Below are positions 1-64,000 of a stretch of 64,000 bases of DNA, piece after piece. The DNA is from Rhodoferax sp. (GTDB lineage Bacteria; Pseudomonadota; Gammaproteobacteria; Burkholderiales; Burkholderiaceae_C): NCBI RefSeq assembly GCF_028688795.1, contig NZ_JAQTXM010000004.1, positions 1 to 64,000 on the forward strand, written 5' to 3'. The notes beneath the pieces are model-generated. The model worked only from the letters and a program-made list of their open reading frames with translations, was not told the origin of the DNA and searched no databases. The translations under genes were made by a program, and so were the position numbers. Each line of letters begins with the position of its first letter. Position 1 is the stretch's first letter.

Positions 1-2
1 AG

Positions 3-212
3 CAAGCGACCGCTGCCGCACAAACGGCCGCGCAAGCGGCCGTAGCTGCTCTGGCTGCCAAGGCAGCAGCGCCGGCTGCCGCACCGGCCGCTAAGGCCGA
101 TTGGCTGGACTCCACGCCGGTGAAGATCGGCTTGGGCGTGGCCGCGGCCGGCGTAGTGGTCGGAGCTGGGTACTTCGCGTACAACCGCTTCTTCGGCAAC
201 AACGCCGAGTAA
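3..212 (+). CDS. C-terminal part of an Ala-rich small membrane protein (5' cut by window edge)
   Basis: The reading frame is open from the window edge to the TAA at 210-212, so the start lies upstream. The visible part begins with an Ala/Gln/Pro-rich low-complexity stretch and a few lysines. A single hydrophobic helix rich in Gly/Ala/Val follows, and the protein ends in NRFFGNNAE. The next gene (276-503) ends in a similar Gly/Ala/Val helix followed by SIFGNGD, so the two look like diverged tandem duplicates. A strong terminator follows. Function is not recognised; a small membrane-anchored phage protein is the most that can be said. Confidence 0.7.
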   Translation, partial: QATAAAQTAAQAAVAALAAKAAAPAAAPAAKADWLDSTPVKIGLGVAAAGVVVGAGYFAYNRFFGNNAE

Positions 213-223
213 GTGGTTTTTTG

Positions 224-250
224 GCCAGGTGAGAAATCACCTGGCTTTTT
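224..250 (+). terminator. Rho-independent terminator
   Basis: A GCCAGGTGA / TCACCTGGC stem with a GAAA-like loop is followed directly by a T run. It sits just after the stop of the first gene and ends before the ribosome binding site of the next. Confidence 0.85.
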
Positions 251-275
251 TGTGTTTTCTAAGAAGGAGAGTTTC

Positions 276-503
276 ATGGCTGATTTCAACTTCACCACTC
301 CGGTGGTGTCCCTATCGACCTCGGACGCTGCGTCCGAGGCAAGGAAATCGAAGTACGACGCGATTGCGTCGTCCTCTTTTGTATCCAACCTTGGCACTGC
401 TGCCAAAGTTGGGTTGTATGTTGGCGTCGCCGTTGGCGTCGCCACCATCGTGGCAGGCGGCGCACGCTGCCTGTCAAACTCGATCTTCGGCAACGGCGAT
501 TGA
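276..503 (+). CDS. small single-helix membrane protein, paralogue-like to its upstream neighbour
   Basis: The start is ATG 276, preceded by AAGGAGAG. An in-frame GTG at 213 lies in the upstream terminator region and is unlikely. The 75-residue product has a polar N-terminal half and one hydrophobic segment (about residues 43-65, KVGLYVGVAVGVATIVAGGA). It ends SIFGNGD, echoing FFGNNAE at the end of the preceding gene. There is no signal-peptidase site evident, so a tail-anchored inner-membrane topology is plausible. Holin-like or superinfection roles are possible for such proteins, but nothing in the sequence proves either. Confidence 0.7.
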   Translation: MADFNFTTPVVSLSTSDAASEARKSKYDAIASSSFVSNLGTAAKVGLYVGVAVGVATIVAGGARCLSNSIFGNGD

Positions 504-509
504 GACACA

Positions 510-539
510 TTAGAATCGAGTAACCCAATTCGATTCTAA
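510..539. other. 10-bp inverted repeat after a gene
   Basis: TTAGAATCGA (510-519) pairs with TCGATTCTAA (530-539) around a 10-nt loop. It has no clear T run on either strand. It may be an mRNA 3' hairpin or an operator. Confidence 0.5.
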
Positions 540-546
540 AAAACTA

Positions 547-645
547 CAGGAACATATCACTATGTTGGTGTAATAGGAAACACAGTTTCCTACTGCATCG
601 ATACGTGATATGTTCCTGCCTTCCTTTTATTTTTCTTTTTCTTTT
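547..645 (+). terminator. nested double-hairpin with T-rich tail
   Basis: CAGGAACATATCAC (547-560) pairs perfectly with GTGATATGTTCCTG (605-618). Inside it, TAGGAAAC (574-581) pairs with GTTTCCTA (585-592). A pyrimidine/T-rich tract follows to about 645. The next gene starts at 653, so this could terminate the upstream transcript or act as a leader structure for the downstream gene. Confidence 0.55.
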
Positions 646-652
646 TAACTCA

Positions 653-1027
653 ATGAGAAAAATCAAATTCAGAGACCAGGAGTACGATGCAGAAATGCTA
701 GTTCGCCTGGCACCTTTTGGTCGCCAAGAAACTGTGGAGACCGCCAACTTAATAAGTTCTTTTACTTGTAAGTTGGACGAAACGAAAACCGCCATACTCC
801 TGGACGGTAAATACCATCTGTTGACCGGGTCAGTTGACCGTACACAACCGACCCACTCCCTTCGTGTATTCAGCAAAGTGATCATGAAAAAAGCGTTGGT
901 GGTGAAGGCTGCGCCAGCACCTACCGTGGCGGACGTGAGTCGCACAGAGCGCAGAAAGCAGTGGAATAACAATAGCCCTGCGCGAGCGGCACATTACTCG
1001 CAAGGATACGACAACGAGTATTATTAA
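653..1027 (+). CDS. hypothetical phage protein
   Basis: ATG 653 (MRKIKFRDQEYDAEML) is preferred over an in-frame GTG at 605, which lies inside the inverted repeat. The product is 124 residues. The N-terminal two thirds look globular, and the C-terminal third is basic and Ala/Pro-rich, ending in Tyr/Asn/Asp residues. The start has no good ribosome binding site; the sequence before it is a T-rich tract. No domain is recognised. Confidence 0.55.
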   Translation: MRKIKFRDQEYDAEMLVRLAPFGRQETVETANLISSFTCKLDETKTAILLDGKYHLLTGSVDRTQPTHSLRVFSKVIMKKALVVKAAPAPTVADVSRTERRKQWNNNSPARAAHYSQGYDNEYY

Positions 1028-1051
1028 AAAACTCCACAACCGTATAGTCTG

Positions 1052-1090
1052 GTCGGGGATAGCCTAGCGGTTAGGAAACCGGACTGAATC
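1052..1090 (+). other. tRNA 5'-half-like sequence in a gene leader
   Basis: The stretch GGGGATAGCCTAGCGGTTAG and the following GGAAACCGGACTGAATC resemble the acceptor, D-arm and start of the anticodon arm of a tRNA (Gln-like). The 3' half is missing: no anticodon-stem partner, T-arm or CCA follows before the ATG at 1118. It is therefore not called a tRNA gene. Confidence 0.3.
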
Positions 1091-1117
1091 TCTCAATTGT
1101 TATCAAAGGAAAACACC

Positions 1118-1576
1118 ATGTCGAAAATCAATGAAAACGTCGTTGCTCTGGCAGACAAGCTCAAGGGCCACATCACCTACGCAGACAAGAAGCTGACTGT
1201 GTCTCCGGACGCGTACATCCAGACGCTGCCGGAAGGCCTGACTGCAGAGCACGTCAACGCGCTGCATGAGCACCACTCCATCCTGTTCCCTGCTGTCACA
1301 TTGGCTGGCGGCCAGGCCGGTCAGGGTGCGATGGAGAAAGAAAAAGACATCACGGCTCTGTCGCTCGAGTTCCCGATGATCGGCAAGGACCACTTCGACG
1401 TCCATTACAACCGCGAGCAAACGTTCCCGAACCCCGCCGGTGGCGAGCCCATCACCAAGTTCGGCACAGTCCGCACTGCACTGACCACGCACTCCGCCAT
1501 CTCTTCGCGCGGTGAAATGAACAAGGTCCGTGACTTCCTGAGCGCCGAAGCCCTCAAGGCATTCGCTGGCGAGTAA
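1118..1576 (+). CDS. hypothetical phage protein, 152 aa
   Basis: The start ATG 1118 (MSKINENVVALADKLKG) has AAAGGA 7 nt upstream; the in-frame TTG at 1097 is not needed. Codon use is strong and GC-rich, like the chimallin gene, suggesting high expression. The sequence is soluble, with helical N- and C-terminal segments and a central region rich in Gly/Ala and His. No family is recognised. A very strong terminator follows immediately, so it is probably a single abundant product, possibly a virion or internal protein. Confidence 0.75.
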   Translation: MSKINENVVALADKLKGHITYADKKLTVSPDAYIQTLPEGLTAEHVNALHEHHSILFPAVTLAGGQAGQGAMEKEKDITALSLEFPMIGKDHFDVHYNREQTFPNPAGGEPITKFGTVRTALTTHSAISSRGEMNKVRDFLSAEALKAFAGE

Positions 1577-1592
1577 ACACTCACAAACAAAA

Positions 1593-1648
1593 TACACCCA
1601 CACGACTTCAACGTCGTGTGGGTGTATGCCCTATCTATTTTTTTTGTT
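1593..1648 (+). terminator. strong Rho-independent terminator
   Basis: A perfect 14-bp stem, TACACCCACACGAC (1593-1606) with GTCGTGTGGGTGTA (1613-1626), has a TTCAAC loop. A T-rich run follows after about 12 nt. Confidence 0.9.
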
Positions 1649-2240
1649 TTGGCAAGCGTCTCTTTTGTATGAGAAGGAGCGTAATCTTTCTCCCAGTGAA
1701 CTTTCATTTACATTTAACGGAACTGCCTTGACAACCGAAATCCCGCTCTTTTCAGAAGAGCAATCCCATCTGAACATTTTTAGGCAACTCGATGAGATGC
1801 ATACCAAACACGGGTATGGAAACTCACGTCTACTGAAGATGCGCAACTACATCCAATTCATCAAGGATGCAGCGCCTTCAGCAGTATGGTCTTGCCGTAC
1901 CGGCATTGAAGAGAACTTCTTCAAAGAGGCTTGGGACATCACCATTGAAAACTATACGTACAGCCTTCTGGTTACCAGCCATAAGGCCACGAAGAGCCCT
2001 GCTAGCACCGTGCGCAACCCTGACACACCCAGGACCGTAGGGATCGTCCTGAAACACCTACAACACCATATTGCACCAGCTCAGAAAGAAATCGCTACAC
2101 GACTGCTCAGCACGGCATTCAATTCACACTCTGCGGACTGTACTTACACCATCGATACGGATGACCAAGAATGGTCGCTGCTCATGTATGACAACAAGAA
2201 CCACACCCATGCCATGATTGACGTGTTCATGAATCGTTAA
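1626..2240 (+). CDS. hypothetical phage protein, start uncertain
   Basis: The frame is open from ATG 1626, but that ATG is the last base pair of a terminator stem and has no ribosome binding site. GAAGGAG at 1673-1679 is a good binding site, yet no ATG/GTG/TTG follows it in frame, so the true start is unresolved. The confident part begins near NLSPSELSF. The body is about 185 residues, mixed alpha/beta, with several His residues near the end (NKNHTHAMIDVFMNR). No family is recognised. It ends at a bidirectional terminator facing the minus-strand tail genes. Confidence 0.6.
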   Translation: MPYLFFLFWQASLLYEKERNLSPSELSFTFNGTALTTEIPLFSEEQSHLNIFRQLDEMHTKHGYGNSRLLKMRNYIQFIKDAAPSAVWSCRTGIEENFFKEAWDITIENYTYSLLVTSHKATKSPASTVRNPDTPRTVGIVLKHLQHHIAPAQKEIATRLLSTAFNSHSADCTYTIDTDDQEWSLLMYDNKNHTHAMIDVFMNR

Positions 2241-2244
2241 ATTA

Positions 2245-2284
2245 CAGCATAAAGCCCTGGGGTTACTCCCAGGGCTTTATGCTG
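2245..2284. terminator. bidirectional terminator of the GCATAAA family
   Basis: CAGCATAAAGCCCTGGG (2245-2261) pairs with CCCAGGGCTTTATGCTG (2268-2284). It serves the converging genes at 1626-2240 and 2296-3159. The same outer GCATAAA/TTTATGC arms recur at many gene ends in this window. Confidence 0.9.
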
Positions 2285-2295
2285 CAGTGATATGA

Positions 2296-3159
2296 TCAGC
2301 TGCGGGCGACAGCAGTGGCACCCAACGACGTGGCGTTGTTCTCGTAGCCTTGTTCAGCACGAACCACATCAGGAGCGATTTCCTGAACGAAGGCCGGACG
2401 CAGGTACGGGTTGGCGTTGGTCATGTTGATGGTATCCAAGATGCGCTGAGCGAAGTCGCGCACACCTTGACCCGTTTGCGAAACACCAGCGAAAGTGATC
2501 GACAGTTCAGCTTGTTCACCGGCTGATTGCAGGTCACGCTTGCCAGTGATGTCACCAGTACCCTTGGGGTACATGTTGGTCGTCAGCCAGGCTTTTGACA
2601 CACTGGTGTGGCTCGAGTCCGGCTCGAAGAACAGCATGGTGGCACCGTACATGTCAGCAGCCAGGTCCTTCGGACGAATGTCGTTACCGATAGTGGCAAT
2701 GCCGGGCACCTTGGTGTCGGGGTCCATGATCAGCATAGTAATCCACTCGTGCAGCAGGTGCTGCATCGGGCGACCATACTTGTCAACCAAGGTGAAGACC
2801 GGTTCCGAGCGTGCGCGCGTCACGTTGGTCGGATCTTGCATCTTTTCACCGCCGCCACCCACGTCGGTTTCAGTCCAATCCACTTCGAGGCCAGCATTGA
2901 AGCCTTCGATGCTCTTGGGATGCAACTCGACCATGGACTTGAGTGCACCCACCCAGAAATCCGGATTGGGCAGGTACTGGAAGCCCTTAGGCGCTTCAAT
3001 CAGCAAACACACCAAATTGCGGCGGATGTAGGCTTGGTTGCTCACCCATTCGGTCAGGTTGGGCGAGTAGCCGCCCATACCGCCGTACCGCAGGTCGAAC
3101 ATAGGTGCTTTGCCACTGGCATAAGCACCATTTAAAATGGCATCAGACAGTCGTGTCAT
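2296..3159 (-). CDS. tail tube protein (phiKZ gp30-like)
   Basis: The 287-residue product lies directly downstream of the sheath gene on the same strand, as the tube does in phiKZ-like and most myophages. The sequence is Gly/Thr-rich and beta-prone with no membrane segment. Tube proteins polymerise as stacked hexamers inside the sheath and conduct DNA. The start ATG (3159) has AAAGAAAG upstream. A hairpin between sheath and tube (3188-3217) may lower read-through from the sheath. Assignment rests mainly on size and synteny; the fold cannot be proven by eye. Confidence 0.75.
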   Translation of the reverse strand: MTRLSDAILNGAYASGKAPMFDLRYGGMGGYSPNLTEWVSNQAYIRRNLVCLLIEAPKGFQYLPNPDFWVGALKSMVELHPKSIEGFNAGLEVDWTETDVGGGGEKMQDPTNVTRARSEPVFTLVDKYGRPMQHLLHEWITMLIMDPDTKVPGIATIGNDIRPKDLAADMYGATMLFFEPDSSHTSVSKAWLTTNMYPKGTGDITGKRDLQSAGEQAELSITFAGVSQTGQGVRDFAQRILDTINMTNANPYLRPAFVQEIAPDVVRAEQGYENNATSLGATAVARS

Positions 3160-3187
3160 GTTTTCTTTCTTTGAATTGATTTAACAT

Positions 3188-3217
3188 ACACTTTAGGGAC
3201 AGCTGCCCCTAAAGTGT
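3188..3217 (-). terminator. hairpin between sheath and tube genes
   Basis: ACACTTTAGGG (3188-3198) pairs with CCCTAAAGTGT (3207-3217). On the minus strand no good T run follows, so it may be an attenuator or processing site rather than a full terminator. Confidence 0.5.
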
Positions 3218-3226
3218 GCATGCATC

Positions 3227-5398
3227 TTAGGCATTCAGGTCAGAGCTGCGGTACGCCTCAATGGAGAGCAGCTGCACTGTCTTCATGTTGTTGGCGTACA
3301 GCTTGATCGGCAGCGTCCAGGAGAAGCCGCGCTGACCATCAGCTTGCGAAATGCGAGCTGCGGGCACCACCTTGAACATGTTAGCAAACACGCCGGCAGT
3401 GAGTTCTTCGACCTTTTGGTTGACCTTCTCAACCAGCTGCGAATCAGTCAACGTAGTGACGCCCGAGAAAGCGCGGTGAACGCGTTCACCCACCTTCTGG
3501 ATTTCGATGCAGGCCATCATCACGAAGAAGCTGTTGAGGACCGAGGTTTCGTCTTCGTAAACCGTCTTCAGCGCAGGGAAGTACAGCGTCTTGCGAGTGT
3601 GCGACAGCGGATAGTTCAGACCAGCATCCCAGTCTTTGTTGCGTTGCTTGGACGGTGTAAACGCAATGCTGACATCATCAAACATGGTGATGACGTTATT
3701 GGGCTCTTTGTCGAAGATGAACTCTTCTTTCCACTGGCCGTTCGAAGCGCCCATCATTCGGGCCGCCTTGTAGGCCAGCTCAATGGTCAACGGCAGGCGA
3801 TCGTTGTATTGGCTGTTGCGCAAGATGCCGTTACGGCCCATGATCAAACCACGGAAAACTGGGGTACCGAAGTAGTCCGATTCCGGGTAGTTCTGAAGCT
3901 TGGTGCGCAGCGTAACCGCCAGCGAGTTTTCCTCAGAAGCCGACAGCTGTCGACCGCCCACCACGTGAGGGCAGAGCACTACGCCAGTGTCTTTTCGCTC
4001 TGCGATGAACTTGCACAGTTCATACTTCGTGCTCACAGGAAAGCCTGTGTCGTAAATGATGGATTCAACGTTGACAGCAGTGTTCATCAGGTGACTGTCG
4101 GGGTTGGCATATTCAGCCACAGCCTCACTCACCAGCTCTGCAAACAGCGTGTCATTCATGGTGCCGTCGCTGCCGCAACGAGCCATCAGGTTGCTGCTCT
4201 CCGACAGCTGCGCGCCATCGATAGCAGCGCTGTCGATCATCAGCGAATAGTACGGCACACCAGTGGACGTCTTGGCGCTGATGAAGTTCATCATGTAGGC
4301 TTCGTCGTCGTTGCCGAACGTCAGGTCACTGGTGTCCCAGACATTGTTAGTGTCCAGAGCATCTTTCTCAGCCTCGTAGAACTGCTTGACCAGCAAGTCG
4401 ATGTTGGCCTCGTAGACATAAATGCCATTGAGGTCGCCGTACTTGGGAGCAAAGCGCAGATCGGTCGTGGTCTGATACTTGTTCAGGTAGATGTCTTTGA
4501 GCGTGATGCGCGCATCCGTATCCGTGTTGATTTGGTTCGGTTTGAACACGAAATCAAAGTACGGTTCGCCCGATTCAGTCTCCACCACGCGCGGCGCTGT
4601 GTTGGAGCTGGTGCGTCGCACTGCAGCCATACGGAACGGGTAAGCCTTGTTGCGCAGCAGCACGCCCGAGTTGACACCACCTGCGCTGTTCTCAGTGGGC
4701 GCCCAGATGCGCAGACCACAGTTGTTGAAGTACGAACCGTACGAGTTGGCCCAGAACTGCAGAATGGGGTAACGCTGGGACTGGGTCAGGCCTTCGACCT
4801 GATCGCCAGCCATGACCTTCGCTAAGCCGAACAGACTTTCGTCAGGGGCGCCGAACGTGTGGGTTGTAATCGCCGAGATCACCCACTTGGCTTTGTAGCA
4901 AGTCGCAGTCTTGCCGATACCGGCAGACAGTGCGGTGCCAGCAGGCAGTTCTTCGCCGGTGGAGGCATCCAGAACGATCGGGATCTCAATGCCAAACTGA
5001 TCCAGCTTGTAATTGCCAAAGCGGTCCCGATGGTACTGCTGCACCGAAGTGCGCAGAACATCCAGCGACAGCAAGAAATTGGCCTTAGGACCAGCGTCCT
5101 TGGGGATGACGCGCTCAATCATTTGAGCGTTCGCTGCCTCGTTGAGCTTGTTGGACAACGCGGTTTGGTGCGTAGCAAATGCCTTACGCAGGTCAAACGT
5201 GTCATCACCGTACATCTGGTTTCGGCCATTGCCAACAACCAGCTGCGGAAGGGTAGGACCTTTGGCGGCATACAGGTACACCTTAGGAAGGTGCTTCGGA
5301 ATGGCCTCCGGTGTGATGGCTGGGACGCGCGTGGACTTGTCTTGAGTCCCGAGCAATATGGTCATGGGCGCGCCATTGACTAAACTGGTATTTGACAT
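3227..5398 (-). CDS. contractile tail sheath protein (phiKZ gp29-like)
   Basis: This 723-residue protein matches the size and position of the phiKZ sheath (about 700 aa), next to the tube gene. It opens with a polar segment, carries a large mixed alpha/beta body with many exposed Asn/Thr/Tyr, and ends in a basic/beta stretch (QRGFSWTLPIKLYANNMKTV) typical of the sheath C-terminal domain that contacts the tube. Sheath subunits form the contractile sleeve driving injection. Codon use is GC-rich and regular, as in other abundant virion genes. A large antisense open frame at 3344-4825 is a shadow of this codon bias. Confidence 0.85.
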   Translation of the reverse strand: MSNTSLVNGAPMTILLGTQDKSTRVPAITPEAIPKHLPKVYLYAAKGPTLPQLVVGNGRNQMYGDDTFDLRKAFATHQTALSNKLNEAANAQMIERVIPKDAGPKANFLLSLDVLRTSVQQYHRDRFGNYKLDQFGIEIPIVLDASTGEELPAGTALSAGIGKTATCYKAKWVISAITTHTFGAPDESLFGLAKVMAGDQVEGLTQSQRYPILQFWANSYGSYFNNCGLRIWAPTENSAGGVNSGVLLRNKAYPFRMAAVRRTSSNTAPRVVETESGEPYFDFVFKPNQINTDTDARITLKDIYLNKYQTTTDLRFAPKYGDLNGIYVYEANIDLLVKQFYEAEKDALDTNNVWDTSDLTFGNDDEAYMMNFISAKTSTGVPYYSLMIDSAAIDGAQLSESSNLMARCGSDGTMNDTLFAELVSEAVAEYANPDSHLMNTAVNVESIIYDTGFPVSTKYELCKFIAERKDTGVVLCPHVVGGRQLSASEENSLAVTLRTKLQNYPESDYFGTPVFRGLIMGRNGILRNSQYNDRLPLTIELAYKAARMMGASNGQWKEEFIFDKEPNNVITMFDDVSIAFTPSKQRNKDWDAGLNYPLSHTRKTLYFPALKTVYEDETSVLNSFFVMMACIEIQKVGERVHRAFSGVTTLTDSQLVEKVNQKVEELTAGVFANMFKVVPAARISQADGQRGFSWTLPIKLYANNMKTVQLLSIEAYRSSDLNA

Positions 5399-5604
5399 AC
5401 GCTTATCAGTTCCTTAAAGTGGAGGGTGAGAATGACACACAGTGCATCAAACAATTTGCTTTTTAAGCAGGGATAATGTATTCATACACGCCTCCTTGTT
5501 CGATGATGATGACTTAACTAAGGCATACAATTGCACTACCCTACATGATGAAATAAAAAACATAATGTTGGTAGTTTATTTTTTAACACAAAAAGGAATT
5601 CAAA
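5399..5604. promoter_or_regulatory. divergent promoter region
   Basis: This 206-nt gap separates the minus-strand sheath gene from the plus-strand structural gene. It is AT-rich, and must hold promoters for both directions. No consensus box could be assigned with confidence. Confidence 0.45.
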
Positions 5605-6585
5605 ATGGCAATTTATAAAACCGCGTACGACACCACAGCCTGTTCTGGCGCCCGTGTACTGGACCTACAAGACAAACTGGCACGCAGTGTCTTGATGGGT
5701 GGTCTTGAATACAATAACATTAAGCTCAACGACCGCGATGAGCCCGTTACGTTAATGCTCTTACAGGGTGGCAATTCGGCCGCTGATGTGGTGCCTTATT
5801 TTAACCATCCCATTGAGATTAAGACCTCGCAAAGTAGCGTGAATGGAAGCACGTACAACTATGCAGTAGATGTACGTAACTTTGGCAAGTGGTACGCACC
5901 CAATCAAAAATTTGTAGTGCGCAATCGCCCTGAATTTGAATGGGCAATTAAGCGCGCGCTATTGAATCATGTTTGGCTTAATGCGCGTCCAGAACTGCTG
6001 CGTGATATCTCTGCTTTACCTGCCTCAGTATATTCATCCCTGATCAGTGAATGCATTGCGCGGCGTTTTGTACTGGATGCAGCAGAGCAAGCCACTGTTG
6101 CGGTGTTGGCCTGTTACTTCTACTACGGCTTGTTCACCAACGACACCGAGTTTGACGAGTTCCAGAAAAACAAGATTGTGGGCTCTATTTCCAGAATCAC
6201 ACGCATTCCTGCAGAGAAGGTCTTCTCCATTGTGGACGATTTGCCTGTGCTGTTTTCCTTAGAAGAGCTGTGCGATGCGTGCCGTGAAAAAACAGGCAGT
6301 GTTTCGTTAAACGACTTCAACGTGGGTGTGCTGATTGCAGTTGTGGCTGGCAATTGGTTTGGTACCAATGCCCGTGAGAACTTGGCTGTAGGTCTGGAAC
6401 ACATCCCTACCTGGATCATGATCGTCAATGCTTCGTTAACCGAAGCGACATATAAACGCAGCGTGCTGGCCAAAATCTCTGCACGCTACGACAAGAACAA
6501 TGCTGGCGAGAGCATGAACCGGTCGTTAAACCTCTTGCTGGGCGGTGCCAACATGGTGGAAGAAAACTTCATTAACCAAAACTAA
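5605..6585 (+). CDS. virion structural protein (phiKZ gp28-like position)
   Basis: The start ATG 5605 has AAAAGGAA 8 nt upstream. The 326-residue product has an N-terminal beta-rich region (about 1-130) and a helical C-terminal half with Leu/Val/Phe-rich helices. It is the first of three plus-strand genes (5605, 6595, 9147) packed with gaps of 9-14 nt between the sheath and terminase genes. In phiKZ this interval encodes structural proteins. No domain is recognised; a role in baseplate or tail assembly is inferred from position only. Confidence 0.65.
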   Translation: MAIYKTAYDTTACSGARVLDLQDKLARSVLMGGLEYNNIKLNDRDEPVTLMLLQGGNSAADVVPYFNHPIEIKTSQSSVNGSTYNYAVDVRNFGKWYAPNQKFVVRNRPEFEWAIKRALLNHVWLNARPELLRDISALPASVYSSLISECIARRFVLDAAEQATVAVLACYFYYGLFTNDTEFDEFQKNKIVGSISRITRIPAEKVFSIVDDLPVLFSLEELCDACREKTGSVSLNDFNVGVLIAVVAGNWFGTNARENLAVGLEHIPTWIMIVNASLTEATYKRSVLAKISARYDKNNAGESMNRSLNLLLGGANMVEENFINQN

Positions 6586-6594
6586 ATAAGCGCT

Positions 6595-9132
6595 ATGAAC
6601 AACTACCTTGTATCCCATGCGCTGGAGCAAGTGTGGTGTGCGCCTGACCAGGATAACCAATACATCGTCAGGCCTATGCGCATCACGCCGAACAACGGCG
6701 TCATTAACAGCTATTCGTTTTTGTGGACCCATATCGACTTGCCGAAATATGGCACGCGGTTCCACTTGTACCAAATTGGACAAATCCACCCTGCATTTCT
6801 TAACCTCCCGCATAAGGACGGAGAGTGGGTATTGTTCTCCGAGGTAGTTGACAAGAGCAGTGTGATTTGTGATTTGTACGACGACGCAGGCATTCACTTG
6901 CCATTGTCGCAAACATGGTTCACCGTAACCAGAGAAAAAGCACTGATCATTGCTGTTGTACGTAACCCAAAGTTGCCACTGGACTTTGATAAGGCCCAGC
7001 TATACCTTCGGGTGTATAACAATGCCTATTTTGCCAGCCAACGAGCAGCTAACCTGTTAGACAGTCTGCAGGCTAGTGGCGGTGTGATGGTAGATAACGC
7101 TACAGTTGTTCAACTGCAAACGGACTACGCCGCCAAGAAAACGCAAGTTGGCGGACTGTTTGCGTTTGTTAATGGTTGGTGGGTGCCAGCAATTGATCTG
7201 GTCACAACAAAGCCTGGCGATATCGCGGAGTTTGTTCATGACAGTTCTGTGATTCGAACCATTGAATTCAAACTGACCACATTGCCTACGTTTGAATCCA
7301 CGCTGGATAAGAAGAAAAAGTACCTGTTACATTACACAGGTGCTGACAACGACACAATTGACTACATAGATGACCTGGATCTCTATTTGGTCAGTAAGAA
7401 AAACCAGCGTGGCGTTTACGTGCATCGCAATGCCAAAGACGCCATGCGCATGGTCACGCACAGAGACTATGCCGTACCCGTAGACTATGTCAGTGCCTAC
7501 CTTAAGCATTTTCAAAATACAGAAGGTGTGGTCGAACTTGACGATTTGTACTTGCGACTGTATGTGCGCAATTCCGGCTTTAAACGAAAAGTGCTCAATG
7601 GCATCTCACGTCTTACGGAGTTGTACAAACTGTCAGACAAACTGCTTCTAGAAGCTATGCGTGGTGTTAATTCCAACGTCAAAGTGTGGCAAGCTGCTTC
7701 GCTAGAGGCCTCTGCTTATTCGCTGTTGATGAGTGAACAAGCCACCGCAGTGACGCCAGACCTAGTAGCTCAGGCTTATGGTTATAATACCGTAGCAAAG
7801 CTCACAGGCAACAGTGTTCACCAGGTCAATGCCGCAGGAGCGATAAAGAGCGTTGCCGTGCCTGTGGTTTATCAAAAGCAGGCCACTGTATTTGAATACG
7901 ATGCAGGCGGCTTGTTACTGGAGTGGCATCTGCACACAGACAGCAATGTGTACATCTTTAAAAACACAAATACCGCCTATGTGGAATTTGTGTACGGTCA
8001 AGCCAGCGAAGCATTAGACGATCAAACCTCGTTGTCCACAATCACGATGAGCAAGGACTCTCTGTATCGTGTCTACGTCAATGATTCTGGTTGGGTCGAC
8101 ATAACAGGGACAACACGTTACTTTACTGAAAATAATAAACTGGTCTGGAAAGACACCTTGCCAACCCAAGCATTGGTGAGATCAGATTCCAAGTTCTTAT
8201 GCCGTTCACTGGACTTACTGCCTCAAGACGGAGTATTGTCATTCCATCTTTCCGAAAAGAAGTGGAACGGTACGCAGTGGGTGATTGATGATTTAGAAAT
8301 CCCATTAGGGGAGTTAGACGTATTTCTCAATGGTAACAGCTTGATAGAGGGTTTGGATTACTTGGTGAAATTTCCATTTGTGGCGATTATCAACAAGAAG
8401 TATCTGAAAAATGAAAACAACGTACCTGAGAAGGTGGTGTTTCGGTTTATGGGATTTTGTAATTCGACCCTCCAGCGAACGGCGGTTAATGAAACTGGTT
8501 TTATCCGAAACGGGATAGTGTCGATGAACCAGCAGTACGACCTGCGTGACGAGGAGGTCATCAGGATCGTTGTTGATGGCAGGCTCAAACACCCTGCTCA
8601 ACTCACCTTTGATGAGACAGGCATGCCACTTGGCATTCACTCGGTGGACAACGGAAAGGCGTACCTCATCCGTGAAATGGTCGTACCGCTAACGCCAGTG
8701 CTTTCAACGGACTATTATCAGTACAGAGAAAAATCCGTTGAGACAGACAAGCAGATTTCTGACTACTTAACACTGAAATACCCTAAAGTACCCTATCAGG
8801 TCAACCCGATTGCTGACCGGTACAAGCTGATAAGTCCTTTCTTCTCAGCATTGACTGAAGGTTTGATCAACGATGGGTTTGATGAAACTGCGCTGGCTCA
8901 GCCTTACGACGATGAGGCCGTGCGAACATGGTGTCAACCCTATGTATACTTGCTGGAGGTTGATCCCGTCAACCTAGTCTTCGTGCTGCAGGTCGACTAC
9001 ATTGTCATACATCCGCATCGATTCAACACACTGGTCGCGCTGACACGTGCCCAGTACCGTTTCTTGAACAATGCGGTTCGGCTGTATGGAAACAAACGTA
9101 TAGACCTGTCTGCCTATTACACGATAAATTAA
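6595..9132 (+). CDS. large virion structural protein, 845 aa (phiKZ gp27-like position)
   Basis: It starts 9 nt after the preceding stop, so it is probably translated from the same message. The protein is rich in Tyr, Val, Asn and Asp with long beta-prone stretches, no membrane segment, and repeated short beta motifs such as 'DLYLVSKKNQRGVYVH' and 'YRVYVNDSGWVDI'. This is the profile of a baseplate or tail-fibre-connector protein. It shares the style of the next gene (LTDR-type beta segments and 'NTGFIRs' / 'ETGFIRN' phrases occur in both), suggesting distant paralogy. Function is inferred from location. Confidence 0.65.
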   Translation: MNNYLVSHALEQVWCAPDQDNQYIVRPMRITPNNGVINSYSFLWTHIDLPKYGTRFHLYQIGQIHPAFLNLPHKDGEWVLFSEVVDKSSVICDLYDDAGIHLPLSQTWFTVTREKALIIAVVRNPKLPLDFDKAQLYLRVYNNAYFASQRAANLLDSLQASGGVMVDNATVVQLQTDYAAKKTQVGGLFAFVNGWWVPAIDLVTTKPGDIAEFVHDSSVIRTIEFKLTTLPTFESTLDKKKKYLLHYTGADNDTIDYIDDLDLYLVSKKNQRGVYVHRNAKDAMRMVTHRDYAVPVDYVSAYLKHFQNTEGVVELDDLYLRLYVRNSGFKRKVLNGISRLTELYKLSDKLLLEAMRGVNSNVKVWQAASLEASAYSLLMSEQATAVTPDLVAQAYGYNTVAKLTGNSVHQVNAAGAIKSVAVPVVYQKQATVFEYDAGGLLLEWHLHTDSNVYIFKNTNTAYVEFVYGQASEALDDQTSLSTITMSKDSLYRVYVNDSGWVDITGTTRYFTENNKLVWKDTLPTQALVRSDSKFLCRSLDLLPQDGVLSFHLSEKKWNGTQWVIDDLEIPLGELDVFLNGNSLIEGLDYLVKFPFVAIINKKYLKNENNVPEKVVFRFMGFCNSTLQRTAVNETGFIRNGIVSMNQQYDLRDEEVIRIVVDGRLKHPAQLTFDETGMPLGIHSVDNGKAYLIREMVVPLTPVLSTDYYQYREKSVETDKQISDYLTLKYPKVPYQVNPIADRYKLISPFFSALTEGLINDGFDETALAQPYDDEAVRTWCQPYVYLLEVDPVNLVFVLQVDYIVIHPHRFNTLVALTRAQYRFLNNAVRLYGNKRIDLSAYYTIN

Positions 9133-9146
9133 ACGAAAGATCAAAC

Positions 9147-10877
9147 ATGAATACCCTGGTCACGCCTGCAGCAGGCATCGTGGGAACCGATAACATCGCT
9201 CCCATTTACAATCCGAACGGCCGTTATCAAGTCTGGAGCATTGCTGAGATTTTCTTCGGTAAAGAAGGTGCGGGAAAGTACGTACCCAAAGTCAACGATC
9301 TCGTCAGCGAGGTGGCTGACAATTCCATGACGTGGTACGTCGTGGTGTCGCTCAATCAGGCTACTCTGGTGCCTACGTTGCGTGAAATCAGCATGCAACT
9401 ACAAACACCTCCGCTGAGCCAAACCGACATCTTGCTGGGTGCTAACTATTGGTCAGACCCTTCAACCTACCGCGTCTATGTTGACACGTCGGTTTACCCG
9501 TACCGCGTTGATGTGGACAGTCGACTTAAAGTGTATGGCAGCATGTGCCACCATGCTAAACTTTTCAAAGGCCCGTACATCGATAAGGACAGCGTCGTCG
9601 TTTCTGAGACGTACGACCAAAACGGCCAACTGACAAGCGAGAACGTCTTACTTGAAAAGGTGCTTTACAAGGACCATATAACCTCTGAGGTGCGCGTAAT
9701 CGGTGCGTGCCATACCACCCAGTCACTTGACGACGGAGAGCTTATAACGGCCGTTATTTACGACGTCGCAGGTGTTGTGGTTTCTAAGCGACAGTTGCTG
9801 GTTGAGAACACTGGCTTTATCCGATCCGCAGATGCCGATCGCCGGTACGTGACAGGCATTTCCTTAGAAACGCCGTTCCTGAGTACGTCGGCAACCAAGA
9901 CCATCAATTACCCATTGAACGTGCCATTGTCTGGCATTAACATGCTGGGTGTGGTGCACTACAGCGATGGCAGTAAGGTTCGGTTACAGGTTGACGGCAA
10001 TCGCTTTTCCGTAGCAGGACTCGACAGCTTCGTTCCTACTATCGTAGGGTTGCGTAATCAATTGGTTCTGAAATACGTGTTCCAAGATGGAGAATACGCT
10101 TACGGCGTCTCTACAACGAACGACAATCACATCAGCGAAGTCTATGACATCGTGACAGTGAACTCAGAAGGCACATACGCGGTTCAGCTTTACGGCTATC
10201 CAGTATGGGTTGATCAAGTCAGCGGCTATCGCTTAGAGTGGTACATGTACGACCTCGATCGCAGTGTCAGCTACAACGTAAGCCAATGGGTCGCGATCAA
10301 CACCAACAAGTCGGTGTATAAGCCCACCGGTTATGGCACAAAACAATCCCTCTCTGTCTCATTGGACTTGAGCAAGGTGGATGGTCGTTACAAGAAATTT
10401 ACGCACGTACAGCTGGTAGAGATCACCTTAAATCGTTCAGGCGATAATCGACCTTTCGGTGAAGACATCGGTAACTGGACAACCTGCGTGACAGACGGAA
10501 AGCCCGTTGCGTTTGGCGCATTGAGTTATGCCACTTTCTACAGAGAAGCCACTAACAAGTGGTTGGTCAATGTGGACGCCAATATCGCTTCACAAGGAGA
10601 TTGGTTAGACCATGTGTACAAGCGGACTTACCCGATGTACGACAACCAAGTGGAGTCACAAGCACCACAGCCTACGCACTTCAGGCTCATTGCAGGCGGT
10701 AACATCGTGACGTATGCACTCAGTGAGTGGAACTCCCAACTCGTCTTGAGTCAATCACTTACGAATGGCAGTATGGTTTACTTGAAGTTCATCAAGCGCA
10801 CAGCAGATGTGGATCTTCAATTGAGCATTGCAGGTTTACAATTGTTCCAAGTGGATCAAAGCGGTAACTTTGTGTAA
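9147..10877 (+). CDS. virion structural protein, 576 aa (phiKZ gp26-like position)
   Basis: The third gene of the structural run is beta-rich, Tyr/Val/Asp-rich and lacks membrane segments. The phrase 'ENTGFIRSADADRRYVTG' resembles 'NETGFIRNGIVSMNQQYDL' of the upstream 845-residue protein at the same kind of position, so the pair may be related. A terminator of the GCATAAA family follows at once. A baseplate or tail role is inferred from the location between sheath and terminase. Confidence 0.65.
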   Translation: MNTLVTPAAGIVGTDNIAPIYNPNGRYQVWSIAEIFFGKEGAGKYVPKVNDLVSEVADNSMTWYVVVSLNQATLVPTLREISMQLQTPPLSQTDILLGANYWSDPSTYRVYVDTSVYPYRVDVDSRLKVYGSMCHHAKLFKGPYIDKDSVVVSETYDQNGQLTSENVLLEKVLYKDHITSEVRVIGACHTTQSLDDGELITAVIYDVAGVVVSKRQLLVENTGFIRSADADRRYVTGISLETPFLSTSATKTINYPLNVPLSGINMLGVVHYSDGSKVRLQVDGNRFSVAGLDSFVPTIVGLRNQLVLKYVFQDGEYAYGVSTTNDNHISEVYDIVTVNSEGTYAVQLYGYPVWVDQVSGYRLEWYMYDLDRSVSYNVSQWVAINTNKSVYKPTGYGTKQSLSVSLDLSKVDGRYKKFTHVQLVEITLNRSGDNRPFGEDIGNWTTCVTDGKPVAFGALSYATFYREATNKWLVNVDANIASQGDWLDHVYKRTYPMYDNQVESQAPQPTHFRLIAGGNIVTYALSEWNSQLVLSQSLTNGSMVYLKFIKRTADVDLQLSIAGLQLFQVDQSGNFV

Positions 10878-10886
10878 CAGCAAAAA

Positions 10887-10924
10887 GCATAAAGAGAAAG
10901 GGGAAACCCTTTCTCTTTATGTCG
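10887..10924 (+). terminator. terminator of the GCATAAA family
   Basis: GCATAAAGAGAAAGGG pairs with CCCTTTCTCTTTATG around a GAAA-type loop. A second hairpin, AGCCTGGA/TCCAGGCT near 11063-11083, with a downstream TTATGCT, lies in the following AT-rich gap before the terminase gene. Confidence 0.8.
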
Positions 10925-11149
10925 TATGTTAAAAAATATCAAACACGTATAAGAATATAGAGAGCCAATACTCCTAAACTACTAAATACTAGATCAATAC
11001 TACGTATTTATACCCGTAGGGTTTATAATCTATTATTATAAGAAATAACACATCTACTACTAGCCTGGACTACTCCAGGCTCTTATGCTGTAAAAATATA
11101 TGTATGATAACTCCTACTCACCTTCTCTTAACTCTTTAACCTGTTCCTT

Positions 11150-13366
11150 ATGATCCTACATGAAGACGATTGGAAGAAATATCCCAGCTGTATCATCGAT
11201 TACGAAACCCGTAACCGCAGTGCTTTAGCGATGGCGGTGAAGTATCGCAAGATGGGTGTTAGAAACAATGCTTTCTTCTTAGCGTTACACAATCCCTTAC
11301 TGCAAGGGATTGACCCACATGACGACAACTTAAGCCCTGAAGTCATGCGGGCTATTGGTACGGAATGTCGGATTAACCCCTGGTATGTATTCCGAGAGGT
11401 GTTCAGAGCTCCTGCGCTCTCTGGCACAGGCTCTAGCATGGTAGAGTTCAACCGTGCTAACATCTCGCTGTGGTGGTGCTTCTTTAACCACGTCATCTAC
11501 GTCCTTATCCAACCTCGACAAACGGGTAAGTCCTTCAGTACTGACTTGTTGATGACGTGTTTGTTTAACTTCATTTGCAGTAACACACAGATCAACTTGT
11601 TGACAAAAGACGACAAGCTGCGTACTGAGAACATCAAGCGACTCAAGAACATCTACGATGAATTGCCTGTTTACCTGAACTTCAAGACACGCAACGACGT
11701 CAACAACACGGAAGAGATATCCATCAATGCGCTGGGTAACTCTTACCTCACCAACGTGCCACAGCTCTCTCCTAAGCGCGCATACAACATGGGTCGTGGT
11801 CTGACCACTGGCATTGTGCACATCGACGAGCCACCTTTCCAGCCTAACATTGCGATTGCCATGCCCGCTGCATTGGCTGCCATGGGTGCGGCAATTGACA
11901 AGGCTAAAGAGAACGATGAGCCTTACGGCGTGATCCTCACTACCACTGCGGGTAAGAAGGATGACAAAGATGGTCGTTATGTATACAAGTACGCCAACGA
12001 CTCTGCCAAATGGAGCGAGCGCTTTTACGATGCAGGCAATCAAGACGCACTCGAAGCAATGGTGCGTAAGAACTCCAGAACGGGCGTATACCGCATTTAC
12101 GGACTGTTCCACTACCGACAGTTGGGTAAGGATGAAAAATGGCTTAGAAGCCAGCTAGAACGCACGGAAGGCACACCCGATGATGCCAACCGAGACTACT
12201 TTAACGTTTGGACCTCAGGTAGCCAACATTCACCCATTCCTACGCATCTGGCTGAACAGTTGTCTAAGTCGATTGTGGATGAAGACTATCAGCAAATCAA
12301 TACACTGGGCGCTTACATCACTCGGTGGTATTTGCCAGAAGAGCAAATCCAGCAATACATGAAAGACAACAAAGTCGTTGCTTGCGTGGACACAAGCGAT
12401 GGCGCAGATGGCGACTCCATTTCGTTTGTACTACTGGATGCGCGCACAGGTGCTGTCCTCGCAGTGGGGGAGTTCAACGAAACCAACCTGATTACTTTTG
12501 CGCAATGGCTGTTGTGGTTCTTGTGCACGTATTTGAACACCACCATGATCATTGAGCGACGCAGCTCAGGTGTCACGATTATCGACTACTTGCTCATGTT
12601 CCTGCCACAAAAAGGAATAGACCCCTTTGTGCGATTGTTTAACTGGGTGGTCAATGATCCTTTGGAACACAAAGAGCGATATGCGGAAGCCAAAACACCC
12701 TTGTCACGCCGCAGGGATGACGTGTATGTCAGGAGCAAGAAATACTTCGGGTTTGCTACGTCAGGCAGCGGTCAGACTTCTCGGTCGGAGCTGTATTCTA
12801 CGACCTTGCAAAATGCGCTTAAGCGCTGCGCTGACAAGGTTAGGGATCGTGCGCTGACTGAACAGATGCTGTCGTTGGTGATCACAAACGGACGTGTTGA
12901 CCATGAGGTCGGTGGACATGACGACTTGGTCATTTCGTGGCTGTTAGGTCACTGGTTCCTCAGTATGGCAAAGAATTTGTCCCATTACGGGATTGACTCT
13001 CGTTCAGTGCTTGTGGATACCCGACCAAAAGAAGAAGTACCACCAGCACAAGTGTACTTCGAGTACGAACAGCAACAGATTCGACAGCGAATTGAGAGGC
13101 TGTTTGAATTGCTGTCTAAGGAAACAGACCTGTTCATGCTGGAGCGGTTCGAGCGAGAGCTGCGTCACTTGGACAGCCGGATCGTACTCAAGGACGGAGA
13201 ATATTTCTCTATTGACGCATTGATCAACAATGCAAAACAAGAGAAGAAAAACTCACGTTACTTTGGCGCTGCTCGCACGGAGCGCGGCTACTACGAGCGA
13301 TTGGGTTACACCAATCCTGGAAAAACTACTGACGGATTATCTTCCTCACCCCTGGTGCGTTTCTAA
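11150..13366 (+). CDS. terL: terminase large subunit (phiKZ gp25-like)
   Basis: This is the DNA-packaging motor ATPase/nuclease. Walker A is QPRQTGKS at residues 121-128 and Walker B is IVHIDE at 222-227. An adenine-type coupling motif follows (VILTTTAGKK, about 261-270). The RNase H-like nuclease half begins at CVDTSDGADGD (Asp 414/417), with IIER near 467-470 and a third acidic cluster in VGGHDDLVIS. The 738-residue length fits phiKZ terminases. It stands alone after an AT-rich 272-nt gap. No split or intron is seen, unlike the RNAP gene in this window. Confidence 0.95.
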   Translation: MILHEDDWKKYPSCIIDYETRNRSALAMAVKYRKMGVRNNAFFLALHNPLLQGIDPHDDNLSPEVMRAIGTECRINPWYVFREVFRAPALSGTGSSMVEFNRANISLWWCFFNHVIYVLIQPRQTGKSFSTDLLMTCLFNFICSNTQINLLTKDDKLRTENIKRLKNIYDELPVYLNFKTRNDVNNTEEISINALGNSYLTNVPQLSPKRAYNMGRGLTTGIVHIDEPPFQPNIAIAMPAALAAMGAAIDKAKENDEPYGVILTTTAGKKDDKDGRYVYKYANDSAKWSERFYDAGNQDALEAMVRKNSRTGVYRIYGLFHYRQLGKDEKWLRSQLERTEGTPDDANRDYFNVWTSGSQHSPIPTHLAEQLSKSIVDEDYQQINTLGAYITRWYLPEEQIQQYMKDNKVVACVDTSDGADGDSISFVLLDARTGAVLAVGEFNETNLITFAQWLLWFLCTYLNTTMIIERRSSGVTIIDYLLMFLPQKGIDPFVRLFNWVVNDPLEHKERYAEAKTPLSRRRDDVYVRSKKYFGFATSGSGQTSRSELYSTTLQNALKRCADKVRDRALTEQMLSLVITNGRVDHEVGGHDDLVISWLLGHWFLSMAKNLSHYGIDSRSVLVDTRPKEEVPPAQVYFEYEQQQIRQRIERLFELLSKETDLFMLERFERELRHLDSRIVLKDGEYFSIDALINNAKQEKKNSRYFGAARTERGYYERLGYTNPGKTTDGLSSSPLVRF

Positions 13367-13370
13367 TGCG

Positions 13371-13422
13371 GCATAAATCCCACTGATACGGAGAACACTT
13401 ACGTTCCGTATCAGTGGGATTA
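13371..13422. terminator. bidirectional terminator
   Basis: AATCCCACTGATACGGA (13376-13392) pairs perfectly with TCCGTATCAGTGGGATT (13405-13421). It is preceded by GCATAAA and lies between converging genes. Confidence 0.9.
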
Positions 13423-13827
13423 CTAGCCTTGTGTTTTTTCTTCTAAGTATTTTGAAATCATCAAATCCACGTAGGCTTCAATGATGCTCCTCTTGTGCGA
13501 GGTCCTGTGTGACAAAGGGTGCAGCAGTTGCGTGAGTACCAAGTCTTCGCTCAGTTTCTCTCTCAGTTCAGTGGGGACGTCATTGCCGACATTGCAATAT
13601 ACGTGGTACATGACCACGCGCCTGTCACGCACCCACCAGTTTTTATAAGAAATCAAATAAACGATTTCTTTGCAAAATATCTCAATTGTCGCACCGGTGT
13701 TGATACTGATGCGGTAACTGTCTTGAGAACCGTCGTGGGAATACAGCAGCTTGAGCGTACGTTCTCCTTTTAGTCTTTCGTACGTCTCTAAGCAGTGTGC
13801 CATGTAAACGCGTAGCATTAAAAGCAT
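13423..13827 (-). CDS. hypothetical protein, 134 aa
   Basis: Last gene of a four-gene minus-strand operon (16465 down to 13423). It begins 6 nt after the stop of the preceding gene, so translation is probably coupled. The sequence is Tyr/Arg-rich with two internal Met codons near the start (MLLMLRVYM) that could also serve. No domain is recognised. A virion role is plausible from the operon. Confidence 0.6.
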   Translation of the reverse strand: MLLMLRVYMAHCLETYERLKGERTLKLLYSHDGSQDSYRISINTGATIEIFCKEIVYLISYKNWWVRDRRVVMYHVYCNVGNDVPTELREKLSEDLVLTQLLHPLSHRTSHKRSIIEAYVDLMISKYLEEKTQG

Positions 13828-13833
13828 GTGCCG

Positions 13834-15090
13834 TCAACTGGAGTAGTGGTGCATCGAAAACATGCGAACCACGACATAAATCATGACACCTGTCCTGGTT
13901 GCAGCAATGACGCTTTCATTTCTTGACCGCGTGGCTTCGTAAACGATATCCTCTACAAGCTCTCTGACTTGCAAGAGTTTCTCGTCAGAAGCACGTGAGC
14001 TCATGTAAGTCCCTCGCAGTTTGCTGATCAGTCCAGCAAGATCGCCTTTAGCCCTGAGCAATCCTTGGTTGGCACTGAGGTAGTCAAAAGCGTGCTCAGT
14101 GATCATATCCAGAGCAGTCTCCACTACCTGTTCTTTGGTGTGGCCAAAATTGTGACACATCCATTTCAGCGAGGTCATTAGCAGCTTCTCTGGCATCGTG
14201 TGCATCACTTTAGCAATGACATCCACCAGTTCTTGTCGAATGAACGAGTGTTCATCGCCCACCACACCTTTGATGTATCGAGTGTAGGTCGCTAAGCTGG
14301 CTACCTTGTCTTTCAGGATGACTTCCCCATCCATCTCTACCAATGCGCTGGTGCTGCTGATGCGCATGCCTTGTGTATGCGTTTCCATGAACACTGCGTA
14401 AATGTTCTTGAACGTGTCTCTGATACGGCCCTGGGTGTCGTTCAAAAACTTGACCACCTGGTTGTCATCAGCACTGTCATCGTCTTGATCTAAACGGTCA
14501 ATCCGTTTGGCGTGGATGCCGTCAGTGGCTACTGCTTTAGCGGCGAACTCACGGATTGTTGCGCCCCAGCTGCCGGTTTGTTTCAATATGAACTTGTAGT
14601 TCAATTGGGCATAAGTCGCTGCACAAATCTCAGGGTCTGCGGGGTACTTGAAATACCACGCCAGCAAGCTGGTGAGGTACTTGAACATCAGGTAGGTACA
14701 AACACGGATCTTGGCTTCTTGCTTGTGTTTATCGTCCAAGTACGGCGAATGATGAATTGCGTGGATCAGCCAAAAACACGAAATGTTAAAGATGTCAGAC
14801 GACACGTGCCGCGACTGCACAATCATGGGATTGCCGCGCTTGTCCTTGACCGCATAGACCTGTTCGGTTAACGAGTGGTCATCCACTTGCATGATGTCTA
14901 TCAGCAAGGCGTCAGAATCCTCTTGGGTGAAACGCACTACGTGTGCCCCAGTGAGAGTACCTCCAAAGAACTCAATGTGTTCTTGTTTCTTGTTAACAAA
15001 GCGTGCTTCTAAGTCACAGATTTGTTTGAAGAACTTCAAATCGATCTTCAAGTGCGAGCACTCGCGATCATAAACTTCCTTGATGCTCAT
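13834..15090 (-). CDS. hypothetical protein, probably virion-associated, 418 aa
   Basis: The start ATG overlaps the stop of the upstream gene by 4 nt (ATGA). The protein is mostly helical, with a charged linker near residue 195-210 (RLDQDDDSADDNQ) dividing two domains and a hydrophobic C-terminal segment (SVIAATRTGVMIYVVVRMF) that may be a membrane or core helix. No family is recognised. Its place in the minus-strand block beside terminase suggests a capsid or tail role, which is inference. Confidence 0.65.
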   Translation of the reverse strand: MSIKEVYDRECSHLKIDLKFFKQICDLEARFVNKKQEHIEFFGGTLTGAHVVRFTQEDSDALLIDIMQVDDHSLTEQVYAVKDKRGNPMIVQSRHVSSDIFNISCFWLIHAIHHSPYLDDKHKQEAKIRVCTYLMFKYLTSLLAWYFKYPADPEICAATYAQLNYKFILKQTGSWGATIREFAAKAVATDGIHAKRIDRLDQDDDSADDNQVVKFLNDTQGRIRDTFKNIYAVFMETHTQGMRISSTSALVEMDGEVILKDKVASLATYTRYIKGVVGDEHSFIRQELVDVIAKVMHTMPEKLLMTSLKWMCHNFGHTKEQVVETALDMITEHAFDYLSANQGLLRAKGDLAGLISKLRGTYMSSRASDEKLLQVRELVEDIVYEATRSRNESVIAATRTGVMIYVVVRMFSMHHYSS

Positions 15091-15623
15091 GCAGCGTCCT
15101 TTTTGTTTGACTCAACGAAGTCTTCCAGACTGTGAAAAACAGGGACACGATGTGCAATGCACATGGCTTCCAAGGCCGCTTCATACGGGTTGAAGGTTGA
15201 AGCGCCGATCTCGTAAGAGTCGCCCGTGTTGTTGGTTTTTACCTTCACGTCAACCACTACTGCAGTGTTGCGTTTTTGTTCATCCGTCATCGCGCTCAGG
15301 GTGTCGGATACGTTAATGACGTCTTTTATTTCCACTTCTTGTTTCGCTACGCCGTAGAGCATGCCCACGTCTTCGCCCTGATTGGCAAAGTTATTGGTCT
15401 TGGATTGTGTTGCCAGCCACCAGTTTTTGTCAATGGCTGCATCCAGCGCTTGAGTCTCCACCGCGATGCCTGTGGCTTCATCTACTTCTTTGGCGTACAG
15501 TTCATTGAGCGCATCGGTGTACATCTTGCTCAAAGGCCCATCAGCAATCACGCCTTTTTCATTGCTCAATTCAATGAAACGCTGGAACTCATTCTTAGGC
15601 TTGGTTTGTACAAATTGGTTCAT
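15087..15623 (-). CDS. hypothetical protein, 178 aa
   Basis: It overlaps the following gene by 4 nt and starts 11 nt after the preceding one. The first half is polar and helical; the second half has short beta stretches (AVVVDVKVKTNNTGDSYEIG) and ends basic. No domain is recognised. The tight spacing points to co-expression with its operon partners, possibly a virion assembly set. Confidence 0.6.
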   Translation of the reverse strand: MNQFVQTKPKNEFQRFIELSNEKGVIADGPLSKMYTDALNELYAKEVDEATGIAVETQALDAAIDKNWWLATQSKTNNFANQGEDVGMLYGVAKQEVEIKDVINVSDTLSAMTDEQKRNTAVVVDVKVKTNNTGDSYEIGASTFNPYEAALEAMCIAHRVPVFHSLEDFVESNKKDAA

Positions 15624-15634
15624 GATAAAATAAA

Positions 15635-16465
15635 TTAACGGTTGCCGCCTATCACCAGTTTCATGAAACGGTGGTAGGAAGTGTTGTCTGACATCAGCAT
15701 GACCTGTTGCATCACAGTCTTGAGGTAGTCTTGGTAGTTTTCTTCTGCTTCAGAATACCCTTGAATGATCTCTTTAAAGATACCCAGTGTCTGACCGCCC
15801 ACCAGCTCACCTTGGTCAATCTCCACGACCAACGCGTTGTAGATATAGGCCTTTACCGCATACTCGATAAGGTTGCAGAAGTACCGGTAACTGCGAAGCG
15901 GGATGTTGCTGAAGTTCTCGTCGTTTGACAGAACACACCGTAAAAAACAATTGGAAGACAAATTGATTGTATCGGTGGCCAAAATCGTATTCTCTGCAAT
16001 GAGCTCTACTCTAGCGGTAGAGACCATAGGGATTCGATCAAAAGCCGCCATCATGCCGTGGGCTGCACCCATGAGTGCTGTGTTCTCTTGACCACCGTAA
16101 GCGCCTGCTGTGCCGCCGGAGTTTACGCCCGCCCAAGCGCTTAGGGCGTCAGGGCTGATGAACGAGATGTTCAGTACGGAGTTAATGCTTCGCCCCTGGG
16201 TCCTGTCCTTAGGAATGTGCATCACTGTAGTGTATTCCGTGGGCTTATCTTGAGGCAAGCCGTTCAATGGAATGATGGCCTGGGTGCCACCGATCAGGTT
16301 GCAATCCGTCAACACACGAGGCTTTATCACGTTGTTGATAATGAGTTCATCAATCCCTTGGTAGTTGGGCTTCCAAGCACCGTAGCGATTGACAAACGCT
16401 TTCTCTAATATCTGCCGAGGGATTCTGAATTTCAAATCACTGACAGCGTGTTGTATTACATTCAT
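15635..16465 (-). CDS. hypothetical virion-type protein, 276 aa
   Basis: First gene of the minus-strand operon. The ATG at 16465 has a purine-rich stretch (TAGGTGG) upstream. The protein mixes beta segments with a Gly-rich loop (GVNSGGTAGAYGGQ) near residues 117-130 and a helical C-terminus. Such Gly-rich loops are common in structural proteins. It diverges from the phuZ operon across an 85-nt intergenic region that must carry promoters both ways. No family is recognised. Confidence 0.6.
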   Translation of the reverse strand: MNVIQHAVSDLKFRIPRQILEKAFVNRYGAWKPNYQGIDELIINNVIKPRVLTDCNLIGGTQAIIPLNGLPQDKPTEYTTVMHIPKDRTQGRSINSVLNISFISPDALSAWAGVNSGGTAGAYGGQENTALMGAAHGMMAAFDRIPMVSTARVELIAENTILATDTINLSSNCFLRCVLSNDENFSNIPLRSYRYFCNLIEYAVKAYIYNALVVEIDQGELVGGQTLGIFKEIIQGYSEAEENYQDYLKTVMQQVMLMSDNTSYHRFMKLVIGGNR

Positions 16466-16550
16466 GGAGCCACCTACATCCTAACAAAAGATAGACATAT
16501 ATCATCACAGTGTATTTGCACCTAGTGCGTATACGCTTTCACAACATTTC

Positions 16551-17213
16551 ATGGAAACCATCATGCACCATATCGGTTCTGAAACAGCCGGCGTTCCCGC
16601 CTCGTCGTATAACGATGCTTCGTCTGGCGTCACAAATCAAGAAAAGACCATTGCGGAGCGCTTTGTTCCTTCTTCGACGTACAAGAAGCTGGTCGTGGCT
16701 ATTTGCAAAATGCAAGACCTGTTCACCACGGTTCATGCGTCCGATTCCGTGAACCCTGAGCGCAAGGAACGCCAGGTGTTTTATGTGCTCAGCACAGACA
16801 AGAATTCCATTTCTCTGTATGGGTATATCGTACATCCCGCAGGTACACCTCATGCGGCGCTCACGGAAGTCCATCCGGAACGAGACTTCTATCTGAAACA
16901 AAGTTTCTGGATCGGTGCGCCTCAGCACATCTTCAAGGATTATGATCCAGTCAAAGACAAGAAGCTGGGTCACTTGGCCTGGGCAGCGGCGTACGACCGT
17001 GAGCCGATCAATGAGACGTTTTGCGTAGCATTGGCGGACCCTGTGCTCATGCTGACCTTCAACCGACCGTTCATTGAACGATGGATGGAGGAAGCACCGT
17101 CGAAGATTGTGGACATTTCTGTCACCACCGACGACGTTCCCAAGGACACGCCTCCGCTGGGCACTGTGCCTTACTTTGGTCCCGCTGCAACAAGGACCAC
17201 GGTGGCAAGATGA
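16551..17213 (+). CDS. hypothetical protein in the phuZ operon, 220 aa
   Basis: First of three genes joined by 4-nt overlaps that end in phuZ. ATG 16551 and ATG 16563 are both possible starts; neither has a strong ribosome binding site. The N-terminus is Ser/Ala-rich and polar, the middle is mixed alpha/beta and the C-terminus is Pro/Thr-rich. No domain is recognised. Translational coupling to the tubulin makes it a candidate partner or regulator of the PhuZ spindle, but that is inference. Confidence 0.65.
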   Translation: METIMHHIGSETAGVPASSYNDASSGVTNQEKTIAERFVPSSTYKKLVVAICKMQDLFTTVHASDSVNPERKERQVFYVLSTDKNSISLYGYIVHPAGTPHAALTEVHPERDFYLKQSFWIGAPQHIFKDYDPVKDKKLGHLAWAAAYDREPINETFCVALADPVLMLTFNRPFIERWMEEAPSKIVDISVTTDDVPKDTPPLGTVPYFGPAATRTTVAR

Positions 17214-17608
17214 TAACCGATGACATCAGGCAGCTTCTTTCTTGCATCGAAATCTACATAAAGACCAGTGTGCTTGCTAGCGCGTGCGGTAGAGATTTGG
17301 TGTACCTGTACCAACAGGAAAACGAAATGTCGCGTTTGACTATCTACCACAACCACTTACTGCCAGACGTGCCTGAGGTCGACCCAGGGTTCGATTGGCA
17401 TGTTAAGAATAAGTTGTGGTTTAGAAAAAACTTAGTGCAATCAGAACGAGAAAAGTGTTTTTTTGAACCACTCATTGCCTATCTGCCTGAATACGTCCCA
17501 GTGGTCACAGTAAACACTAGCAATCCATTGGCCAGTGTGTTGACCAAACTTCCGTTTGCCCCTCATCAATCTTTTATTTCCACGCAACCCCAAGGAGTCC
17601 GACTATGA
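17210..17608 (+). CDS. hypothetical protein coupled to phuZ, 132 aa
   Basis: ATG 17210 overlaps the upstream stop (ATGA), and its own stop overlaps the phuZ start. The product (MITDDIRQLLSCIEIY...) is a small soluble protein with an N-terminal helix and a Pro/Tyr-containing C-terminal half. No domain is recognised. The strict overlap on both sides suggests stoichiometric expression with PhuZ. Confidence 0.7.
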   Translation: MITDDIRQLLSCIEIYIKTSVLASACGRDLVYLYQQENEMSRLTIYHNHLLPDVPEVDPGFDWHVKNKLWFRKNLVQSEREKCFFEPLIAYLPEYVPVVTVNTSNPLASVLTKLPFAPHQSFISTQPQGVRL

Positions 17609-18612
17609 AAAAGACCAATGAAATCCGCATCTACGCCGCCGGCGGTGGTGCATGCAACATCGTTTCCGAACTCGAAGGCACGCGAGGCGAAGTGGCCGAA
17701 GGCTTTGCCACTGCAATGCCGTGCTACATCGACACGTCCCGCTCCAATCTGATCAACAAAAAGATCGACGAAGCGCACACCTACTTCTTCGAAGGCATGG
17801 ACGGTTCCGGCAAAGTCCGTGCTGCCAACTACGAAGAGATCACCAAGAACGCGCTGGCCATTCTGCAGAAGTTCAAGCCCACTGCGTTCAACCTGGTGGT
17901 TCACACTGCGTCGGGTGGCAGCGGCAGTGTGATCGCTCCGGTGCTGGTGTCTGAGCTGAAGTCGCGCGGCGAGCAAGTGATCGTGATCACTATCGGGTCC
18001 ACGGATACCCGCATCGAGATCGAGAACACGATCAAGACCCTCAAGTCCTACGAGAGCATCGCAGGCTTGCGCAAGTCTCCGGTGGTCATGCACTATGTGC
18101 AAAACACCGAGCACCTCTCTCGCCAAGCAGTGAACAAACAGGTCAAGACCGCCATCAGCTTGCTGTGTGGTTTGTTCTCTGGTCAGAACGAAGAACTGGA
18201 TACTGCCGACCTCAAAAACTGGATGGAGTACCTGAAGTTCTCCAACGGCCCCGCTCAGCTCGCATCGTTGAACTTTGTCACGGACCAAAAAGATGTCGAC
18301 TCCTTCGGCACCGTGGTGTCGGTGGCAACGTTGGCAGTGCCCAACATGAACACGCGACTGGCCAACACCGTGCCAGCTTATCAGTGCGTGGGCTACGTTC
18401 CACAACTGTGGCGCATGGGCACTGCGGACAGCGTGCAGCTGATTGGCGAGGAACCGATCCATTACACGATCAGTACCGACTTCATCACCAAGGCCACCAA
18501 TGCGTTGAATACCACACTGAAAGACGTCGATGCGGCTTACGCATCCCGCGTGGCACGGACTTCCATCCTGGACCGAGACGACACAGCCACTGACAACGGT
18601 TTGGTTCTGTAA
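17605..18612 (+). CDS. phuZ: phage tubulin PhuZ
   Basis: PhuZ polymerises with GTP into the spindle that centres the phage nucleus and carries capsids to it. The nucleotide-binding loop GGGACN is at residues 13-18, and the tubulin signature appears as SGGSGS at 103-108 followed by VIAPVL. The 335-residue length fits PhuZ (about 315-330). The C-terminal tail is acidic (LDRDDTATDNG), as needed for filament contacts in known PhuZ. CAAGGAG precedes ATG 17605. Codon use is GC-rich, implying high expression. A strong terminator follows. FtsZ is a less likely identity given length, tail and phage context. Confidence 0.93.
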   Translation: MKKTNEIRIYAAGGGACNIVSELEGTRGEVAEGFATAMPCYIDTSRSNLINKKIDEAHTYFFEGMDGSGKVRAANYEEITKNALAILQKFKPTAFNLVVHTASGGSGSVIAPVLVSELKSRGEQVIVITIGSTDTRIEIENTIKTLKSYESIAGLRKSPVVMHYVQNTEHLSRQAVNKQVKTAISLLCGLFSGQNEELDTADLKNWMEYLKFSNGPAQLASLNFVTDQKDVDSFGTVVSVATLAVPNMNTRLANTVPAYQCVGYVPQLWRMGTADSVQLIGEEPIHYTISTDFITKATNALNTTLKDVDAAYASRVARTSILDRDDTATDNGLVL

Positions 18613-18639
18613 GCCCGGTAAACGTCAATAAGAAATGAT

Positions 18640-18682
18640 AAGAGCCCGACATACTCTGTGGAGATGTCGGGCTCTTTGACGC
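18640..18682 (+). terminator. terminator after phuZ
   Basis: AAGAGCCCGACAT (18640-18652) pairs with ATGTCGGGCTCTT (18664-18676), followed by a T-containing tract. Confidence 0.85.
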
Positions 18683-18716
18683 CTTCTTATTTTCTTGTTT
18701 AACTACCAAATCTGCA

Positions 18717-19376
18717 ATGATCGATACCAAAGACCTCAAACCTGAAGCGATATTTTGCATGGACATCAGCGAATACGCTCAGCAGATCGAGCTGGTTTTA
18801 CATGATTTTTTGCTTCCACCACCCGCAGGTATCTACGTTAAAAACCGACTGGCGCCCGTGATCGTTCCTGGCGCTGAGTATTTTACGGACGTCATTGAGT
18901 ACGGCAAACTTCGCTACGTCCCCATCAAAGACATTAACGAAGTCAAGGGCGGTGTCTACGACGTAAATTTCAAGCTGATTATCCCTAGTGCTCTTATGAA
19001 GCATCCCGACCGATGGCTGAGTAACAAACCTTTCATTCCTCACAACGGAATGAAAATCCTAGAGCTGCTGGTTCGAAATCAGCTGGACACATTTGTACAA
19101 TACCGAAGGACAGGTTCGTACTACCTGGATAAAATCTATAGGTACACAAAGCCCACATGTAGTCCAGAACAACAACAAAAACTAGAGGAGGCGATTGATT
19201 TTGTTTCCACAAACGTGTACGACAGTTTGTGGAACCGAATCAGTGAGTTCTTCGACGGGTTGTGTTGGAACATGTATTACATCAGTATCAAAGACCGCAC
19301 GTTGACAATTGAACGACATTGCGACTGGCGGATCTACGACTGGATACGACGCATGGAGTCCGGAGAATGGAAGTAA
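18717..19376 (+). CDS. hypothetical protein heading the overlapping small-gene cluster, 219 aa
   Basis: First gene of a series of overlapping genes running to 22121. The N-terminal half has short beta stretches and Pro-rich turns; the C-terminal half is helical, ending with a Trp/Tyr-rich region (DGLCWNMYYISIKDRTLTIE). The layout helix - Gly - Leu/Cys - Tyr - beta hairpin near the end resembles the endings of the smaller downstream genes. No family is recognised. Confidence 0.6.
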   Translation: MIDTKDLKPEAIFCMDISEYAQQIELVLHDFLLPPPAGIYVKNRLAPVIVPGAEYFTDVIEYGKLRYVPIKDINEVKGGVYDVNFKLIIPSALMKHPDRWLSNKPFIPHNGMKILELLVRNQLDTFVQYRRTGSYYLDKIYRYTKPTCSPEQQQKLEEAIDFVSTNVYDSLWNRISEFFDGLCWNMYYISIKDRTLTIERHCDWRIYDWIRRMESGEWK

Positions 19377-19768
19377 CAAGATTGATTCAAATTGTCATCC
19401 CGCTCAAGGAAGTCAGGGATGCTGTAAAGTCTATGCTTCCGATCAGCTTAGACAACAAGAAGATACAGCTGATGCTGTTCGATCTGGCCAATGTGACGCT
19501 GGCCAGTGAGAGTGCGGTGTTCTTTTACGACTCAGGGTGCTACTACGACATCCTCACTGATGGAGGTATGGATGATTCGGACATCAATAACTTCATGGAC
19601 GACATGTACGGTGTCTTCTATGGCTTGGTAAACCCCTACTTGCAAGAGTTTGACATCTACAACAACTCCGAAATAGATTACTATTTTGACATGTGCGGGT
19701 TAGACACCATGCTTTTTTGCATAGAGCCCAGTCGGTTGGAGTTGCGTGATTGTGAGCCAGCGCCATGA
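19367..19768 (+). CDS. hypothetical small protein, 133 aa
   Basis: ATG 19367 (MEVTRLIQIVIPL) follows CCGGAG and overlaps the upstream stop by 10 nt; an upstream in-frame ATG at 19319 would overlap more. The C-terminal part, DDMYGVFYGLVNPYLQEFDI, then acidic/Tyr residues and FCIEPSRLELRD, follows the pattern of the neighbouring cluster members. No domain is recognised. Confidence 0.55.
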   Translation: MEVTRLIQIVIPLKEVRDAVKSMLPISLDNKKIQLMLFDLANVTLASESAVFFYDSGCYYDILTDGGMDDSDINNFMDDMYGVFYGLVNPYLQEFDIYNNSEIDYYFDMCGLDTMLFCIEPSRLELRDCEPAP

Positions 19769-20148
19769 CACTGCCACAAAAGCGTGCGGTGGTCATCTAC
19801 TCGCTAAGAGAAGCACGTGATTGTCTTAGGCACCACACCGATGCCATCGACACCGACGACTATTTTTCATTTGCAATATTGCAGATCATCAACAATTCCG
19901 TGATGTCGGATGAGTTGTGCAGTGAACTCAATGAGGCCGTGCAAGAGCTTACACGGTACGGTATCCCTGAACAAAAAGCGTTTGCTATCTGCAGTGATGT
20001 CACAGACCTGATCATAAATCAGTTAACCACTTTTGTCCCTGACTACAATGACCAGCGGTATTCCAGACAATGCCACTGGGACCTTAAGGAAAACAACGAT
20101 GTCATCCTCACCATTGCCGCAGACGCATTCGAGACGACCCAGCAATGA
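19765..20148 (+). CDS. hypothetical small protein, cluster paralogue, 127 aa
   Basis: ATG overlaps the previous stop by 4 nt. The C-terminal block PDYNDQRYSRQCHWDLKEN followed by DVILTIA matches in pattern the block DGKLPYRYHEVRPNGLYLL of the gene at 21353 and GGFNYGFHELRDNVLVL at 21666. This supports a family of diverged tandem paralogues. The N-terminal part is helical. Function is unknown. Confidence 0.55.
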   Translation: MTLPQKRAVVIYSLREARDCLRHHTDAIDTDDYFSFAILQIINNSVMSDELCSELNEAVQELTRYGIPEQKAFAICSDVTDLIINQLTTFVPDYNDQRYSRQCHWDLKENNDVILTIAADAFETTQQ

Positions 20149-20155
20149 CTCAATC

Positions 20156-20584
20156 GTGCATGTGTCTATCGACTATCGGGAAGTGTTGTCTCTGATCAAA
20201 TCGCACGCGAGCGTGCCGCAGCGTGAGAGAAACAAAGAAATCAACGAACTGCTGTCCATTTTGGTGTTGCAATATTTCGATTTACCCGTAGGTGGACGCC
20301 CTCGTGAAATGCTTCAGCGGTACAATGACCTGCTGGAAAACATGTCAGATTTAATCAAGCAGCCATCTGTTATGCAAACGGACGTGGGTTTGATGCTGAC
20401 TACCATCAGTCGGCAATATCTGCCACGATTTCGCGCCTACTCCACCGAAGACTGCCAAGCCATTTGCAGCAGTACAATGGAAGGCACCACCCTTATTTTG
20501 GCAATGACCTATGGACATTTTAAGAAATTCACGGCCGCGCAGAAGAAGTCCGATAATCCATTCTCCTCAGGAACTGGACTTTAA
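20156..20584 (+). CDS. hypothetical small protein, start uncertain
   Basis: Two starts compete: GTG 20156 (VHVSIDYREVLSLI), just past the previous stop, and ATG 20099 with AAGGAAAA 7 nt upstream, which overlaps the previous gene by 50 nt. The protein is helical with Met/Leu-rich heptad-like stretches. It ends in a polar Lys/Ser tail. It sits inside the overlapping cluster but its end matches the paralogue motif only weakly. Function is unknown. Confidence 0.5.
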   Translation: MHVSIDYREVLSLIKSHASVPQRERNKEINELLSILVLQYFDLPVGGRPREMLQRYNDLLENMSDLIKQPSVMQTDVGLMLTTISRQYLPRFRAYSTEDCQAICSSTMEGTTLILAMTYGHFKKFTAAQKKSDNPFSSGTGL

Positions 20585-21059
20585 TGAAGTAACCATAATA
20601 CTGCCTATCTTAGACAGCACATATATCGAGAAGCTGGAGCGATACGTGCCCTCTGAGATACTGCCCTCTGGCGTTAAACAACTTGCGGCCATTGCATTGG
20701 AGCACCCTGCTGATCAAGACCAGTTCTTGACTGAGTGCTACAAGTCCTTTGACTGCTACATTGACGAAATGCATGCCGGGGGTCAGATTGCCTATGCGGG
20801 TTATTTCTGGGATCTTCTTGCGGGCGAAGACGAAACCGAAATCATCGACATTGGCTTATTGGACTTCCATCGACACTTTATCGCCAGTGTCAACGCACTG
20901 TTAGGCAAACCTAACTTCAAACTCAATCGCATTATCAGCATGAGGGTATGCAATGCCATATGCGTGGAACTCAAATGGCCCGACCACAAACAACCCAAGT
21001 TGTTTGCAAGTACCGACGTATTTGGTTTTGAATATTGGTCCGACCATTCAACTACTTAA
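20511..21059 (+). CDS. hypothetical protein of the overlapping cluster, 182 aa maximum
   Basis: The only ATG (20511) gives a 74-nt overlap with the previous gene; the region after the previous stop (NEVTIILPILDSTYIE) has no conventional start, so the long overlap or a rare start codon must be used. The sequence is helical, with acidic stretches (LLAGEDETEIIDIG). The end, WPDHKQPKLFASTDVFGFEY, places a Pro/Tyr-containing beta pair as in the other members. Function is unknown. Confidence 0.5.
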   Translation: MDILRNSRPRRRSPIIHSPQELDFNEVTIILPILDSTYIEKLERYVPSEILPSGVKQLAAIALEHPADQDQFLTECYKSFDCYIDEMHAGGQIAYAGYFWDLLAGEDETEIIDIGLLDFHRHFIASVNALLGKPNFKLNRIISMRVCNAICVELKWPDHKQPKLFASTDVFGFEYWSDHSTT

Positions 21060-21447
21060 CCGCCTGGCAAGTATTGGGGATATTCCTACCATCGACACTG
21101 AGGCCGTGCTTTCTGGGATGGTAGAACTATTAGAAAAACCAAACTTAACCGGCGTTACATTGGACTTAGCTGTGAACTGGATCTTGCATTCTCACGGTCT
21201 AACGCACGCCGACTTAGCACCTTCAGTGAGAGAATGTGCCAGAGGTTTGGTTTACGCGGGTCTAATGACACTGCAATGCCAATTGACAACAGTGAATCCA
21301 TATATTGACGGCATGTTACCCTACAGGCTAAAGAAAATTCACGGACAACACAATGTCATATTGGAACACAACACTTTATCACCTGCCAGCCATGGTCATC
21401 CTGGACGTGTCGGGATGCAGCTGCGAACTGGCAGAACTAGAACTTGA
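20953..21447 (+). CDS. hypothetical small protein, cluster paralogue
   Basis: ATG 20953 has GAGGGT upstream and gives a 107-nt overlap with the preceding gene. The block TTVNPYIDGMLPYRLKKI followed by GQHNVILEHNT lines up with HRLYLDGKLPYRYHEV and GLYLLRED of the next gene, the clearest pair in the family. After this block the frame continues about 20 residues that overlap the next gene. Function is unknown. Confidence 0.55.
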   Translation: MPYAWNSNGPTTNNPSCLQVPTYLVLNIGPTIQLLNRLASIGDIPTIDTEAVLSGMVELLEKPNLTGVTLDLAVNWILHSHGLTHADLAPSVRECARGLVYAGLMTLQCQLTTVNPYIDGMLPYRLKKIHGQHNVILEHNTLSPASHGHPGRVGMQLRTGRTRT

Positions 21448-21778
21448 AACGGATTTGGAGATAGACCAGCAAGAGATGGTCATTGATTTGATCAGTGTGC
21501 TGGCTCAAGAGAAGGATGCGCAACTCAACTTAGACTACCACTGCATGCAGTTGATCTCCAGATGGTGTGTCTTGGTCAGAAGGGACGAACACGAAGCCGT
21601 GTATAACTATATGCGCTACTTGGGTTTGCGCCTATTAGCCATGATAAAAGCCCATCGCCTATACCTTGACGGCAAGCTGCCATACCGTTACCATGAAGTC
21701 AGACCCAATGGACTCTACCTGCTACGAGAAGACTTGTATCGTCGAGAACGACAGCGCGAACTCGACGAGAGTAGCTGA
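21353..21778 (+). CDS. hypothetical small protein, cluster paralogue
   Basis: ATG 21353 or ATG 21392 (MVILDVSGCSCEL) can serve; the former gives a 95-nt overlap. The first half is acidic (ELELETDLEIDQQE); the second is helical and ends with DGKLPYRYHEVRPNGLYLL and a charged tail (REDLYRRERQRELDE). The conserved block is shared with 20953-21447 and 21666-22121. Function is unknown. Confidence 0.55.
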   Translation: MSYWNTTLYHLPAMVILDVSGCSCELAELELETDLEIDQQEMVIDLISVLAQEKDAQLNLDYHCMQLISRWCVLVRRDEHEAVYNYMRYLGLRLLAMIKAHRLYLDGKLPYRYHEVRPNGLYLLREDLYRRERQRELDESS

Positions 21779-22121
21779 TTATTTGGTGCTAGACACGCGA
21801 GAGATAGTCACGCACTTCAGGCAGGCCGTGACGCTGCCTGAAGATGACGTTGTGGAGTGTGTTACTCAAGTGCTCGATAAGCTGTTGCACTCTGGGCTTA
21901 ATTCCCTGATCCCTGTTTACCCTGTCATGGGCATGCTGCGCTCTGAGCGGCGCCTGTCGCCACAACAACTGGTTGATCTCAACCACGCCTTCATAGGCCT
22001 GTATTGTGCCCTGTGCCACCATCTGCACGGCATCAAAATAACCGATGAGCTTGGAGGCTTTAATTATGGCTTCCATGAGCTGCGGGACAATGTTCTTGTA
22101 TTGAAACACTTTCCTTATTAG
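21666..22121 (+). CDS. hypothetical small protein, last member of the paralogous cluster
   Basis: Starts at ATG 21666, 21693 or 21708 are possible, all inside the upstream gene. The secure part begins near VADYLVLDTREIV. The protein is helical with a Cys/His-rich helix (IGLYCALCHHLHGIKI) and ends GGFNYGFHELRDNVLVLKHF, the cluster's C-terminal signature. It is followed after 8 nt by the next gene. Function is unknown. Confidence 0.55.
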   Translation: MTASCHTVTMKSDPMDSTCYEKTCIVENDSANSTRVADYLVLDTREIVTHFRQAVTLPEDDVVECVTQVLDKLLHSGLNSLIPVYPVMGMLRSERRLSPQQLVDLNHAFIGLYCALCHHLHGIKITDELGGFNYGFHELRDNVLVLKHFPY

Positions 22122-22129
22122 GAGTAAGC

Positions 22130-22531
22130 ATGAGTTATGTCTTGGAAATTAAAAGCGTGTACGACATCAAACTCAAGGCCACCAGTGTCTTGGGTTATGG
22201 CTATCACTCTGCAACGGTATTGGGTCTGCTGGACTACGACTCTGCCAATCTGATTGAGGACGTCGCACCGATTCATGCCAGCATCTATTCGATGCTTCCT
22301 TCAGGCACGCCGATCGATCCTGCGGATTTGACCTATGTAAAGATTAAAACCTCCACAGGTCAAATCCGTGTGATTGCAATGGATTGGATTGATACGCAAC
22401 CAGAACTGATCAACACACGACAAGTTCGGATTGTGATCAGTAACCTCAGCTTGTCAAAGATACCTGAACTGCAAAAAATGCTACAGCGAAACGGCTTTAC
22501 CCAATTCACCATCGATACCATCTCAGGGTAA
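22130..22531 (+). CDS. hypothetical small beta-rich protein, 133 aa
   Basis: ATG 22130 has a good binding site, TTAGGAGTAAGC, unlike the genes of the cluster before it. The first two thirds are beta-rich (KLKATSVLGYGYHSATVLGL, then DLTYVKIKTSTGQIRVIAMD), resembling small barrel proteins of SH3 type, followed by a C-terminal helix. No family is confidently recognised. It ends before a 554-nt gene-free stretch. Confidence 0.65.
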   Translation: MSYVLEIKSVYDIKLKATSVLGYGYHSATVLGLLDYDSANLIEDVAPIHASIYSMLPSGTPIDPADLTYVKIKTSTGQIRVIAMDWIDTQPELINTRQVRIVISNLSLSKIPELQKMLQRNGFTQFTIDTISG

Positions 22532-22610
22532 ATCTCCTATGGTATGTAAAACGCCTCGGGTAGGGATGGTTGAGTCGGGTTTTACATGGGTGCTCCTTAG
22601 TAAGGCGAAT

Positions 22611-22722
22611 CCTCTCTTTGTTTAGTGCTACAATCGCATGGGTCTAAACCGTGTCAATCTGACATTATCACCTGGCAGATTGGGAGCATTGACAAAGAGA
22701 GGCCTAGCTTATTTTTTTTTTT
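22611..22722 (+). ncRNA. candidate structured RNA ending in a U-run
   Basis: This lies in the gene-free stretch 22532-23085. An outer 11-bp stem, CCTCTCTTTGT (22611-22621) with ACAAAGAGAGG (22692-22702), encloses two hairpins: TTAG/CTAA (about 22622-22647) and CAATCTG (22655-22661) with CAGATTG (22676-22682). An 11-nt T run follows at 22712-22722. Just upstream, ATGTAAAAC (22544-22552) pairs with GTTTTACAT (22579-22587). The three-way-junction shape and terminator-like tail suggest a discrete RNA, or an elaborate 3' end for the preceding operon. No known RNA family is recognised. Confidence 0.5.
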
Positions 22723-22952
22723 GCTTACTATTATATGTAACAGGCACAGACCGCGAATCGGCCTGGTACATTTGACTGATGACAACTGTCTTATAGCTGT
22801 AATTCCTAACGGGTGTTTCTTCCCTTTGACCCAAATGGTGAGCTGGAGATGGGCTTTAAACCGACTAACGTGTTTAAGTGCGCTATTGCTTAGGCGTTGA
22901 AGTAAATCTTCACCATACTCGATACCGTTGTTATTGGTCAGTCGTTGAGAGA

Positions 22953-23003
22953 AAAGCCCCTGCGCTAAGCTTCTTTGAGAGAGGAGCTTGCGTAGGGGCT
23001 TTA
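22953..23003 (+). terminator. long hairpin before the DNA polymerase gene
   Basis: AAAGCCCCTGCGC plus AAGCT on the left arm pairs with AGCTT, GCGT and AGGGGCTTT on the right arm, with one bulged T; TTTATGCTG follows. The right arm ends like the GCATAAA terminator family. Between 22723 and 22952 nothing else could be recognised. Confidence 0.7.
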
Positions 23004-23085
23004 TGCTGTCGACATAAATGATCGACACCACAGATACTTTGTAGAAGTGCTAAACTTCCATGACACCAATTTACCGGAGCACCTC

Positions 23086-25221
23086 ATGTCAGGCTTTGCC
23101 AATCCTTTTGTAAATCCTACGGAGTCTTACGTTCGTGACATCGACATTCTTAAACACTATGTCGAAGACAGTGCCAAGTACCTGCACCTTTCTACAAACA
23201 GACCCCTTGAGCAATGTAAAGCATTTATAACTGCCAACCTTAAAAAGGGTGGTAAGTTTGAATTCAAAGACCCTAAGACCATTTACTTGCAGCGCAATGA
23301 TTCCGGGGATCGTGAAAAAGTAGAAACTACTTTGCATCGTTACGTTTCGGATTCAATCAATAAAAAAGAACTAATCGCACCCACGTTTACGACGTACGTG
23401 CATCCTAATAAAAAGAAATCCTTGTTATCGGTGTATATCGATAACAACGTCAAAGCACGCAGTGTGGCAAAGAAAGCCATGTTCGCGGCTAAGTCTGCCG
23501 GAAACAAACACCTGCATGCAGTTAAGAAGATTGAGCAGACCAACCGAAAGCTCAGCAACAACGCTATCTCGGGTGCACACGTTTCTCCTTCTACGCCTTT
23601 GTTCAATAAGACTGCTCACGCGACACTGACGTCAAACTGTCGCAGTACCAGTGCTTATGGGAATGCCAACAATGAAAAATTCCTCAGTGGTAATAGGCAT
23701 TATTTCAATCACCACATCGTACTGAATAACATTGTCTCAATTGTTAACCACACGAACTACGACCAATTAAAAGCCACGATAGAGAAATACAACATCCATT
23801 ATCCGTCGTGCGATGAAGTGATGGATTGCATTAAGTATTCCACTTCGTTTTATTGGCGCTCCCCGCTGTACATGAAGAAGATTGAGCGTTTGGTGCACTC
23901 GCTCGATCCCCTTCAACGCGCTGCATTCGTTTACACGGGGGACTTCCACCATCTGAAGAAACACAATAACGCGCTGGCTTTGTCCTTTGTCAAAACGCTG
24001 AGCACTAAGGTAGTGGGGGTTTGTGAATCGCCACTGAAGGTCATCCTGGACGCACCAGAGGACCATGTAAACCTGGCGCATCAAATCTGCTTAAAGGAAA
24101 CCGCAGGCATTGGTAAAGAATACGAGAAAATTGAAAACACCCCCGCCATTCACACACTGGCGCTGACAGTGCTCAATATCGCAAACACGATCACTCAGTA
24201 TGCTGACCTGATCCAAACTCTATGGGTCACGGGAAACATCCCTGCTTCTGTTTCGCATTTCCCTGACAGCATCCGCAGAAGCGCACTGACGTCGGACACT
24301 GACTCGACCATCTTTACTGTGCAGGATTGGGTCTTTTGGTACAAAGACAAATTGAGCTTTGATGACGAAGCCATGGCAGTTGCTGCGACGATGATCTTCC
24401 TCGCGTCAGCAACCATCACTCACGTGCTTGCAATCATGTCGGCTAACTTTGGTATTGTGCCAGAGCGTTTGCATCAAATTGCCATGAAGAACGAGTACAA
24501 GTTCGACGTGTTCGTGCCCACTCAATTGGGTAAGCACTATTACGCCACCATGAGCTGTCAAGAAGGCAACGTGTTCACAGAACACGAGACAGAAATCAAA
24601 GGGGTGTACCTCAAGTCGTCGAATGCGCCCAAGGAGATTGTCAACCAAGCAGCAGCTATGATGGAAGACATTATGCAGTCTGTCATGACCAAAGGCAGCT
24701 TGTCAATAATGAAATACATCAAGGAAGTGGCAGATACTGAAAGGAAAATCATTGCTTCCATTGAAAGAGGAGAATCCACTTACCTGCGTGCTGGCAGCAT
24801 CAAAGAAGCAGACAGCTATACTGCAGACGAAGAGCTGTCACCGTATCAGAACCACAGGTTCTGGAACGATGTGTTTGGCCCCAAATACGGCGTAATGCCC
24901 GATCCGCCTTACTCTACGGTGAAAGTGTCCATGGTGACCAGCACGCCTAAGGCATTTAAGGCTTGGGTGAATGGGCTGACTGATCGTGATCTGGCACAGC
25001 GACTGCTTGATTGGTCGGCGCGTTGCGATAAGAATAAAATCACAACCATCCACCTGCCTATTGATGCTATCTCTAGGGGGCTTCCTGCGGAGATCATTCC
25101 AGCCATTAACCATCGCAAGATTGTTACAGACATCGTCAAGATCATGTACCTGATTTTGGAGACGCTGGGTGTGTACACTATGGAGAAGAAGGTTTCTCGA
25201 TTGATGAGCGACCAATACTGA
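23086..25221 (+). CDS. family B DNA polymerase, C-terminal (palm/thumb) half (phiKZ gp44-like)
   Basis: This is the catalytic C-terminal half of the replicative polymerase. Motif B appears as KLSNNAISG (about residues 155-163) followed by a T4-like continuation, and motif C as SDTDS (403-407). A KxY-type motif, GKHYYATMS, follows near 480. There is no exonuclease domain or motif A here; those are in the separate gene at 60897-62573. ATG 23086 has CCGGAG upstream and is preferred to GTG 23047. The 711 residues are too long for palm B/C plus thumb alone, so inserted segments are present. The bidirectional terminator downstream ends the unit. Confidence 0.8.
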   Translation: MSGFANPFVNPTESYVRDIDILKHYVEDSAKYLHLSTNRPLEQCKAFITANLKKGGKFEFKDPKTIYLQRNDSGDREKVETTLHRYVSDSINKKELIAPTFTTYVHPNKKKSLLSVYIDNNVKARSVAKKAMFAAKSAGNKHLHAVKKIEQTNRKLSNNAISGAHVSPSTPLFNKTAHATLTSNCRSTSAYGNANNEKFLSGNRHYFNHHIVLNNIVSIVNHTNYDQLKATIEKYNIHYPSCDEVMDCIKYSTSFYWRSPLYMKKIERLVHSLDPLQRAAFVYTGDFHHLKKHNNALALSFVKTLSTKVVGVCESPLKVILDAPEDHVNLAHQICLKETAGIGKEYEKIENTPAIHTLALTVLNIANTITQYADLIQTLWVTGNIPASVSHFPDSIRRSALTSDTDSTIFTVQDWVFWYKDKLSFDDEAMAVAATMIFLASATITHVLAIMSANFGIVPERLHQIAMKNEYKFDVFVPTQLGKHYYATMSCQEGNVFTEHETEIKGVYLKSSNAPKEIVNQAAAMMEDIMQSVMTKGSLSIMKYIKEVADTERKIIASIERGESTYLRAGSIKEADSYTADEELSPYQNHRFWNDVFGPKYGVMPDPPYSTVKVSMVTSTPKAFKAWVNGLTDRDLAQRLLDWSARCDKNKITTIHLPIDAISRGLPAEIIPAINHRKIVTDIVKIMYLILETLGVYTMEKKVSRLMSDQY

Positions 25222-25262
25222 CAGCATAAAGGCTGGTGGGCAACCACCAGCCTTTATGCTGC
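25222..25262. terminator. bidirectional terminator of the GCATAAA family
   Basis: CAGCATAAAGGCTGGTGG (25222-25239) pairs with CCACCAGCCTTTATGCTG (25244-25261) between converging genes. Confidence 0.9.
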
Positions 25263-26366
25263 TTATATGGTAAATGCAGGTTCTAGTTCAGCGTAGGTCT
25301 CCAAGTATGGAAACAGCTCTCTTTGCACATCCGCAGGAAATCGGGTACGGAAGAGCTGCGTAGCTCCACTTGTAGAGAACGCTCGTTGCATTTGATTTAA
25401 GTGTTGTTGGTTCTTTGCTTTTGTTTCTGGTTGACAGATGCGCATGAGAAAGTCCATGGCTTTTAATCTAGCAGCAATCAGGACGTAGTTGATTTGCCTG
25501 GTAGGTGCGATGTCAGGCATCATCAGCGAAAGATGCATCGATTCGTTTTGTACTGACGGAATATTGTTTAATACCGCGTTGAATTCTTTCTTAGATTTAC
25601 TAATGGCTTCTAAGACTTTATCCAACGTATTGTCTACAATTGCGTCGTAGTTTGTCAAACCAAATGAATGACGTCTAGTAGGGACTGCTGAACCGTCGTC
25701 GATGGCATATGCGCGCTTATGTAAGCGATTAAACACAGCTATCTCCAAATGGGTGTCTAACATGTTTGTTAAGACATGTCCCGCAATGAACTGCATGATG
25801 GTGCGGCTGCTGTTGTCTGGGTTCTTTAATTGTTCTAACACAAACGCACGATACTGCACCGCGAGCATGGTGATGTTAATCAGGATAACACAAAGCCCTC
25901 GCTCAGCGCTGTAACTGTCCCCGTTGGGCAAGTGAATACCTAAGTCAGACTTAGGGTGCGTCAATACTGTCACTGCGGATGTGGTTCGCCAATTCAGATG
26001 AACATCCTCAAAATCAAACGGATCGTCTGTAGCAATTAAGAGCTCAGGCATCCCTGCACCATAGAACACTCCTCGAAACACGACACCTTCTCCAATGGAA
26101 GAAGACATCCCCATTCGCATGGAGTGTGTCAGGGCGATAGTATCCACGTTTTCGTAATACCGCTCCAGCGGTAGGCTTTGTGGCACTGCTAATGACTGAA
26201 GGAGTCGAACCAAGAAATGCTCGGCGCGCAGCGTGGGGTTATAAACACGGTAGTATTGTTGGACTTTGTGTAGGTTGTTTTTCAATCCGCGTTGTAAGTA
26301 AGGCCACTGGCCCGGAATGGTCTTACCAGTATCAGTAGCTGGTCTTGATCTAAATAGTTCAAACAT
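25263..26366 (-). CDS. hypothetical protein, probably virion-associated, 367 aa
   Basis: A lone minus-strand gene between the polymerase and chimallin. It begins MFELFRSRPATDTG, polar and basic, then is largely helical, with a central domain holding Gly-rich turns (GVVFRGVFYGAGMPELLIA). A Gln/Asn-rich helix near the C-terminus (KAKNQQHLNQMQ) follows. In this window minus-strand genes are mainly structural, so a virion role is likely but unproven. No family is recognised. Confidence 0.6.
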   Translation of the reverse strand: MFELFRSRPATDTGKTIPGQWPYLQRGLKNNLHKVQQYYRVYNPTLRAEHFLVRLLQSLAVPQSLPLERYYENVDTIALTHSMRMGMSSSIGEGVVFRGVFYGAGMPELLIATDDPFDFEDVHLNWRTTSAVTVLTHPKSDLGIHLPNGDSYSAERGLCVILINITMLAVQYRAFVLEQLKNPDNSSRTIMQFIAGHVLTNMLDTHLEIAVFNRLHKRAYAIDDGSAVPTRRHSFGLTNYDAIVDNTLDKVLEAISKSKKEFNAVLNNIPSVQNESMHLSLMMPDIAPTRQINYVLIAARLKAMDFLMRICQPETKAKNQQHLNQMQRAFSTSGATQLFRTRFPADVQRELFPYLETYAELEPAFTI

Positions 26367-26688
26367 GGTTTTGGATGTTAGTAAAAGACAGAAAGGTCAC
26401 ACAGCATTGCTTAAAAACTAAATGTGTAAAAAAAGATAGAGCTACCCCTATAGTGTAGGAAACGACAACACGTCACGTCTTCACTAAGTAGCTAATCCCT
26501 GCTTGGCGGAGTACCTATGATGCTGGTGTTATGATCCAAACCCTAGAAACTCTTAAGTCTTCGTTAACTTGTGAGTCAGTTGGATTGTAGAAAAATACAA
26601 CCACTCATTATTACTTTGACGATACGCTACGTAGAGTCGCTAGTTTTGCAAAACTTGCAGTTTACCACAACCAAAGGAAAAATCAATC
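26367..26688 (+). promoter_or_regulatory. 322-nt upstream/leader region of chimallin
   Basis: No gene is evident. The stretch holds divergent promoter material for the minus-strand gene at 26366 and a long leader for chmA. Small inverted repeats occur (for example TTGCAAAACTTGCAG near 26645-26660), as does TTATTACTTTG near 26610, a weak likeness to the early motif. The only secure signal is the ribosome binding site AAAGGAAA just before ATG 26689. Confidence 0.45.
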
Positions 26689-28566
26689 ATGGCTATCAAA
26701 GACGACAACATGGGCACCGCAACCCAAGCTGCGTTTCAGCAAGCTCAACAAGCCCAGCAGAACCGTCAAGCGCAAGACCAACAGCCGCAGTCCTGGGGCT
26801 TCTTCTCCAAGGGCAACCTGGGTGGCATCAGCCGTAACCCCACAAGCGAAGTGCTGCTCAAGGCCATGAACGTGCTGCAGACCACCTACAAAGAGAAAGT
26901 GACGATCGAGCGCCCGTACGAAGCTGTCGTGCTGCCGGTGGACAACAGTAAAGAAGCACGCCTGACTCTGTCGGGCATCGTGGTCTGCGTCCGCATCCCG
27001 GACAACAAGAACCTGGGCGTGAGCTACCACACGCTGCTGCTGGAAGGTTCCAGCGAACCGCTGCAACCGCGCGTGCTCAACTGGAACAACCAGACCGTCG
27101 TGGAAGACCGTACGGCAGCTGACGTGAACAACGCCACTTACGCCGAGGCCGTCCATGGCATCGTCCAGCGTGCGTTCCCTGGCATGGTTTGCCGCCCGAC
27201 CAGTGCACAGGTAGTGCATCGAAAGTTCAACTTTGAAGATGAAGAAGCCGTGCGAAACCTGGCGATCAACGCCGTGTTCCCGTGCATCTCTGACTTGGAA
27301 GTGAACTTCCCGAACTTCCGCGACATCAACCTCGTGCGCTGGAACCGCGACAGCAGCCTGCAGCTGCAAATCAACTTCAACGAGCCGGATCGCCTGGACT
27401 ACGCTTCTCTGCCGGTGCGCAACAACATCGCAATCACACTGACTGCGGTGGACAACAGCAAGCCGCAGCAAGGCGCCCTGGAGAACAACCAGGGCAAGTC
27501 CATGAAGATTAGCCAATTGGGTGGCTTCATCGACCTGATCTGGGCACCTGAGGGTCAGACGAACCAGTACGGTGTTCAGCAAAAGGGTCCGCGTTACCTG
27601 TACTCTCCCCGTTTCGTCATGACGAACCTGGAGAACGTGATGCGCATGACGCCCGCTTCCCAGCTGCTGGCGCTTCAAACCGCAATGGTTCTGCGTGAAA
27701 CAGCGACTTCGTGGTACCCGTACTGCGATCCGCGTCCTCAAGTCGCTGGCGCTCGTGGCGTCGATACCCGCAACATCGGTGCCCTGAACATCGAAGCCAA
27801 CGTGTTCGAAGATCCGTCTGGCTACGGCGAAAAGATCGACACCAAGCTGGCGACGTTCACGTCCTTTGAGCAAGGCAAGCTGCTCAGTGCAACGATCCGT
27901 CCGGTGATGTACTTCAGTCTGGACGTGAGCGAGTGTGGCTCGGATACCTGGTACAACGAAGTCTTCAGCGCTGCGGCTGCTGGTAGCGTTGCTGCACAAG
28001 CAGCAATTCTCGAAGCTGCCAACGAGCTGACTGGTGGCCATTTCATGAACATCTACAAGAGCAACGAGTCTCCTGTGACTGTGAACGATGACCGCATCCA
28101 CTTGGGCTACTACAGCGGCGCTGATGGCGCGCGCCACGATATCCGTGACATCGACTACTTGGCCGTGTTGAACCTGCTGGGTGAAACTGACCATGACGCT
28201 GCACGTGCTTGGTCGGACACCTTCGCTCAGACGGCCTACCCGCTGAGCAAGCGTCTGCAAGAGCGCAAGAAGATGATCATCGAGATGGTGCGTGGCGATG
28301 TGATCTTCACCGGCTTCGCACGCCGCGTGACGCTGACGTACAAGTTCCTAGAAGCACTGGACATGGGCTGCCGCGAAGCAGGCCTAGTGACTCGCACCAC
28401 CAGCCCGAGCTTCGGCAACGAGTACACCAACTCGCGCGCAATCATGAGCTTCCTGCCGCAAGGCGCGGTTGCTCCTGGTGTCAGTGGCGTGTTCCAAAGC
28501 GGCTTTGGGCCTGCACCGACCAACAACATGGGTGCTAACCGCGGTTACAGCTCGCGTTGGGGTTGA
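26689..28566 (+). CDS. chmA: chimallin, phage nucleus shell protein (phiKZ gp54 / 201phi2-1 gp105-like)
   Basis: ChmA tiles into the protein lattice that encloses phage DNA and excludes host nucleases. The 625-residue length matches known chimallins (about 600-630). The N-terminal segment (1-45) is Gln/Ala-rich and flexible, the middle is a mixed alpha/beta body, and the C-terminal tail (about 585-625) is Gly/Pro/Asn-rich and flexible, as needed for lattice contacts. Position directly before the RNAP gp55-like gene is the phiKZ order. Codon use is strongly biased and GC-rich, expected for a very abundant early protein. AAAGGAAA precedes the ATG and a strong terminator follows. Confidence 0.88.
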   Translation: MAIKDDNMGTATQAAFQQAQQAQQNRQAQDQQPQSWGFFSKGNLGGISRNPTSEVLLKAMNVLQTTYKEKVTIERPYEAVVLPVDNSKEARLTLSGIVVCVRIPDNKNLGVSYHTLLLEGSSEPLQPRVLNWNNQTVVEDRTAADVNNATYAEAVHGIVQRAFPGMVCRPTSAQVVHRKFNFEDEEAVRNLAINAVFPCISDLEVNFPNFRDINLVRWNRDSSLQLQINFNEPDRLDYASLPVRNNIAITLTAVDNSKPQQGALENNQGKSMKISQLGGFIDLIWAPEGQTNQYGVQQKGPRYLYSPRFVMTNLENVMRMTPASQLLALQTAMVLRETATSWYPYCDPRPQVAGARGVDTRNIGALNIEANVFEDPSGYGEKIDTKLATFTSFEQGKLLSATIRPVMYFSLDVSECGSDTWYNEVFSAAAAGSVAAQAAILEAANELTGGHFMNIYKSNESPVTVNDDRIHLGYYSGADGARHDIRDIDYLAVLNLLGETDHDAARAWSDTFAQTAYPLSKRLQERKKMIIEMVRGDVIFTGFARRVTLTYKFLEALDMGCREAGLVTRTTSPSFGNEYTNSRAIMSFLPQGAVAPGVSGVFQSGFGPAPTNNMGANRGYSSRWG

Positions 28567-28607
28567 TAATCCTTACGCTGTTAATTCAGTGTAAGTGATT
28601 CAAACTT

Positions 28608-28645
28608 AAAAGACCAGCGCCCTAAAAAGCGCTGGTCTTTTATGA
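28608..28645 (+). terminator. terminator after chimallin
   Basis: AAAAGACCAGCGC (28608-28620) pairs with GCGCTGGTCTTTT (28629-28641), with T residues following. It would separate the very high chimallin expression from the RNAP gene. Confidence 0.88.
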
Positions 28646-28681
28646 CTTTTGTTGTTTTTTGTTTTCAAAGGGAAATTGAAA

Positions 28682-30881
28682 ATGGGCATCCATCTGCGTT
28701 TGGTGAACTTCACCAAGCTGCTCTCTAGCAGTGAAACTCAACCGATTATCATCAATGACATCAGCACTGCCACGGAAGAGAACAAACAATTCCTTGACAG
28801 TCTGATCTCCGTCAAGTACGACAAGACTGATCTGTTCAGCAACGAGCCCACTTGCGAGTGTGGCCGAACGCGAGGAGGATACAAGCTCAACGTGACGTGC
28901 TACAACTGCAACACACCAGTCAGAGAGTTGTTCGATCAGCACCTGCGACCTCTCGTGTGGATGAGAGCCCCTAAGGGCGTAGAGGCCTTGATCAATCCGA
29001 TGATCTGGACCATGTTGAACCAAAAGTTCACCAAGTCCAACTTCAGGATTATTGAGTGGTTGTGCAATACAGATTACCAAGTCAACGTGGTGCGTCCTCC
29101 AGAAGTCGACGAACTGCTGATGATGGGTGTTGATCGCGGGTACAACAACTTCGTCAGAAACTTCAACAAGTACATCGGCTTTCTGTTTTCACTGAAGGGC
29201 TATCGTCCAAAGAAGGGAAAGGAAGACCCGCTGCTGGCACTGATACAGCAACAAAGTGACTGCATCTTCAGTCAGTATTTGCCACTACCCAACAAGAGCT
29301 TGATGATCATCGAGAACACCCAAGTAGGGACATACATCGATCCGATCATCATTGGTGCCATTGACGCCATTCGCACCATCAGCAGCGTAGACTCGCCGCT
29401 GACTAACCTGACCTTGCGACAGAAGGAAAACCGTACAGCTAAGACGATCAACATGTTGTCTGAATTTTATTACAACATGTACCACGCCATTCTGGCCAGC
29501 AAGAACGGCATCTTCCGCAAACACGTGTACGGAACGCGTAATCACTTCTCTGCGCGTGCGGTGATTTCGTCGAACACCAAAGCACACAAGTACGACGAGT
29601 TGCACATCGGCTGGGGACACGGTGTAACCATGCTCAAGGTGCATTTGACCAACAAGTTGCTCAAACGGGGCTATACGCCCAACCAATGCACTGCACTGTT
29701 GCAAGAATACACAGTGAAATACCACCCGTTGCTCGATATCTTGTTCAATGAACTGATTGACGAGTCACCAGAAAAGGGTTTGGTCTGTACGTGGAACCGA
29801 AACCCTTCCTTGAGTCGCGGCAGCGTGCAGCGCATGAGGATCACTAAGGTCAAGACAGATCCGAATGACCCCACAATCACGATGAGCATCATCAGCGTTC
29901 GTGGGTTCAATGCTAAATAAATTGGCCACTATGGTTGAGAGACCATACGTGAATCTTATTGAATTGCTGGGACATCCTTATAGCCTTGTTACCACTGCGC
30001 GTCGAAAGACAAAGCCACGGTTTGAAAAAACAAGGATTGGGTAATCAGCAGCCAAGACGCTACAGACCGCCGTGAGGCAGGGCTACGCGTAAGGTTCATC
30101 GACTAGAGCGAAAGCTCGTAGGGGATAGCATCCACCGAAGCAGTAAGCTACCTACTAAAACAGGTAGAAGATATAGTCAGTTCCACAGGGAAAGCCTGTG
30201 GCGGGTGTCTGCGCACACCGGCATGGGGTATAGGTAGGCATTTTGCCGAGCGACCTCATGTGGACAGTAAGGATTTCGACGGTAGTTCATTGATTGCCGT
30301 CGCTAAACTTTTCTAATTGCTGGGACACCCTTAGAGCCATTTCACTACAAGTGCCGCGAAAGCAGGCATTGAAAGTACGAAAACGAGATGGATTGGGCAA
30401 TCAGCAGCCAAGACGCTACAGACCGCCGTGAGGCAGGGCTACGCGTAAGGTTCAACGACTATCGAAAAGCGCTGGGAAGCGAACTGAGTAGAGTAGGGCA
30501 CCAAGCGGACCCCAAATGGAAAGCCTCCTAAGACATAGGAGTGAAGATATAGTCTCCTCCGGTATGAAAGTATCGGACAGTTAGTTATCTGGACAATGAC
30601 TAACGCCCAGGTGTGGCGATCTGGTTAAAAGCACCGCAAGGTGTACAATGTTATTGGATCAAATGAATCTCGTCTTAGCCAATGACAACCAAACCGCAAG
30701 GCAGTTGTTGCATTTGGCACCACACAAGAACTCACTGGAGCTCAATAAGCTCATGAGTCTCTCTAAGGCCTCCAGCATCCCTAAGCCAGTGGCCTCTACC
30801 ATCTCAGCGTGGTTGAGCAGCGAACGCGATTCGCCTATCTCACCTGAGAAGCAAGCTTTCTTGCAATCCATCAGCATCTAA
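28682..30881 (+). CDS. non-virion RNAP beta' N-terminal subunit (phiKZ gp55-like), three exons with two group I introns
   Basis: Exons are 28682-29914, 30272-30283 and 30657-30881; spliced, they give 489 residues. Exon 1 carries a Cys cluster (58, 60, 73, 76) like the beta' zinc ribbon, then YGTRNHFSARAVIS (283-296), the counterpart of the beta' GKRVDYSGRSVI region, and CTWNRNPSLSRGSVQ (369-383), the counterpart of NRAPTLHRLGIQ. It ends FNA. Exon 2 adds DFDG and exon 3 begins DQMNLVL. Together they restore NADFDGDQM, the triple-aspartate Mg-binding site of every multisubunit RNAP. Unspliced, translation stops at TAA 29918 before the catalytic site. The remaining beta' half is at 42769-44766. 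Splicing is inferred, not shown. Confidence 0.88.
29915..30271 (+). ncRNA. group I intron 1 (357 nt, no ORF)
   Basis: Core elements in order: P (AATTGCTGGGA, near 29962-29972), Q (AATCAGCAGCC, 30043-30053), R (GTTCATCGACTAGA, 30094-30107) and S (AAGATATAGTC, 30168-30178). P8 hairpin GAGCGAAAGCTC follows R. At the 5' end exon GCT (29912-29914) pairs with GGC (29924-29926) with the required U-G at the splice site; TTCAAT/GTTGAG (29934-29939) may extend P1. P10 pairs exon 2 GATTT with AAATT (29919-29923), directly abutting. The intron ends in G30271, as group I introns do. No homing endonuclease is encoded. Confidence 0.9.
30272..30283 (+). other. 12-nt micro-exon coding Asp-Phe-Asp-Gly of the RNAP active site
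   Basis: GATTTCGACGGT supplies two of the three catalytic aspartates. It also serves as the P10 partner for intron 1 and, in its last seven bases, as the P1 strand for intron 2, so its sequence is under both protein and splicing constraint. Confidence 0.88.
30284..30656 (+). ncRNA. group I intron 2 (373 nt, no ORF)
   Basis: Exon CGACGGT (30277-30283) pairs with GCCGTCG (30296-30302), ending in the canonical U-G (P1). TTGATT (30290-30295), directly beside it, pairs with the first six bases of exon 3, GATCAA (30657-30662), as P10. Core elements: P (AATTGCTGGGA near 30315), Q (AATCAGCAGCC near 30399), R (GTTCAACGACTA near 30450) and S (AAGATATAGTC near 30544-30554). The last base is G30656. The Q-to-R block is almost identical to intron 1. 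No ORF is present. Confidence 0.9.
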
Positions 30882-30917
30882 GGTGCCGATGAGAAACACC
30901 TTTTTAAGGAGAACATT

Positions 30918-31532
30918 ATGAGCTATGCATTCAGTGCAGCCGATGCATTCGATGCATTGGTCTATCCACAACAGCACCCTGGCACTGTCCAGTTCTTGCA
31001 GAACCAGGTCTCCAGCCTTACTCACACGCTCACTGATGCGGGTCGGGCCTTCATGCAACGAAGCCGTGATGTGTTTGAGCAATACAACAGCTCCGCAGCA
31101 CTGAAGTTTGCTCGCGATGTGATGCAGGCGGTCAAGGGGGCTTTCTCAGTGCCGTGCATCAAGCCGCTGTGGGAAATGGAAGAGCTGCAAAATGCAGACC
31201 TGTTGATGCAGCGATGGATCATGGCCAATCCTTCAGTGCGTACGCTGTACCATGCCCAACGGTGTGATGGCTACAGCGATACTTACATGGACATGGCACC
31301 TGGCCTGAAAGCTGAGGACCACTATGACTACCGACGGGTCATGGATGGTGTCTTTGTCTATGATGACAACGGAGATTGGAAATCGACGCAGTACCTGGAT
31401 CAGTTGGTAGAAGGTGACCGTGACTTGCTGTTTGAGGAAAAGGTAGACATCCTGAACACCTGGAACGCTACCGACATCCTGATTGCGATGTCAGGGCAAG
31501 ATCCTACATCACCCAGCGGTGGAAGCCTGTAA
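30918..31532 (+). CDS. hypothetical phage protein, 204 aa
   Basis: ATG 30918 has TAAGGAG 8 nt upstream. A short hairpin (AGGTG/CACCT with a T5 run, about 30881-30905) precedes the binding site and may partly terminate the RNAP transcript. The protein is helical in its first 110 residues and acidic and Asp/Tyr-rich in the rest, with a Gly/Ser C-terminal tail. No domain is recognised. Its place between RNAP and replication genes suggests a non-structural role. Confidence 0.7.
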   Translation: MSYAFSAADAFDALVYPQQHPGTVQFLQNQVSSLTHTLTDAGRAFMQRSRDVFEQYNSSAALKFARDVMQAVKGAFSVPCIKPLWEMEELQNADLLMQRWIMANPSVRTLYHAQRCDGYSDTYMDMAPGLKAEDHYDYRRVMDGVFVYDDNGDWKSTQYLDQLVEGDRDLLFEEKVDILNTWNATDILIAMSGQDPTSPSGGSL

Positions 31533-31540
31533 TCAATAAG

Positions 31541-31580
31541 GCATAAAAATACCCAGGGATTGTTCCCTGGGTATTATGCT
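31541..31580 (+). terminator. terminator of the GCATAAA family
   Basis: GCATAAAAATACCCAGGG (31541-31558) pairs with CCCTGGGTATTATGC (31565-31579), with GCATAA/TTATGC outer arms. Confidence 0.85.
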
Positions 31581-31638
31581 GCAAAATAGTTTTTACGGAG
31601 AACCTTTATTTTTTGTCACAACACACAGAAAGTCCTTC

Positions 31639-32058
31639 ATGGTAACTCCCGTACCTACCCTCAGTACCTATGGTTTTGTAAAGGACCAAGCCAGCAAGAT
31701 TGATTACTTGCTTTCCCATTTCTTTTTATCGGACTACAACCAAACCTACCTCTATCCTGGCAGTGTGATTTCATTGCCTGAAATCATACAGAAGCATGGG
31801 GGTGAAGTCTCCGGAGTCATCTCGGAACTCAACCGCAGGTTGCGTGACTATTTGTTGCGTTACTATATTGATGTTGATTTGGAGATACGCACTGCTGACG
31901 GCACAGATATGGATCTGTCTACTAAAGCCGAACTCATTATCAGCGTCAACGTAGTGGATGAAGGTGTAAACAACCAATTCATTCGTTTACTCAGGTCCAA
32001 TGATTCCAGGTTGAGCGAAATTGTGAAGTACAACAACGACGGGACTGTTAAAATTTAA
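31639..32058 (+). CDS. hypothetical protein, possibly a baseplate component, 139 aa
   Basis: ATG 31639 (MVTPVPTLSTYGFVKDQASK) is preferred to ATG 31576, which lies inside the terminator, though its binding site is weak (AGAAAG). The body is SKIDYLLSHFFLSDYNQTYL, then a helix with ISELNRRLRDYLLRYY and beta strands ending ELIISVNVVDEG. This layout resembles small baseplate wedge (gp25-like) proteins, but the likeness is only by pattern. It could equally be an unrelated small protein. Confidence 0.55.
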   Translation: MVTPVPTLSTYGFVKDQASKIDYLLSHFFLSDYNQTYLYPGSVISLPEIIQKHGGEVSGVISELNRRLRDYLLRYYIDVDLEIRTADGTDMDLSTKAELIISVNVVDEGVNNQFIRLLRSNDSRLSEIVKYNNDGTVKI

Positions 32059-32122
32059 TAAAACCCCTTATATGTGAATAAACACACCACAATCCATATA
32101 AAAAATTAAGGTAGGGTTTTAT
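32058..32122 (+). promoter_or_regulatory. nested-stem RNA element before the next start
   Basis: ATAAAACCC (32058-32066) pairs with GGGTTTTAT (32114-32122), and inside it TTATATG (32068-32074) pairs with CATATAA (32095-32101). The ribosome binding site of the next gene begins a few bases downstream, so this may be a terminator/attenuator or a translation-control leader. Confidence 0.5.
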
Positions 32123-32143
32123 ATGTCTAATCAGGAGTTAACA

Positions 32144-32701
32144 ATGCAAGACAATCCCATTCGTACCCATCAGCGTCGTGAATTTCAAAAACGCATGGAG
32201 CGCCTGCAAAGCGAATTCAATGCACTCGATAAGGAAGATGTTCGCAGTCTTCCTGAAGGTATCTTTGTTCGCGATTTCCTTCCTTTGTTCAGCGGTGAAT
32301 CGGTTGAAAACCGAGAAACCCTGTTGGGCTACTGGTACCTGATTGCAGGTACGCCGTATCATCCTGTCAACCTCGTGGATGAAGCAGGGCGTGTGGTGGT
32401 TCAGGTGCCTCCGCTGCAGGACCGAAACGTGCTCAGCGCCAAACCCAACAGCGCCAAAGAACTTAGCGTGGTGTTCGAAGAGGCCAAGCAAAAGTCTTCA
32501 TTGAGCCCTGCATTGGGACAACAAATGATTGCAGCAGCATTGAACAGCCAGTTGCAAACCAAGACCACAACAACCGTCAACGAGACCTGGTCTAAGCAAT
32601 GGGAAACCGTATTGTCCCGTTATGGCAAAACGCTCAGTAAATCTGCGGCCGGCGTAAATGCCAACCAACAACCTGGTGAATCGGACTTTGAAATCGAATA
32701 A
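32144..32701 (+). CDS. hypothetical phage protein, 185 aa
   Basis: ATG 32144 (MQDNPIRTHQRREFQ) has CAGGAG 8 nt upstream; ATG 32123 lies within the leader structure. The N-terminus is a charged helix, the middle has an aromatic stretch (LLGYWYLIAGTPYHPVNLVD), and the C-terminus is Gln/Thr/Ser-rich and polar. Its stop overlaps the start of the SbcD-like gene by one base (TAATG), so the two are coupled. A link to DNA processing is inferred from that coupling. Confidence 0.7.
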   Translation: MQDNPIRTHQRREFQKRMERLQSEFNALDKEDVRSLPEGIFVRDFLPLFSGESVENRETLLGYWYLIAGTPYHPVNLVDEAGRVVVQVPPLQDRNVLSAKPNSAKELSVVFEEAKQKSSLSPALGQQMIAAALNSQLQTKTTTTVNETWSKQWETVLSRYGKTLSKSAAGVNANQQPGESDFEIE

Positions 32702-33846
32702 TGCTTTCCCGCACCCTTCGTGTTTCATGTATCTCCGATATCCATCTCGGTAATCGGAATAACAAAACCAGGTACATCATCGCCAATTTAGATAAGTATT
32801 TCAGCAATGACGAACACCTGAGCAAAGTGGATTTGATCCTCTTGGCTGGCGACGTCTTTGATGACCTGCTGTCTTTGTCAGGTGGAGATGTGCAGTATAT
32901 CTACGCCTGGGTTGCCAGACTGCTGCGTATTTGTGCTAGGCACAATGTCATGGTGCGTGTGCTTGAAGGCACGCCTTCTCATGACCGTGGACAGTCCGAA
33001 TGCTTTACGGTCGTCAACGATATACATGAAAAGAACAACGGCAAGCGTGTAAACCTGAAACACGTCAAGGAACTCTCCATTGAACACATCGAGGAGTTCG
33101 ATCTGGATGTGCTGTATGTGCCTGATGAGTGGTGCCATACCACTGAAGCGACTTTAGAGCAAGTGCGCGACTTGCTGGCAGAAAAGAACTTAGACAAGGT
33201 GGACATTGCGTGCATGCACGGCCAGTTCAGCTACCAGTTGCCTGCACACATCCCAGGCATTCCTCGGCATGACGAAAATGCCTATATGGATTTAGTTCGT
33301 CACTTGATCTATATTGGACACATCCACGTACACAGCCGAAACGATAAGATCATTGCACAAGGCTCATTTGATCGAATCAGTCACGGTGAAGAAGGTCCTA
33401 AGGGATTCGTCACTTCTCTGATACACCCTGACGGCAGTAATGAGACTACGTTTGTAGTCAATGAAACTGCCAGAAAGTACATCACGGTCACGTGTCCGTA
33501 CGAGGATGTTGAGGAAAATCTGAAGGTCATAGACCGAGCTGTCGAAGACCTGCCAGAAGAATCCTTTGTTCGGATCGAGGCGCATTACGCGAATGCCATC
33601 TTAACCAACTTAAACACCTTGCGCAGCCGATGGCCGTTGCTGATATGGTCGTCAATTGCACGAGACAAAGACGAGAAGAAAAACAGCCAAATCACCCTAA
33701 TACAAGAAGAGTCGCTGTATGTGCCCATTCACATCGACCGCCATAACTTGTCGCAATTGGTGATGCCTAGGTTAAAAACCGCCGGTATTGCTGATGACAT
33801 TCTGCAGCGTTGTGCTGCTAACTTACTAGAAATGCAAAAGGTGTAA
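32701..33846 (+). CDS. SbcD/Mre11-like metallophosphoesterase (gp47-type nuclease subunit)
   Basis: The calcineurin-like two-metal motifs are in order: SDIH (12-15), GDVFDD (50-55), GTPSHDR (90-96, replacing the usual GNHD), MHGQF (172-176) and GHIHVH (206-211). The 381-residue size and a C-terminal capping region fit SbcD/T4 gp47. These enzymes process DNA ends with an SbcC/gp46 ATPase partner; no such partner is seen in this window. It is coupled to the preceding gene by TAATG and followed after 3 nt by the next. Confidence 0.85.
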   Translation: MLSRTLRVSCISDIHLGNRNNKTRYIIANLDKYFSNDEHLSKVDLILLAGDVFDDLLSLSGGDVQYIYAWVARLLRICARHNVMVRVLEGTPSHDRGQSECFTVVNDIHEKNNGKRVNLKHVKELSIEHIEEFDLDVLYVPDEWCHTTEATLEQVRDLLAEKNLDKVDIACMHGQFSYQLPAHIPGIPRHDENAYMDLVRHLIYIGHIHVHSRNDKIIAQGSFDRISHGEEGPKGFVTSLIHPDGSNETTFVVNETARKYITVTCPYEDVEENLKVIDRAVEDLPEESFVRIEAHYANAILTNLNTLRSRWPLLIWSSIARDKDEKKNSQITLIQEESLYVPIHIDRHNLSQLVMPRLKTAGIADDILQRCAANLLEMQKV

Positions 33847-33849
33847 ACT

Positions 33850-34725
33850 ATGACAATGGGAACCAGTGCTCTGTCGAATCGGACCATGTCCGCATTCCCA
33901 TGCTCCATCGCTACATCACTGGCCCTGGAGTCCATGTTTGAAGGCGTACAGCCACCTTACGACCCCTTGCGGGAAATCCCCCAAAAGATCGAGGTCTCTG
34001 ACTATTCGGTGTGCTGGATCAACTTGATGACGTTGTTTCGCAACATCATTGGTGCATTGCCTCCCAAAGAAGAAGCAGGCGTGATGGCAGGAGAAGTCAG
34101 TGACGTGCTTCAATTTGAAGTGGACCTGATACGCCAACTGATTAACCAAGCCACACAAGGGCAGACCAAAGCAGTGTTTTATGCCAGCAACTACAAGAAG
34201 CTGGAACAAAAGCATCCACATGCCAAACTTCGCACACCGCAAACAGAGAAACAAAAGCAATACAAGAATCTAATGGAGCTTACATTAGACGATTACTTCA
34301 AGCAGCAGCCTAAAGGAGGAGATTCTAGGCTCTTTGACTTACACCTTAAACCCAAACCAGGGGAAGATAAAAAGTGTTTGATTCTGACACACTTTGCTTA
34401 TGACTTGTTGTCAGAAGGCGAGTTCGAAGAATTGGACTTGATTGAATCACACACTGGCGTTTTAAAGAAGCGCTCTATGTGGCACACCAAGCTGCTTAAC
34501 GGCAAAGACTTGATGATACCGCTCAATGCGTGCACTTTGCAGGTGTTCGGAGACAGCCACACTTTTTCTCCACAGCCCATGAAGCTGCGCGAGCAAGTGG
34601 TAGAGTTGTCTAAGAAATTTCGCTGGCATGGTGCTACCACCAAAGACAGGCTAATCTTTAGTTTCAACGCAATGAATGATAAATTTGCTGCGATGGTATT
34701 AAAAGATATGCTGTCTGAATACTAA
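33850..34725 (+). CDS. hypothetical protein downstream of the SbcD-like nuclease, 291 aa
   Basis: ATG 33850 follows the previous stop by 3 nt, with AAAGGTG upstream. The product is helical in its first half and carries Lys-rich polar stretches (ASNYKKLEQKHPHAKLRTPQ), suggesting nucleic-acid contact. The C-terminal third has alternating Lys/Leu/Asp segments. No family is recognised. The operon of unknown + nuclease + unknown + SSB points to DNA replication or recombination. Confidence 0.65.
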   Translation: MTMGTSALSNRTMSAFPCSIATSLALESMFEGVQPPYDPLREIPQKIEVSDYSVCWINLMTLFRNIIGALPPKEEAGVMAGEVSDVLQFEVDLIRQLINQATQGQTKAVFYASNYKKLEQKHPHAKLRTPQTEKQKQYKNLMELTLDDYFKQQPKGGDSRLFDLHLKPKPGEDKKCLILTHFAYDLLSEGEFEELDLIESHTGVLKKRSMWHTKLLNGKDLMIPLNACTLQVFGDSHTFSPQPMKLREQVVELSKKFRWHGATTKDRLIFSFNAMNDKFAAMVLKDMLSEY

Positions 34726-34781
34726 AGTAAAAATATCAAACCGCTACATCTAGTGTAGCTAACCTCAGAAAAGAACCCATC

Positions 34782-35513
34782 ATGTCTGACAAACCAGTAA
34801 AAGTTAAGCACATTCTCAACAGCCCCAAGATCCGTCTGAATGCACCGTGTCCGACGGCACGTGGCAAGATTTCTACGCTGTCGTGGGATACCTACATGAA
34901 CAATCCTCGGATTGTCGTCAAGGTGAACGATCCGGCTTTTGCCAATCCAGAGAAGAGCTACGGCAACATCCAAGCTGCCATGGAGCCGCCGACGTTCTAT
35001 TTCTTCTTGCAGCTTCTGGACATGGCCATCGTGTCCGAAGGCCAAACCAAGAATAAGCTGGAGCTGCGCTCCACCAGTCGTGGCAATCCCAACGAAACCG
35101 TCGTCACAGCAGATGTCTGGATTGGCAAAGACGGCGAGGGTTGCGTGTTTGTCTCAGTGATCAAGCGCGACCAAGAAGGCTGGCCCGTCATCAAGTTTGT
35201 CTTCGGTCCTCCCGATGAGCGCTTCGTGAAGGTGTTCAAGGCTGATGGCACGGAATACACCAAGGCCGAACTCTCTGTGGGCTACGGTCGTGCTTACTAC
35301 AAGCTGCTGGAAAACGCCATGGCCAACGTCCTGGACAGCAAGTACGTTGAGCCGCCGCCTTACATCCCTGGCAACAAAGGTGGCTACAGCGGCAACAACA
35401 ATCGCGGTGGCTACGGTAACAACCGTAGCCAGAACAGCAACTACGGTGGTGGTGGCGGTAATTCGCAACCTCCTTCTGACGACTTTGGAGGTGGCGACAG
35501 CCTGCCGTTCTGA
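34782..35513 (+). CDS. single-stranded DNA-binding-type protein
   Basis: The 243-residue protein has a beta-rich N-terminal domain (about 1-185) compatible with an OB-fold. It is followed by a Gly/Asn/Tyr/Arg-rich flexible linker with GGY and NNR repeats (about 193-230) and an acidic tip, DDFGGGDSLPF. That tip copies the protein-interaction tail of bacterial SSBs (DDDIPF). Codon use is GC-rich, consistent with abundant expression. It would coat single-stranded DNA during replication inside the phage nucleus. A short palindrome, GCTACATCTAGTGTAGC, lies upstream at about 34742-34758. Confidence 0.75.
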   Translation: MSDKPVKVKHILNSPKIRLNAPCPTARGKISTLSWDTYMNNPRIVVKVNDPAFANPEKSYGNIQAAMEPPTFYFFLQLLDMAIVSEGQTKNKLELRSTSRGNPNETVVTADVWIGKDGEGCVFVSVIKRDQEGWPVIKFVFGPPDERFVKVFKADGTEYTKAELSVGYGRAYYKLLENAMANVLDSKYVEPPPYIPGNKGGYSGNNNRGGYGNNRSQNSNYGGGGGNSQPPSDDFGGGDSLPF

Positions 35514-35525
35514 TGTGAAATAAAA

Positions 35526-35594
35526 CGCCTTGTCGGTTAAACACCGCCAGCAGCTTACTCTTGATTGAGTGCTGCTGGTGGTGGACAAGGCGCG
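35526..35594 (+). terminator. large nested terminator hairpin after the SSB gene
   Basis: CGCCTTGTC (35526-35534) pairs with GACAAGGCG (35584-35592); inside, CCAGCAGC pairs with GCTGCTGG. No strong T run follows, so folding rather than sequence suggests the role. Confidence 0.6.
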
Positions 35595-35647
35595 TGTTGA
35601 ATACGAGGAAGTTTACAAGCACAAAAACTTCTAAAATATTTTAAACA

Positions 35648-35661
35648 CACATTACTATATT
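35648..35661 (+). promoter_or_regulatory. possible variant of the early promoter motif
   Basis: ACACATTACTATATTG, 47 nt before ATG 35702, resembles ACATATTACT seen before three other genes but lacks part of the core. It may be a weak or diverged early promoter. Confidence 0.35.
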
Positions 35662-35701
35662 GTCATGATCATTCGATCACGACTAACTCAAAGGTGTAGC
35701 A

Positions 35702-37288
35702 ATGAAAATGAGCATCGTTACTTCCGCTGGTGTGCCTGCACGCTTGGAAGCAGAACTGGAGCACAGTGGCGAGATCCTTAAATGGAACGTCGCGTGTTTC
35801 GATAAGCGATCTTTTGCCAACCACGATGTGTGCAAACACATCAACAGCTTCTGGGAAAAACTGCCTTACTTTCGGCAAGAGAAAGTCTTCGGCATCTACA
35901 AAAAGATAAAGAACGTCTTTGACAGCGTGTTTGAAACGACGGACCTGATTTCTCACCTGGTCCCCATCGTGACGGAACTCTGTGATGAGCATCCTGTCGA
36001 CGAGTTGTCACAATGGATCGCGTTTCATGCGGGCGACATCATCATCCCTGACAAGTTTGATGAAATCTACATTGCCAGTGACGAGAAGCCTGGAAATCGC
36101 GAGAAGACCTACACGAAACCTGATTACCGCCAATTGGTCAGCATGACACTGGCGCTTCGCATCATGATCCCGGTGTGGGGTGAATTCATCTACCGCACAA
36201 AGAGCGAAACGGGCACCAACTTCAAGGAACTCTTTGCTGGGCAGTTGCTGATGATGTCCAAGCTGTGCCACTCTCCTCCGATGGAGAAGCTGCGCACGTA
36301 CGTGGAGAGCAACATCCAAAATGACAAGCCAATGTCCTCTGCGATCATTGGTGGCATCAGCAGCGAGGACTATGGCCAATGGTTGCTCAATCTGGTGCTG
36401 GTGCGGCGCCTGTGCGTGGGTGACATCAGTGGACTGGACCCACTGACGAACCTGGTCACGTTCATCTACAACTTCATCGTGCAGAAGTTGTCTGGCAATA
36501 ACAACGCCAGCTTTGGCGAGATGATCAAGGACAAGAGCTTTGAGTCTGGTGATTCGTCCAGTGACCACAATGCCTCACGACTAGAAGGCTACAAGATCAA
36601 GCAAGAAGCTCCTATCGGGGACATGGTCATCTATGATTACTACATGGAAGATCCATTGAAAGTCGTCAAGCTTCTGATGCCTGACGTGGATGAACGGATG
36701 TTCTGGGAGTTCTACAACAGCGCCCAGGTGCTAGAGCGGGAAAACATAGCGTCCGCACAAGTCATCTTGGCGCAATGGATCTTGGCGCCTGTGCTGTCGC
36801 CACGCGGGATTGTTCACTTGAGTAAAAAGAAAACAATCTCGGCCATCATTGTGGCACAAACTGTGTTGTGGCAAAAAGGACACAAAGAACTGGCTGCGCT
36901 GATTGGTGCAGTGGCCAGTACCAATGACAATGAAATGCAGCTGGGTGGCATAAACCCCAGCGCTCGCTTGAATAAGGAGCAAATCGATGAGTTGAATAAG
37001 CTCTATCCTTACTACAGGGTCATGTCGACCAAACAAAAGACAAAGCCAGTAAATGCTGCTGTTGCAGCAATAGACTCGGTAGTGAACATGCTGAGTCAGC
37101 GGGATTGGATTCTCACACTCCCTGACCAGTATGCAGAAACACTGCTAGGCAATCAAAACACACGGCGTTACACCTGTCCTTACGACATCAAGGTGATGCT
37201 GGGCAAGCTTGTAATTGAAATTGCCAACAGGCCTTCTTTGAAGACTCCTCACGACTTCGCTCATCTTGAGCCCTCTAACAAATTCTAA
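35702..37288 (+). CDS. non-virion RNAP fifth subunit (phiKZ gp68-like)
   Basis: In phiKZ the non-virion RNAP has a fifth subunit, gp68 (about 520 residues), encoded a few genes before the beta C-terminal subunit. This 528-residue protein has that size and place. It is mostly helical with no catalytic motif, consistent with a sigma-like or promoter-binding accessory role rather than catalysis. GGTGTAGCA and two near-start Met codons (35702, 35708) precede the body. The identification is by synteny and length, so it is less secure than the catalytic subunits. Confidence 0.65.
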   Translation: MKMSIVTSAGVPARLEAELEHSGEILKWNVACFDKRSFANHDVCKHINSFWEKLPYFRQEKVFGIYKKIKNVFDSVFETTDLISHLVPIVTELCDEHPVDELSQWIAFHAGDIIIPDKFDEIYIASDEKPGNREKTYTKPDYRQLVSMTLALRIMIPVWGEFIYRTKSETGTNFKELFAGQLLMMSKLCHSPPMEKLRTYVESNIQNDKPMSSAIIGGISSEDYGQWLLNLVLVRRLCVGDISGLDPLTNLVTFIYNFIVQKLSGNNNASFGEMIKDKSFESGDSSSDHNASRLEGYKIKQEAPIGDMVIYDYYMEDPLKVVKLLMPDVDERMFWEFYNSAQVLERENIASAQVILAQWILAPVLSPRGIVHLSKKKTISAIIVAQTVLWQKGHKELAALIGAVASTNDNEMQLGGINPSARLNKEQIDELNKLYPYYRVMSTKQKTKPVNAAVAAIDSVVNMLSQRDWILTLPDQYAETLLGNQNTRRYTCPYDIKVMLGKLVIEIANRPSLKTPHDFAHLEPSNKF

Positions 37289-37308
37289 CTTTTCTAAAGG
37301 AAACAATC

Positions 37309-38760
37309 ATGATCCCGAACATGTATGGCGTCAAGAAGATGCGCATTGCTCGTTTCATCGTCCAAGAAACTGGTACGTACAACACGCAGTATCGCCGACC
37401 CTTTGAAGCGGAGATGAATGCAGATGATCGCAACTTGATCCTGGAGACGATCGACCGCGCCAAGAGCATCACGCCGCTGACCATGGCGGGTGTCGCCAAT
37501 GCAATCATCACACCACCTGCCACCCCTGAGTCGCAGATCATGATTCCTAATGGTTGGTCAACCCGCCGCCTGCGCTTCTTCCTGGAGGTCGTGACCGAAG
37601 ACCGCACCGGGCTCATGCAGACTAGCGAGTACATCGTGGGCTACACTGATCACTGTGGTGCCATAAACGGGTATCTCGATCCCAAGATGGTGTTCTTCAT
37701 CAATGCAGTCAACATCACGCGCACACAAACCCGCGAGACCCCGTTGGGCACGCAGGTACACCACAATCTAATCGATGCGTCGCATGTCCTGGTCAACAAC
37801 GATTACCAAGGCATCTATCACCAGAACCAAATTTACACCATGCGTCCAGAGGACGTGTATGATCACATCGATCACCGTGAGCTGGCAATGGGTCTGGATG
37901 GGTTTGCAATGGATGGCCGTACCAAGCTGACAGGCAATGCCACCAAGTCACAACGCGTCAACGGCATCGCTTCGGCTTACATGGCAGACTTGCTGAACTC
38001 GTACCTGCAAGTCTCTCGCGATGGTACCCAGGCAGACCAACGCACCATGCTGCAAAATGCGCGCATGACGGTCGAGAGTGCTACGGTGAGCTCTGACCCA
38101 TTCATGAGTTTCATCCGTGGAAAGTACGGCATGACTGGAGGTGATCATTTCACTTACCGTGACCTGGTTGATCTTGATCCAGGCGTGGAGCAAATCAAAT
38201 ACGTGGCACCTGTCGATCAGATGCAACGAGGCATGATGCACTACACGGGTCAAACGGCTGACTGGGGTTCGTCTGATCTGACAACGCAAGCCGCTACGGT
38301 ACTTGCGCAGTCTGTGCCAGGTTATCTGTTGCAGTTTGGTATCAACAAGATTCGCTTGTTCTCAACCAACATGGATTTGGGTATGAATGTCACTACCAGG
38401 ATTGGTGATGCCAAGTCCTTCAACTCCGGCGAAGACCTCAGTCGAAACATCCAGGCATTCTTGTTCCGCCTGGAGAATGAGCTGCTGAAAAACATCAGCA
38501 TGAGCAACGGCATCAGCTTCTCTCTGGAGCTGGTGTGCGACTTGCTGGGCGAGACCTGGATCACACTGGGGCTCAATGGAGAACCACCCACTTGTTACGT
38601 CACGCCGTCGTTCTGCGATGCGCTGATGGCACCTGTGGTCACCAGCAACTACATGGTGCTCAACGCCATGGCCAATGACTTTGACACGCTCATGCAAGAC
38701 GTGGTGGATCGTGACTCGACGATTCGCTACAACTCAGCTGCGCGCGCAGGAGTTCTGTAA
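37309..38760 (+). CDS. conserved phiKZ-like protein between RNAP genes, 483 aa
   Basis: AAAGGAAA precedes ATG 37309. The protein has beta-rich N-terminal and helical C-terminal regions, many Met/Asn/Thr and no membrane segment. Codon use is fairly GC-rich, implying good expression. It lies where phiKZ has gp69/70, between gp68 and the gp71-73 RNAP subunit. No catalytic motif is visible, and its function is not recognised. Confidence 0.6.
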   Translation: MIPNMYGVKKMRIARFIVQETGTYNTQYRRPFEAEMNADDRNLILETIDRAKSITPLTMAGVANAIITPPATPESQIMIPNGWSTRRLRFFLEVVTEDRTGLMQTSEYIVGYTDHCGAINGYLDPKMVFFINAVNITRTQTRETPLGTQVHHNLIDASHVLVNNDYQGIYHQNQIYTMRPEDVYDHIDHRELAMGLDGFAMDGRTKLTGNATKSQRVNGIASAYMADLLNSYLQVSRDGTQADQRTMLQNARMTVESATVSSDPFMSFIRGKYGMTGGDHFTYRDLVDLDPGVEQIKYVAPVDQMQRGMMHYTGQTADWGSSDLTTQAATVLAQSVPGYLLQFGINKIRLFSTNMDLGMNVTTRIGDAKSFNSGEDLSRNIQAFLFRLENELLKNISMSNGISFSLELVCDLLGETWITLGLNGEPPTCYVTPSFCDALMAPVVTSNYMVLNAMANDFDTLMQDVVDRDSTIRYNSAARAGVL

Positions 38761-38803
38761 ACCCTAAGCGGGGATTCGTCCCCGCTGCCTATTTGGACCT
38801 AAC

Positions 38804-40132
38804 ATGAAAATCATTGAACTGTACAAGGAAATTCTTGCAGCAGGCTATTTGTTTGCTGACAAAGAAGGCATGATCAGTGCCAAGGTGAAAGGCTCTACCA
38901 TGCCTTTCTTGATCGATGGCAAGCGACTCGTGCTGCCTACCAAGGAACACCTGAAGAACGGTGACTGGAGCAACCGCGTTGTTTTCCATCCGCTGTCGGA
39001 AAACATTCTGCGTGGTGAATCCAAGGTGCTGGAGCGATTTCGCAACAACATCAACATGCGGTTGAACTATGTGCTCAGCATGGTGGCCGACCAACTGTTC
39101 AAGCTGGTGGTCAACGTAGGTGGCCACAAGCACTTGTCACCTGACCAGTCGGTGATTTTGTCCAGTGTCAAGAACGCTGACGAGAAAGCCTACACGGCAT
39201 TTGGCAACCTGGTCGAAGACATGGGTCTGACCAACAAGACCAAGTGCATTGTGCACATCTACCTGAAGAAAGGTGGCGTTGTCGATGGCAAGAAATACAA
39301 CCGCGCGGCGATTGTCACGTTCCCGCTGTATGAAGAACTGCTGAAAAACCAAAAGCAAGTTTTCGGTGTGACGATTGCCAGTGCCAAGCATCGCGAGTCG
39401 ATCAAGCAGCTGCTGGAATACATCCTCCCCGGTATCGAAAAACCGCACTACTTTGATCGCGGCAGTGAAAGTCAGATTGCGCCCTATCTGGACTGCTTGA
39501 TGCAAGGTGTGTTGGGGATCGCTAGTCGCATCAACAACATCATCGACGAGTACGGTCAGTTCATGGACTCGACGGATGACCTGCGTTACACCGACGGCTG
39601 GGTTGAGGTGTTCGAGAACCTGGAGCAACTCAAGGCCGAGATCCGCTCCATTCCCATGCAAGCAGGTAACGAAGGCAGCGTAGGCGATCCTGCCGTCCCG
39701 GCTCAAGCAGCAGTTCACGCAGCGCCAGCAACTGCACCTGTTGCCCAGGCTGGACTGCAGATGCCACAGTCGATTCCATTGCCACCTCCTGTACAGCAGG
39801 CCCCACCTGCTTATTACAACGCTCCAATGCCGCAGGCACCACAAGGTGGTGGTGTCGTCAAGAGCCCTTCCGGCGGTATTGACTTTGCAGCTTCGATCCG
39901 CAGCAATCCGCAGTCTGTCGCCAACACAGCCTACAGTGGCTATGCGCAGTACGGACACCCTCCGCCGCCGCCAGGACCGATCTCTGCGCGCATGGGGCCG
40001 CCTCGCTGGGATCGTCCTGATCAGTATCCGCAACAGCAGCAAAACTACCAACAGTACCCACAACAGTCCTATCCACAACAACAACAATATCCTCAGAACT
40101 ACCCGCAAAACTATCCTCAGCGCGGCTACTAA
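38804..40132 (+). CDS. protein with globular N-terminus and Pro/Gln/Tyr-rich disordered tail, 442 aa
   Basis: Residues 1 to about 290 are ordinary globular sequence. The last 150 residues are low-complexity: an Ala/Pro/Gln segment, a Pro/Gly-rich segment, then tandem YPQQ/NYPQ repeats. This composition is typical of condensate-forming, prion-like tails. It sits within the RNAP cluster in the place of phiKZ gp70. The N-terminal domain contains no recognised motif. A scaffold or phase-separating role is inference from composition only. Confidence 0.65.
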   Translation: MKIIELYKEILAAGYLFADKEGMISAKVKGSTMPFLIDGKRLVLPTKEHLKNGDWSNRVVFHPLSENILRGESKVLERFRNNINMRLNYVLSMVADQLFKLVVNVGGHKHLSPDQSVILSSVKNADEKAYTAFGNLVEDMGLTNKTKCIVHIYLKKGGVVDGKKYNRAAIVTFPLYEELLKNQKQVFGVTIASAKHRESIKQLLEYILPGIEKPHYFDRGSESQIAPYLDCLMQGVLGIASRINNIIDEYGQFMDSTDDLRYTDGWVEVFENLEQLKAEIRSIPMQAGNEGSVGDPAVPAQAAVHAAPATAPVAQAGLQMPQSIPLPPPVQQAPPAYYNAPMPQAPQGGGVVKSPSGGIDFAASIRSNPQSVANTAYSGYAQYGHPPPPPGPISARMGPPRWDRPDQYPQQQQNYQQYPQQSYPQQQQYPQNYPQNYPQRGY

Positions 40133-40149
40133 TCCAGTAACAGCATAAA

Positions 40150-40200
40150 ACACAAAAGGACTTAACGGTCCTTTTGTGTCTAATGTTTTTTCTTTTTCTT
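40150..40200 (+). terminator. terminator of the GCATAAA family
   Basis: CAGCATAA is followed by ACACAAAAGGAC (40150-40161) pairing with GTCCTTTTGTGT (40168-40179), then T-rich sequence. It also lies at the 3' end of the converging minus-strand gene. Confidence 0.85.
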
Positions 40201-40204
40201 GGCG

Positions 40205-40546
40205 TTACACCTGAATGGAGATGTTCGTTTTCTGAATTTGTCTGAGTTTGTCAATCTCACCATATTCGGGAATTACAATGAAATCCGTTTCTGGACCGAA
40301 TTGGAAAGGAGAATTGAATCGATTCAATCGCATGACTGACCAATGGTACTGCGGAGGAATTCCAATGCTGAGCAAATAACCGAATAAATCACCTTGATAG
40401 ACCACTGCTTTGTGGGCATCAACGCCCAGGGTTTGGGTTCTGTTTGATTGCCTTAAATTGTCCATATTTGCTTCTAGCGCATCACGAAAAGATTTTTCGT
40501 AATACACGTCTGCACCGGGATTGAACATTAAACTGTTGATTTTCAT
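40205..40546 (-). CDS. hypothetical protein, lone minus-strand gene
   Basis: ATG 40546 (MKINSLMFNPGADVYYEKSF) is the likely start; a GTG at 40576 would extend it 10 residues into the early promoter motif. The 113-residue protein is mixed alpha/beta with an aromatic stretch (GIPPQYHWSVMRLNRFNSPF). It interrupts a long plus-strand RNAP cluster. Minus-strand genes here tend to be structural, so a small virion protein is plausible. No family is recognised. Confidence 0.6.
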   Translation of the reverse strand: MKINSLMFNPGADVYYEKSFRDALEANMDNLRQSNRTQTLGVDAHKAVVYQGDLFGYLLSIGIPPQYHWSVMRLNRFNSPFQFGPETDFIVIPEYGEIDKLRQIQKTNISIQV

Positions 40547-40574
40547 GGCAGTGTCACTTGACTTGATTTTAACC

Positions 40575-40583
40575 ACATATTAC
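40575..40583 (+). promoter_or_regulatory. early promoter motif before the RNAP beta C-terminal gene
   Basis: ACATATTAC, 55 nt before ATG 40638, preceded by AT-rich sequence. It matches the phiKZ early consensus (TATATTAC, recognised by the virion RNAP) at all but one base, and recurs before 57021. Confidence 0.6.
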
Positions 40584-40637
40584 TAACTTGTCTGCAAAGA
40601 CAACTCTGAAGCTTCGCAACCTTCTCAAAGGAAGAAA

Positions 40638-42749
40638 ATGATCAATCAACCCTGTCAGCTCGACGGCGGATTGCTGGGTAGCAATAGCCTGAATCCGTAT
40701 CACCGGCACACTTCCTCCAACCGTGGCGCCATGTACTCTAACCACCTGGGTCAGATGTTGGTGCTCAATGGTTCTACTGAGCGCCGCATACAAACGGGAT
40801 ACGAGCGAGAGTATGCCAAGTATACGTTTAACGTGAAAATGCCGTGCAACGGCTTGATCATCGACATCATTGAGCGTTATCGCAAATCTCTGGGCAAGGA
40901 CTCGATTGAAGAGAACCCTCAAACCATCTTGGTCTATGAGGACATGGACACCAAGCAGATCGGTATCGTCAACCTGACAGCCTACTGCTCGAATCACCAG
41001 TATTTTGGCTTTCGTTACAAGACCGCAGACGGCTACAAACACATCCGCATAGGTGCGATGATCAAGGAAGGTACGGTGTTCCTTGACTCGCCATCTGTAA
41101 CGACTAGCGGCGGCTACAAGTACGGCATCCAGGCAAACATCTGCTACATGACGCATCCCGCTACCAGCGAGGATGGCATCTTGATCTGCAGAGACTTCCT
41201 TCCTAAACTGGGATTCAACACCTATGAAACCCGTGTGGTGGAATGGGGGTCGAAGAAGTTCGCACTGAACTGCTACGGTGATGAGAACAACTACAAGCCT
41301 TTCCCTGACATTGGGGATCGCATTCGTCCCGATGGCGTGTTGATGGCATTGCGCCCATACGATCCTATCGAGCTGGCTGTGGTTGAGCAAAGTGTACAGG
41401 CCACCATGAATGTGGACTACACTTTTGATACCACAGTCTACGTCAATGGTCCAGGTGGGCGCGTGGTGGATATCCGAATCCACCATGACTTGCACAACTT
41501 CAACCATGCTGAGTCGCACATGGACTCGCAAGCGCAGCGTTACGACACGGCACGCCGGCAGTTTTATAAGCGAATTGTGGATGTGTGGAAGCGCCTCTAC
41601 AAGATGCGCGGTGAAGCACTTCAGATCACTCCCGAGTTCAGCCGATTGGTGGTGGAGGCACAAAGCGTGGTCAGTGAAGGGATTGGACAGCGTGTGTCCA
41701 AAATTTACAGACAAGAGCCCTTGGATGATTATCGCGTGGAATTTGTTGTTGAGTACGACATCGAGCCAGGGATTGGCTTCAAGCTGACAGATTGCTTCGG
41801 TGGCAAGGGGGTTATCTGCCAAATTGCCGAACCTCACGAAATGCCTGTGGATGAAGAAGGCAATCGAGCCGATATCGTGATGGACCCCAACTCCACCATC
41901 TCTCGACTCATTCCTTCGCGCATGTACGAACAGTATGTGAATGCCTCTTCGCGCGATACCCACAAGCGGTTGTGTGCGATTTTGGGTGTGGCGCCGGAAA
42001 CACCGGAAGAATACGCGATGGATGTGGTGTCGAGGAAACCACAACACGAGCTGGATGCAGCGTGGAACTATCTGATGGGTTTTTATAAAATCGTATCGCC
42101 ACAGATGCACAGTTGGTTTGCTGATGGGATAGTCAAAGCAGATAAGGACCAGTACCTCAGTGAGATTGTGGAGAAAGGCATCACGCTGTTCATTCCTCCG
42201 GACAATCCTCGTGAGACGGAAGACATTGTCCTGGATCTTGAGCAACATTACCGCCCTGTCTACGGTCCTGTGACGTATGTGGGCAACTCAGGAAGGCGAA
42301 TTACGACAAAGAAGAACATACGGATCGGCAGCATGTATGTCATCCTTCTGGAAAAGATCGGTGACGACTGGTCTGCGGTGTCCTCTGGAAAACTCCAGGT
42401 CATGGGCGTGTTGTCTCAGCTCACCAAGACGGACAAGTATTCCAAACCTGCACGAAATCAAGCAGTGCGTGGTGACGGCGAGGCCGAAGTGCGTATCGGC
42501 ATTGCGTATGTTGGCTCAGAGTACATTGCTGAGCGAATGGATCGCAACAACAATCCACAAACCCACAAGATCATGACCAAGAACTTGGTGGCTGCGGATA
42601 AACCCACAGACATCGAAAATCTGGTCGATCGCTTGGCACACCCATTTGGCGGCGCTAAACCACCACAACTGGTTAGGCACTTGGCAGAGGTCTCTGGATT
42701 CATGTTTGAATATGCACCGTACCATCCGTACAACAGCGTGACGAAGTAA
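40638..42749 (+). CDS. non-virion RNAP beta C-terminal subunit (phiKZ gp71-73-like)
   Basis: The 703-residue protein carries the conserved C-terminal half of beta. GIGFKLTDCFGGKGVI corresponds to the beta GDKMAGRHGNKGVI element, with the two active-site lysines. It is followed, after a loop, by RADIVMDPNSTISRLIPSRM, the counterpart of DIVLNPLGVPSRM. Upstream, HPATSEDGILICRDF parallels the beta 'GYNFEDAILISE' region. AAAGGAAG precedes the ATG. No intron or intein is seen, unlike phiKZ itself, where this gene is interrupted. It is paired with the next gene, the beta' C-terminal subunit. Confidence 0.88.
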   Translation: MINQPCQLDGGLLGSNSLNPYHRHTSSNRGAMYSNHLGQMLVLNGSTERRIQTGYEREYAKYTFNVKMPCNGLIIDIIERYRKSLGKDSIEENPQTILVYEDMDTKQIGIVNLTAYCSNHQYFGFRYKTADGYKHIRIGAMIKEGTVFLDSPSVTTSGGYKYGIQANICYMTHPATSEDGILICRDFLPKLGFNTYETRVVEWGSKKFALNCYGDENNYKPFPDIGDRIRPDGVLMALRPYDPIELAVVEQSVQATMNVDYTFDTTVYVNGPGGRVVDIRIHHDLHNFNHAESHMDSQAQRYDTARRQFYKRIVDVWKRLYKMRGEALQITPEFSRLVVEAQSVVSEGIGQRVSKIYRQEPLDDYRVEFVVEYDIEPGIGFKLTDCFGGKGVICQIAEPHEMPVDEEGNRADIVMDPNSTISRLIPSRMYEQYVNASSRDTHKRLCAILGVAPETPEEYAMDVVSRKPQHELDAAWNYLMGFYKIVSPQMHSWFADGIVKADKDQYLSEIVEKGITLFIPPDNPRETEDIVLDLEQHYRPVYGPVTYVGNSGRRITTKKNIRIGSMYVILLEKIGDDWSAVSSGKLQVMGVLSQLTKTDKYSKPARNQAVRGDGEAEVRIGIAYVGSEYIAERMDRNNNPQTHKIMTKNLVAADKPTDIENLVDRLAHPFGGAKPPQLVRHLAEVSGFMFEYAPYHPYNSVTK

Positions 42750-42768
42750 TTCACCCAAGGAACAAGCT

Positions 42769-44766
42769 ATGAAAAATCGTGTGCCTGCAAGAGTGTTATT
42801 GTCCTACACTACCGACTACCTGTGGGACCACCTGGAAGGTGATTTCATTCTTGTCATGGATGATGGAGAAATCGAGACAAACGAAAAGGAAGTGTTGTAT
42901 AGCTCCTATGTTTGGGATTACCACCGGCGTTTCCCCAATACGCCGTTGTTGCTCAAGCACCACGTCAAGGCGATTATCAAGGATGATCCATCTGGCACTG
43001 ACACCCACTTGGATCTGATCAACAGCGTGCTGTGGTCGTTTGTGGAAGCTTATCGTCCTGACTTTATCAACATCGAAGAGCTGATTGACATTGGTGCGCT
43101 GATGTCGTATGAGGTCAGCAACACGATGTACAACGACCTAACGTATCGGTTGGAGCCCGACGTTACAACCTTGGACATTCTTGACTTTATCCAATTCACC
43201 AAGCATCCTCGTTTGGTCAAGGCGATTGAGCAGATGGAAAACACCGACGAAGGTGTTGCCAAGGTCAACAACGTGGTGCTGGAGCTGTCCAAGTCAGCGG
43301 AGTTCAAGAACAATGCCATGGCGTCTGTGATGCGGTCTAAGATTGTGTCTGAAGGCCAAGCGTTGCAGTGTTTGGCACCTTTGGGATTCCGGACCGACAT
43401 CGACTCTGACATTTTCACCAGGGCCATTATCAAACGTGGCTTTACCCAGGGCTTGAGCAGCCTTCGTGACAGCATGGTGGAGTCACGCAGTGCTGCTAAA
43501 GCACTGATCTTCTCCACCGATCCCCTTCAGAAGTCGGAATACTTCTCTAGGCGCCAGCAGTTGATTTGCCAGAACGTCAGACATTTGCATCGCGGTGACT
43601 GTGGAAGCACACACTACGTGCCCTGGTTGATTCGCGAAGAGCGCATGGACAATGCCACCAAGCTCGCCAGCGACCTCAAGACACTGGCAGGTAAATACTA
43701 CTTAGATGAAGGAACTAACACCCTTAAGATCCTCAAAGAATCTGACAAGCATCTGATCGGCACGACGCTGAAGCTTCGTTCTGCAGTGGCAGGATGCAAC
43801 CACCCTGACCCTTACGGCATTTGTGAGGTGTGTTACGGCGCCACATCGCTGGCAATACCTGCCAACACCAACCTGGGCCACATCACTTGTGTGGCGATGA
43901 TGTCGGTGCTGGGTCAGTTGATCTTGTCGACCAAGCACTTTGAGGGAAGCTCCGCAGTGGAAGGCATTGCACTCAAAGCTCACGAACGTATCTACTTGTC
44001 TGCGGTAGTCAATGGCAGTAGGTACTACCTCAATGAGCGACTGATGTCATGCAAGGTGAAGCTGGTAGTAGCGGCTTCCCAAGTTCCAGGATTGACTGAC
44101 ATCAGCCTGGTTGACGATATTGAAACGCTCAACATCAGTCGAATCTCTGACTTCGACACAATCTTGTTGATGGTGGAAGATTCCACAGGGATCGAAACCA
44201 TTCCTCTGACAGTGAGCGTCAACGGTCGTTTGTCCAACATGACACACGAACTTCTGAAACACATCAAACGAGTAGGATGGACAGTAACGAAGAATGACAA
44301 CTACATCATCGACATGGCAGGATGGAACTTCGCTGATCCTATCCTGGTGCTGCCGATGCGCCACTTCAACATGAGTGATCACCAGCAAGAAATTGCTGAC
44401 ATGCTGGAAGCCACGATCAAAGACTTGGACTACCGCAGCAACGTGGTCAATCCTTGCAACATGCTGGTAGAGTTCCACGACCTGGTCAACAGGCGTTTGT
44501 CAATTAACTTGGCAATCCTGGAAATCATCTTGTACAGCAGCATGGTGGTCTCAGCAACTGAAGAAGACTACGGGCTGCCCAAGCCATGGACTTCGTCAGG
44601 TGTTGGCGTCAAGCAGCTCCTGCTCACACGCCGCAGCCTGTCCACCACGATGGGCTTTGAGCGCCATCGTGATGTACTGACCGATCCGTTGAGCTATACC
44701 TTGACCAATCGGATGGACCACATCATGGACCCGCTGATCATGCCTGAGCTGCTTAACAAGCTGTAA
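42769..44766 (+). CDS. non-virion RNAP beta' C-terminal subunit (phiKZ gp74-like)
   Basis: The trigger-loop region reads RGFTQGLSSLRDSMVESR (223-240), the counterpart of the bridge/trigger sequence FTQGLTVLQYFISTHGAR, followed by YFSRRQQLICQNV, equivalent to GYLTRRLVDVAQD. A Cys pair cluster, CNHPDPYGICEVC (about 345-357), fits the second beta' zinc site. GHITCVAMMSVLGQLILSTK parallels [20 protein letters not shown]. It starts 19 nt after the beta gene with AAGGAA upstream. Together with the genes at 28682, 35702 and 40638 it forms the late-acting polymerase; the beta N-terminal piece is outside the window. Confidence 0.9.
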   Translation: MKNRVPARVLLSYTTDYLWDHLEGDFILVMDDGEIETNEKEVLYSSYVWDYHRRFPNTPLLLKHHVKAIIKDDPSGTDTHLDLINSVLWSFVEAYRPDFINIEELIDIGALMSYEVSNTMYNDLTYRLEPDVTTLDILDFIQFTKHPRLVKAIEQMENTDEGVAKVNNVVLELSKSAEFKNNAMASVMRSKIVSEGQALQCLAPLGFRTDIDSDIFTRAIIKRGFTQGLSSLRDSMVESRSAAKALIFSTDPLQKSEYFSRRQQLICQNVRHLHRGDCGSTHYVPWLIREERMDNATKLASDLKTLAGKYYLDEGTNTLKILKESDKHLIGTTLKLRSAVAGCNHPDPYGICEVCYGATSLAIPANTNLGHITCVAMMSVLGQLILSTKHFEGSSAVEGIALKAHERIYLSAVVNGSRYYLNERLMSCKVKLVVAASQVPGLTDISLVDDIETLNISRISDFDTILLMVEDSTGIETIPLTVSVNGRLSNMTHELLKHIKRVGWTVTKNDNYIIDMAGWNFADPILVLPMRHFNMSDHQQEIADMLEATIKDLDYRSNVVNPCNMLVEFHDLVNRRLSINLAILEIILYSSMVVSATEEDYGLPKPWTSSGVGVKQLLLTRRSLSTTMGFERHRDVLTDPLSYTLTNRMDHIMDPLIMPELLNKL

Positions 44767-44771
44767 TAGGA

Positions 44772-44826
44772 CCTTACTCCGTCTCCGGTGCCTAAGTGGC
44801 ATTAGGAGACGGAGTAAGGGTTTTAT
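44772..44826 (+). terminator. terminator closing the RNAP pair
   Basis: CCTTACTCCGTCTCC (44772-44786) pairs perfectly with GGAGACGGAGTAAGG (44805-44819), followed by GTTTTAT. Confidence 0.9.
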
Positions 44827-44922
44827 GTTATCTCTTTGTTCACAGCTGTTGTTTTATGTATGTTAATATAAATTCCCACTATGACATGTAGGCGTTTGTG
44901 CCATGTCGCTCAGGGGAAAACC

Positions 44923-46452
44923 ATGGATTCTATTCACCTTCAGGTGACAATTTACTCGCACCATTTCTCTGTGGAACGATTAACACCCAGAGGAAGATGG
45001 CTGTGCACCGAGTTTGCAAAGAAACACGTCCAGTACGGATGGGAATCAGCAAGGGGGTTTAATCGACGTGTGATGCTGCGCGTGTACGCCGCAGCGACAG
45101 AAGACAGGTTGTCTTACCGTTTTCACATCAACTGCTTAGCTGACTTTAAACTCTTTATAACCGAACGGTTCATCACCGACGACCTGATCCAATATGTGCA
45201 CGAGCCCTTACAGGCTGGTGCTCCTGTGGAGTTTAAGGTTTTTGACAAGTGGAAGCTTCGTGATGACCAGCTCCCTGCGGTGGAGTATCTGGATAAGCCA
45301 GAGCCGATGAGAAAGTTTGTCGACTTACAAACAGGGTTTGGTAAGAGTATTATCTCATTGATCTCGATGGCACGCTACGGGAGGCGTATTTGCATCGTAA
45401 TCAAGCCTACTTACATTGACAAGTGGGTAGGAGACGTAATGGATGCTTACGACATTGACCCTAAGGATGTGATTGTAGTGCAGGGTTCTGCCTCTTTGAT
45501 GGCATTGCTTCAATTGGCTAAGGAAGGCGCGCTTACTGCAAAGGTTATCATCATCAGCAACAGCACCTTCCGTAACTGGGTAACAGCTTACGAGAAGTAC
45601 AGCACTGGTCTGCTTGAGATGGGGTATGCTTGCCTACCGCATCAATACGGACAATTCTTAGACATCGGTGTGCGCCTGATTGATGAGGCACACCAAGACT
45701 GGCATTTTACGTTTAAACTGGACGTTTATACGCATGTGCCAAAGGCTATTTCGTTATCGGCTACCCTTATTCATAAAGACCCCTTTATGAATAAGACCTA
45801 TGAATTAGCTTACCCAATGAGTGAGCGATTCACAGGTGTTCCTTTATCGAAATACATCAACTCATATGCAGTACATTATCGGTTCAATAAGCCTGAGAAA
45901 ATCAGGACAGTTGAATACGGTAGGACAACTTATTCGCACAATGCCTTTGAAGAGTCTGTAATGGCTAATGAAAAGGTATTGCAAAACTATTTGAATCTAT
46001 TGGATTACATAATCCAGATAGGTTATAACGCAAACGAAAGAGAAAAGAAAAAACTGCTAATCTTTGCAAAAACTATTGCGCTATGCACCATCATCAAAGA
46101 CTTCCTTAAACAGAAGTATCCTACCACAGATGTGAGACGTTATACGGGAGATGACCCTTATTGCGACTTAATGGATTCGCAGATTTGCGTATCTACGCTG
46201 GGTAGCTCAGGGACAGCTCTGGACATCCCTAATTTGACGAACGTGATATTGACGGTAGCTATTTCGTCAGCGCAGGGTAACATCCAAGGTTTAGGAAGGC
46301 TGAGAAACCTGAAAGATGGCTCTAAAACAGAGTTCCATTATCTGGTTTGTAACGACATAAAGAAACACATTGACTACGATGAGGAAAAGAAAGAAATGCT
46401 AGAAAAGAGAGCCAAATCGTTTTCACGAATACACTCAGGGTTTGTGCTATGA
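44923..46452 (+). CDS. SF2 DNA helicase (phiKZ gp75 / UvsW-like position)
   Basis: ATG 44923 has CAGGGGAA upstream and is preferred to ATG 44881. Motif I is QTGFGKS (136-142), motif II DEAH (254-257), motif III SAT (279-281), and a motif VI-like QGLGRLRN lies near the C-terminus. A roughly 130-residue N-terminal domain precedes the helicase core, as in UvsW. The 509 residues fit. Such ATPases remodel branched DNA and restart forks. The stop overlaps the next start by 4 nt. The gene is more AT-rich toward its 3' end than the RNAP genes. Confidence 0.88.
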   Translation: MDSIHLQVTIYSHHFSVERLTPRGRWLCTEFAKKHVQYGWESARGFNRRVMLRVYAAATEDRLSYRFHINCLADFKLFITERFITDDLIQYVHEPLQAGAPVEFKVFDKWKLRDDQLPAVEYLDKPEPMRKFVDLQTGFGKSIISLISMARYGRRICIVIKPTYIDKWVGDVMDAYDIDPKDVIVVQGSASLMALLQLAKEGALTAKVIIISNSTFRNWVTAYEKYSTGLLEMGYACLPHQYGQFLDIGVRLIDEAHQDWHFTFKLDVYTHVPKAISLSATLIHKDPFMNKTYELAYPMSERFTGVPLSKYINSYAVHYRFNKPEKIRTVEYGRTTYSHNAFEESVMANEKVLQNYLNLLDYIIQIGYNANEREKKKLLIFAKTIALCTIIKDFLKQKYPTTDVRRYTGDDPYCDLMDSQICVSTLGSSGTALDIPNLTNVILTVAISSAQGNIQGLGRLRNLKDGSKTEFHYLVCNDIKKHIDYDEEKKEMLEKRAKSFSRIHSGFVL

Positions 46453-46709
46453 CACCTAACGAACTCGTTAGGTGTACGATAGACTTGGAAGGAATTGAAT
46501 TGGAGATGATCCTTCCTAAGTCTATTGCTATCGCGTATAACAACATGCGATCAGATGAAATAGCGGGTTTATTGCCATGTATCTTCTCGCACGACTCCAT
46601 GGCAATTGTACCGCGCGAAAAAATACAGAGGTTTAGGGAATGTGCGGAACTAATGTCACTTAGTCCAACGCCTGCTGTGATTCGCAATTTGCGACCATAT
46701 CCAAACTGA
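46449..46709 (+). CDS. hypothetical small protein coupled to the helicase, 86 aa
   Basis: ATG 46449 overlaps the helicase stop (ATGA). The protein is small and mixed alpha/beta (ELVRCTIDLEGIELEMILPK) with a C-terminal basic Pro-containing tail. The coupling suggests a helicase partner, but no motif supports a function. Confidence 0.65.
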   Translation: MTPNELVRCTIDLEGIELEMILPKSIAIAYNNMRSDEIAGLLPCIFSHDSMAIVPREKIQRFRECAELMSLSPTPAVIRNLRPYPN

Positions 46710-46711
46710 TT

Positions 46712-46745
46712 AATAGCCTGTCCAAATGGACAGGCTATTATGTTG
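46712..46745 (+). terminator. terminator after helicase operon
   Basis: AATAGCCTGTCC (46712-46723) pairs with GGACAGGCTATT (46728-46739), followed by ATGTTG and a T-rich run. Confidence 0.85.
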
Positions 46746-46790
46746 TCTCTTTTTATTTTGTTAATAATTAGAATGCAGAATATTTCAATC

Positions 46791-46799
46791 ACATATTAG
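46791..46799 (+). promoter_or_regulatory. early promoter motif variant
   Basis: ACATATTAG, preceded by AT-rich sequence, 84 nt before GTG 46883. It differs at the last base from the motif at 40575 and 56975. Confidence 0.5.
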
Positions 46800-46882
46800 T
46801 AATTCGAGCCTACACAATCGCGTATAGACTTAGGTGTTTAAGCTACCTATTTTAAAGTGCTTTGTTTCTTTTGGAGATTATC

Positions 46883-47410
46883 GTGGCCAATTACGCACTG
46901 ACCCCTAATGGGGTTAAGCTTGTAAGTGTCTCTTCGGAGACACTCTTCTTCGGTGGTGGCGCCATGGCGCTGCTGGGCAAGGAAGTCGCCAAGTCCTTCG
47001 CGGACATAGACACTAGCGAGTTCGGCTTCATCGAAGCTGACGAGGCTTTTGTCGCAGTGCATCCGGCACTGACGGATGCACTGCGCGGCATCAATCCTAG
47101 CTTCATGGAGGCCATTGTCCTCCACGAGGAAGGACACTGCCTGCTGGGACACTGTGTCCCAGCAGAGGAATACAAGGAAATCGTCTGCCCCAACGGGGCA
47201 GTAATTTTTGATAGCCTTGCAGCAGAGCTGCAGGCCGACAAGCATGCAGCCGATGTGGTTGGTTCTGCCACCTTGGTGGCTGCATTGACCACGTCGATTG
47301 ACGTGATCCTTGACCTGTTCAAGGATCGGCTTGGTGAAGAGGCCCTGGTGGGCCTTCGCGAAGGCATTTATCAGTCCATCCAGCCGCGTCTTGACGCGCT
47401 GGTGGGCTAA
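46883..47410 (+). CDS. zinc metalloprotease-like protein, 175 aa
   Basis: The start is GTG 46883 with TTGGAG 6 nt upstream; a TTG at 46862 is less likely. The zinc motif HEEGH is at 81-85, preceded by MEAIVL, and a likely third ligand region, ELQADKHAAD, at 115-124 fits the ExxxD pattern of HExxH peptidases. No membrane segment or signal peptide is seen, so it acts in the cytoplasm. Codon use is GC-rich and regular. The target is unknown; head maturation and host-protein cleavage are both possible. A second HExxH protein is at 62694. Confidence 0.75.
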   Translation: MANYALTPNGVKLVSVSSETLFFGGGAMALLGKEVAKSFADIDTSEFGFIEADEAFVAVHPALTDALRGINPSFMEAIVLHEEGHCLLGHCVPAEEYKEIVCPNGAVIFDSLAAELQADKHAADVVGSATLVAALTTSIDVILDLFKDRLGEEALVGLREGIYQSIQPRLDALVG

Positions 47411-47416
47411 TAGAGT

Positions 47417-47471
47417 AACTACTCCTGCACTGCTTCGGCAGTGTTTGGGGTAGTTATTTTTTTTTTTTTGC
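47417..47471 (+). terminator. strong terminator with long T run
   Basis: TAACTAC (47417-47423) pairs with GTAGTTA (47450-47456), enclosing CACTGC/GCAGTG with a TTCG loop. A 13-nt T tract follows. Confidence 0.92.
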
Positions 47472-47474
47472 TTA

Positions 47475-47512
47475 CAGCATAAAAGCCAGGAATTACCCTG
47501 GCTTTTATTATT
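47475..47512 (-). terminator. terminator of the GCATAAA family for the minus-strand operon
   Basis: GCATAAAAGCCAGG pairs with CCTGGCTTTTAT across an AATTA loop. It lies at the 3' end of the minus-strand gene 47508-47948. Confidence 0.8.
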
Positions 47513-47948
47513 GTCCTCGTGTGCTATTTAAGCTGTTGAGAACGCTGGCTTGCGCTGCTGCATCCCTGGATTGCTTTTTGTCACACCGAATTAAGACTTG
47601 CTCGCAGACATCGTGAGGCAGTTCAAGAAACTGCTGCAAGTTCAATCCGGTGATTCCGTGTACGTTCTTGTCGACGAATATATCGATCATCTCGTACAAG
47701 CGACTAGGGGCACAATAGTCTTCAGCAAAGTGCAGAGCTACTGAAGAAAGAGGACGCTTGTTGTTGGGGTCAGTCTGTGCAGTTTCCTGCATTGCTTGTC
47801 CCAGGTAGTCATGAATCCCATAATTGGTTTCATATGCCTGGTACAAAATGGATTTGGCTGTCATCACATCAGTCTTCTTAGACCGCTGCAAGACCTGAAT
47901 CAGTAGCGCATCATCCGATAGCTCTAAGCCAAACCCTACGTCGCCCAC
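47508..47948 (-). CDS. hypothetical protein, last gene of a minus-strand virion-type operon, 146 aa
   Basis: The protein is helical and acidic, with several Asp/Gln/Ala-rich helices and a polar C-terminus. It begins 11 nt after the stop of the 479-residue gene. No domain is recognised. The operon 49982-47508 is surrounded by plus-strand genes, as other structural blocks are in this phage. Confidence 0.6.
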   Translation of the reverse strand: MGDVGFGLELSDDALLIQVLQRSKKTDVMTAKSILYQAYETNYGIHDYLGQAMQETAQTDPNNKRPLSSVALHFAEDYCAPSRLYEMIDIFVDKNVHGITGLNLQQFLELPHDVCEQVLIRCDKKQSRDAAAQASVLNSLNSTRGQ

Positions 47949-47959
47949 GTGCGTTCGTG

Positions 47960-49399
47960 TTACCTCTCCTCGATCTTGCGCAGTTTCTGCACGAGTAGTT
48001 GAAAAAAAGTTTGTGTCACATCCAGAGGAATGAGGTTCGGATGCTTCTTCAAATCACTTTCATGATGTTGTTCGCCACCGCAGTTCGGGCACTTGTAAGA
48101 CGGGATGGCAATCAGCGACACCACCGAGTCATCCAAGTAAGCCCGCGTCTTCTCCATGAACTTGTTGCGGATCTTGTCATCGGCTGTCAAGTCGTTGAGC
48201 GTTTCTTCGATGACTGTGAGTTCATCGTATTCTTGCTCATTGGCTTCTACGGCTTTGACAAAGTGGGTGTACTGGCGCATGGCCGTTGCTTTGCCTTGCG
48301 AGAGCAAGTAGTCGTTGCGACTGCCTTCTTCAAGGGACAAAGCACGACTGTAGGTCTCTTCAATCGTGTTGATCCAACGATGGCCTGCATCAATGTGTTC
48401 CGTCACATTGGGGATGCGAAGAACCATGGACAGAGTAGGTGTCACTTCAACCTTACTGTCTTGGCCGCGAATGAATTCATCCACGTAACGTTTGACAGCG
48501 TCCGTCGTCATGCTGGCGCGCTGCTTAGACGCCATGTGCTTGATCTGGAACTGCGTGAGAGCAGTCGTATCGGTCCACAACAGCTTGCTGAGGTTGAGCT
48601 TTTCTTTGACCACATGTTTGCACTTTTCCGGATCGGAAATACAAGCACGCTGGTATTGGAAGCCACCTGGCCAAGTGGCGCAAGCCATGCCCCAAATCAA
48701 CAACGGCAGATCAGGAACACGGATGTATTCGCGGATATCTTCGTCTTCTTTCAGAGCAAGCGAAGACTCGTACATGTTTTCCAGCACGAAGTCCAGCAGG
48801 ATTCGGCTGGTGTACGAGGTGCCGTTGGAGAACATGAAGCCGTAGCTGCTGCGACCCAAGATCACTTTTTCTGCTGCAATCTTTCGGTACAGTTCCAGCA
48901 GTTCGCCTTCCGGAGGAGCCTTCAGTGTGATCCAGAAACCACTGTGCCATAACGGCACTGTAAAGACGGTGCCCAGGCCCATCGCTGCGCGGATCTGGAA
49001 GCGTGCGGATTCACCAGTGGGCTTGACGCCTTCACGAACACGGAACTTCGGTGTGAAGCCATGGAGTGGGCCCGTGGGCGCAGTCACTGTTTGTTCAAAC
49101 TGTGCTTCTTCACGCGCTGTGGTGTTCACGAATCCGTCGGAATACGGAACCGAAGTAATACCGCCGTTCAGTACACCAATCCAGTTCTGACTGTTCTTGT
49201 CTGCGCCCAGCGGAGTCTGGGGCAGGTTTTCCAGCGTCTTGCGTGTCTCTGCAATCGTGGCAGACGGCATGAATGCCGTTTCTTCTGTCAGATCAAACGC
49301 AGAATACCCTTCAGAGCTGTATGGGAAGCTCTGGTTGTAGTTGGGTTTGCCTTGGATTTCCTGAGTCTCTTCAGGCAGGTTATTTTCTTGATCAAGCAT
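47960..49399 (-). CDS. virion-type protein with a C-terminal zinc-ribbon motif, 479 aa
   Basis: ATG 49399 (MLDQENNLPEETQEIQG) overlaps the upstream gene by 8 nt and has GAAGAAAG upstream. The N-terminal 110 residues are polar, the middle is mixed alpha/beta, and the C-terminus has CPNCGGEQHH, a zinc-ribbon half-site, followed by a helix (TQTFFQLLVQKLRKIEER). Baseplate hub proteins of T4-type phages carry comparable Cys pairs at the C-terminus, so a baseplate role is a reasonable guess. Confidence 0.6.
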   Translation of the reverse strand: MLDQENNLPEETQEIQGKPNYNQSFPYSSEGYSAFDLTEETAFMPSATIAETRKTLENLPQTPLGADKNSQNWIGVLNGGITSVPYSDGFVNTTAREEAQFEQTVTAPTGPLHGFTPKFRVREGVKPTGESARFQIRAAMGLGTVFTVPLWHSGFWITLKAPPEGELLELYRKIAAEKVILGRSSYGFMFSNGTSYTSRILLDFVLENMYESSLALKEDEDIREYIRVPDLPLLIWGMACATWPGGFQYQRACISDPEKCKHVVKEKLNLSKLLWTDTTALTQFQIKHMASKQRASMTTDAVKRYVDEFIRGQDSKVEVTPTLSMVLRIPNVTEHIDAGHRWINTIEETYSRALSLEEGSRNDYLLSQGKATAMRQYTHFVKAVEANEQEYDELTVIEETLNDLTADDKIRNKFMEKTRAYLDDSVVSLIAIPSYKCPNCGGEQHHESDLKKHPNLIPLDVTQTFFQLLVQKLRKIEER

Positions 49400-49982
49400 G
49401 TGCAGTGCTTTCTTCAATGGCAACGATGGTCTCGACAACTTCCACATCAGTCACTTCTGGTTGAGTGTCTTGAGTAGGTGTTTCCGGTTGCGCTTGTTGC
49501 GCTTGAATGAACTCGTCGATCAAACCGATTTGCTCAAAGATGTGAGTGACTGTCGGCATGATGGTGCTTTCGTAGATTTCCACAGCGTCATGGTACATGC
49601 CATGGATGCGGATAACTGCCATATGTTCATCCGGTGTTTCAGAGCCTCCGGATTTGTGAGAGTGATGTGCGTAGATGCCCTTCAGGCGCTCGGTGTGTTC
49701 GCCGATGTCACGGGTCAGCAAGTTGATGTTGCTGATCAGCTCAGGGTTGCTGTTCATCTTGGCGTATGCTTCCGGATTGGTGAGCATGGCCTTCAGGTAG
49801 TTGGAGAGGTGACCGTGAGTGTATTCAACAGCCCAGATGCTCTTCTCGTACAGAGCACGTGCGTCGTCCCAGAAGGTGTTGGCAACCATTTGTACTTGAC
49901 CGACAGTATCGCTGCGGCCATTAGCCTTGGCCAAGGCCTTGGCTTCGCGCTTTTCCGGATTGCGGTATTTCTTAGAGCCCAT
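49392..49982 (-). CDS. hypothetical helical protein, 196 aa
   Basis: ATG 49982 (MGSKKYRNPEKREAKALAKA) has AAAGGAAA upstream; longer in-frame starts are not needed. The N-terminus is strongly basic, the middle is a helical bundle-like region rich in His, and the C-terminus is acidic with Gln/Thr/Val (TQPEVTDVEVVETIVAIEES). Basic head and acidic tail suit an assembly chaperone or packaged internal protein, but this is inference. No family is recognised. Confidence 0.6.
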   Translation of the reverse strand: MGSKKYRNPEKREAKALAKANGRSDTVGQVQMVANTFWDDARALYEKSIWAVEYTHGHLSNYLKAMLTNPEAYAKMNSNPELISNINLLTRDIGEHTERLKGIYAHHSHKSGGSETPDEHMAVIRIHGMYHDAVEIYESTIMPTVTHIFEQIGLIDEFIQAQQAQPETPTQDTQPEVTDVEVVETIVAIEESTAHA

Positions 49983-50141
49983 GATGTTTCCTTTGATTGA
50001 AGAAGATGAATTCATACTTATTGCCAATGTTTTGACACTGGCAAAACCTTTATTGTGTCACGAGTGTGACTCTGACGCCAAATAATAAAGTGCTTTGTTA
50101 ATTTATTTATGTTTTCGTGCTCGCACGTAAAGGACCCCATT

Positions 50142-50984
50142 GTGATTTATGATGAACTTAGGAACTATTTGGTTACGGTTTCTGATCAAGAAACTGTAGA
50201 GTTTTTCGACAGTGCCGTGGAGCTTTTCGACGCTTACGATGTTCCTGACTATCTGGATACTTTAGAGAGTATCTTGACCTTTGACAGCAAGCGGACCGAT
50301 ACAGAGATTGTCGATCATTTAAAGATCGACACGCAAAGCATTCTGCGCTATTTGCTGACGATGCAAGGCATCGAATTGATCGATGACATATTACCTTCTG
50401 AAATAGTGATCTTGGTTAAAGGGATGTTTGATCTGCGCTACTACGAAGACCAAGACAACATTCTTTCAATCATCGGCTCAGAGCAGACCAGTGAAGAAGC
50501 AGTTGCTGAACTGCTGCAGCTGACCACCCCACTGGCTATAGAGAAAACCTTGTCGTTAATCACACAAGTTCAAGATGGCTTTTTCATGGGTTTGAAGGAA
50601 CGTCTGAAAGACCTTCGTCAATCGGTTGAAGATGAAGTCAAAGATGTTCAGGTACAAATTAAAAAGTACATCGATTACAAGAAGCATTTGCGCAATGCGG
50701 GTATTTACTCGGATCGCTTTTTTGCACACCTGGGCTCTATTGGCTTACCATTCCAGTCGTACCTGAAGTTGTTGCAGAATGACAACCTGAACCAAGGTGG
50801 AGAGTTCAATGTTGCACAGCTTGCGCAAGACCTGATAGGACTCGCCTTCTTGTCGGAAGACGGCCATGACCAGCCCTTGATTCAAATCAGGAAGCACTTG
50901 TCTTCATTGATAGGCGATGTCAATGTAGCCACTAAGGTAGACATTGCTGTTTCTAAACTCGTGATCGGAGTTGACAATGCTTAA
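50142..50984 (+). CDS. hypothetical protein coupled to a virion RNAP subunit, 280 aa
   Basis: GTG 50142 has AAAGGA 7 nt upstream; ATG 50109 has no binding site. The protein is acidic and helical with a likely coiled-coil stretch (RLKDLRQSVEDEVKDVQVQI, about residues 157-176). Its last bases overlap the start of the virion RNAP beta' gene, so the two are translationally coupled. It may be a packaging or assembly partner of the virion RNAP. No family is recognised. Confidence 0.6.
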   Translation: MIYDELRNYLVTVSDQETVEFFDSAVELFDAYDVPDYLDTLESILTFDSKRTDTEIVDHLKIDTQSILRYLLTMQGIELIDDILPSEIVILVKGMFDLRYYEDQDNILSIIGSEQTSEEAVAELLQLTTPLAIEKTLSLITQVQDGFFMGLKERLKDLRQSVEDEVKDVQVQIKKYIDYKKHLRNAGIYSDRFFAHLGSIGLPFQSYLKLLQNDNLNQGGEFNVAQLAQDLIGLAFLSEDGHDQPLIQIRKHLSSLIGDVNVATKVDIAVSKLVIGVDNA

Positions 50985-52287
50985 ACAAGAGTTTTTCCAT
51001 GCTGCAATGAAGGCAGGTGTATATAAAAAGTTAGCATGGAGCATCAGCGCATTCTCATTAATTTCTGAAGACCCAGAAGCATATAAGAGTAATCCCTATC
51101 CCTATCGGATCGTAACGGGTCCTTTGGGTTACAGCTTCTGTGATCCTGACAATGCGGGCGAGCTGATCAAAATCGACGACGGCGTAGCGGGTAAGCCCCT
51201 GTTCCGCTTCTTAGAAGAGGTGAGAGTAACACCGCCGGACATTCCCAACCTGGCTCAAGAAGCTACTACGACCTATGGGAATGTGCTCTTTAACTGGATT
51301 GTGATGGTGTACAGCTTTGGCAACAAGCTCCCCTTTCAAATAGGCAGAGTCGATGTAGGGGCAATTGAAAAAATGATCCTTAAAAACTTCGAAGACACGC
51401 CCAAGTCAGAAGAGGACAGAAGACCGGATACTATTTATGTTGATGAAAATCTTCGTTTTACTGAAGGGTTGTATTTCTTGACGGGATTGAGTCAGTTGTG
51501 TACCTGGGGAATTACGAAGAAAGTGATGCTGCCTCCTCCAGGTATTGCGGAGTATAAAAAGAAGCTACTGGATGAGAACCGCGAACACTTGCATGAAATG
51601 GCTACTGTCGCAAAGATTGATGCCAAGTTAGTGGAGTACGATGCACAGTACCTTAAGGGAGACCCAGGTGAAAACTTCCTGATTGATAAAAAATCCAGGA
51701 ATGTGATTAGGAAGAAACTGTACTTAATGAACGGCTCAGAAGCGGGACTGAGCGAGAACACCGTTAACGCCACGCTGATTGAAAACTCGCTGTATGAAGG
51801 TTGGGACATCAGCAAGTTCCCTGACATGAACAACAGCTTGCGCGCTGGTAGCTTTAACCGTGGCTCTCAAACGCAGCTCGGCGGTGTGTCGGTGAAGTGG
51901 CTGCTTCGTGCTTCGTCTAACTTGAACGTTACAGTCGATGATTGCGGTACTCGACTAGGCAACGTGACGTTGATAGATAACGACAGCACCAAGCGCCTGG
52001 TTGGCTTTAGCATGGTCACTAAGGAGGGCCATAAGCATTTTAAGACTGAAGAGGACGTAGGTGTCTATTTGGGCAAGAAAGTGCTGATGCGCAGCCCAAT
52101 GTACTGCAAGTTAGAGCGAACCGACTATTGCAAAGTCTGTGTAGGAGACAGGCTTTCCATCAACCCTGATGGTTTGTCTTTGGCCGTTTCCGATTACGGC
52201 TCTACGTTCTTAGGCATCTTCATGTCCAAAATGCACGGCACACAGTTGGCATTGGCTAAGATGGATTACAAGAAAGCCATCTTCTAA
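50977..52287 (+). CDS. virion RNAP beta' C-terminal fragment (phiKZ gp80-like)
   Basis: ATG 50977 has CGGAG 6 nt upstream and overlaps the previous stop by 8 nt. Residues near 290-330 read RAGSFNRGSQTQLGGVSVKW, LLRASSNLNVTVDDCGT, the counterpart of the beta' trigger-loop and rudder-end sequence LTRRLVDVSQDV..EEDCGT. CKLERTDYCKVC supplies zinc-type cysteines, and YGSTFLGIFMSKMHGTQLA parallels [20 protein letters not shown]. Virion RNAP subunits are injected with the DNA and start early transcription. The other three pieces (gp149-, gp178-, gp180-like) are not in this window. Confidence 0.85.
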   Translation: MLKQEFFHAAMKAGVYKKLAWSISAFSLISEDPEAYKSNPYPYRIVTGPLGYSFCDPDNAGELIKIDDGVAGKPLFRFLEEVRVTPPDIPNLAQEATTTYGNVLFNWIVMVYSFGNKLPFQIGRVDVGAIEKMILKNFEDTPKSEEDRRPDTIYVDENLRFTEGLYFLTGLSQLCTWGITKKVMLPPPGIAEYKKKLLDENREHLHEMATVAKIDAKLVEYDAQYLKGDPGENFLIDKKSRNVIRKKLYLMNGSEAGLSENTVNATLIENSLYEGWDISKFPDMNNSLRAGSFNRGSQTQLGGVSVKWLLRASSNLNVTVDDCGTRLGNVTLIDNDSTKRLVGFSMVTKEGHKHFKTEEDVGVYLGKKVLMRSPMYCKLERTDYCKVCVGDRLSINPDGLSLAVSDYGSTFLGIFMSKMHGTQLALAKMDYKKAIF

Positions 52288-52372
52288 AGAAAAATAAAAG
52301 GGAGGGCGACTATGCGTTAAAAACAATAAACAAAAAAAGATTCTAATAAAAAGTAAAGTAAGGAGGTTTAAC

Positions 52373-53305
52373 GTGTTTGAAATGCTTCTTTTGAGTAAGA
52401 AAAAAATAGCTGGTGTTGTCCCATTTGCTTGGTTTGCCGGTGGTTATATGGCAGACAGTGTCGACATAAGTACATCAGAAAAGTACCTGTACGACAGCAA
52501 TACCGTGATTCCTGGTAATTCGTTGTCGCTGGCGCGATTTTGCATGACCAGTTGCGGCAATGCGGTAGGTGGAATTGCTACAGGCGGTTTCACTATGTCA
52601 GACCAACAACACCAAGCGGTCACAGACAAATTGAACTATGCTACAGGTGTAGTTTCGATGGGTACAGAACTATCTGAACCCCTAGAAGGACCTGCAGCCG
52701 CAGGTACGGTGCAAGTAGGACTCATCGCTGCTGGAGGAAACAACGCCGGCTTTAGGCTGTATTCGAAATGGTACACCTATTCGAATGACGTCATGACATC
52801 TGGAGCCAACTTAATCACGCCTAGGTATTTACTCGGAGCGGTGGGTAACTCTACTGTGGCGTACTTTGCTGGCGGCCACATGAAGTCTGCAAAAACCACG
52901 ATTCTGACCAGTGCCGCTGAACGCTATGTGTACGCAGGTAATGTGGTCACATCGTCAGCGTCCCTCAGCATTGCGCGCTCCTTTATTGGTGCATGCGGAA
53001 ATACTGAGTACGGAATACTGGCTGGCGGCTTTAACAACATTGCAGACCATTCAGTCACGGAAAAGTACACATATGCCACCAACACTTTGACACAAGCTAC
53101 AAGCTTACCGTTTTCGATCAGTTGTTTAGCGGGTGCTGGGAATACAGAATTTGCCCTGTTTGCAGGTGGTGACAGCAGCACCGTTGTGTCTAATCAAACA
53201 CTTAAGCGTGCCTATGCAACTGAGACATATGTCGCAGGGAGTTCTTTGTCAACTCCTCGCGCTAACGCCGCACCATTGAGCAGTACACCAGGATGGATAG
53301 GATAA
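52373..53305 (+). CDS. Kelch-like beta-propeller tail protein 1
   Basis: GTG 52373 has AGGAGG 6 nt upstream. The 310-residue product has about six repeats of 45-55 residues built on (A/S)xxx(Y/F)xxx(A)GG..., ...EKYxYxxNxxxxxxSLxxxR, ...GN, the layout of Kelch-type propellers found in phage tail proteins. It begins MFEMLLLSKKK, shared with the two paralogues at 53451 and 55302, and ends STPGWIG. No membrane segment or signal peptide is seen. Such proteins bind host surface structures; host specificity is inferred. Confidence 0.75.
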   Translation: MFEMLLLSKKKIAGVVPFAWFAGGYMADSVDISTSEKYLYDSNTVIPGNSLSLARFCMTSCGNAVGGIATGGFTMSDQQHQAVTDKLNYATGVVSMGTELSEPLEGPAAAGTVQVGLIAAGGNNAGFRLYSKWYTYSNDVMTSGANLITPRYLLGAVGNSTVAYFAGGHMKSAKTTILTSAAERYVYAGNVVTSSASLSIARSFIGACGNTEYGILAGGFNNIADHSVTEKYTYATNTLTQATSLPFSISCLAGAGNTEFALFAGGDSSTVVSNQTLKRAYATETYVAGSSLSTPRANAAPLSSTPGWIG

Positions 53306-53323
53306 CTACAGACTAGTGTAATC

Positions 53324-53362
53324 AGCATAAATGCCTGGGCATCACCCAGGCTTTTATGCTAT
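53324..53362 (+). terminator. terminator of the GCATAAA family
   Basis: AGCATAAATGCCTGGG (53324-53339) pairs with CCCAGGCTTTTATGCT (53345-53360). Almost the same sequence follows the next tail gene at 54421. Confidence 0.88.
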
Positions 53363-53450
53363 GGCTTATGTGACGCTGTCGCAAATTTACAAATATCAGA
53401 ATCAGACAAACTGACTTTTTGGTATTATTGATTTTATAGGAAATTGGAAC

Positions 53451-54380
53451 ATGTTTGAATTATTGTTGTTGAAAAGAAGAACGAGCGGCACCACGTACAG
53501 TGGCCCTCACTACGCGCTATTAGCCGGTGGCGCAGGGTATCCGTATGGTTTAAAGTCTTCGCAAAAGTACTTTTTTGATGCAGATAACATAGTAAGCGCA
53601 ACCTCATTAATCGCCGAAAGGTATGGACATACTGCCACCAGTAGCATCACTGATGCGTATTTTCAAAGCGGGCGCGCTGCGAGTGGTATTCTCAATACTT
53701 CTGAAAAATTTTCATATTCTGCAAACACAGTCTCGCAAGCAGCGCTGCTTGCAATCCCGAGATACTATGCTGCTGGAGTGGGTAATGATAGCGTTGGAAT
53801 CATAGGCGGAGGGCAAAACGGAGTAGTGCGTTTTTCCAGCACTGAAAAATACACGTACTCCAATCAAAGCGTTTCTCCGGGCGTGAGTTTATCAGCTCTC
53901 AGAGACGCGCCTGCCGCAGTAGGTAATTATAATTACGGATTATTTTCTTTAGGTAACAACCCTACACTTCTAGTCACTTCAGAAAAATACCATTATTTCA
54001 CCGACACGCGCACAATGGGTGCGTCGCTGGCAGTGGGGCGATCATGGGCTGGCTGCATTGGTAATAATTCTTTTGGTTTATTTGTTGCAGGATCGAAAAG
54101 CTATTCGAACGGCCAGGCTTCTGTAAAGAACGTTGACATTTATAACTATGCGAGTGATGTCGTTTCTGTTGGTAGTTCAGCCGCAGTCGCCCGCTGCGCA
54201 CACGTAACTGCCAGCACACCCACAATGGGACTAATCACACTAGGAAGCAACGGGTATGTGGTCATAAACACCACTGAAAAAATAAACTTTTCGTCAATGT
54301 CGTGGTCCGCTGGTACCACTATGTCACCCTCTAGAGAATCCTTAGCTGGTGCATCCAGTTTACCCAGCTGGACAGCATAA
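53451..54380 (+). CDS. Kelch-like beta-propeller tail protein 2
   Basis: The 309-residue paralogue of the genes at 52373 and 55302 starts MFELLLLKRRTSG and ends SLPSWTA. Repeats of the form STEKYTYSNQSVSPGVSLSA and TSEKYHYFTDTRTMGASLAV are visible, with GGG/AGG turns between. ATG 53451 has TAGGAAATTGGAAC upstream. Strong divergence in loop residues against the paralogues suits selection for different receptors, which is inference. Confidence 0.75.
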   Translation: MFELLLLKRRTSGTTYSGPHYALLAGGAGYPYGLKSSQKYFFDADNIVSATSLIAERYGHTATSSITDAYFQSGRAASGILNTSEKFSYSANTVSQAALLAIPRYYAAGVGNDSVGIIGGGQNGVVRFSSTEKYTYSNQSVSPGVSLSALRDAPAAVGNYNYGLFSLGNNPTLLVTSEKYHYFTDTRTMGASLAVGRSWAGCIGNNSFGLFVAGSKSYSNGQASVKNVDIYNYASDVVSVGSSAAVARCAHVTASTPTMGLITLGSNGYVVINTTEKINFSSMSWSAGTTMSPSRESLAGASSLPSWTA

Positions 54381-54420
54381 ATCCCACGCAACGACTAATA
54401 CCTTGTAAGTCAATGTAATC

Positions 54421-54460
54421 AGCATAAATGCCTGGGCGTCACCCAGGCATTTATGCTATG
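54421..54460 (+). terminator. terminator of the GCATAAA family, near-copy of 53324-53362
   Basis: AGCATAAATGCCTGGG (54421-54436) pairs with CCCAGGCATTTATGCT (54442-54457). The unit, with flanking TGTAATC, is almost identical to the terminator after the preceding tail gene, supporting cassette duplication. Confidence 0.88.
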
Positions 54461-54491
54461 TCTTGTTTGGCAACATTAAAGAAAGAGAATT

Positions 54492-55298
54492 ATGCAAATT
54501 TATGGACTCAATGACCGAGGTCATCCTGTCAAGCTTTTGCAACGCGCACTCAATGAGAAACTCAAACGTAATTTGGTCTGTGATGGTCACTTGGGCAGAG
54601 TAACGCAAGCAGCCATATTACAGTACCAGGAACAGCAAGGCATCGATGAAGAAGATGCGGACGGTGCCTGCTACGGTGAAAAGACACAAAGCTCAATAGG
54701 TCCATTTATCGAAAAGCGATACCTTCAAGAAAACGATTTCGAAAAAGCAGCCAAAGAATTGGGTGTGGACATCGCCAGTGTTAAAGCCATAACACAGGTT
54801 GAAGCTAAAGAATTCGGCTTTTTGCCGAATGGCTTTCCTGTAGTGCTTTTTGAGCGACACAAGTTCTATCAGATGTTGGCCAAACATCGTGGAGCTGGTT
54901 TAGCGGCTGCTATGGTCAATATCAATCCTGGTGTTTGTAATCCGCAAGCCGGTGGCTACGTGGGCGGAGCAGAAGAAGTCAAACGGCTAGACACCGCTCG
55001 CACTATTGACGAAACCTGTGCTTACCTGTCGGCTTCCTATGGCTTATTCCAGATCATGGGCTTTAACTATGAGGCTTGCGGATTTGCCAACGTACACGCT
55101 TTTGTGGATGCGATGAAGCGCTCGGAAGATGATCAGCTGATGGCGTTTGTCAACTTTATGAAAGCAGACAAGAAATTGCACTCAGCCGTTAAAGACAAAG
55201 ACTGGACAGAGGTTGCCAGGCGCTACAATGGTCCAGCCTATGCCAAGAATCAATACGACGTGAAATTGGCTGCGGCTTATAGTTCATTTAAAGGTTGA
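54492..55298 (+). CDS. endolysin: peptidoglycan-binding domain plus N-acetylmuramidase
   Basis: The 268-residue enzyme has an N-terminal PG_binding_1-type domain (about 5-68; RALNEKLKRNLVCDGHLG then GRVTQAAILQYQ). It is followed by a DUF3380-type N-acetylmuramidase domain (about 80-268) with QVEAKEFGF (E104 likely catalytic), VLFERHKFY, SYGLFQIMG and ARRYNGPAYAKNQYDVKLA. This modular N-binding/C-catalytic layout is typical of phiKZ-like endolysins. No signal peptide or membrane segment is seen, so a holin or other release route is expected. It lies between tail-protein paralogues, and could alternatively be a virion lysin. Confidence 0.88.
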   Translation: MQIYGLNDRGHPVKLLQRALNEKLKRNLVCDGHLGRVTQAAILQYQEQQGIDEEDADGACYGEKTQSSIGPFIEKRYLQENDFEKAAKELGVDIASVKAITQVEAKEFGFLPNGFPVVLFERHKFYQMLAKHRGAGLAAAMVNINPGVCNPQAGGYVGGAEEVKRLDTARTIDETCAYLSASYGLFQIMGFNYEACGFANVHAFVDAMKRSEDDQLMAFVNFMKADKKLHSAVKDKDWTEVARRYNGPAYAKNQYDVKLAAAYSSFKG

Positions 55299-55301
55299 GC
55301 T

Positions 55302-56240
55302 ATGTTTGAATTGCTATTGTTGAGAAAGAAGAAAAGTACCCAATCCAGTGGTCCTTATACTTTAATTGGGGGATTGAATTTTGCGGATGTGAATGAATCC
55401 AAAAAGACTTACAAGTACTTTTATGTGGATGACGTATTTTCCACAGGTACTTCACTTAAGACAAAGCGTTGGGTTTGTATGGCTACTGGAAACCTTAGCG
55501 TCGGTATTTTCGCTGGGGGGTATGGGACAAATTCTAAAGAATACCTTAGCTCTACTGAAAAATACCAGTACGATAATAACACAACAATTGCGTCGTTTAA
55601 TTTATCAACAGGTCGATCCTATGGAGCTGGGATAAGTGATAACTTAAATGCTGTTTTTTTCAAGGGAGAGGAGTACGATGGCGTCAATGGATGGCCTAGA
55701 GGAACGGTAGAACGTTATACCTATTCCACTAATAGTAAGATCACAAACTCTTACATCACTCATCGCGCCCAACACTGTTCGGCAAATAACGATACTTTAG
55801 GGATAAATGCCGGCGGCACTTATGGAACCGGTCAATACCCTTCCAGTACCACCACGGAACTTTATAGATTTTCAAATAACGTGCTTTCTATGGGCGCTAA
55901 TTTGTTGGCGAAGCGAGATATCGGTGCAGCGGTGGGAAATATTGCATTTTGCATAATCGCTGGGGGATCTACGTACAATTCGGCTTCTGCCGAAAAATAT
56001 ACATTTAGTAATAACGCCATCGCCTCAACTACTTCGTTAACAAAGAAAAGAGCAGGGTGTTCTGGGTCCGGTAACTCAGAATTTGGATTATTTGTCGGAG
56101 GCGGGGGGCAAACTGGCTCTAGTAATTCCATAGATAGGTATACTTATGCTACCGATACTTGTTTAAGCACATCAACCCTGATGACCGTGGCGTTGGCCTG
56201 GCAGTCAGCCACCTCATCCTCTCCTGGCTGGGCAGCATAA
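55302..56240 (+). CDS. Kelch-like beta-propeller tail protein 3
   Basis: It starts 4 nt after the endolysin stop (MFELLLLRKKKSTQSSGPY), so the pair is co-translated. The 312 residues again show repeats such as STEKYQYDNNTTIASFNLST and SAEKYTFSNNAIASTTSLTK, with AGG turns, ending SSSPGWAA. This copy is more AT-rich than the structural genes nearby and lacks the GCATAAA terminator that follows the other two copies. Confidence 0.75.
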   Translation: MFELLLLRKKKSTQSSGPYTLIGGLNFADVNESKKTYKYFYVDDVFSTGTSLKTKRWVCMATGNLSVGIFAGGYGTNSKEYLSSTEKYQYDNNTTIASFNLSTGRSYGAGISDNLNAVFFKGEEYDGVNGWPRGTVERYTYSTNSKITNSYITHRAQHCSANNDTLGINAGGTYGTGQYPSSTTTELYRFSNNVLSMGANLLAKRDIGAAVGNIAFCIIAGGSTYNSASAEKYTFSNNAIASTTSLTKKRAGCSGSGNSEFGLFVGGGGQTGSSNSIDRYTYATDTCLSTSTLMTVALAWQSATSSSPGWAA

Positions 56241-56311
56241 TTAACATTGCTCCAACACATGGTTTGACGCCCTCTGTCGTTTTGTCAACTCTTACATATC
56301 CGGATTTTACC

Positions 56312-56899
56312 ATGTCTGAAAACATCGAATCTAATGCCGTCTCTGAATCCAGCGGTCAAGTCATCAACAACACTGGCGCTGTTGGCTCCAAAGACAGCTC
56401 GAAAACGAAAGAGCAACCGAAACAAGAAGCAGCACCAGCAAATTCCAGCACTCTGATTGAACAACTGAAAAAGCTGGGTGATCGTGCAGCACTCAATGCC
56501 ATCGACGGGATTAACCAATACATCGATGCCATGAAGCCCGGCAAAGCGGTTAATCCCACTGAAGGCGCACACCAGCAAGTGGTGTTGTATCGCACTCTGC
56601 AAAACATCATCAATGGTGAGCAACCCAACTTCAAGCTGCTGTTTGCCACTGTTCTGAAAATCATCGATGAGAACAGCAAGACCGTTTTCAGCGGCACGCA
56701 CATCTTCCGTTTCATTGATCAAGTGGTCTTGAATGCAGAAGACCGTCAAGCCTTCCTGCGCATTGTCAACCTGTTGATGACGGGTGCTGCGGTTGAAGGT
56801 CGCCAATCGGCTATGCGTCATGTCGACTTCCAACGCTCGCTACAATACGGCGTCACTGAAGAAGGGCGTGTCCGCATTCATTCGTTCTTTAACCGTTAA
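56312..56899 (+). CDS. hypothetical protein, 195 aa
   Basis: ATG 56312 (MSENIESNAVSESSGQVIN) is taken as the start because a longer frame would overlap the tail gene. Codon use changes to GC-richer here. Residues 1-55 are polar, Ser/Lys/Gln-rich and disordered; the rest is helical and globular (LFATVLKIIDENSKTVFSGT). A terminator follows. No family is recognised; the disordered head and well-used codons suggest an abundant virion or internal protein. Confidence 0.65.
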   Translation: MSENIESNAVSESSGQVINNTGAVGSKDSSKTKEQPKQEAAPANSSTLIEQLKKLGDRAALNAIDGINQYIDAMKPGKAVNPTEGAHQQVVLYRTLQNIINGEQPNFKLLFATVLKIIDENSKTVFSGTHIFRFIDQVVLNAEDRQAFLRIVNLLMTGAAVEGRQSAMRHVDFQRSLQYGVTEEGRVRIHSFFNR

Positions 56900-56904
56900 T
56901 TAAC

Positions 56905-56956
56905 GGCATAAGCACTACCCGGAATGGACGCAATTCCATTCCGGGTAGTATGCCGA
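56905..56956 (+). terminator. terminator with GGCATA outer arms
   Basis: GGCATA (56905-56910) pairs with TATGCC (56949-56954), enclosing CTACCCGGAATGG with CCATTCCGGGTAG. Confidence 0.88.
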
Positions 56957-56974
56957 CTGTATTTTTATAAAGAC

Positions 56975-56983
56975 ACATATTAC
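56975..56983 (+). promoter_or_regulatory. early promoter motif opening the small-gene block
   Basis: ACATATTAC, preceded by ATTTTTATAAAG, 38 nt before ATG 57021. It is the same nine bases as before the RNAP beta gene at 40575 and would drive the block 57021-60791. Confidence 0.62.
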
Positions 56984-57020
56984 TTATATGGCCCTTCAAT
57001 CAATCCTCTTAGGAGAAAAC

Positions 57021-57440
57021 ATGGATAATGTTGTTAATGAAGTCAGCGGCGTAGCCGTTGTTATGACTTCTTTGAACCTGCACAATACCTTGCGGCTTTG
57101 TGGGCACTTTGCGCCGCTAGATGCTGACCCCAAGAAGACGGCACATTTGCGCTTTAGCAAAGAAGACCTACAGGCTGCTTTTTCAGTTATCGACGACCTT
57201 ATCGCTGCTGATCGCAAGCGCGTAGCGCTCAACGTAGCCAGCAAGCTGCGTGAAAGTGACATGACACAAGCGCAAGCTGATTTCTTCTTGCGAGAAGCAG
57301 TAAACAACGAACACTGCCTGTTTAGCCTGAATACCTATTGCAAAGATGACAAATACGCACTGACCATCGCTGCGCTGGGCTATGAACCATTGCGCGTGAT
57401 CATTTTCGCAACTTCTGCTGACACCCACGAGTTTGTGTAA
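57021..57440 (+). CDS. hypothetical early protein, 139 aa
   Basis: ATG 57021 has TTAGGAG upstream; ATG 56988 would place the start next to the promoter. The protein is helical (KKTAHLRFSKEDLQAAFSVI) with a central helical Arg/Ala-rich region and a C-terminal beta stretch. It is first of a run of tightly packed small genes behind an early-type motif. Function is unknown; early host takeover is a general possibility. Confidence 0.65.
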   Translation: MDNVVNEVSGVAVVMTSLNLHNTLRLCGHFAPLDADPKKTAHLRFSKEDLQAAFSVIDDLIAADRKRVALNVASKLRESDMTQAQADFFLREAVNNEHCLFSLNTYCKDDKYALTIAALGYEPLRVIIFATSADTHEFV

Positions 57441-58354
57441 TGAACAAAATTGTCCTACCACCGGGCCCTACACCTAAAGCTCTCACTGCCAAGTCTGCGC
57501 TTCGCACGTTGTTGGAACACCAGCTGGCCTTCATCAACACCAACAACAAAAGCGGCTTCCTAGAAACCGATCACTTGGACGACGAACAAGTTGCTGGGAT
57601 TGCTACCGACTTATTGGCTATGGCCAAATTGGAGGTAGTCAGCCTCACGGCTATCAATGAGCTGGTTAAGAAGTCTTCGTATGAAATCATTGGCGAAGAT
57701 GGAGAAGTGAGAACCAAGCGTGCAATTACATTCAAGACAATCGCGCGTCTCTTGGGTTACTCCAACCATAACTCGCTCAAGTATTATGCAAACCCAGGTG
57801 GTCTTGTTGTCAACCGACGCAATGCGGTCAGTGCGACACATCAAATATTTCAACCTAGCCAGAAGGCTTTGCTGGGGTTGATCAAAAAGCCCAGCAACAA
57901 AGACCTGCGTAGACAGGTTAATGAGTATTTGAAGGATGGTCAACTCAGGCTCTCTAACGAAGAGAAAGAACGGTGTGGCATTCTTGCAAATGCGCTCAAG
58001 GAGCTTGACAATACTCAAGGGATTTCTCTCTTTAAGCGAGAAGACTCTGAAGAGCGGCGCGGGCGCATGACATTTAGCAAAGAGTGTTCTGCCTATGCAC
58101 AATACGCAACGCCGGCATTCAAAGACCTGGTGGAATGGATTTGGAAAGAACTCAATGACGTGGTGTTTATCCACAGCCCACACAGCGGTGAGCCTGCATC
58201 AATTGACAAGCGTGTTGTGGGTCTTTTTGAATGGACTTACAACATCCTTATCGCAAGAACTTCCCCGTATTCCCTCGCGAATTACAACGTAACCATCACC
58301 CTGGAGAACATTCGCTTTATCTTCAAACCCTACAAAAAGGCAACAAATGGCTAA
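57440..58354 (+). CDS. hypothetical early protein, 304 aa
   Basis: The start overlaps the previous stop by one base (TAATG). The protein is basic and helical, with a Lys/Arg-rich middle (RLSNEEKERCGILANALKEL) and a Trp-containing segment (KDLVEWIWKELNDVVFIHSP). The basic character suggests nucleic-acid or ribosome contact. No domain is recognised. The next gene starts within its last codons. Confidence 0.6.
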   Translation: MNKIVLPPGPTPKALTAKSALRTLLEHQLAFINTNNKSGFLETDHLDDEQVAGIATDLLAMAKLEVVSLTAINELVKKSSYEIIGEDGEVRTKRAITFKTIARLLGYSNHNSLKYYANPGGLVVNRRNAVSATHQIFQPSQKALLGLIKKPSNKDLRRQVNEYLKDGQLRLSNEEKERCGILANALKELDNTQGISLFKREDSEERRGRMTFSKECSAYAQYATPAFKDLVEWIWKELNDVVFIHSPHSGEPASIDKRVVGLFEWTYNILIARTSPYSLANYNVTITLENIRFIFKPYKKATNG

Positions 58355-58646
58355 GATACTCACTCTGGAAGAAGCGCAAAAGCGCTTAGAAGAACGCCAG
58401 GTTGTCACGGATGTCTGGTTTGGCGATTGGGATACCTATCGCACAGCTGTGATCTTTACAGACGATCACTGCTTAAAGAACACCTATGGCTTCAAGACCT
58501 GGGTACCGTGCACTACGCGACTGGGAGTCAACCAAGTTAAGACCATGGAAGATTACATTCGCCACTTTGAGAAAGACGAAAAGATCCTCTGGTCTGAAGA
58601 AGAAGTCATCGAGTTTCGTAATTCCCTGCGCGATAAACCATGCTGA
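58347..58646 (+). CDS. hypothetical early protein, 99 aa
   Basis: ATG 58347 overlaps the previous stop by 8 nt. The small protein has an N-terminal charged helix (LEEAQKRLEERQVV), an aromatic-rich beta core (WFGDWDTYRTAVIF) and an acidic C-terminal helix. No family is recognised. Confidence 0.6.
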   Translation: MAKILTLEEAQKRLEERQVVTDVWFGDWDTYRTAVIFTDDHCLKNTYGFKTWVPCTTRLGVNQVKTMEDYIRHFEKDEKILWSEEEVIEFRNSLRDKPC

Positions 58647-59146
58647 TCCAGCTGAGTCTTTTTAAGTTAATTGCAGAGCATCGTGGTATTGAACTGGCTA
58701 CTGAGAACCTGAAATGGTTGAACGAGGCTCAGGTGTTTGGTTGTATCCCATTCAAAGACCTGTTGCTTCGGCTCAGAGACATCCGCCAAGCCCACGCATT
58801 GCTCTTGTGTGCACACGAAGACTACTCCTTGTCACAAGAGCGCCTGAAGGCCGTTTCGTTGGCTTGGAGAGGCATTGTAAGGACGCGCATCACCAACGCA
58901 CTCAGAAAGGACACGCACCTCCCTGAACCAGTGACAACCACTGCCTTACAAGTAAGAAAGGCTGAGGAAGCATATTGGGCAACAAAGAGCAACACAGGTG
59001 ACGCGTTGGTTGCATTGTTGCACTATTGTCATGTCAGTATTCTGTACCTGGCTGAAAAGCATTTTGGTAACCATACGACATTCTTCATCACCTCATCGCT
59101 TTACTGCGATTTGGTACGCGATTTCAATCGAGCCATCTATTCTTAA
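58640..59146 (+). CDS. hypothetical early protein, 168 aa
   Basis: ATG 58640 overlaps the previous stop by 7 nt. The product is helical, Leu/His-rich, with a basic segment (AWRGIVRTRITNALRKDTHL) in the middle. No domain or membrane segment is recognised. Confidence 0.6.
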   Translation: MLIQLSLFKLIAEHRGIELATENLKWLNEAQVFGCIPFKDLLLRLRDIRQAHALLLCAHEDYSLSQERLKAVSLAWRGIVRTRITNALRKDTHLPEPVTTTALQVRKAEEAYWATKSNTGDALVALLHYCHVSILYLAEKHFGNHTTFFITSSLYCDLVRDFNRAIYS

Positions 59147-59163
59147 ACCCTTTGGAGAAATAC

Positions 59164-59436
59164 GTGAAAACTGTTTACACCTACCAGTCTGATTCCGATG
59201 CTCTTGTGGCTTTTGCCACAGTCATGAAACGAATCGAGAACGCTCAAGCAGGAAAGCCGCTTTACGTCAAGCCTGGGTACATGAATTGCATTCAGGCTAC
59301 TCTGCATTCTCCGTATGGGGAAACAGTTTTTCAAATTGTAAAGGCCTTAAATGGGAATACGTGGGATCTTCAATTTCCCGAGGAAAGCCCGTGGCTGAAC
59401 AAAACCTCAACCCCTACATACATCTGGTCGTTTTAA
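59164..59436 (+). CDS. hypothetical early protein, 90 aa
   Basis: GTG 59164 has TTTGGAG 7 nt upstream; the in-frame TTG at 59152 lies in that binding site. The protein is small, with an N-terminal helix (SDSDALVAFATVMKRIENAQ) and beta strands with a Tyr/Trp-rich C-terminus. No family is recognised. Confidence 0.6.
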   Translation: MKTVYTYQSDSDALVAFATVMKRIENAQAGKPLYVKPGYMNCIQATLHSPYGETVFQIVKALNGNTWDLQFPEESPWLNKTSTPTYIWSF

Positions 59437-59462
59437 CAGCATCTTTTTAAGAGGAATTCGCC

Positions 59463-59825
59463 ATGCAAGTCACTTTCACTTTTGAAGCAAAAACAAAAAT
59501 AAAGTTGTATTCGGAACTCCTTCCTGTTTTGATTTATATGCACAAGGCTGGTGTGTATAACCATGTGCATCCCATCACCAAAAACTCAGTGTCGATGAGC
59601 ATCACGGGGCTGAATAGTAAAACACACATCGAGGGCCTGATAAAGAAAGTGTCAGCCATGTCGGAAATCATTGTAGTAGCAGTGATTATCGGCCACCAAT
59701 ACGCTGCCGATGGCTGGCATGACGATGACGTGACTAAACGCCTTTCTGAATTGCAGACTACACAAGTTGGGCACGCTGTCCATGCTCCCGCTCACACATT
59801 AGAGAATGGCGGTTTAAGCAAATGA
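59463..59825 (+). CDS. hypothetical early protein, 120 aa
   Basis: AAGAGGAATTC precedes ATG 59463. The protein pairs beta strands (MQVTFTFEAKTKIKLYSEL) with two helices and has a His/Ala-rich C-terminus. Its stop overlaps the next start by 4 nt. Function is unknown. Confidence 0.6.
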   Translation: MQVTFTFEAKTKIKLYSELLPVLIYMHKAGVYNHVHPITKNSVSMSITGLNSKTHIEGLIKKVSAMSEIIVVAVIIGHQYAADGWHDDDVTKRLSELQTTQVGHAVHAPAHTLENGGLSK

Positions 59826-60457
59826 ACTTCGTATTACCTCTGCCTGTCGAAAGAAATACAGACACGTACGAGGATGCACTTGCTGATGTAACATCGCTAA
59901 ACTTTAATCCGGCATCAATCAAAGAAATACATTTCAGTTTCGATTACCATGCCTATGAAGCCACCGACCAAAATGACTCAGTGCGTCAAGAACCGTATTC
60001 TCAAATAACCCCTCCAACTAATCAAAGGAAAAACATGGAAAAGATCATCAACCTTACCCGCTACCCTGTAACCAAAGAACAAGAAGCCCAGGGTGCCGTG
60101 GAAGCACACGCACGAGAAAAGGTGCTTGAGCTGCTCACTTTCCACACCGCACCCACTTACTTGCAGATCGTCAGCACTGCGGTGGCGCTGGCCAATATCG
60201 CTGTCAAAGAAGATGTGAAGAAAGCTGCAATCGGCGGTCCTGCCTTTCTGACCAGTACCCTGGAATCTGCACTGCTGGCCAATGGGATTGTTCCTGTGTA
60301 CCCGTATTACAAGTCGCAAGAAGTGACAAATGACACACAGGGCGGCGAATCAGTCAGTGTGGTGGTCGCCAATCACATCAGCTATGTGGAAGCATTGCTT
60401 CCACATTCAGCAGAAACATCGCGCGAGGAGCTGGATAAACAATGGGATAAGGTGTAA
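59822..60457 (+). CDS. in-frame fusion of two small proteins, with an internal start at 60035
   Basis: Residues 1-71 form a small unit with IHFSFDYHAYEA, which resembles FHFSFDHDAYQN in the gene at 60540. A second unit starts at Met 72 (ATG 60035), preceded by a strong site (AATCAAAGGAAAAAC). It reads MEKIINLTRYPVTKEQEAQG and GGPAFLTSTLESALLANGI, the pattern of a widespread small protein of phages and bacteria of unknown function (MkIiNLTxHxATpeQ... GAPxxMxxLExALxxxGI). Both products may be made from one gene, or the fusion is recent. Neither function is known. Confidence 0.65.
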   Translation: MNFVLPLPVERNTDTYEDALADVTSLNFNPASIKEIHFSFDYHAYEATDQNDSVRQEPYSQITPPTNQRKNMEKIINLTRYPVTKEQEAQGAVEAHAREKVLELLTFHTAPTYLQIVSTAVALANIAVKEDVKKAAIGGPAFLTSTLESALLANGIVPVYPYYKSQEVTNDTQGGESVSVVVANHISYVEALLPHSAETSREELDKQWDKV

Positions 60458-60474
60458 AGCCTTAGTCTAGCCGC

Positions 60475-60513
60475 GCAGTAGCTGTCTCTTGGCAGCTACT
60501 GCATTTTTTTTTG
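60475..60513 (+). terminator. terminator with T9 run
   Basis: GCAGTAGCTG (60475-60484) pairs with CAGCTACTGC (60493-60502), followed by ATTTTTTTTT. Confidence 0.92.
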
Positions 60514-60539
60514 CTGTAACGGTATTTAGAGGAAATAGC

Positions 60540-60791
60540 ATGTCTATCAATTTGCCGTCTCTCCAACAAATCAATCACGCAGTTGAGCAATGCGGCGAGC
60601 CCCTGCAGCTTTTCAATTCCGACCGACCACTGACTACATTTATTCCAAAAAACCAGTTCTTGGAAATGGAGTACGATACCGAAACGCAACCGCCTGGGCG
60701 GGTTTTTCATTTTTCGTTCGACCATGACGCATATCAAAACTGGGTACGCACTAACCAAGAGAGTCACACCGACCACGATGTCTGCCTGTAA
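60540..60791 (+). CDS. hypothetical early protein, 83 aa
   Basis: ATG 60540 has AGAGGAAATAGC upstream. Its C-terminal half, FHFSFDHDAYQNWVRTNQES, resembles IHFSFDYHAYEATDQNDS in the gene at 59822, so the two are probably diverged duplicates. It ends acidic and His-rich. Function is unknown. Confidence 0.6.
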   Translation: MSINLPSLQQINHAVEQCGEPLQLFNSDRPLTTFIPKNQFLEMEYDTETQPPGRVFHFSFDHDAYQNWVRTNQESHTDHDVCL

Positions 60792-60838
60792 GCTGCAAAA
60801 AATGCACTGGAGCAATAGGCTTTATTAAGAAGGTAGCA

Positions 60839-60896
60839 TATTACCCCTACTTCCCTTTTTCTGGGAAGTAGGGGTAATAGCTCTTTATTTTTTTTT
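60839..60896. terminator. bidirectional terminator with T run
   Basis: TATTACCCCTACTTCCC (60839-60855) pairs with GGGAAGTAGGGGTAATA (60863-60879), followed by CTCTTTATTTTTTTTTT. It separates converging genes and contains CATATTAC only as part of the stem. Confidence 0.92.
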
Positions 60897-62573
60897 TTAT
60901 GCTTCTTGTAGGAATGCGTCCAGCCACTGGTCAAGAGATGGTAGACCGTACAACGTCACGGCAATCTCTGTGGCGTTGACATACCCTGCGCTGTAATTGA
61001 TGGTCGCCATCCTTCGAACGGTTTCATCCACGCCCTCTACTTCAATCAGTTCTTTACTGGTAGTTTCCTTACTGATATTAAAAACAGCTTCGCCATTTGG
61101 ATAACTTGCCGAGACATCAAGATCCCCAACATGGATGCGTATATTTGTAGGCATATAAGGATTTTCTTCAATAATCCTTAAGCCGTTGTCTGCTACCAAA
61201 TGTGAAGGCAGCATCGTGATCCAGTCTGAAAGCCCTACGGTCTCTTCATCGAAGTCATCGGTCATTTCACTCGCAGTGCTACCTATTGCCTTTTCGTGTT
61301 TTAAACAAAAGAAATGCAAGTCGTTTGCAGAGCGTCTGGGTTGAGAGTTGAAGTTCTGGAAGTCGCTAAAGCCAGCTTGAAGCGGGAATGACGTAGACAC
61401 GTCCAGCGTAGCTTCATCTAACATCTCCATGGAAATACAGTCGAATTGGTTATAGACGATGTACTCCAACGGGTAATTGGATTGCATGAACTTGTGCCAC
61501 TCGGCCTTGACATACTTGTTTGCTGCTTCAAACTTGAGCTTACGCACATTCTTTAAGTTCTTTGCCAGCAAAGCATCCAGGCCGTATGATGGTTCTTCAG
61601 GTGCTCCGTTGCGCACCTGTCGGTAGATGCACATTGGATCGGCCCAATAGAACGACGCAGGACAGAAGACCGTGTTCCAACGCTGGTGAGGGCCATAGTT
61701 CATCACTTTACCTGCATTGGTGACTTTCTTTGCTTTGCCCTTCTTAAACTCGAAGCTGCGGTATTTAGACGGTACAGAAGGATCGCAGAGTATTTCCTCA
61801 GGCGCAATGCCTGCGCGATTGCAGGCAGCGACAACTTTGTCCACGTCGAAGACCATGTTCCATGCGCAGAGGAAGTCGGGCTTCCATTCGTGAGCACGTC
61901 GTATGGTTTCTTTAACTACGTCGATTTCAGTATCGACTATCATGATCTCGATTGTAATATCGCGCTGTTTGATCACATCGCCAATATACTTCTCTGCTAA
62001 CTGCTTAAGCTGATTTTCTACATCGACATAGCCTTGCACAAACTTCTTCTGCACTGCCGTGAATACACGCTTCTTAAAGCTGATTGTCGCCATGAGAATA
62101 TCCTTCTCTGACGACAGCATGTTGGTCTCTACGTCAAATGCAGCATACGTATAGGGCGTGAACACGTCCCATTTCTGGCTGTAGCTTTGCTTAATGAGGC
62201 ATGTGGACAAGATATCTGTGCCATAAACGTAAGGCGACTCACACAAGTCACGCAGCGTGCCTCTCAACCAAGGTTTACCTAGGGCTTTAGCTACTGAATG
62301 GGTTAGGTTGGTTTGCGTGCACTCGAAGCGATTGAGGTTCTCTAAGTCTTCCCATTCTTTCTTATCTTGATGGTTTTGCTTGCCTTTCTTGGTGATGTAG
62401 AAAGGACGCTTGTAATCGATGACCATCCTCGTATTGGGGATGAGTTGCCCGTCTTCAGTGTGTACTTGCTCTTTGATGAAGTGCATGTCACTGTAATCGC
62501 CAGGCTCTACAGATTTGTTGTAGCTGACGAAGCGGCATTCAATGGCTTTAGGTGCTTGTTTTTGGGTGCTCAT
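60897..62573 (-). CDS. family B DNA polymerase, N-terminal half (3'-5' exonuclease and motif A)
   Basis: ATG 62573 (MSTQKQAPKAIECRFVSYNK) has GGAGAG 8 nt upstream. Exo I is FDVET (146-150), Exo II AWNMVFDVD (237-245), Exo III YNQFD (374-378). Polymerase motif A is DVSASYPN (486-493), matching DxxSLYPS. The frame ends about 60 residues later, so motifs B and C must come from another chain: the gene at 23086-25221 on the other strand, 36 kb away. Assembly of the two is needed for activity. It is less likely to be a free exonuclease because motif A and the fingers base are kept. Confidence 0.85.
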   Translation of the reverse strand: MSTQKQAPKAIECRFVSYNKSVEPGDYSDMHFIKEQVHTEDGQLIPNTRMVIDYKRPFYITKKGKQNHQDKKEWEDLENLNRFECTQTNLTHSVAKALGKPWLRGTLRDLCESPYVYGTDILSTCLIKQSYSQKWDVFTPYTYAAFDVETNMLSSEKDILMATISFKKRVFTAVQKKFVQGYVDVENQLKQLAEKYIGDVIKQRDITIEIMIVDTEIDVVKETIRRAHEWKPDFLCAWNMVFDVDKVVAACNRAGIAPEEILCDPSVPSKYRSFEFKKGKAKKVTNAGKVMNYGPHQRWNTVFCPASFYWADPMCIYRQVRNGAPEEPSYGLDALLAKNLKNVRKLKFEAANKYVKAEWHKFMQSNYPLEYIVYNQFDCISMEMLDEATLDVSTSFPLQAGFSDFQNFNSQPRRSANDLHFFCLKHEKAIGSTASEMTDDFDEETVGLSDWITMLPSHLVADNGLRIIEENPYMPTNIRIHVGDLDVSASYPNGEAVFNISKETTSKELIEVEGVDETVRRMATINYSAGYVNATEIAVTLYGLPSLDQWLDAFLQEA

Positions 62574-62693
62574 CGGAAGACTCTCCATCCATGGTTATGA
62601 CTGGGGCTGGCTTTGTTTTGACACAATGCTGCCTCTTTACATGACATAACACACTTCGATCAATTTTAGACATAGAGAAGGATTTCTTTGCAT

Positions 62694-64000
62694 ATGCGAG
62701 TTAACATTATGTCAATGGCTGCTGAGTCCATTGATTTTCAAGATGGGTCTTTGTTTGCCAAGCTCGCTGCAGCGATCGACGCCATGAAAGACGATGCTGA
62801 TCTGCAGCGCGTGGATGATCGTACGTTCTTTGAGAGTCGTAAGGCAAATGCCATCCCAGAGCTCTTTAAAGCAGGGATGGGATTGAACTTTTCAATCAAC
62901 GTCATTGAGGATGCTGTGGGCCCGTCCATCATTGCACCACTGCTGGATAAGAACCACGTCTTCTGGACAGAGTCTCGTCGATACAACATCGACACTGACG
63001 GCATGATGAATAACTACTCAGGTCAAAAGGACGTCGATGACGTGATGAAACTTTTGAACACCAAGTTTGTCAAAGGCACTGTTGACCTCAAACGAGCCAA
63101 GGTCACTGGAGTCTTTGAACAGATGCAGTTCAAGTTGTTCATCCCGCGCAGTCATTTCGCAAAAAGGAGCATCTTCACCAGCCAAGAAGTGGCGGCTGTG
63201 ATCATGCACGAGATCGGACACATGTTCACTTACATGGAGTTCCTCACACGCATGGTGACGACCAACCAAGCGTTGGCAGGAATCGTTCGGTCGATCGATA
63301 AAACCTTCCCTGCTGACAAACGAGAAATTGCCTTTATCAAGGCTTCAGAACTCCTGGAGATGGACAACAGTCAGCGCGAAGCTTTGATTGGCGCAAAGAG
63401 CCAAAAAGAGTTGTGCTGTGTTGTGCTGGATGGCGCTATCCAGAAATCCATTTCTGAACTGGGTGTGAGTCTTTATGACGTGAACTCCTGCGAATACTTG
63501 GCTGACCAGTTCGCTTCCCGCATGGGCGCAGGTCGCTACATTGTGAGTTATTTGGACAAGTTGTATCGCGATTACGGCATCGTGCCTAATGGCGCAGAAA
63601 CATTGTTTGTGACAATCATGAAGACTGTCATCAATATTATCGCTATCTTGATGTTTTCAGCCTTCACTGCAGGTTTGCCTCTGATCCTGATTGCATTGAT
63701 GATCGCTTCTGAAGACAAGAAATACAACATCTACGACAACGACAAGGCTCGCTTCACTCGGATCAAACAACAGAACATTGAACGGCTCAAAGACCAGTCG
63801 CTCAGCAAAGAAGAGAAAGCCTCTCTGGTTGAGGATAATGAAGCGATTGACAAGATTGCGAAGGTGTATGCAGATGAATTGAACTTCATCCAGAAAGCAG
63901 CCTACTATCTGCGACCGAGTTATCGCAAAGCTCACAAGTTTGAGTTGTTGCAAAAAGACTTAGAGAGCTTGGCCAGCAACGACTTGTTCCATATGTCAGC
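62694..64000 (+). CDS. membrane-anchored zinc metalloprotease, 3' cut by window edge
   Basis: The frame runs from ATG 62694 (or ATG 62709; GAAGGA lies upstream) to the window end without a stop, at least 435 residues. HEIGH at about residues 172-176 is preceded by VAAVIM, and CEYLADQFASRMG near 265-277 supplies the downstream E and D of an M48-like ExxxD site. A hydrophobic stretch (VINIIAILMFSAFTAGLPLI, continuing to ALMIA) near 311-335 is one or two membrane helices, followed by a charged coiled-coil-like tail. The target is unknown. Confidence 0.72.
   Translation, partial: MRVNIMSMAAESIDFQDGSLFAKLAAAIDAMKDDADLQRVDDRTFFESRKANAIPELFKAGMGLNFSINVIEDAVGPSIIAPLLDKNHVFWTESRRYNIDTDGMMNNYSGQKDVDDVMKLLNTKFVKGTVDLKRAKVTGVFEQMQFKLFIPRSHFAKRSIFTSQEVAAVIMHEIGHMFTYMEFLTRMVTTNQALAGIVRSIDKTFPADKREIAFIKASELLEMDNSQREALIGAKSQKELCCVVLDGAIQKSISELGVSLYDVNSCEYLADQFASRMGAGRYIVSYLDKLYRDYGIVPNGAETLFVTIMKTVINIIAILMFSAFTAGLPLILIALMIASEDKKYNIYDNDKARFTRIKQQNIERLKDQSLSKEEKASLVEDNEAIDKIAKVYADELNFIQKAAYYLRPSYRKAHKFELLQKDLESLASNDLFHMS

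Follow-up and report, generated by a model that had tools for sequence, protein, structure and literature searches.

Short exons enclosed between group I introns are already known. In the phage Twort, introns 2 and 3 of orf142 are two similar group I introns around an exon of 23 nt in a phage protein gene (PMC10136302, sections available), and this gene was later identified as that of the tail tube protein (PMC11878797, sections available). The same sections of these two papers record a 34-nt exon between group I introns in Coxiella (PMC10136302) and, in rNDPL of phage phiNIT1 (Bastillevirinae), which represents another gene family, a small exon between two group I introns that is seen in cDNA reads (PMC11878797). 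An exon of 1 nt between two group IB introns is reported from placozoan cox1, a different gene and one that belongs to an animal mitochondrion (PMC5436844, in excerpt). Closest by gene is gp55-gp56-gp56.1 of phiKZ, in which a group I intron lies inside the polymerase motif studied here, between N and A (N|A); this single intron, ~1.4 kb long, contains a gene for an HNH endonuclease, and there is no micro-exon. In PhiPA3 a single group I intron, with an active HNH endonuclease, sits at a conserved DD of gp210, a phage RNA polymerase beta gene and hence another subunit (PMC11620839, sections available). According to an earlier suggestion mentioned in PMC7598289, these genes were split by intron mobility; introns in DxDGD are not described in the available parts of that review or of PMC12908238 and PMC13282480, and a full-text search of the open literature gave, among the matches listed, no paper that deals with the stacking of introns, or with micro-exons, at polymerase motifs of jumbo phages. 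Here we describe a locus where an RNA polymerase gene appears to be interrupted, around four active-site residues, by two putative self-splicing introns.

The locus lies in the window, the whole stretch of 64,000 nucleotides that was analysed, which is the first 64 kb of a contig of 216,249 bases; all features of the locus are on the + strand. As the initial annotation had supposed, the phage belongs with the nucleus-forming phages: the adjoining upstream gene (26689..28566) encodes a nuclear-shell (chimallin-like) protein (phrog_4795 nuclear shell protein, E 2e-85), and it is accompanied by a phiKZ-type multisubunit RNA polymerase (phrog_2987, PDB 7ogp). Exon 1 (28682..29914, 411 codons) encodes the beta'-like subunit of the non-virion RNA polymerase, the orthologue of phiKZ gp55, and ends in ...FNA with the codon GCT at 29912-29914. 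In a PHROG profile search it matches positions 1-417 of phrog_2987 (RNA polymerase beta subunit) at E 3.7e-138, and it matches PDB 7ogp_A, the phiKZ PHIKZ055 chain, at E 2.4e-78; among the host's relatives it was found in 0 of 59 other genomes and in its own genome only. Continued into intron 1 (29915..30271, 357 nt), its reading frame reaches TAA (29918-29920) at the second codon. There follow the 12-nt micro-exon GATTTCGACGGT (30272..30283), which codes for DFDG and fills phrog_2987 positions 418-421, then intron 2 (30284..30656, 373 nt), and finally exon 3 (30657..30881, 74 codons plus stop), which opens with GATCAAATG (D Q M) at 30657, reads DQMNL... to the stop and matches phrog_2987 positions 422-477. 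The last match is weak (E 2.3e-5), and exon 3 alone gave chance matches only against PDB. The gap between exon 1 and exon 3 in phrog_2987 is nevertheless of four residues, precisely the coding content of the micro-exon, which upholds the earlier proposal of a 12-nt exon restoring NADFDGDQM, and the uninterrupted homologue in FLC9 reads LNADFDGDQLN across the insertion place. That the motif is the catalytic one of the polymerase, as had also been claimed, agrees with the description of DFDGD as the Mg-binding motif of phiKZ gp55, residues 417-421 (PMC8287921, sections available).

The boundaries of both introns were set by the reading frame, by the U that precedes each intron and by the G that ends it (G30271 and G30656). 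The reading of both segments as group I introns, for which the initial annotation had suggested a covariance search as a check, was confirmed by that search: both match the whole RF00028 model of Rfam above its cut-off of 50 bits, intron 1 with 65.4 bits (E 2.4e-14, 29905-30201) and intron 2 with 72.7 bits (E 1.6e-16, 30274-30576). An insertion between P7 and P3 in the RF00028 alignment is reminiscent of subgroup IA. In the list of open reading frames there is no ORF of at least 60 aa inside intron 1 and none wholly inside intron 2, so that the endonuclease ORF by which a mobile (homing) intron is recognised is found in neither. A mechanically called ORF at 30648-30881 begins 9 nt inside intron 2 and spans exon 3; in an annotation it would probably be mistaken for a gene of its own. 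In comparison with Twort, the locus likewise consists of two complete introns around a short coding exon, but the Twort exon is longer, exon skipping was observed there, and no active-site motif is involved. To our knowledge, no pile-up across many phages is known for the Twort pair.

The P1 and P10 helices noted for both introns, with U.G at the splice sites and a final G, pair as they had been written. P1 of intron 1 (GCUAA/UUGGC, 29912..29926) has U.G at the 5' splice site and its guide, GGC, at 29924-29926, and just 3 bp use exon bases (GCU); the guide-side strand of its P10 (AAAUU, 29919..29923) pairs with 30272-30276 over 5 bp (GAUUU/AAAUU). P1 of intron 2 (CGACGGU/GCCGUCG, 30277..30302) joins exon bases 30277-30283 to the guide at 30296-30302 in 7 bp with U.G, and the guide-side P10 strand UUGAUU (30290..30295) forms 6 bp with 30657-30662 (GAUCAA/UUGAUU). 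The micro-exon is therefore made up of the 5 nt of P10 of intron 1 and the 7 nt of P1 of intron 2, with zero bases to spare, and the two helices could, we infer, be formed on it simultaneously. This division into 5 and 7 is not conserved, in that the simple P10 of the intron at NA|D is 0 bp in two related loci (L012 and L015) and 4 bp in a third (L053), and L012 and L015 carry an equal 12-nt exon despite the 0-bp simple P10 of the first intron. Each window intron folds more stably than its 100 shuffles, with z of -3.11 (intron 1) and -3.06 (intron 2).

The pairing was also assessed over a set of 35 introns, 33 from the beta'-like gene and 2 from the virion beta gene, with both window introns included; the boundaries in relatives were placed by hand so that the frame was kept, a U (in L040 a C) stood before the intron and a G closed it, and the guide was not used in placing them. 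The summed cognate exon-guide score of the 35 introns was 351.5, as compared with 203.5 +/- 19.5 when exons were permuted among introns and 123.4 +/- 20.5 when exons were shuffled, and in neither case did any of 2000 trials score as high. For 4 of the 35 (L006, the first intron of L013, L037 and L043) the search found no guide of at least 3 bp. At the site G|D, to which 14 introns of the set belong, the Asp codon varies at its third base in step with the partner of that base in the guide, GAC occurring with G in 12 introns and GAU with A in 2 (L032 and L050). P10 could be scored in 23 of the 35 introns and totalled 62 bp, whereas permuting the exons gave 29.6 +/- 5.7 and reached that total in 0 of 5000 trials, single values ranging from 0 to 8 bp, with 0 bp in 6 of the 23.

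Searches with exon 1 as a single protein, in collections of genomes and of viral contigs, found no relative (the own genome was possibly left out of these collections). IMG/VR was searched with an alignment of five exon-1 proteins, and the best 80 of 87 loci, some of them near-copies, were read; two of these (L049 and L084) end before the motif. The gene is interrupted in or beside the motif in 19 of the 80, and for 16 of the 19 an intron at the motif passed the Rfam cut-off. L014 (49.6 bits) and L040 (42.8 bits) fall below it, and L035 gave no Rfam match at E 0.01, yet its intron ends fit. Nine insertion points were found within the 24 nt that code for FNADFDGD: before F (in L050, with P there), inside the first F codon, at N|A, NA|D and NAD|F, inside the second F codon, and at D|G, G|D and D|Q. 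Named phages occupy three of them, phiKZ at N|A, PS119XW at D|Q and D3 at G|D. In 7 of the 19 loci the motif holds two or three introns separated by exons of 9-20 nt, a possible undercount as the 3' end is unassigned in L032, L056, L062, L067 and L078. The layout of the window, with introns at NA|D and G|D around a 12-nt exon, recurs in L012, L015 and L053 (in L053 the second intron reaches 42.6 bits; for this intron and for the second one of L015 the 3' end is unassigned). Two introns enclose an exon of 20 nt in L013 and of 15 nt in L077, and three introns leave exons of 11 and 12 nt in L027 and of 12 and 9 nt in L050; L012, L015 and L050 have one further intron upstream, at RG|S or RN|P. L050 holds four group I introns within one polymerase gene (5143-6664), and its 9-nt exon (FDG) is the shortest among the loci studied here. 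The window pair is thus one case of a recurrent intron pile-up at an RNA polymerase active-site motif.

With respect to the origin of such pairs, the alternative that survives best is a tandem duplication of one intron to a site 12 nt away, its guide being changed later. The two window introns share a tract of 81 nt (30025..30105 in intron 1 and 30381..30461 in intron 2) that is 93% identical between them, as duplication would predict; outside the tract they are little alike, and two of the three introns in the phage's virion beta gene carry the tract as well. To compare sites with genomes, 38 cores were aligned and, two near-duplicates having been dropped, 36 were compared. Mean core identity was higher between introns at the same site in different genomes (0.622) than between introns of one genome (0.600), and was 0.571 otherwise; the whole-core effect was reached by 1 of 2000 permutations for site and by 34 of 2000 for genome. 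In the block from CAGCAGCC to CGACTA, for which the label P6-P7 is our own, the order is reversed, with 0.698 for the same site, 0.725 within a genome and 0.644 otherwise (permutations: site 25/2000, genome 3/2000). Over its last 110 nt (30162-30271), intron 1 shows 88.6% identity with the closing part of the remaining virion beta intron (L010 4926-5038); this likeness of ends despite differing cores is, as judged from sequence, probably an exchange of modules between introns. The simplest reading would be one of separate lineages for each site, with later exchange of sequence inside a genome. As the similarity within genomes is also significant, either duplication played some part or exchange was extensive. 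Plain tandem duplication as the main origin was rejected on the core identities and on the low similarity beyond the tract, and we regard it as unlikely.

Cultured phages provide a further argument against duplication. phiKZ has one intron in the motif, at N|A, and L056, taken as PA7, has one at D|Q. The cultured Pseudomonas phage KEN49 (L176, PP456877), whose identity with phiKZ is 95-99% along the stretches that match, has an 18-nt exon coding for ADFDGD (record 249555-249572, minus strand), flanked by one intron at the phiKZ site and another at the PA7 site, 18 nt downstream; it also has a further intron at RN|P. Its pair is built from two introns that are single in relatives. Compared with phiKZ, KEN49 has 388 additional nt placed precisely at D|Q, and the reverse-strand stretch 3329-3695, which comprises the micro-exon and most of the D|Q intron, is 96.7% identical to PA7, whose intron is ~1.1 kb longer in between than that of KEN49. 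The Gly codon is GGA in KEN49 and PA7 and GGC in phiKZ, a difference of one base that is suggestive of co-conversion. KEN49 suggests a model for how a pair may form, namely phiKZ-like DNA that received a PA7-like intron at the adjacent site. Introns at matching sites in some relatives hold endonuclease ORFs, as in phiKZ; since the window introns have none, their mobility is taken from these relatives.

Evidence that bears on splicing itself comes from phiKZ. The annotated gp55 ORF ends before DFDGD, and gp55 from infected cells is of 56 kDa (PMC4666361, in excerpt), the modelled protein contains DFDGD (PMC8287921, sections available) and the PDB chain is named PHIKZ055/PHIKZ056.1; set against the short ORF, the size and the modelled motif indicate that the motif intron of phiKZ is very probably removed in infected cells. 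In the phage of the window two introns lie inside the gene, and full-length beta', and with it an active polymerase, would need two splicing events. Each intron would pair its own guide with the preceding exon (P1) and, at least here, also with the following exon (P10), and guanosine-driven cutting followed by ligation would, in two reactions, yield the single frame ...NA-DFDG-DQM.... The two introns would stem from two site-specific lineages inserted successively at adjacent points in a strongly conserved piece of DNA, presumably by homing between co-infecting phages, and sequence would later have been exchanged between introns of one genome. Taken together, this predicted two-step splicing and successive insertion of two lineages, followed by exchange, is in our judgement very likely to explain the locus.

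A different outcome of splicing would be frequent exon skipping, in which splicing links the 5' site of intron 1 directly with the 3' site of the second intron, serving as a splice switch or giving a decoy, that is, an in-frame subunit lacking DFDG and incapable of catalysis. The 12 nt are a multiple of three and would keep the frame, the window introns have the 81-nt tract in common, and skipping is known over the 23-nt exon of Twort orf142 and has been produced in engineered tandem introns (PMC10136302, sections available), as well as being reported for SIOphi (PMC11878797, sections available). However, the P10 strand of intron 1 forms 3 bp with exon 3 as against 5 bp with the micro-exon, past the U, exon 1 offers no pairing partner for the guide of intron 2 (GCC...), and the micro-exons of 11 nt (L027) and 20 nt (L013) would shift the frame on skipping, so that an in-frame decoy is not a general design; we consider frequent skipping to be improbable. 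It is less probable still that introns have invaded a pseudogene in decay, as the stop codon directly after exon 1 and the lack of an endonuclease ORF in either intron might suggest, given that the three exons and the core and guide of each intron seem intact, that the layout is kept in L012, L015 and L053, and that exon 1 has no second copy in the assembly. Equally little credence is due to a twintron-like unit that leaves as one piece with the 12 nt as a spacer, for although tandem composite introns leaving as a unit are known in fungal mitochondria (PMC12308204, in excerpt), these 12 nt code for exactly the missing catalytic residues and keep the frame and the U/G splice signals, and exons of other lengths in relatives supply the correct residues. 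An arrangement of one intron inside another was also considered and rejected, as the two Rfam matches follow one another and are separated by coding sequence.

The virion RNA polymerase of the same phage is also interrupted. Three RF00028 matches are found in its virion beta gene, which is on the same contig as the window, and a second tandem pair (L010 4278-5038; own contig C9 about 204777-205537) surrounds an 11-nt exon, CCAAAAAGAGT (PKRV), after ...DTDD, where the uninterrupted genes read DDAKRVNF in FLC9 and DDPKRVNF in LucasX. This is the same kind of place as that of the PhiPA3 gp210 intron. The third virion beta intron contains a 407-aa HNH endonuclease ORF (L010 5998-7514; C9 about 206497-208013), which is the sole match to phrog_59 (HNH) in the assembly. 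The motif of the virion beta' gene is uninterrupted in this phage. A survey of virion beta genes covered the best 80 of 115 IMG/VR loci; a regular expression flagged 40 of the 80, and on reading these comprised 25 interrupted at or just after DD, 14 uninterrupted variants and one (L157) that was left uncalled. Rfam was run on 15 of the 25 interrupted loci and placed an intron near this point in 10, with none near it in L116, L118, L132, L152 and L159. When 16 loci with the interruption immediately behind DD were scanned for what follows, the expected residues came as a single piece in 11, no continuation was assigned in 4, and one (L149) has an intron pair, around CCAAAACGAGT, both introns of which are matched by Rfam. 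The metagenomic phage L149 has intron pairs in both its virion beta' and its virion beta genes (3556-4276 and 8132-8757), with intervening exons of roughly 12 nt and 11 nt; two introns of the virion beta' gene appear to leave a 12-nt exon coding for FDGD.

As a tentative reading of what these pile-ups mean, the DNA that codes for RNA polymerase catalytic motifs in nucleus-forming phages may be a battlefield of intron endonucleases, in which stacked introns protect against rival endonucleases and the state becomes locked. If this were so, each intron would be a scar that removes the target of one rival endonuclease, adjacent introns would accumulate until the active site is reduced to exons of 9-20 nt, and deletion between similar introns would lose the catalytic aspartates, by which the state would be locked. 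A protein-level parallel is found in neighbouring inteins, which interfere with each other's homing (PMC10643990, in excerpt). In practical terms, gene finders miss such subunits, as is seen in the window, where exon 3 shows as a separate small ORF starting from inside intron 2. Related phages, some of them cultured, form a natural series with zero, one, two and three introns within 24 nt, which lets one ask how introns invade neighbouring sites and how two ribozymes share an exon of 9-12 nt; the series also bears on whether an essential gene is shielded by intron occupancy against interference by endonucleases of the kind reported for PhiPA3 and phiKZ. If the gene is spliced in the way proposed, production of the polymerase in the phage nucleus would hinge on measurable ribozyme reactions.
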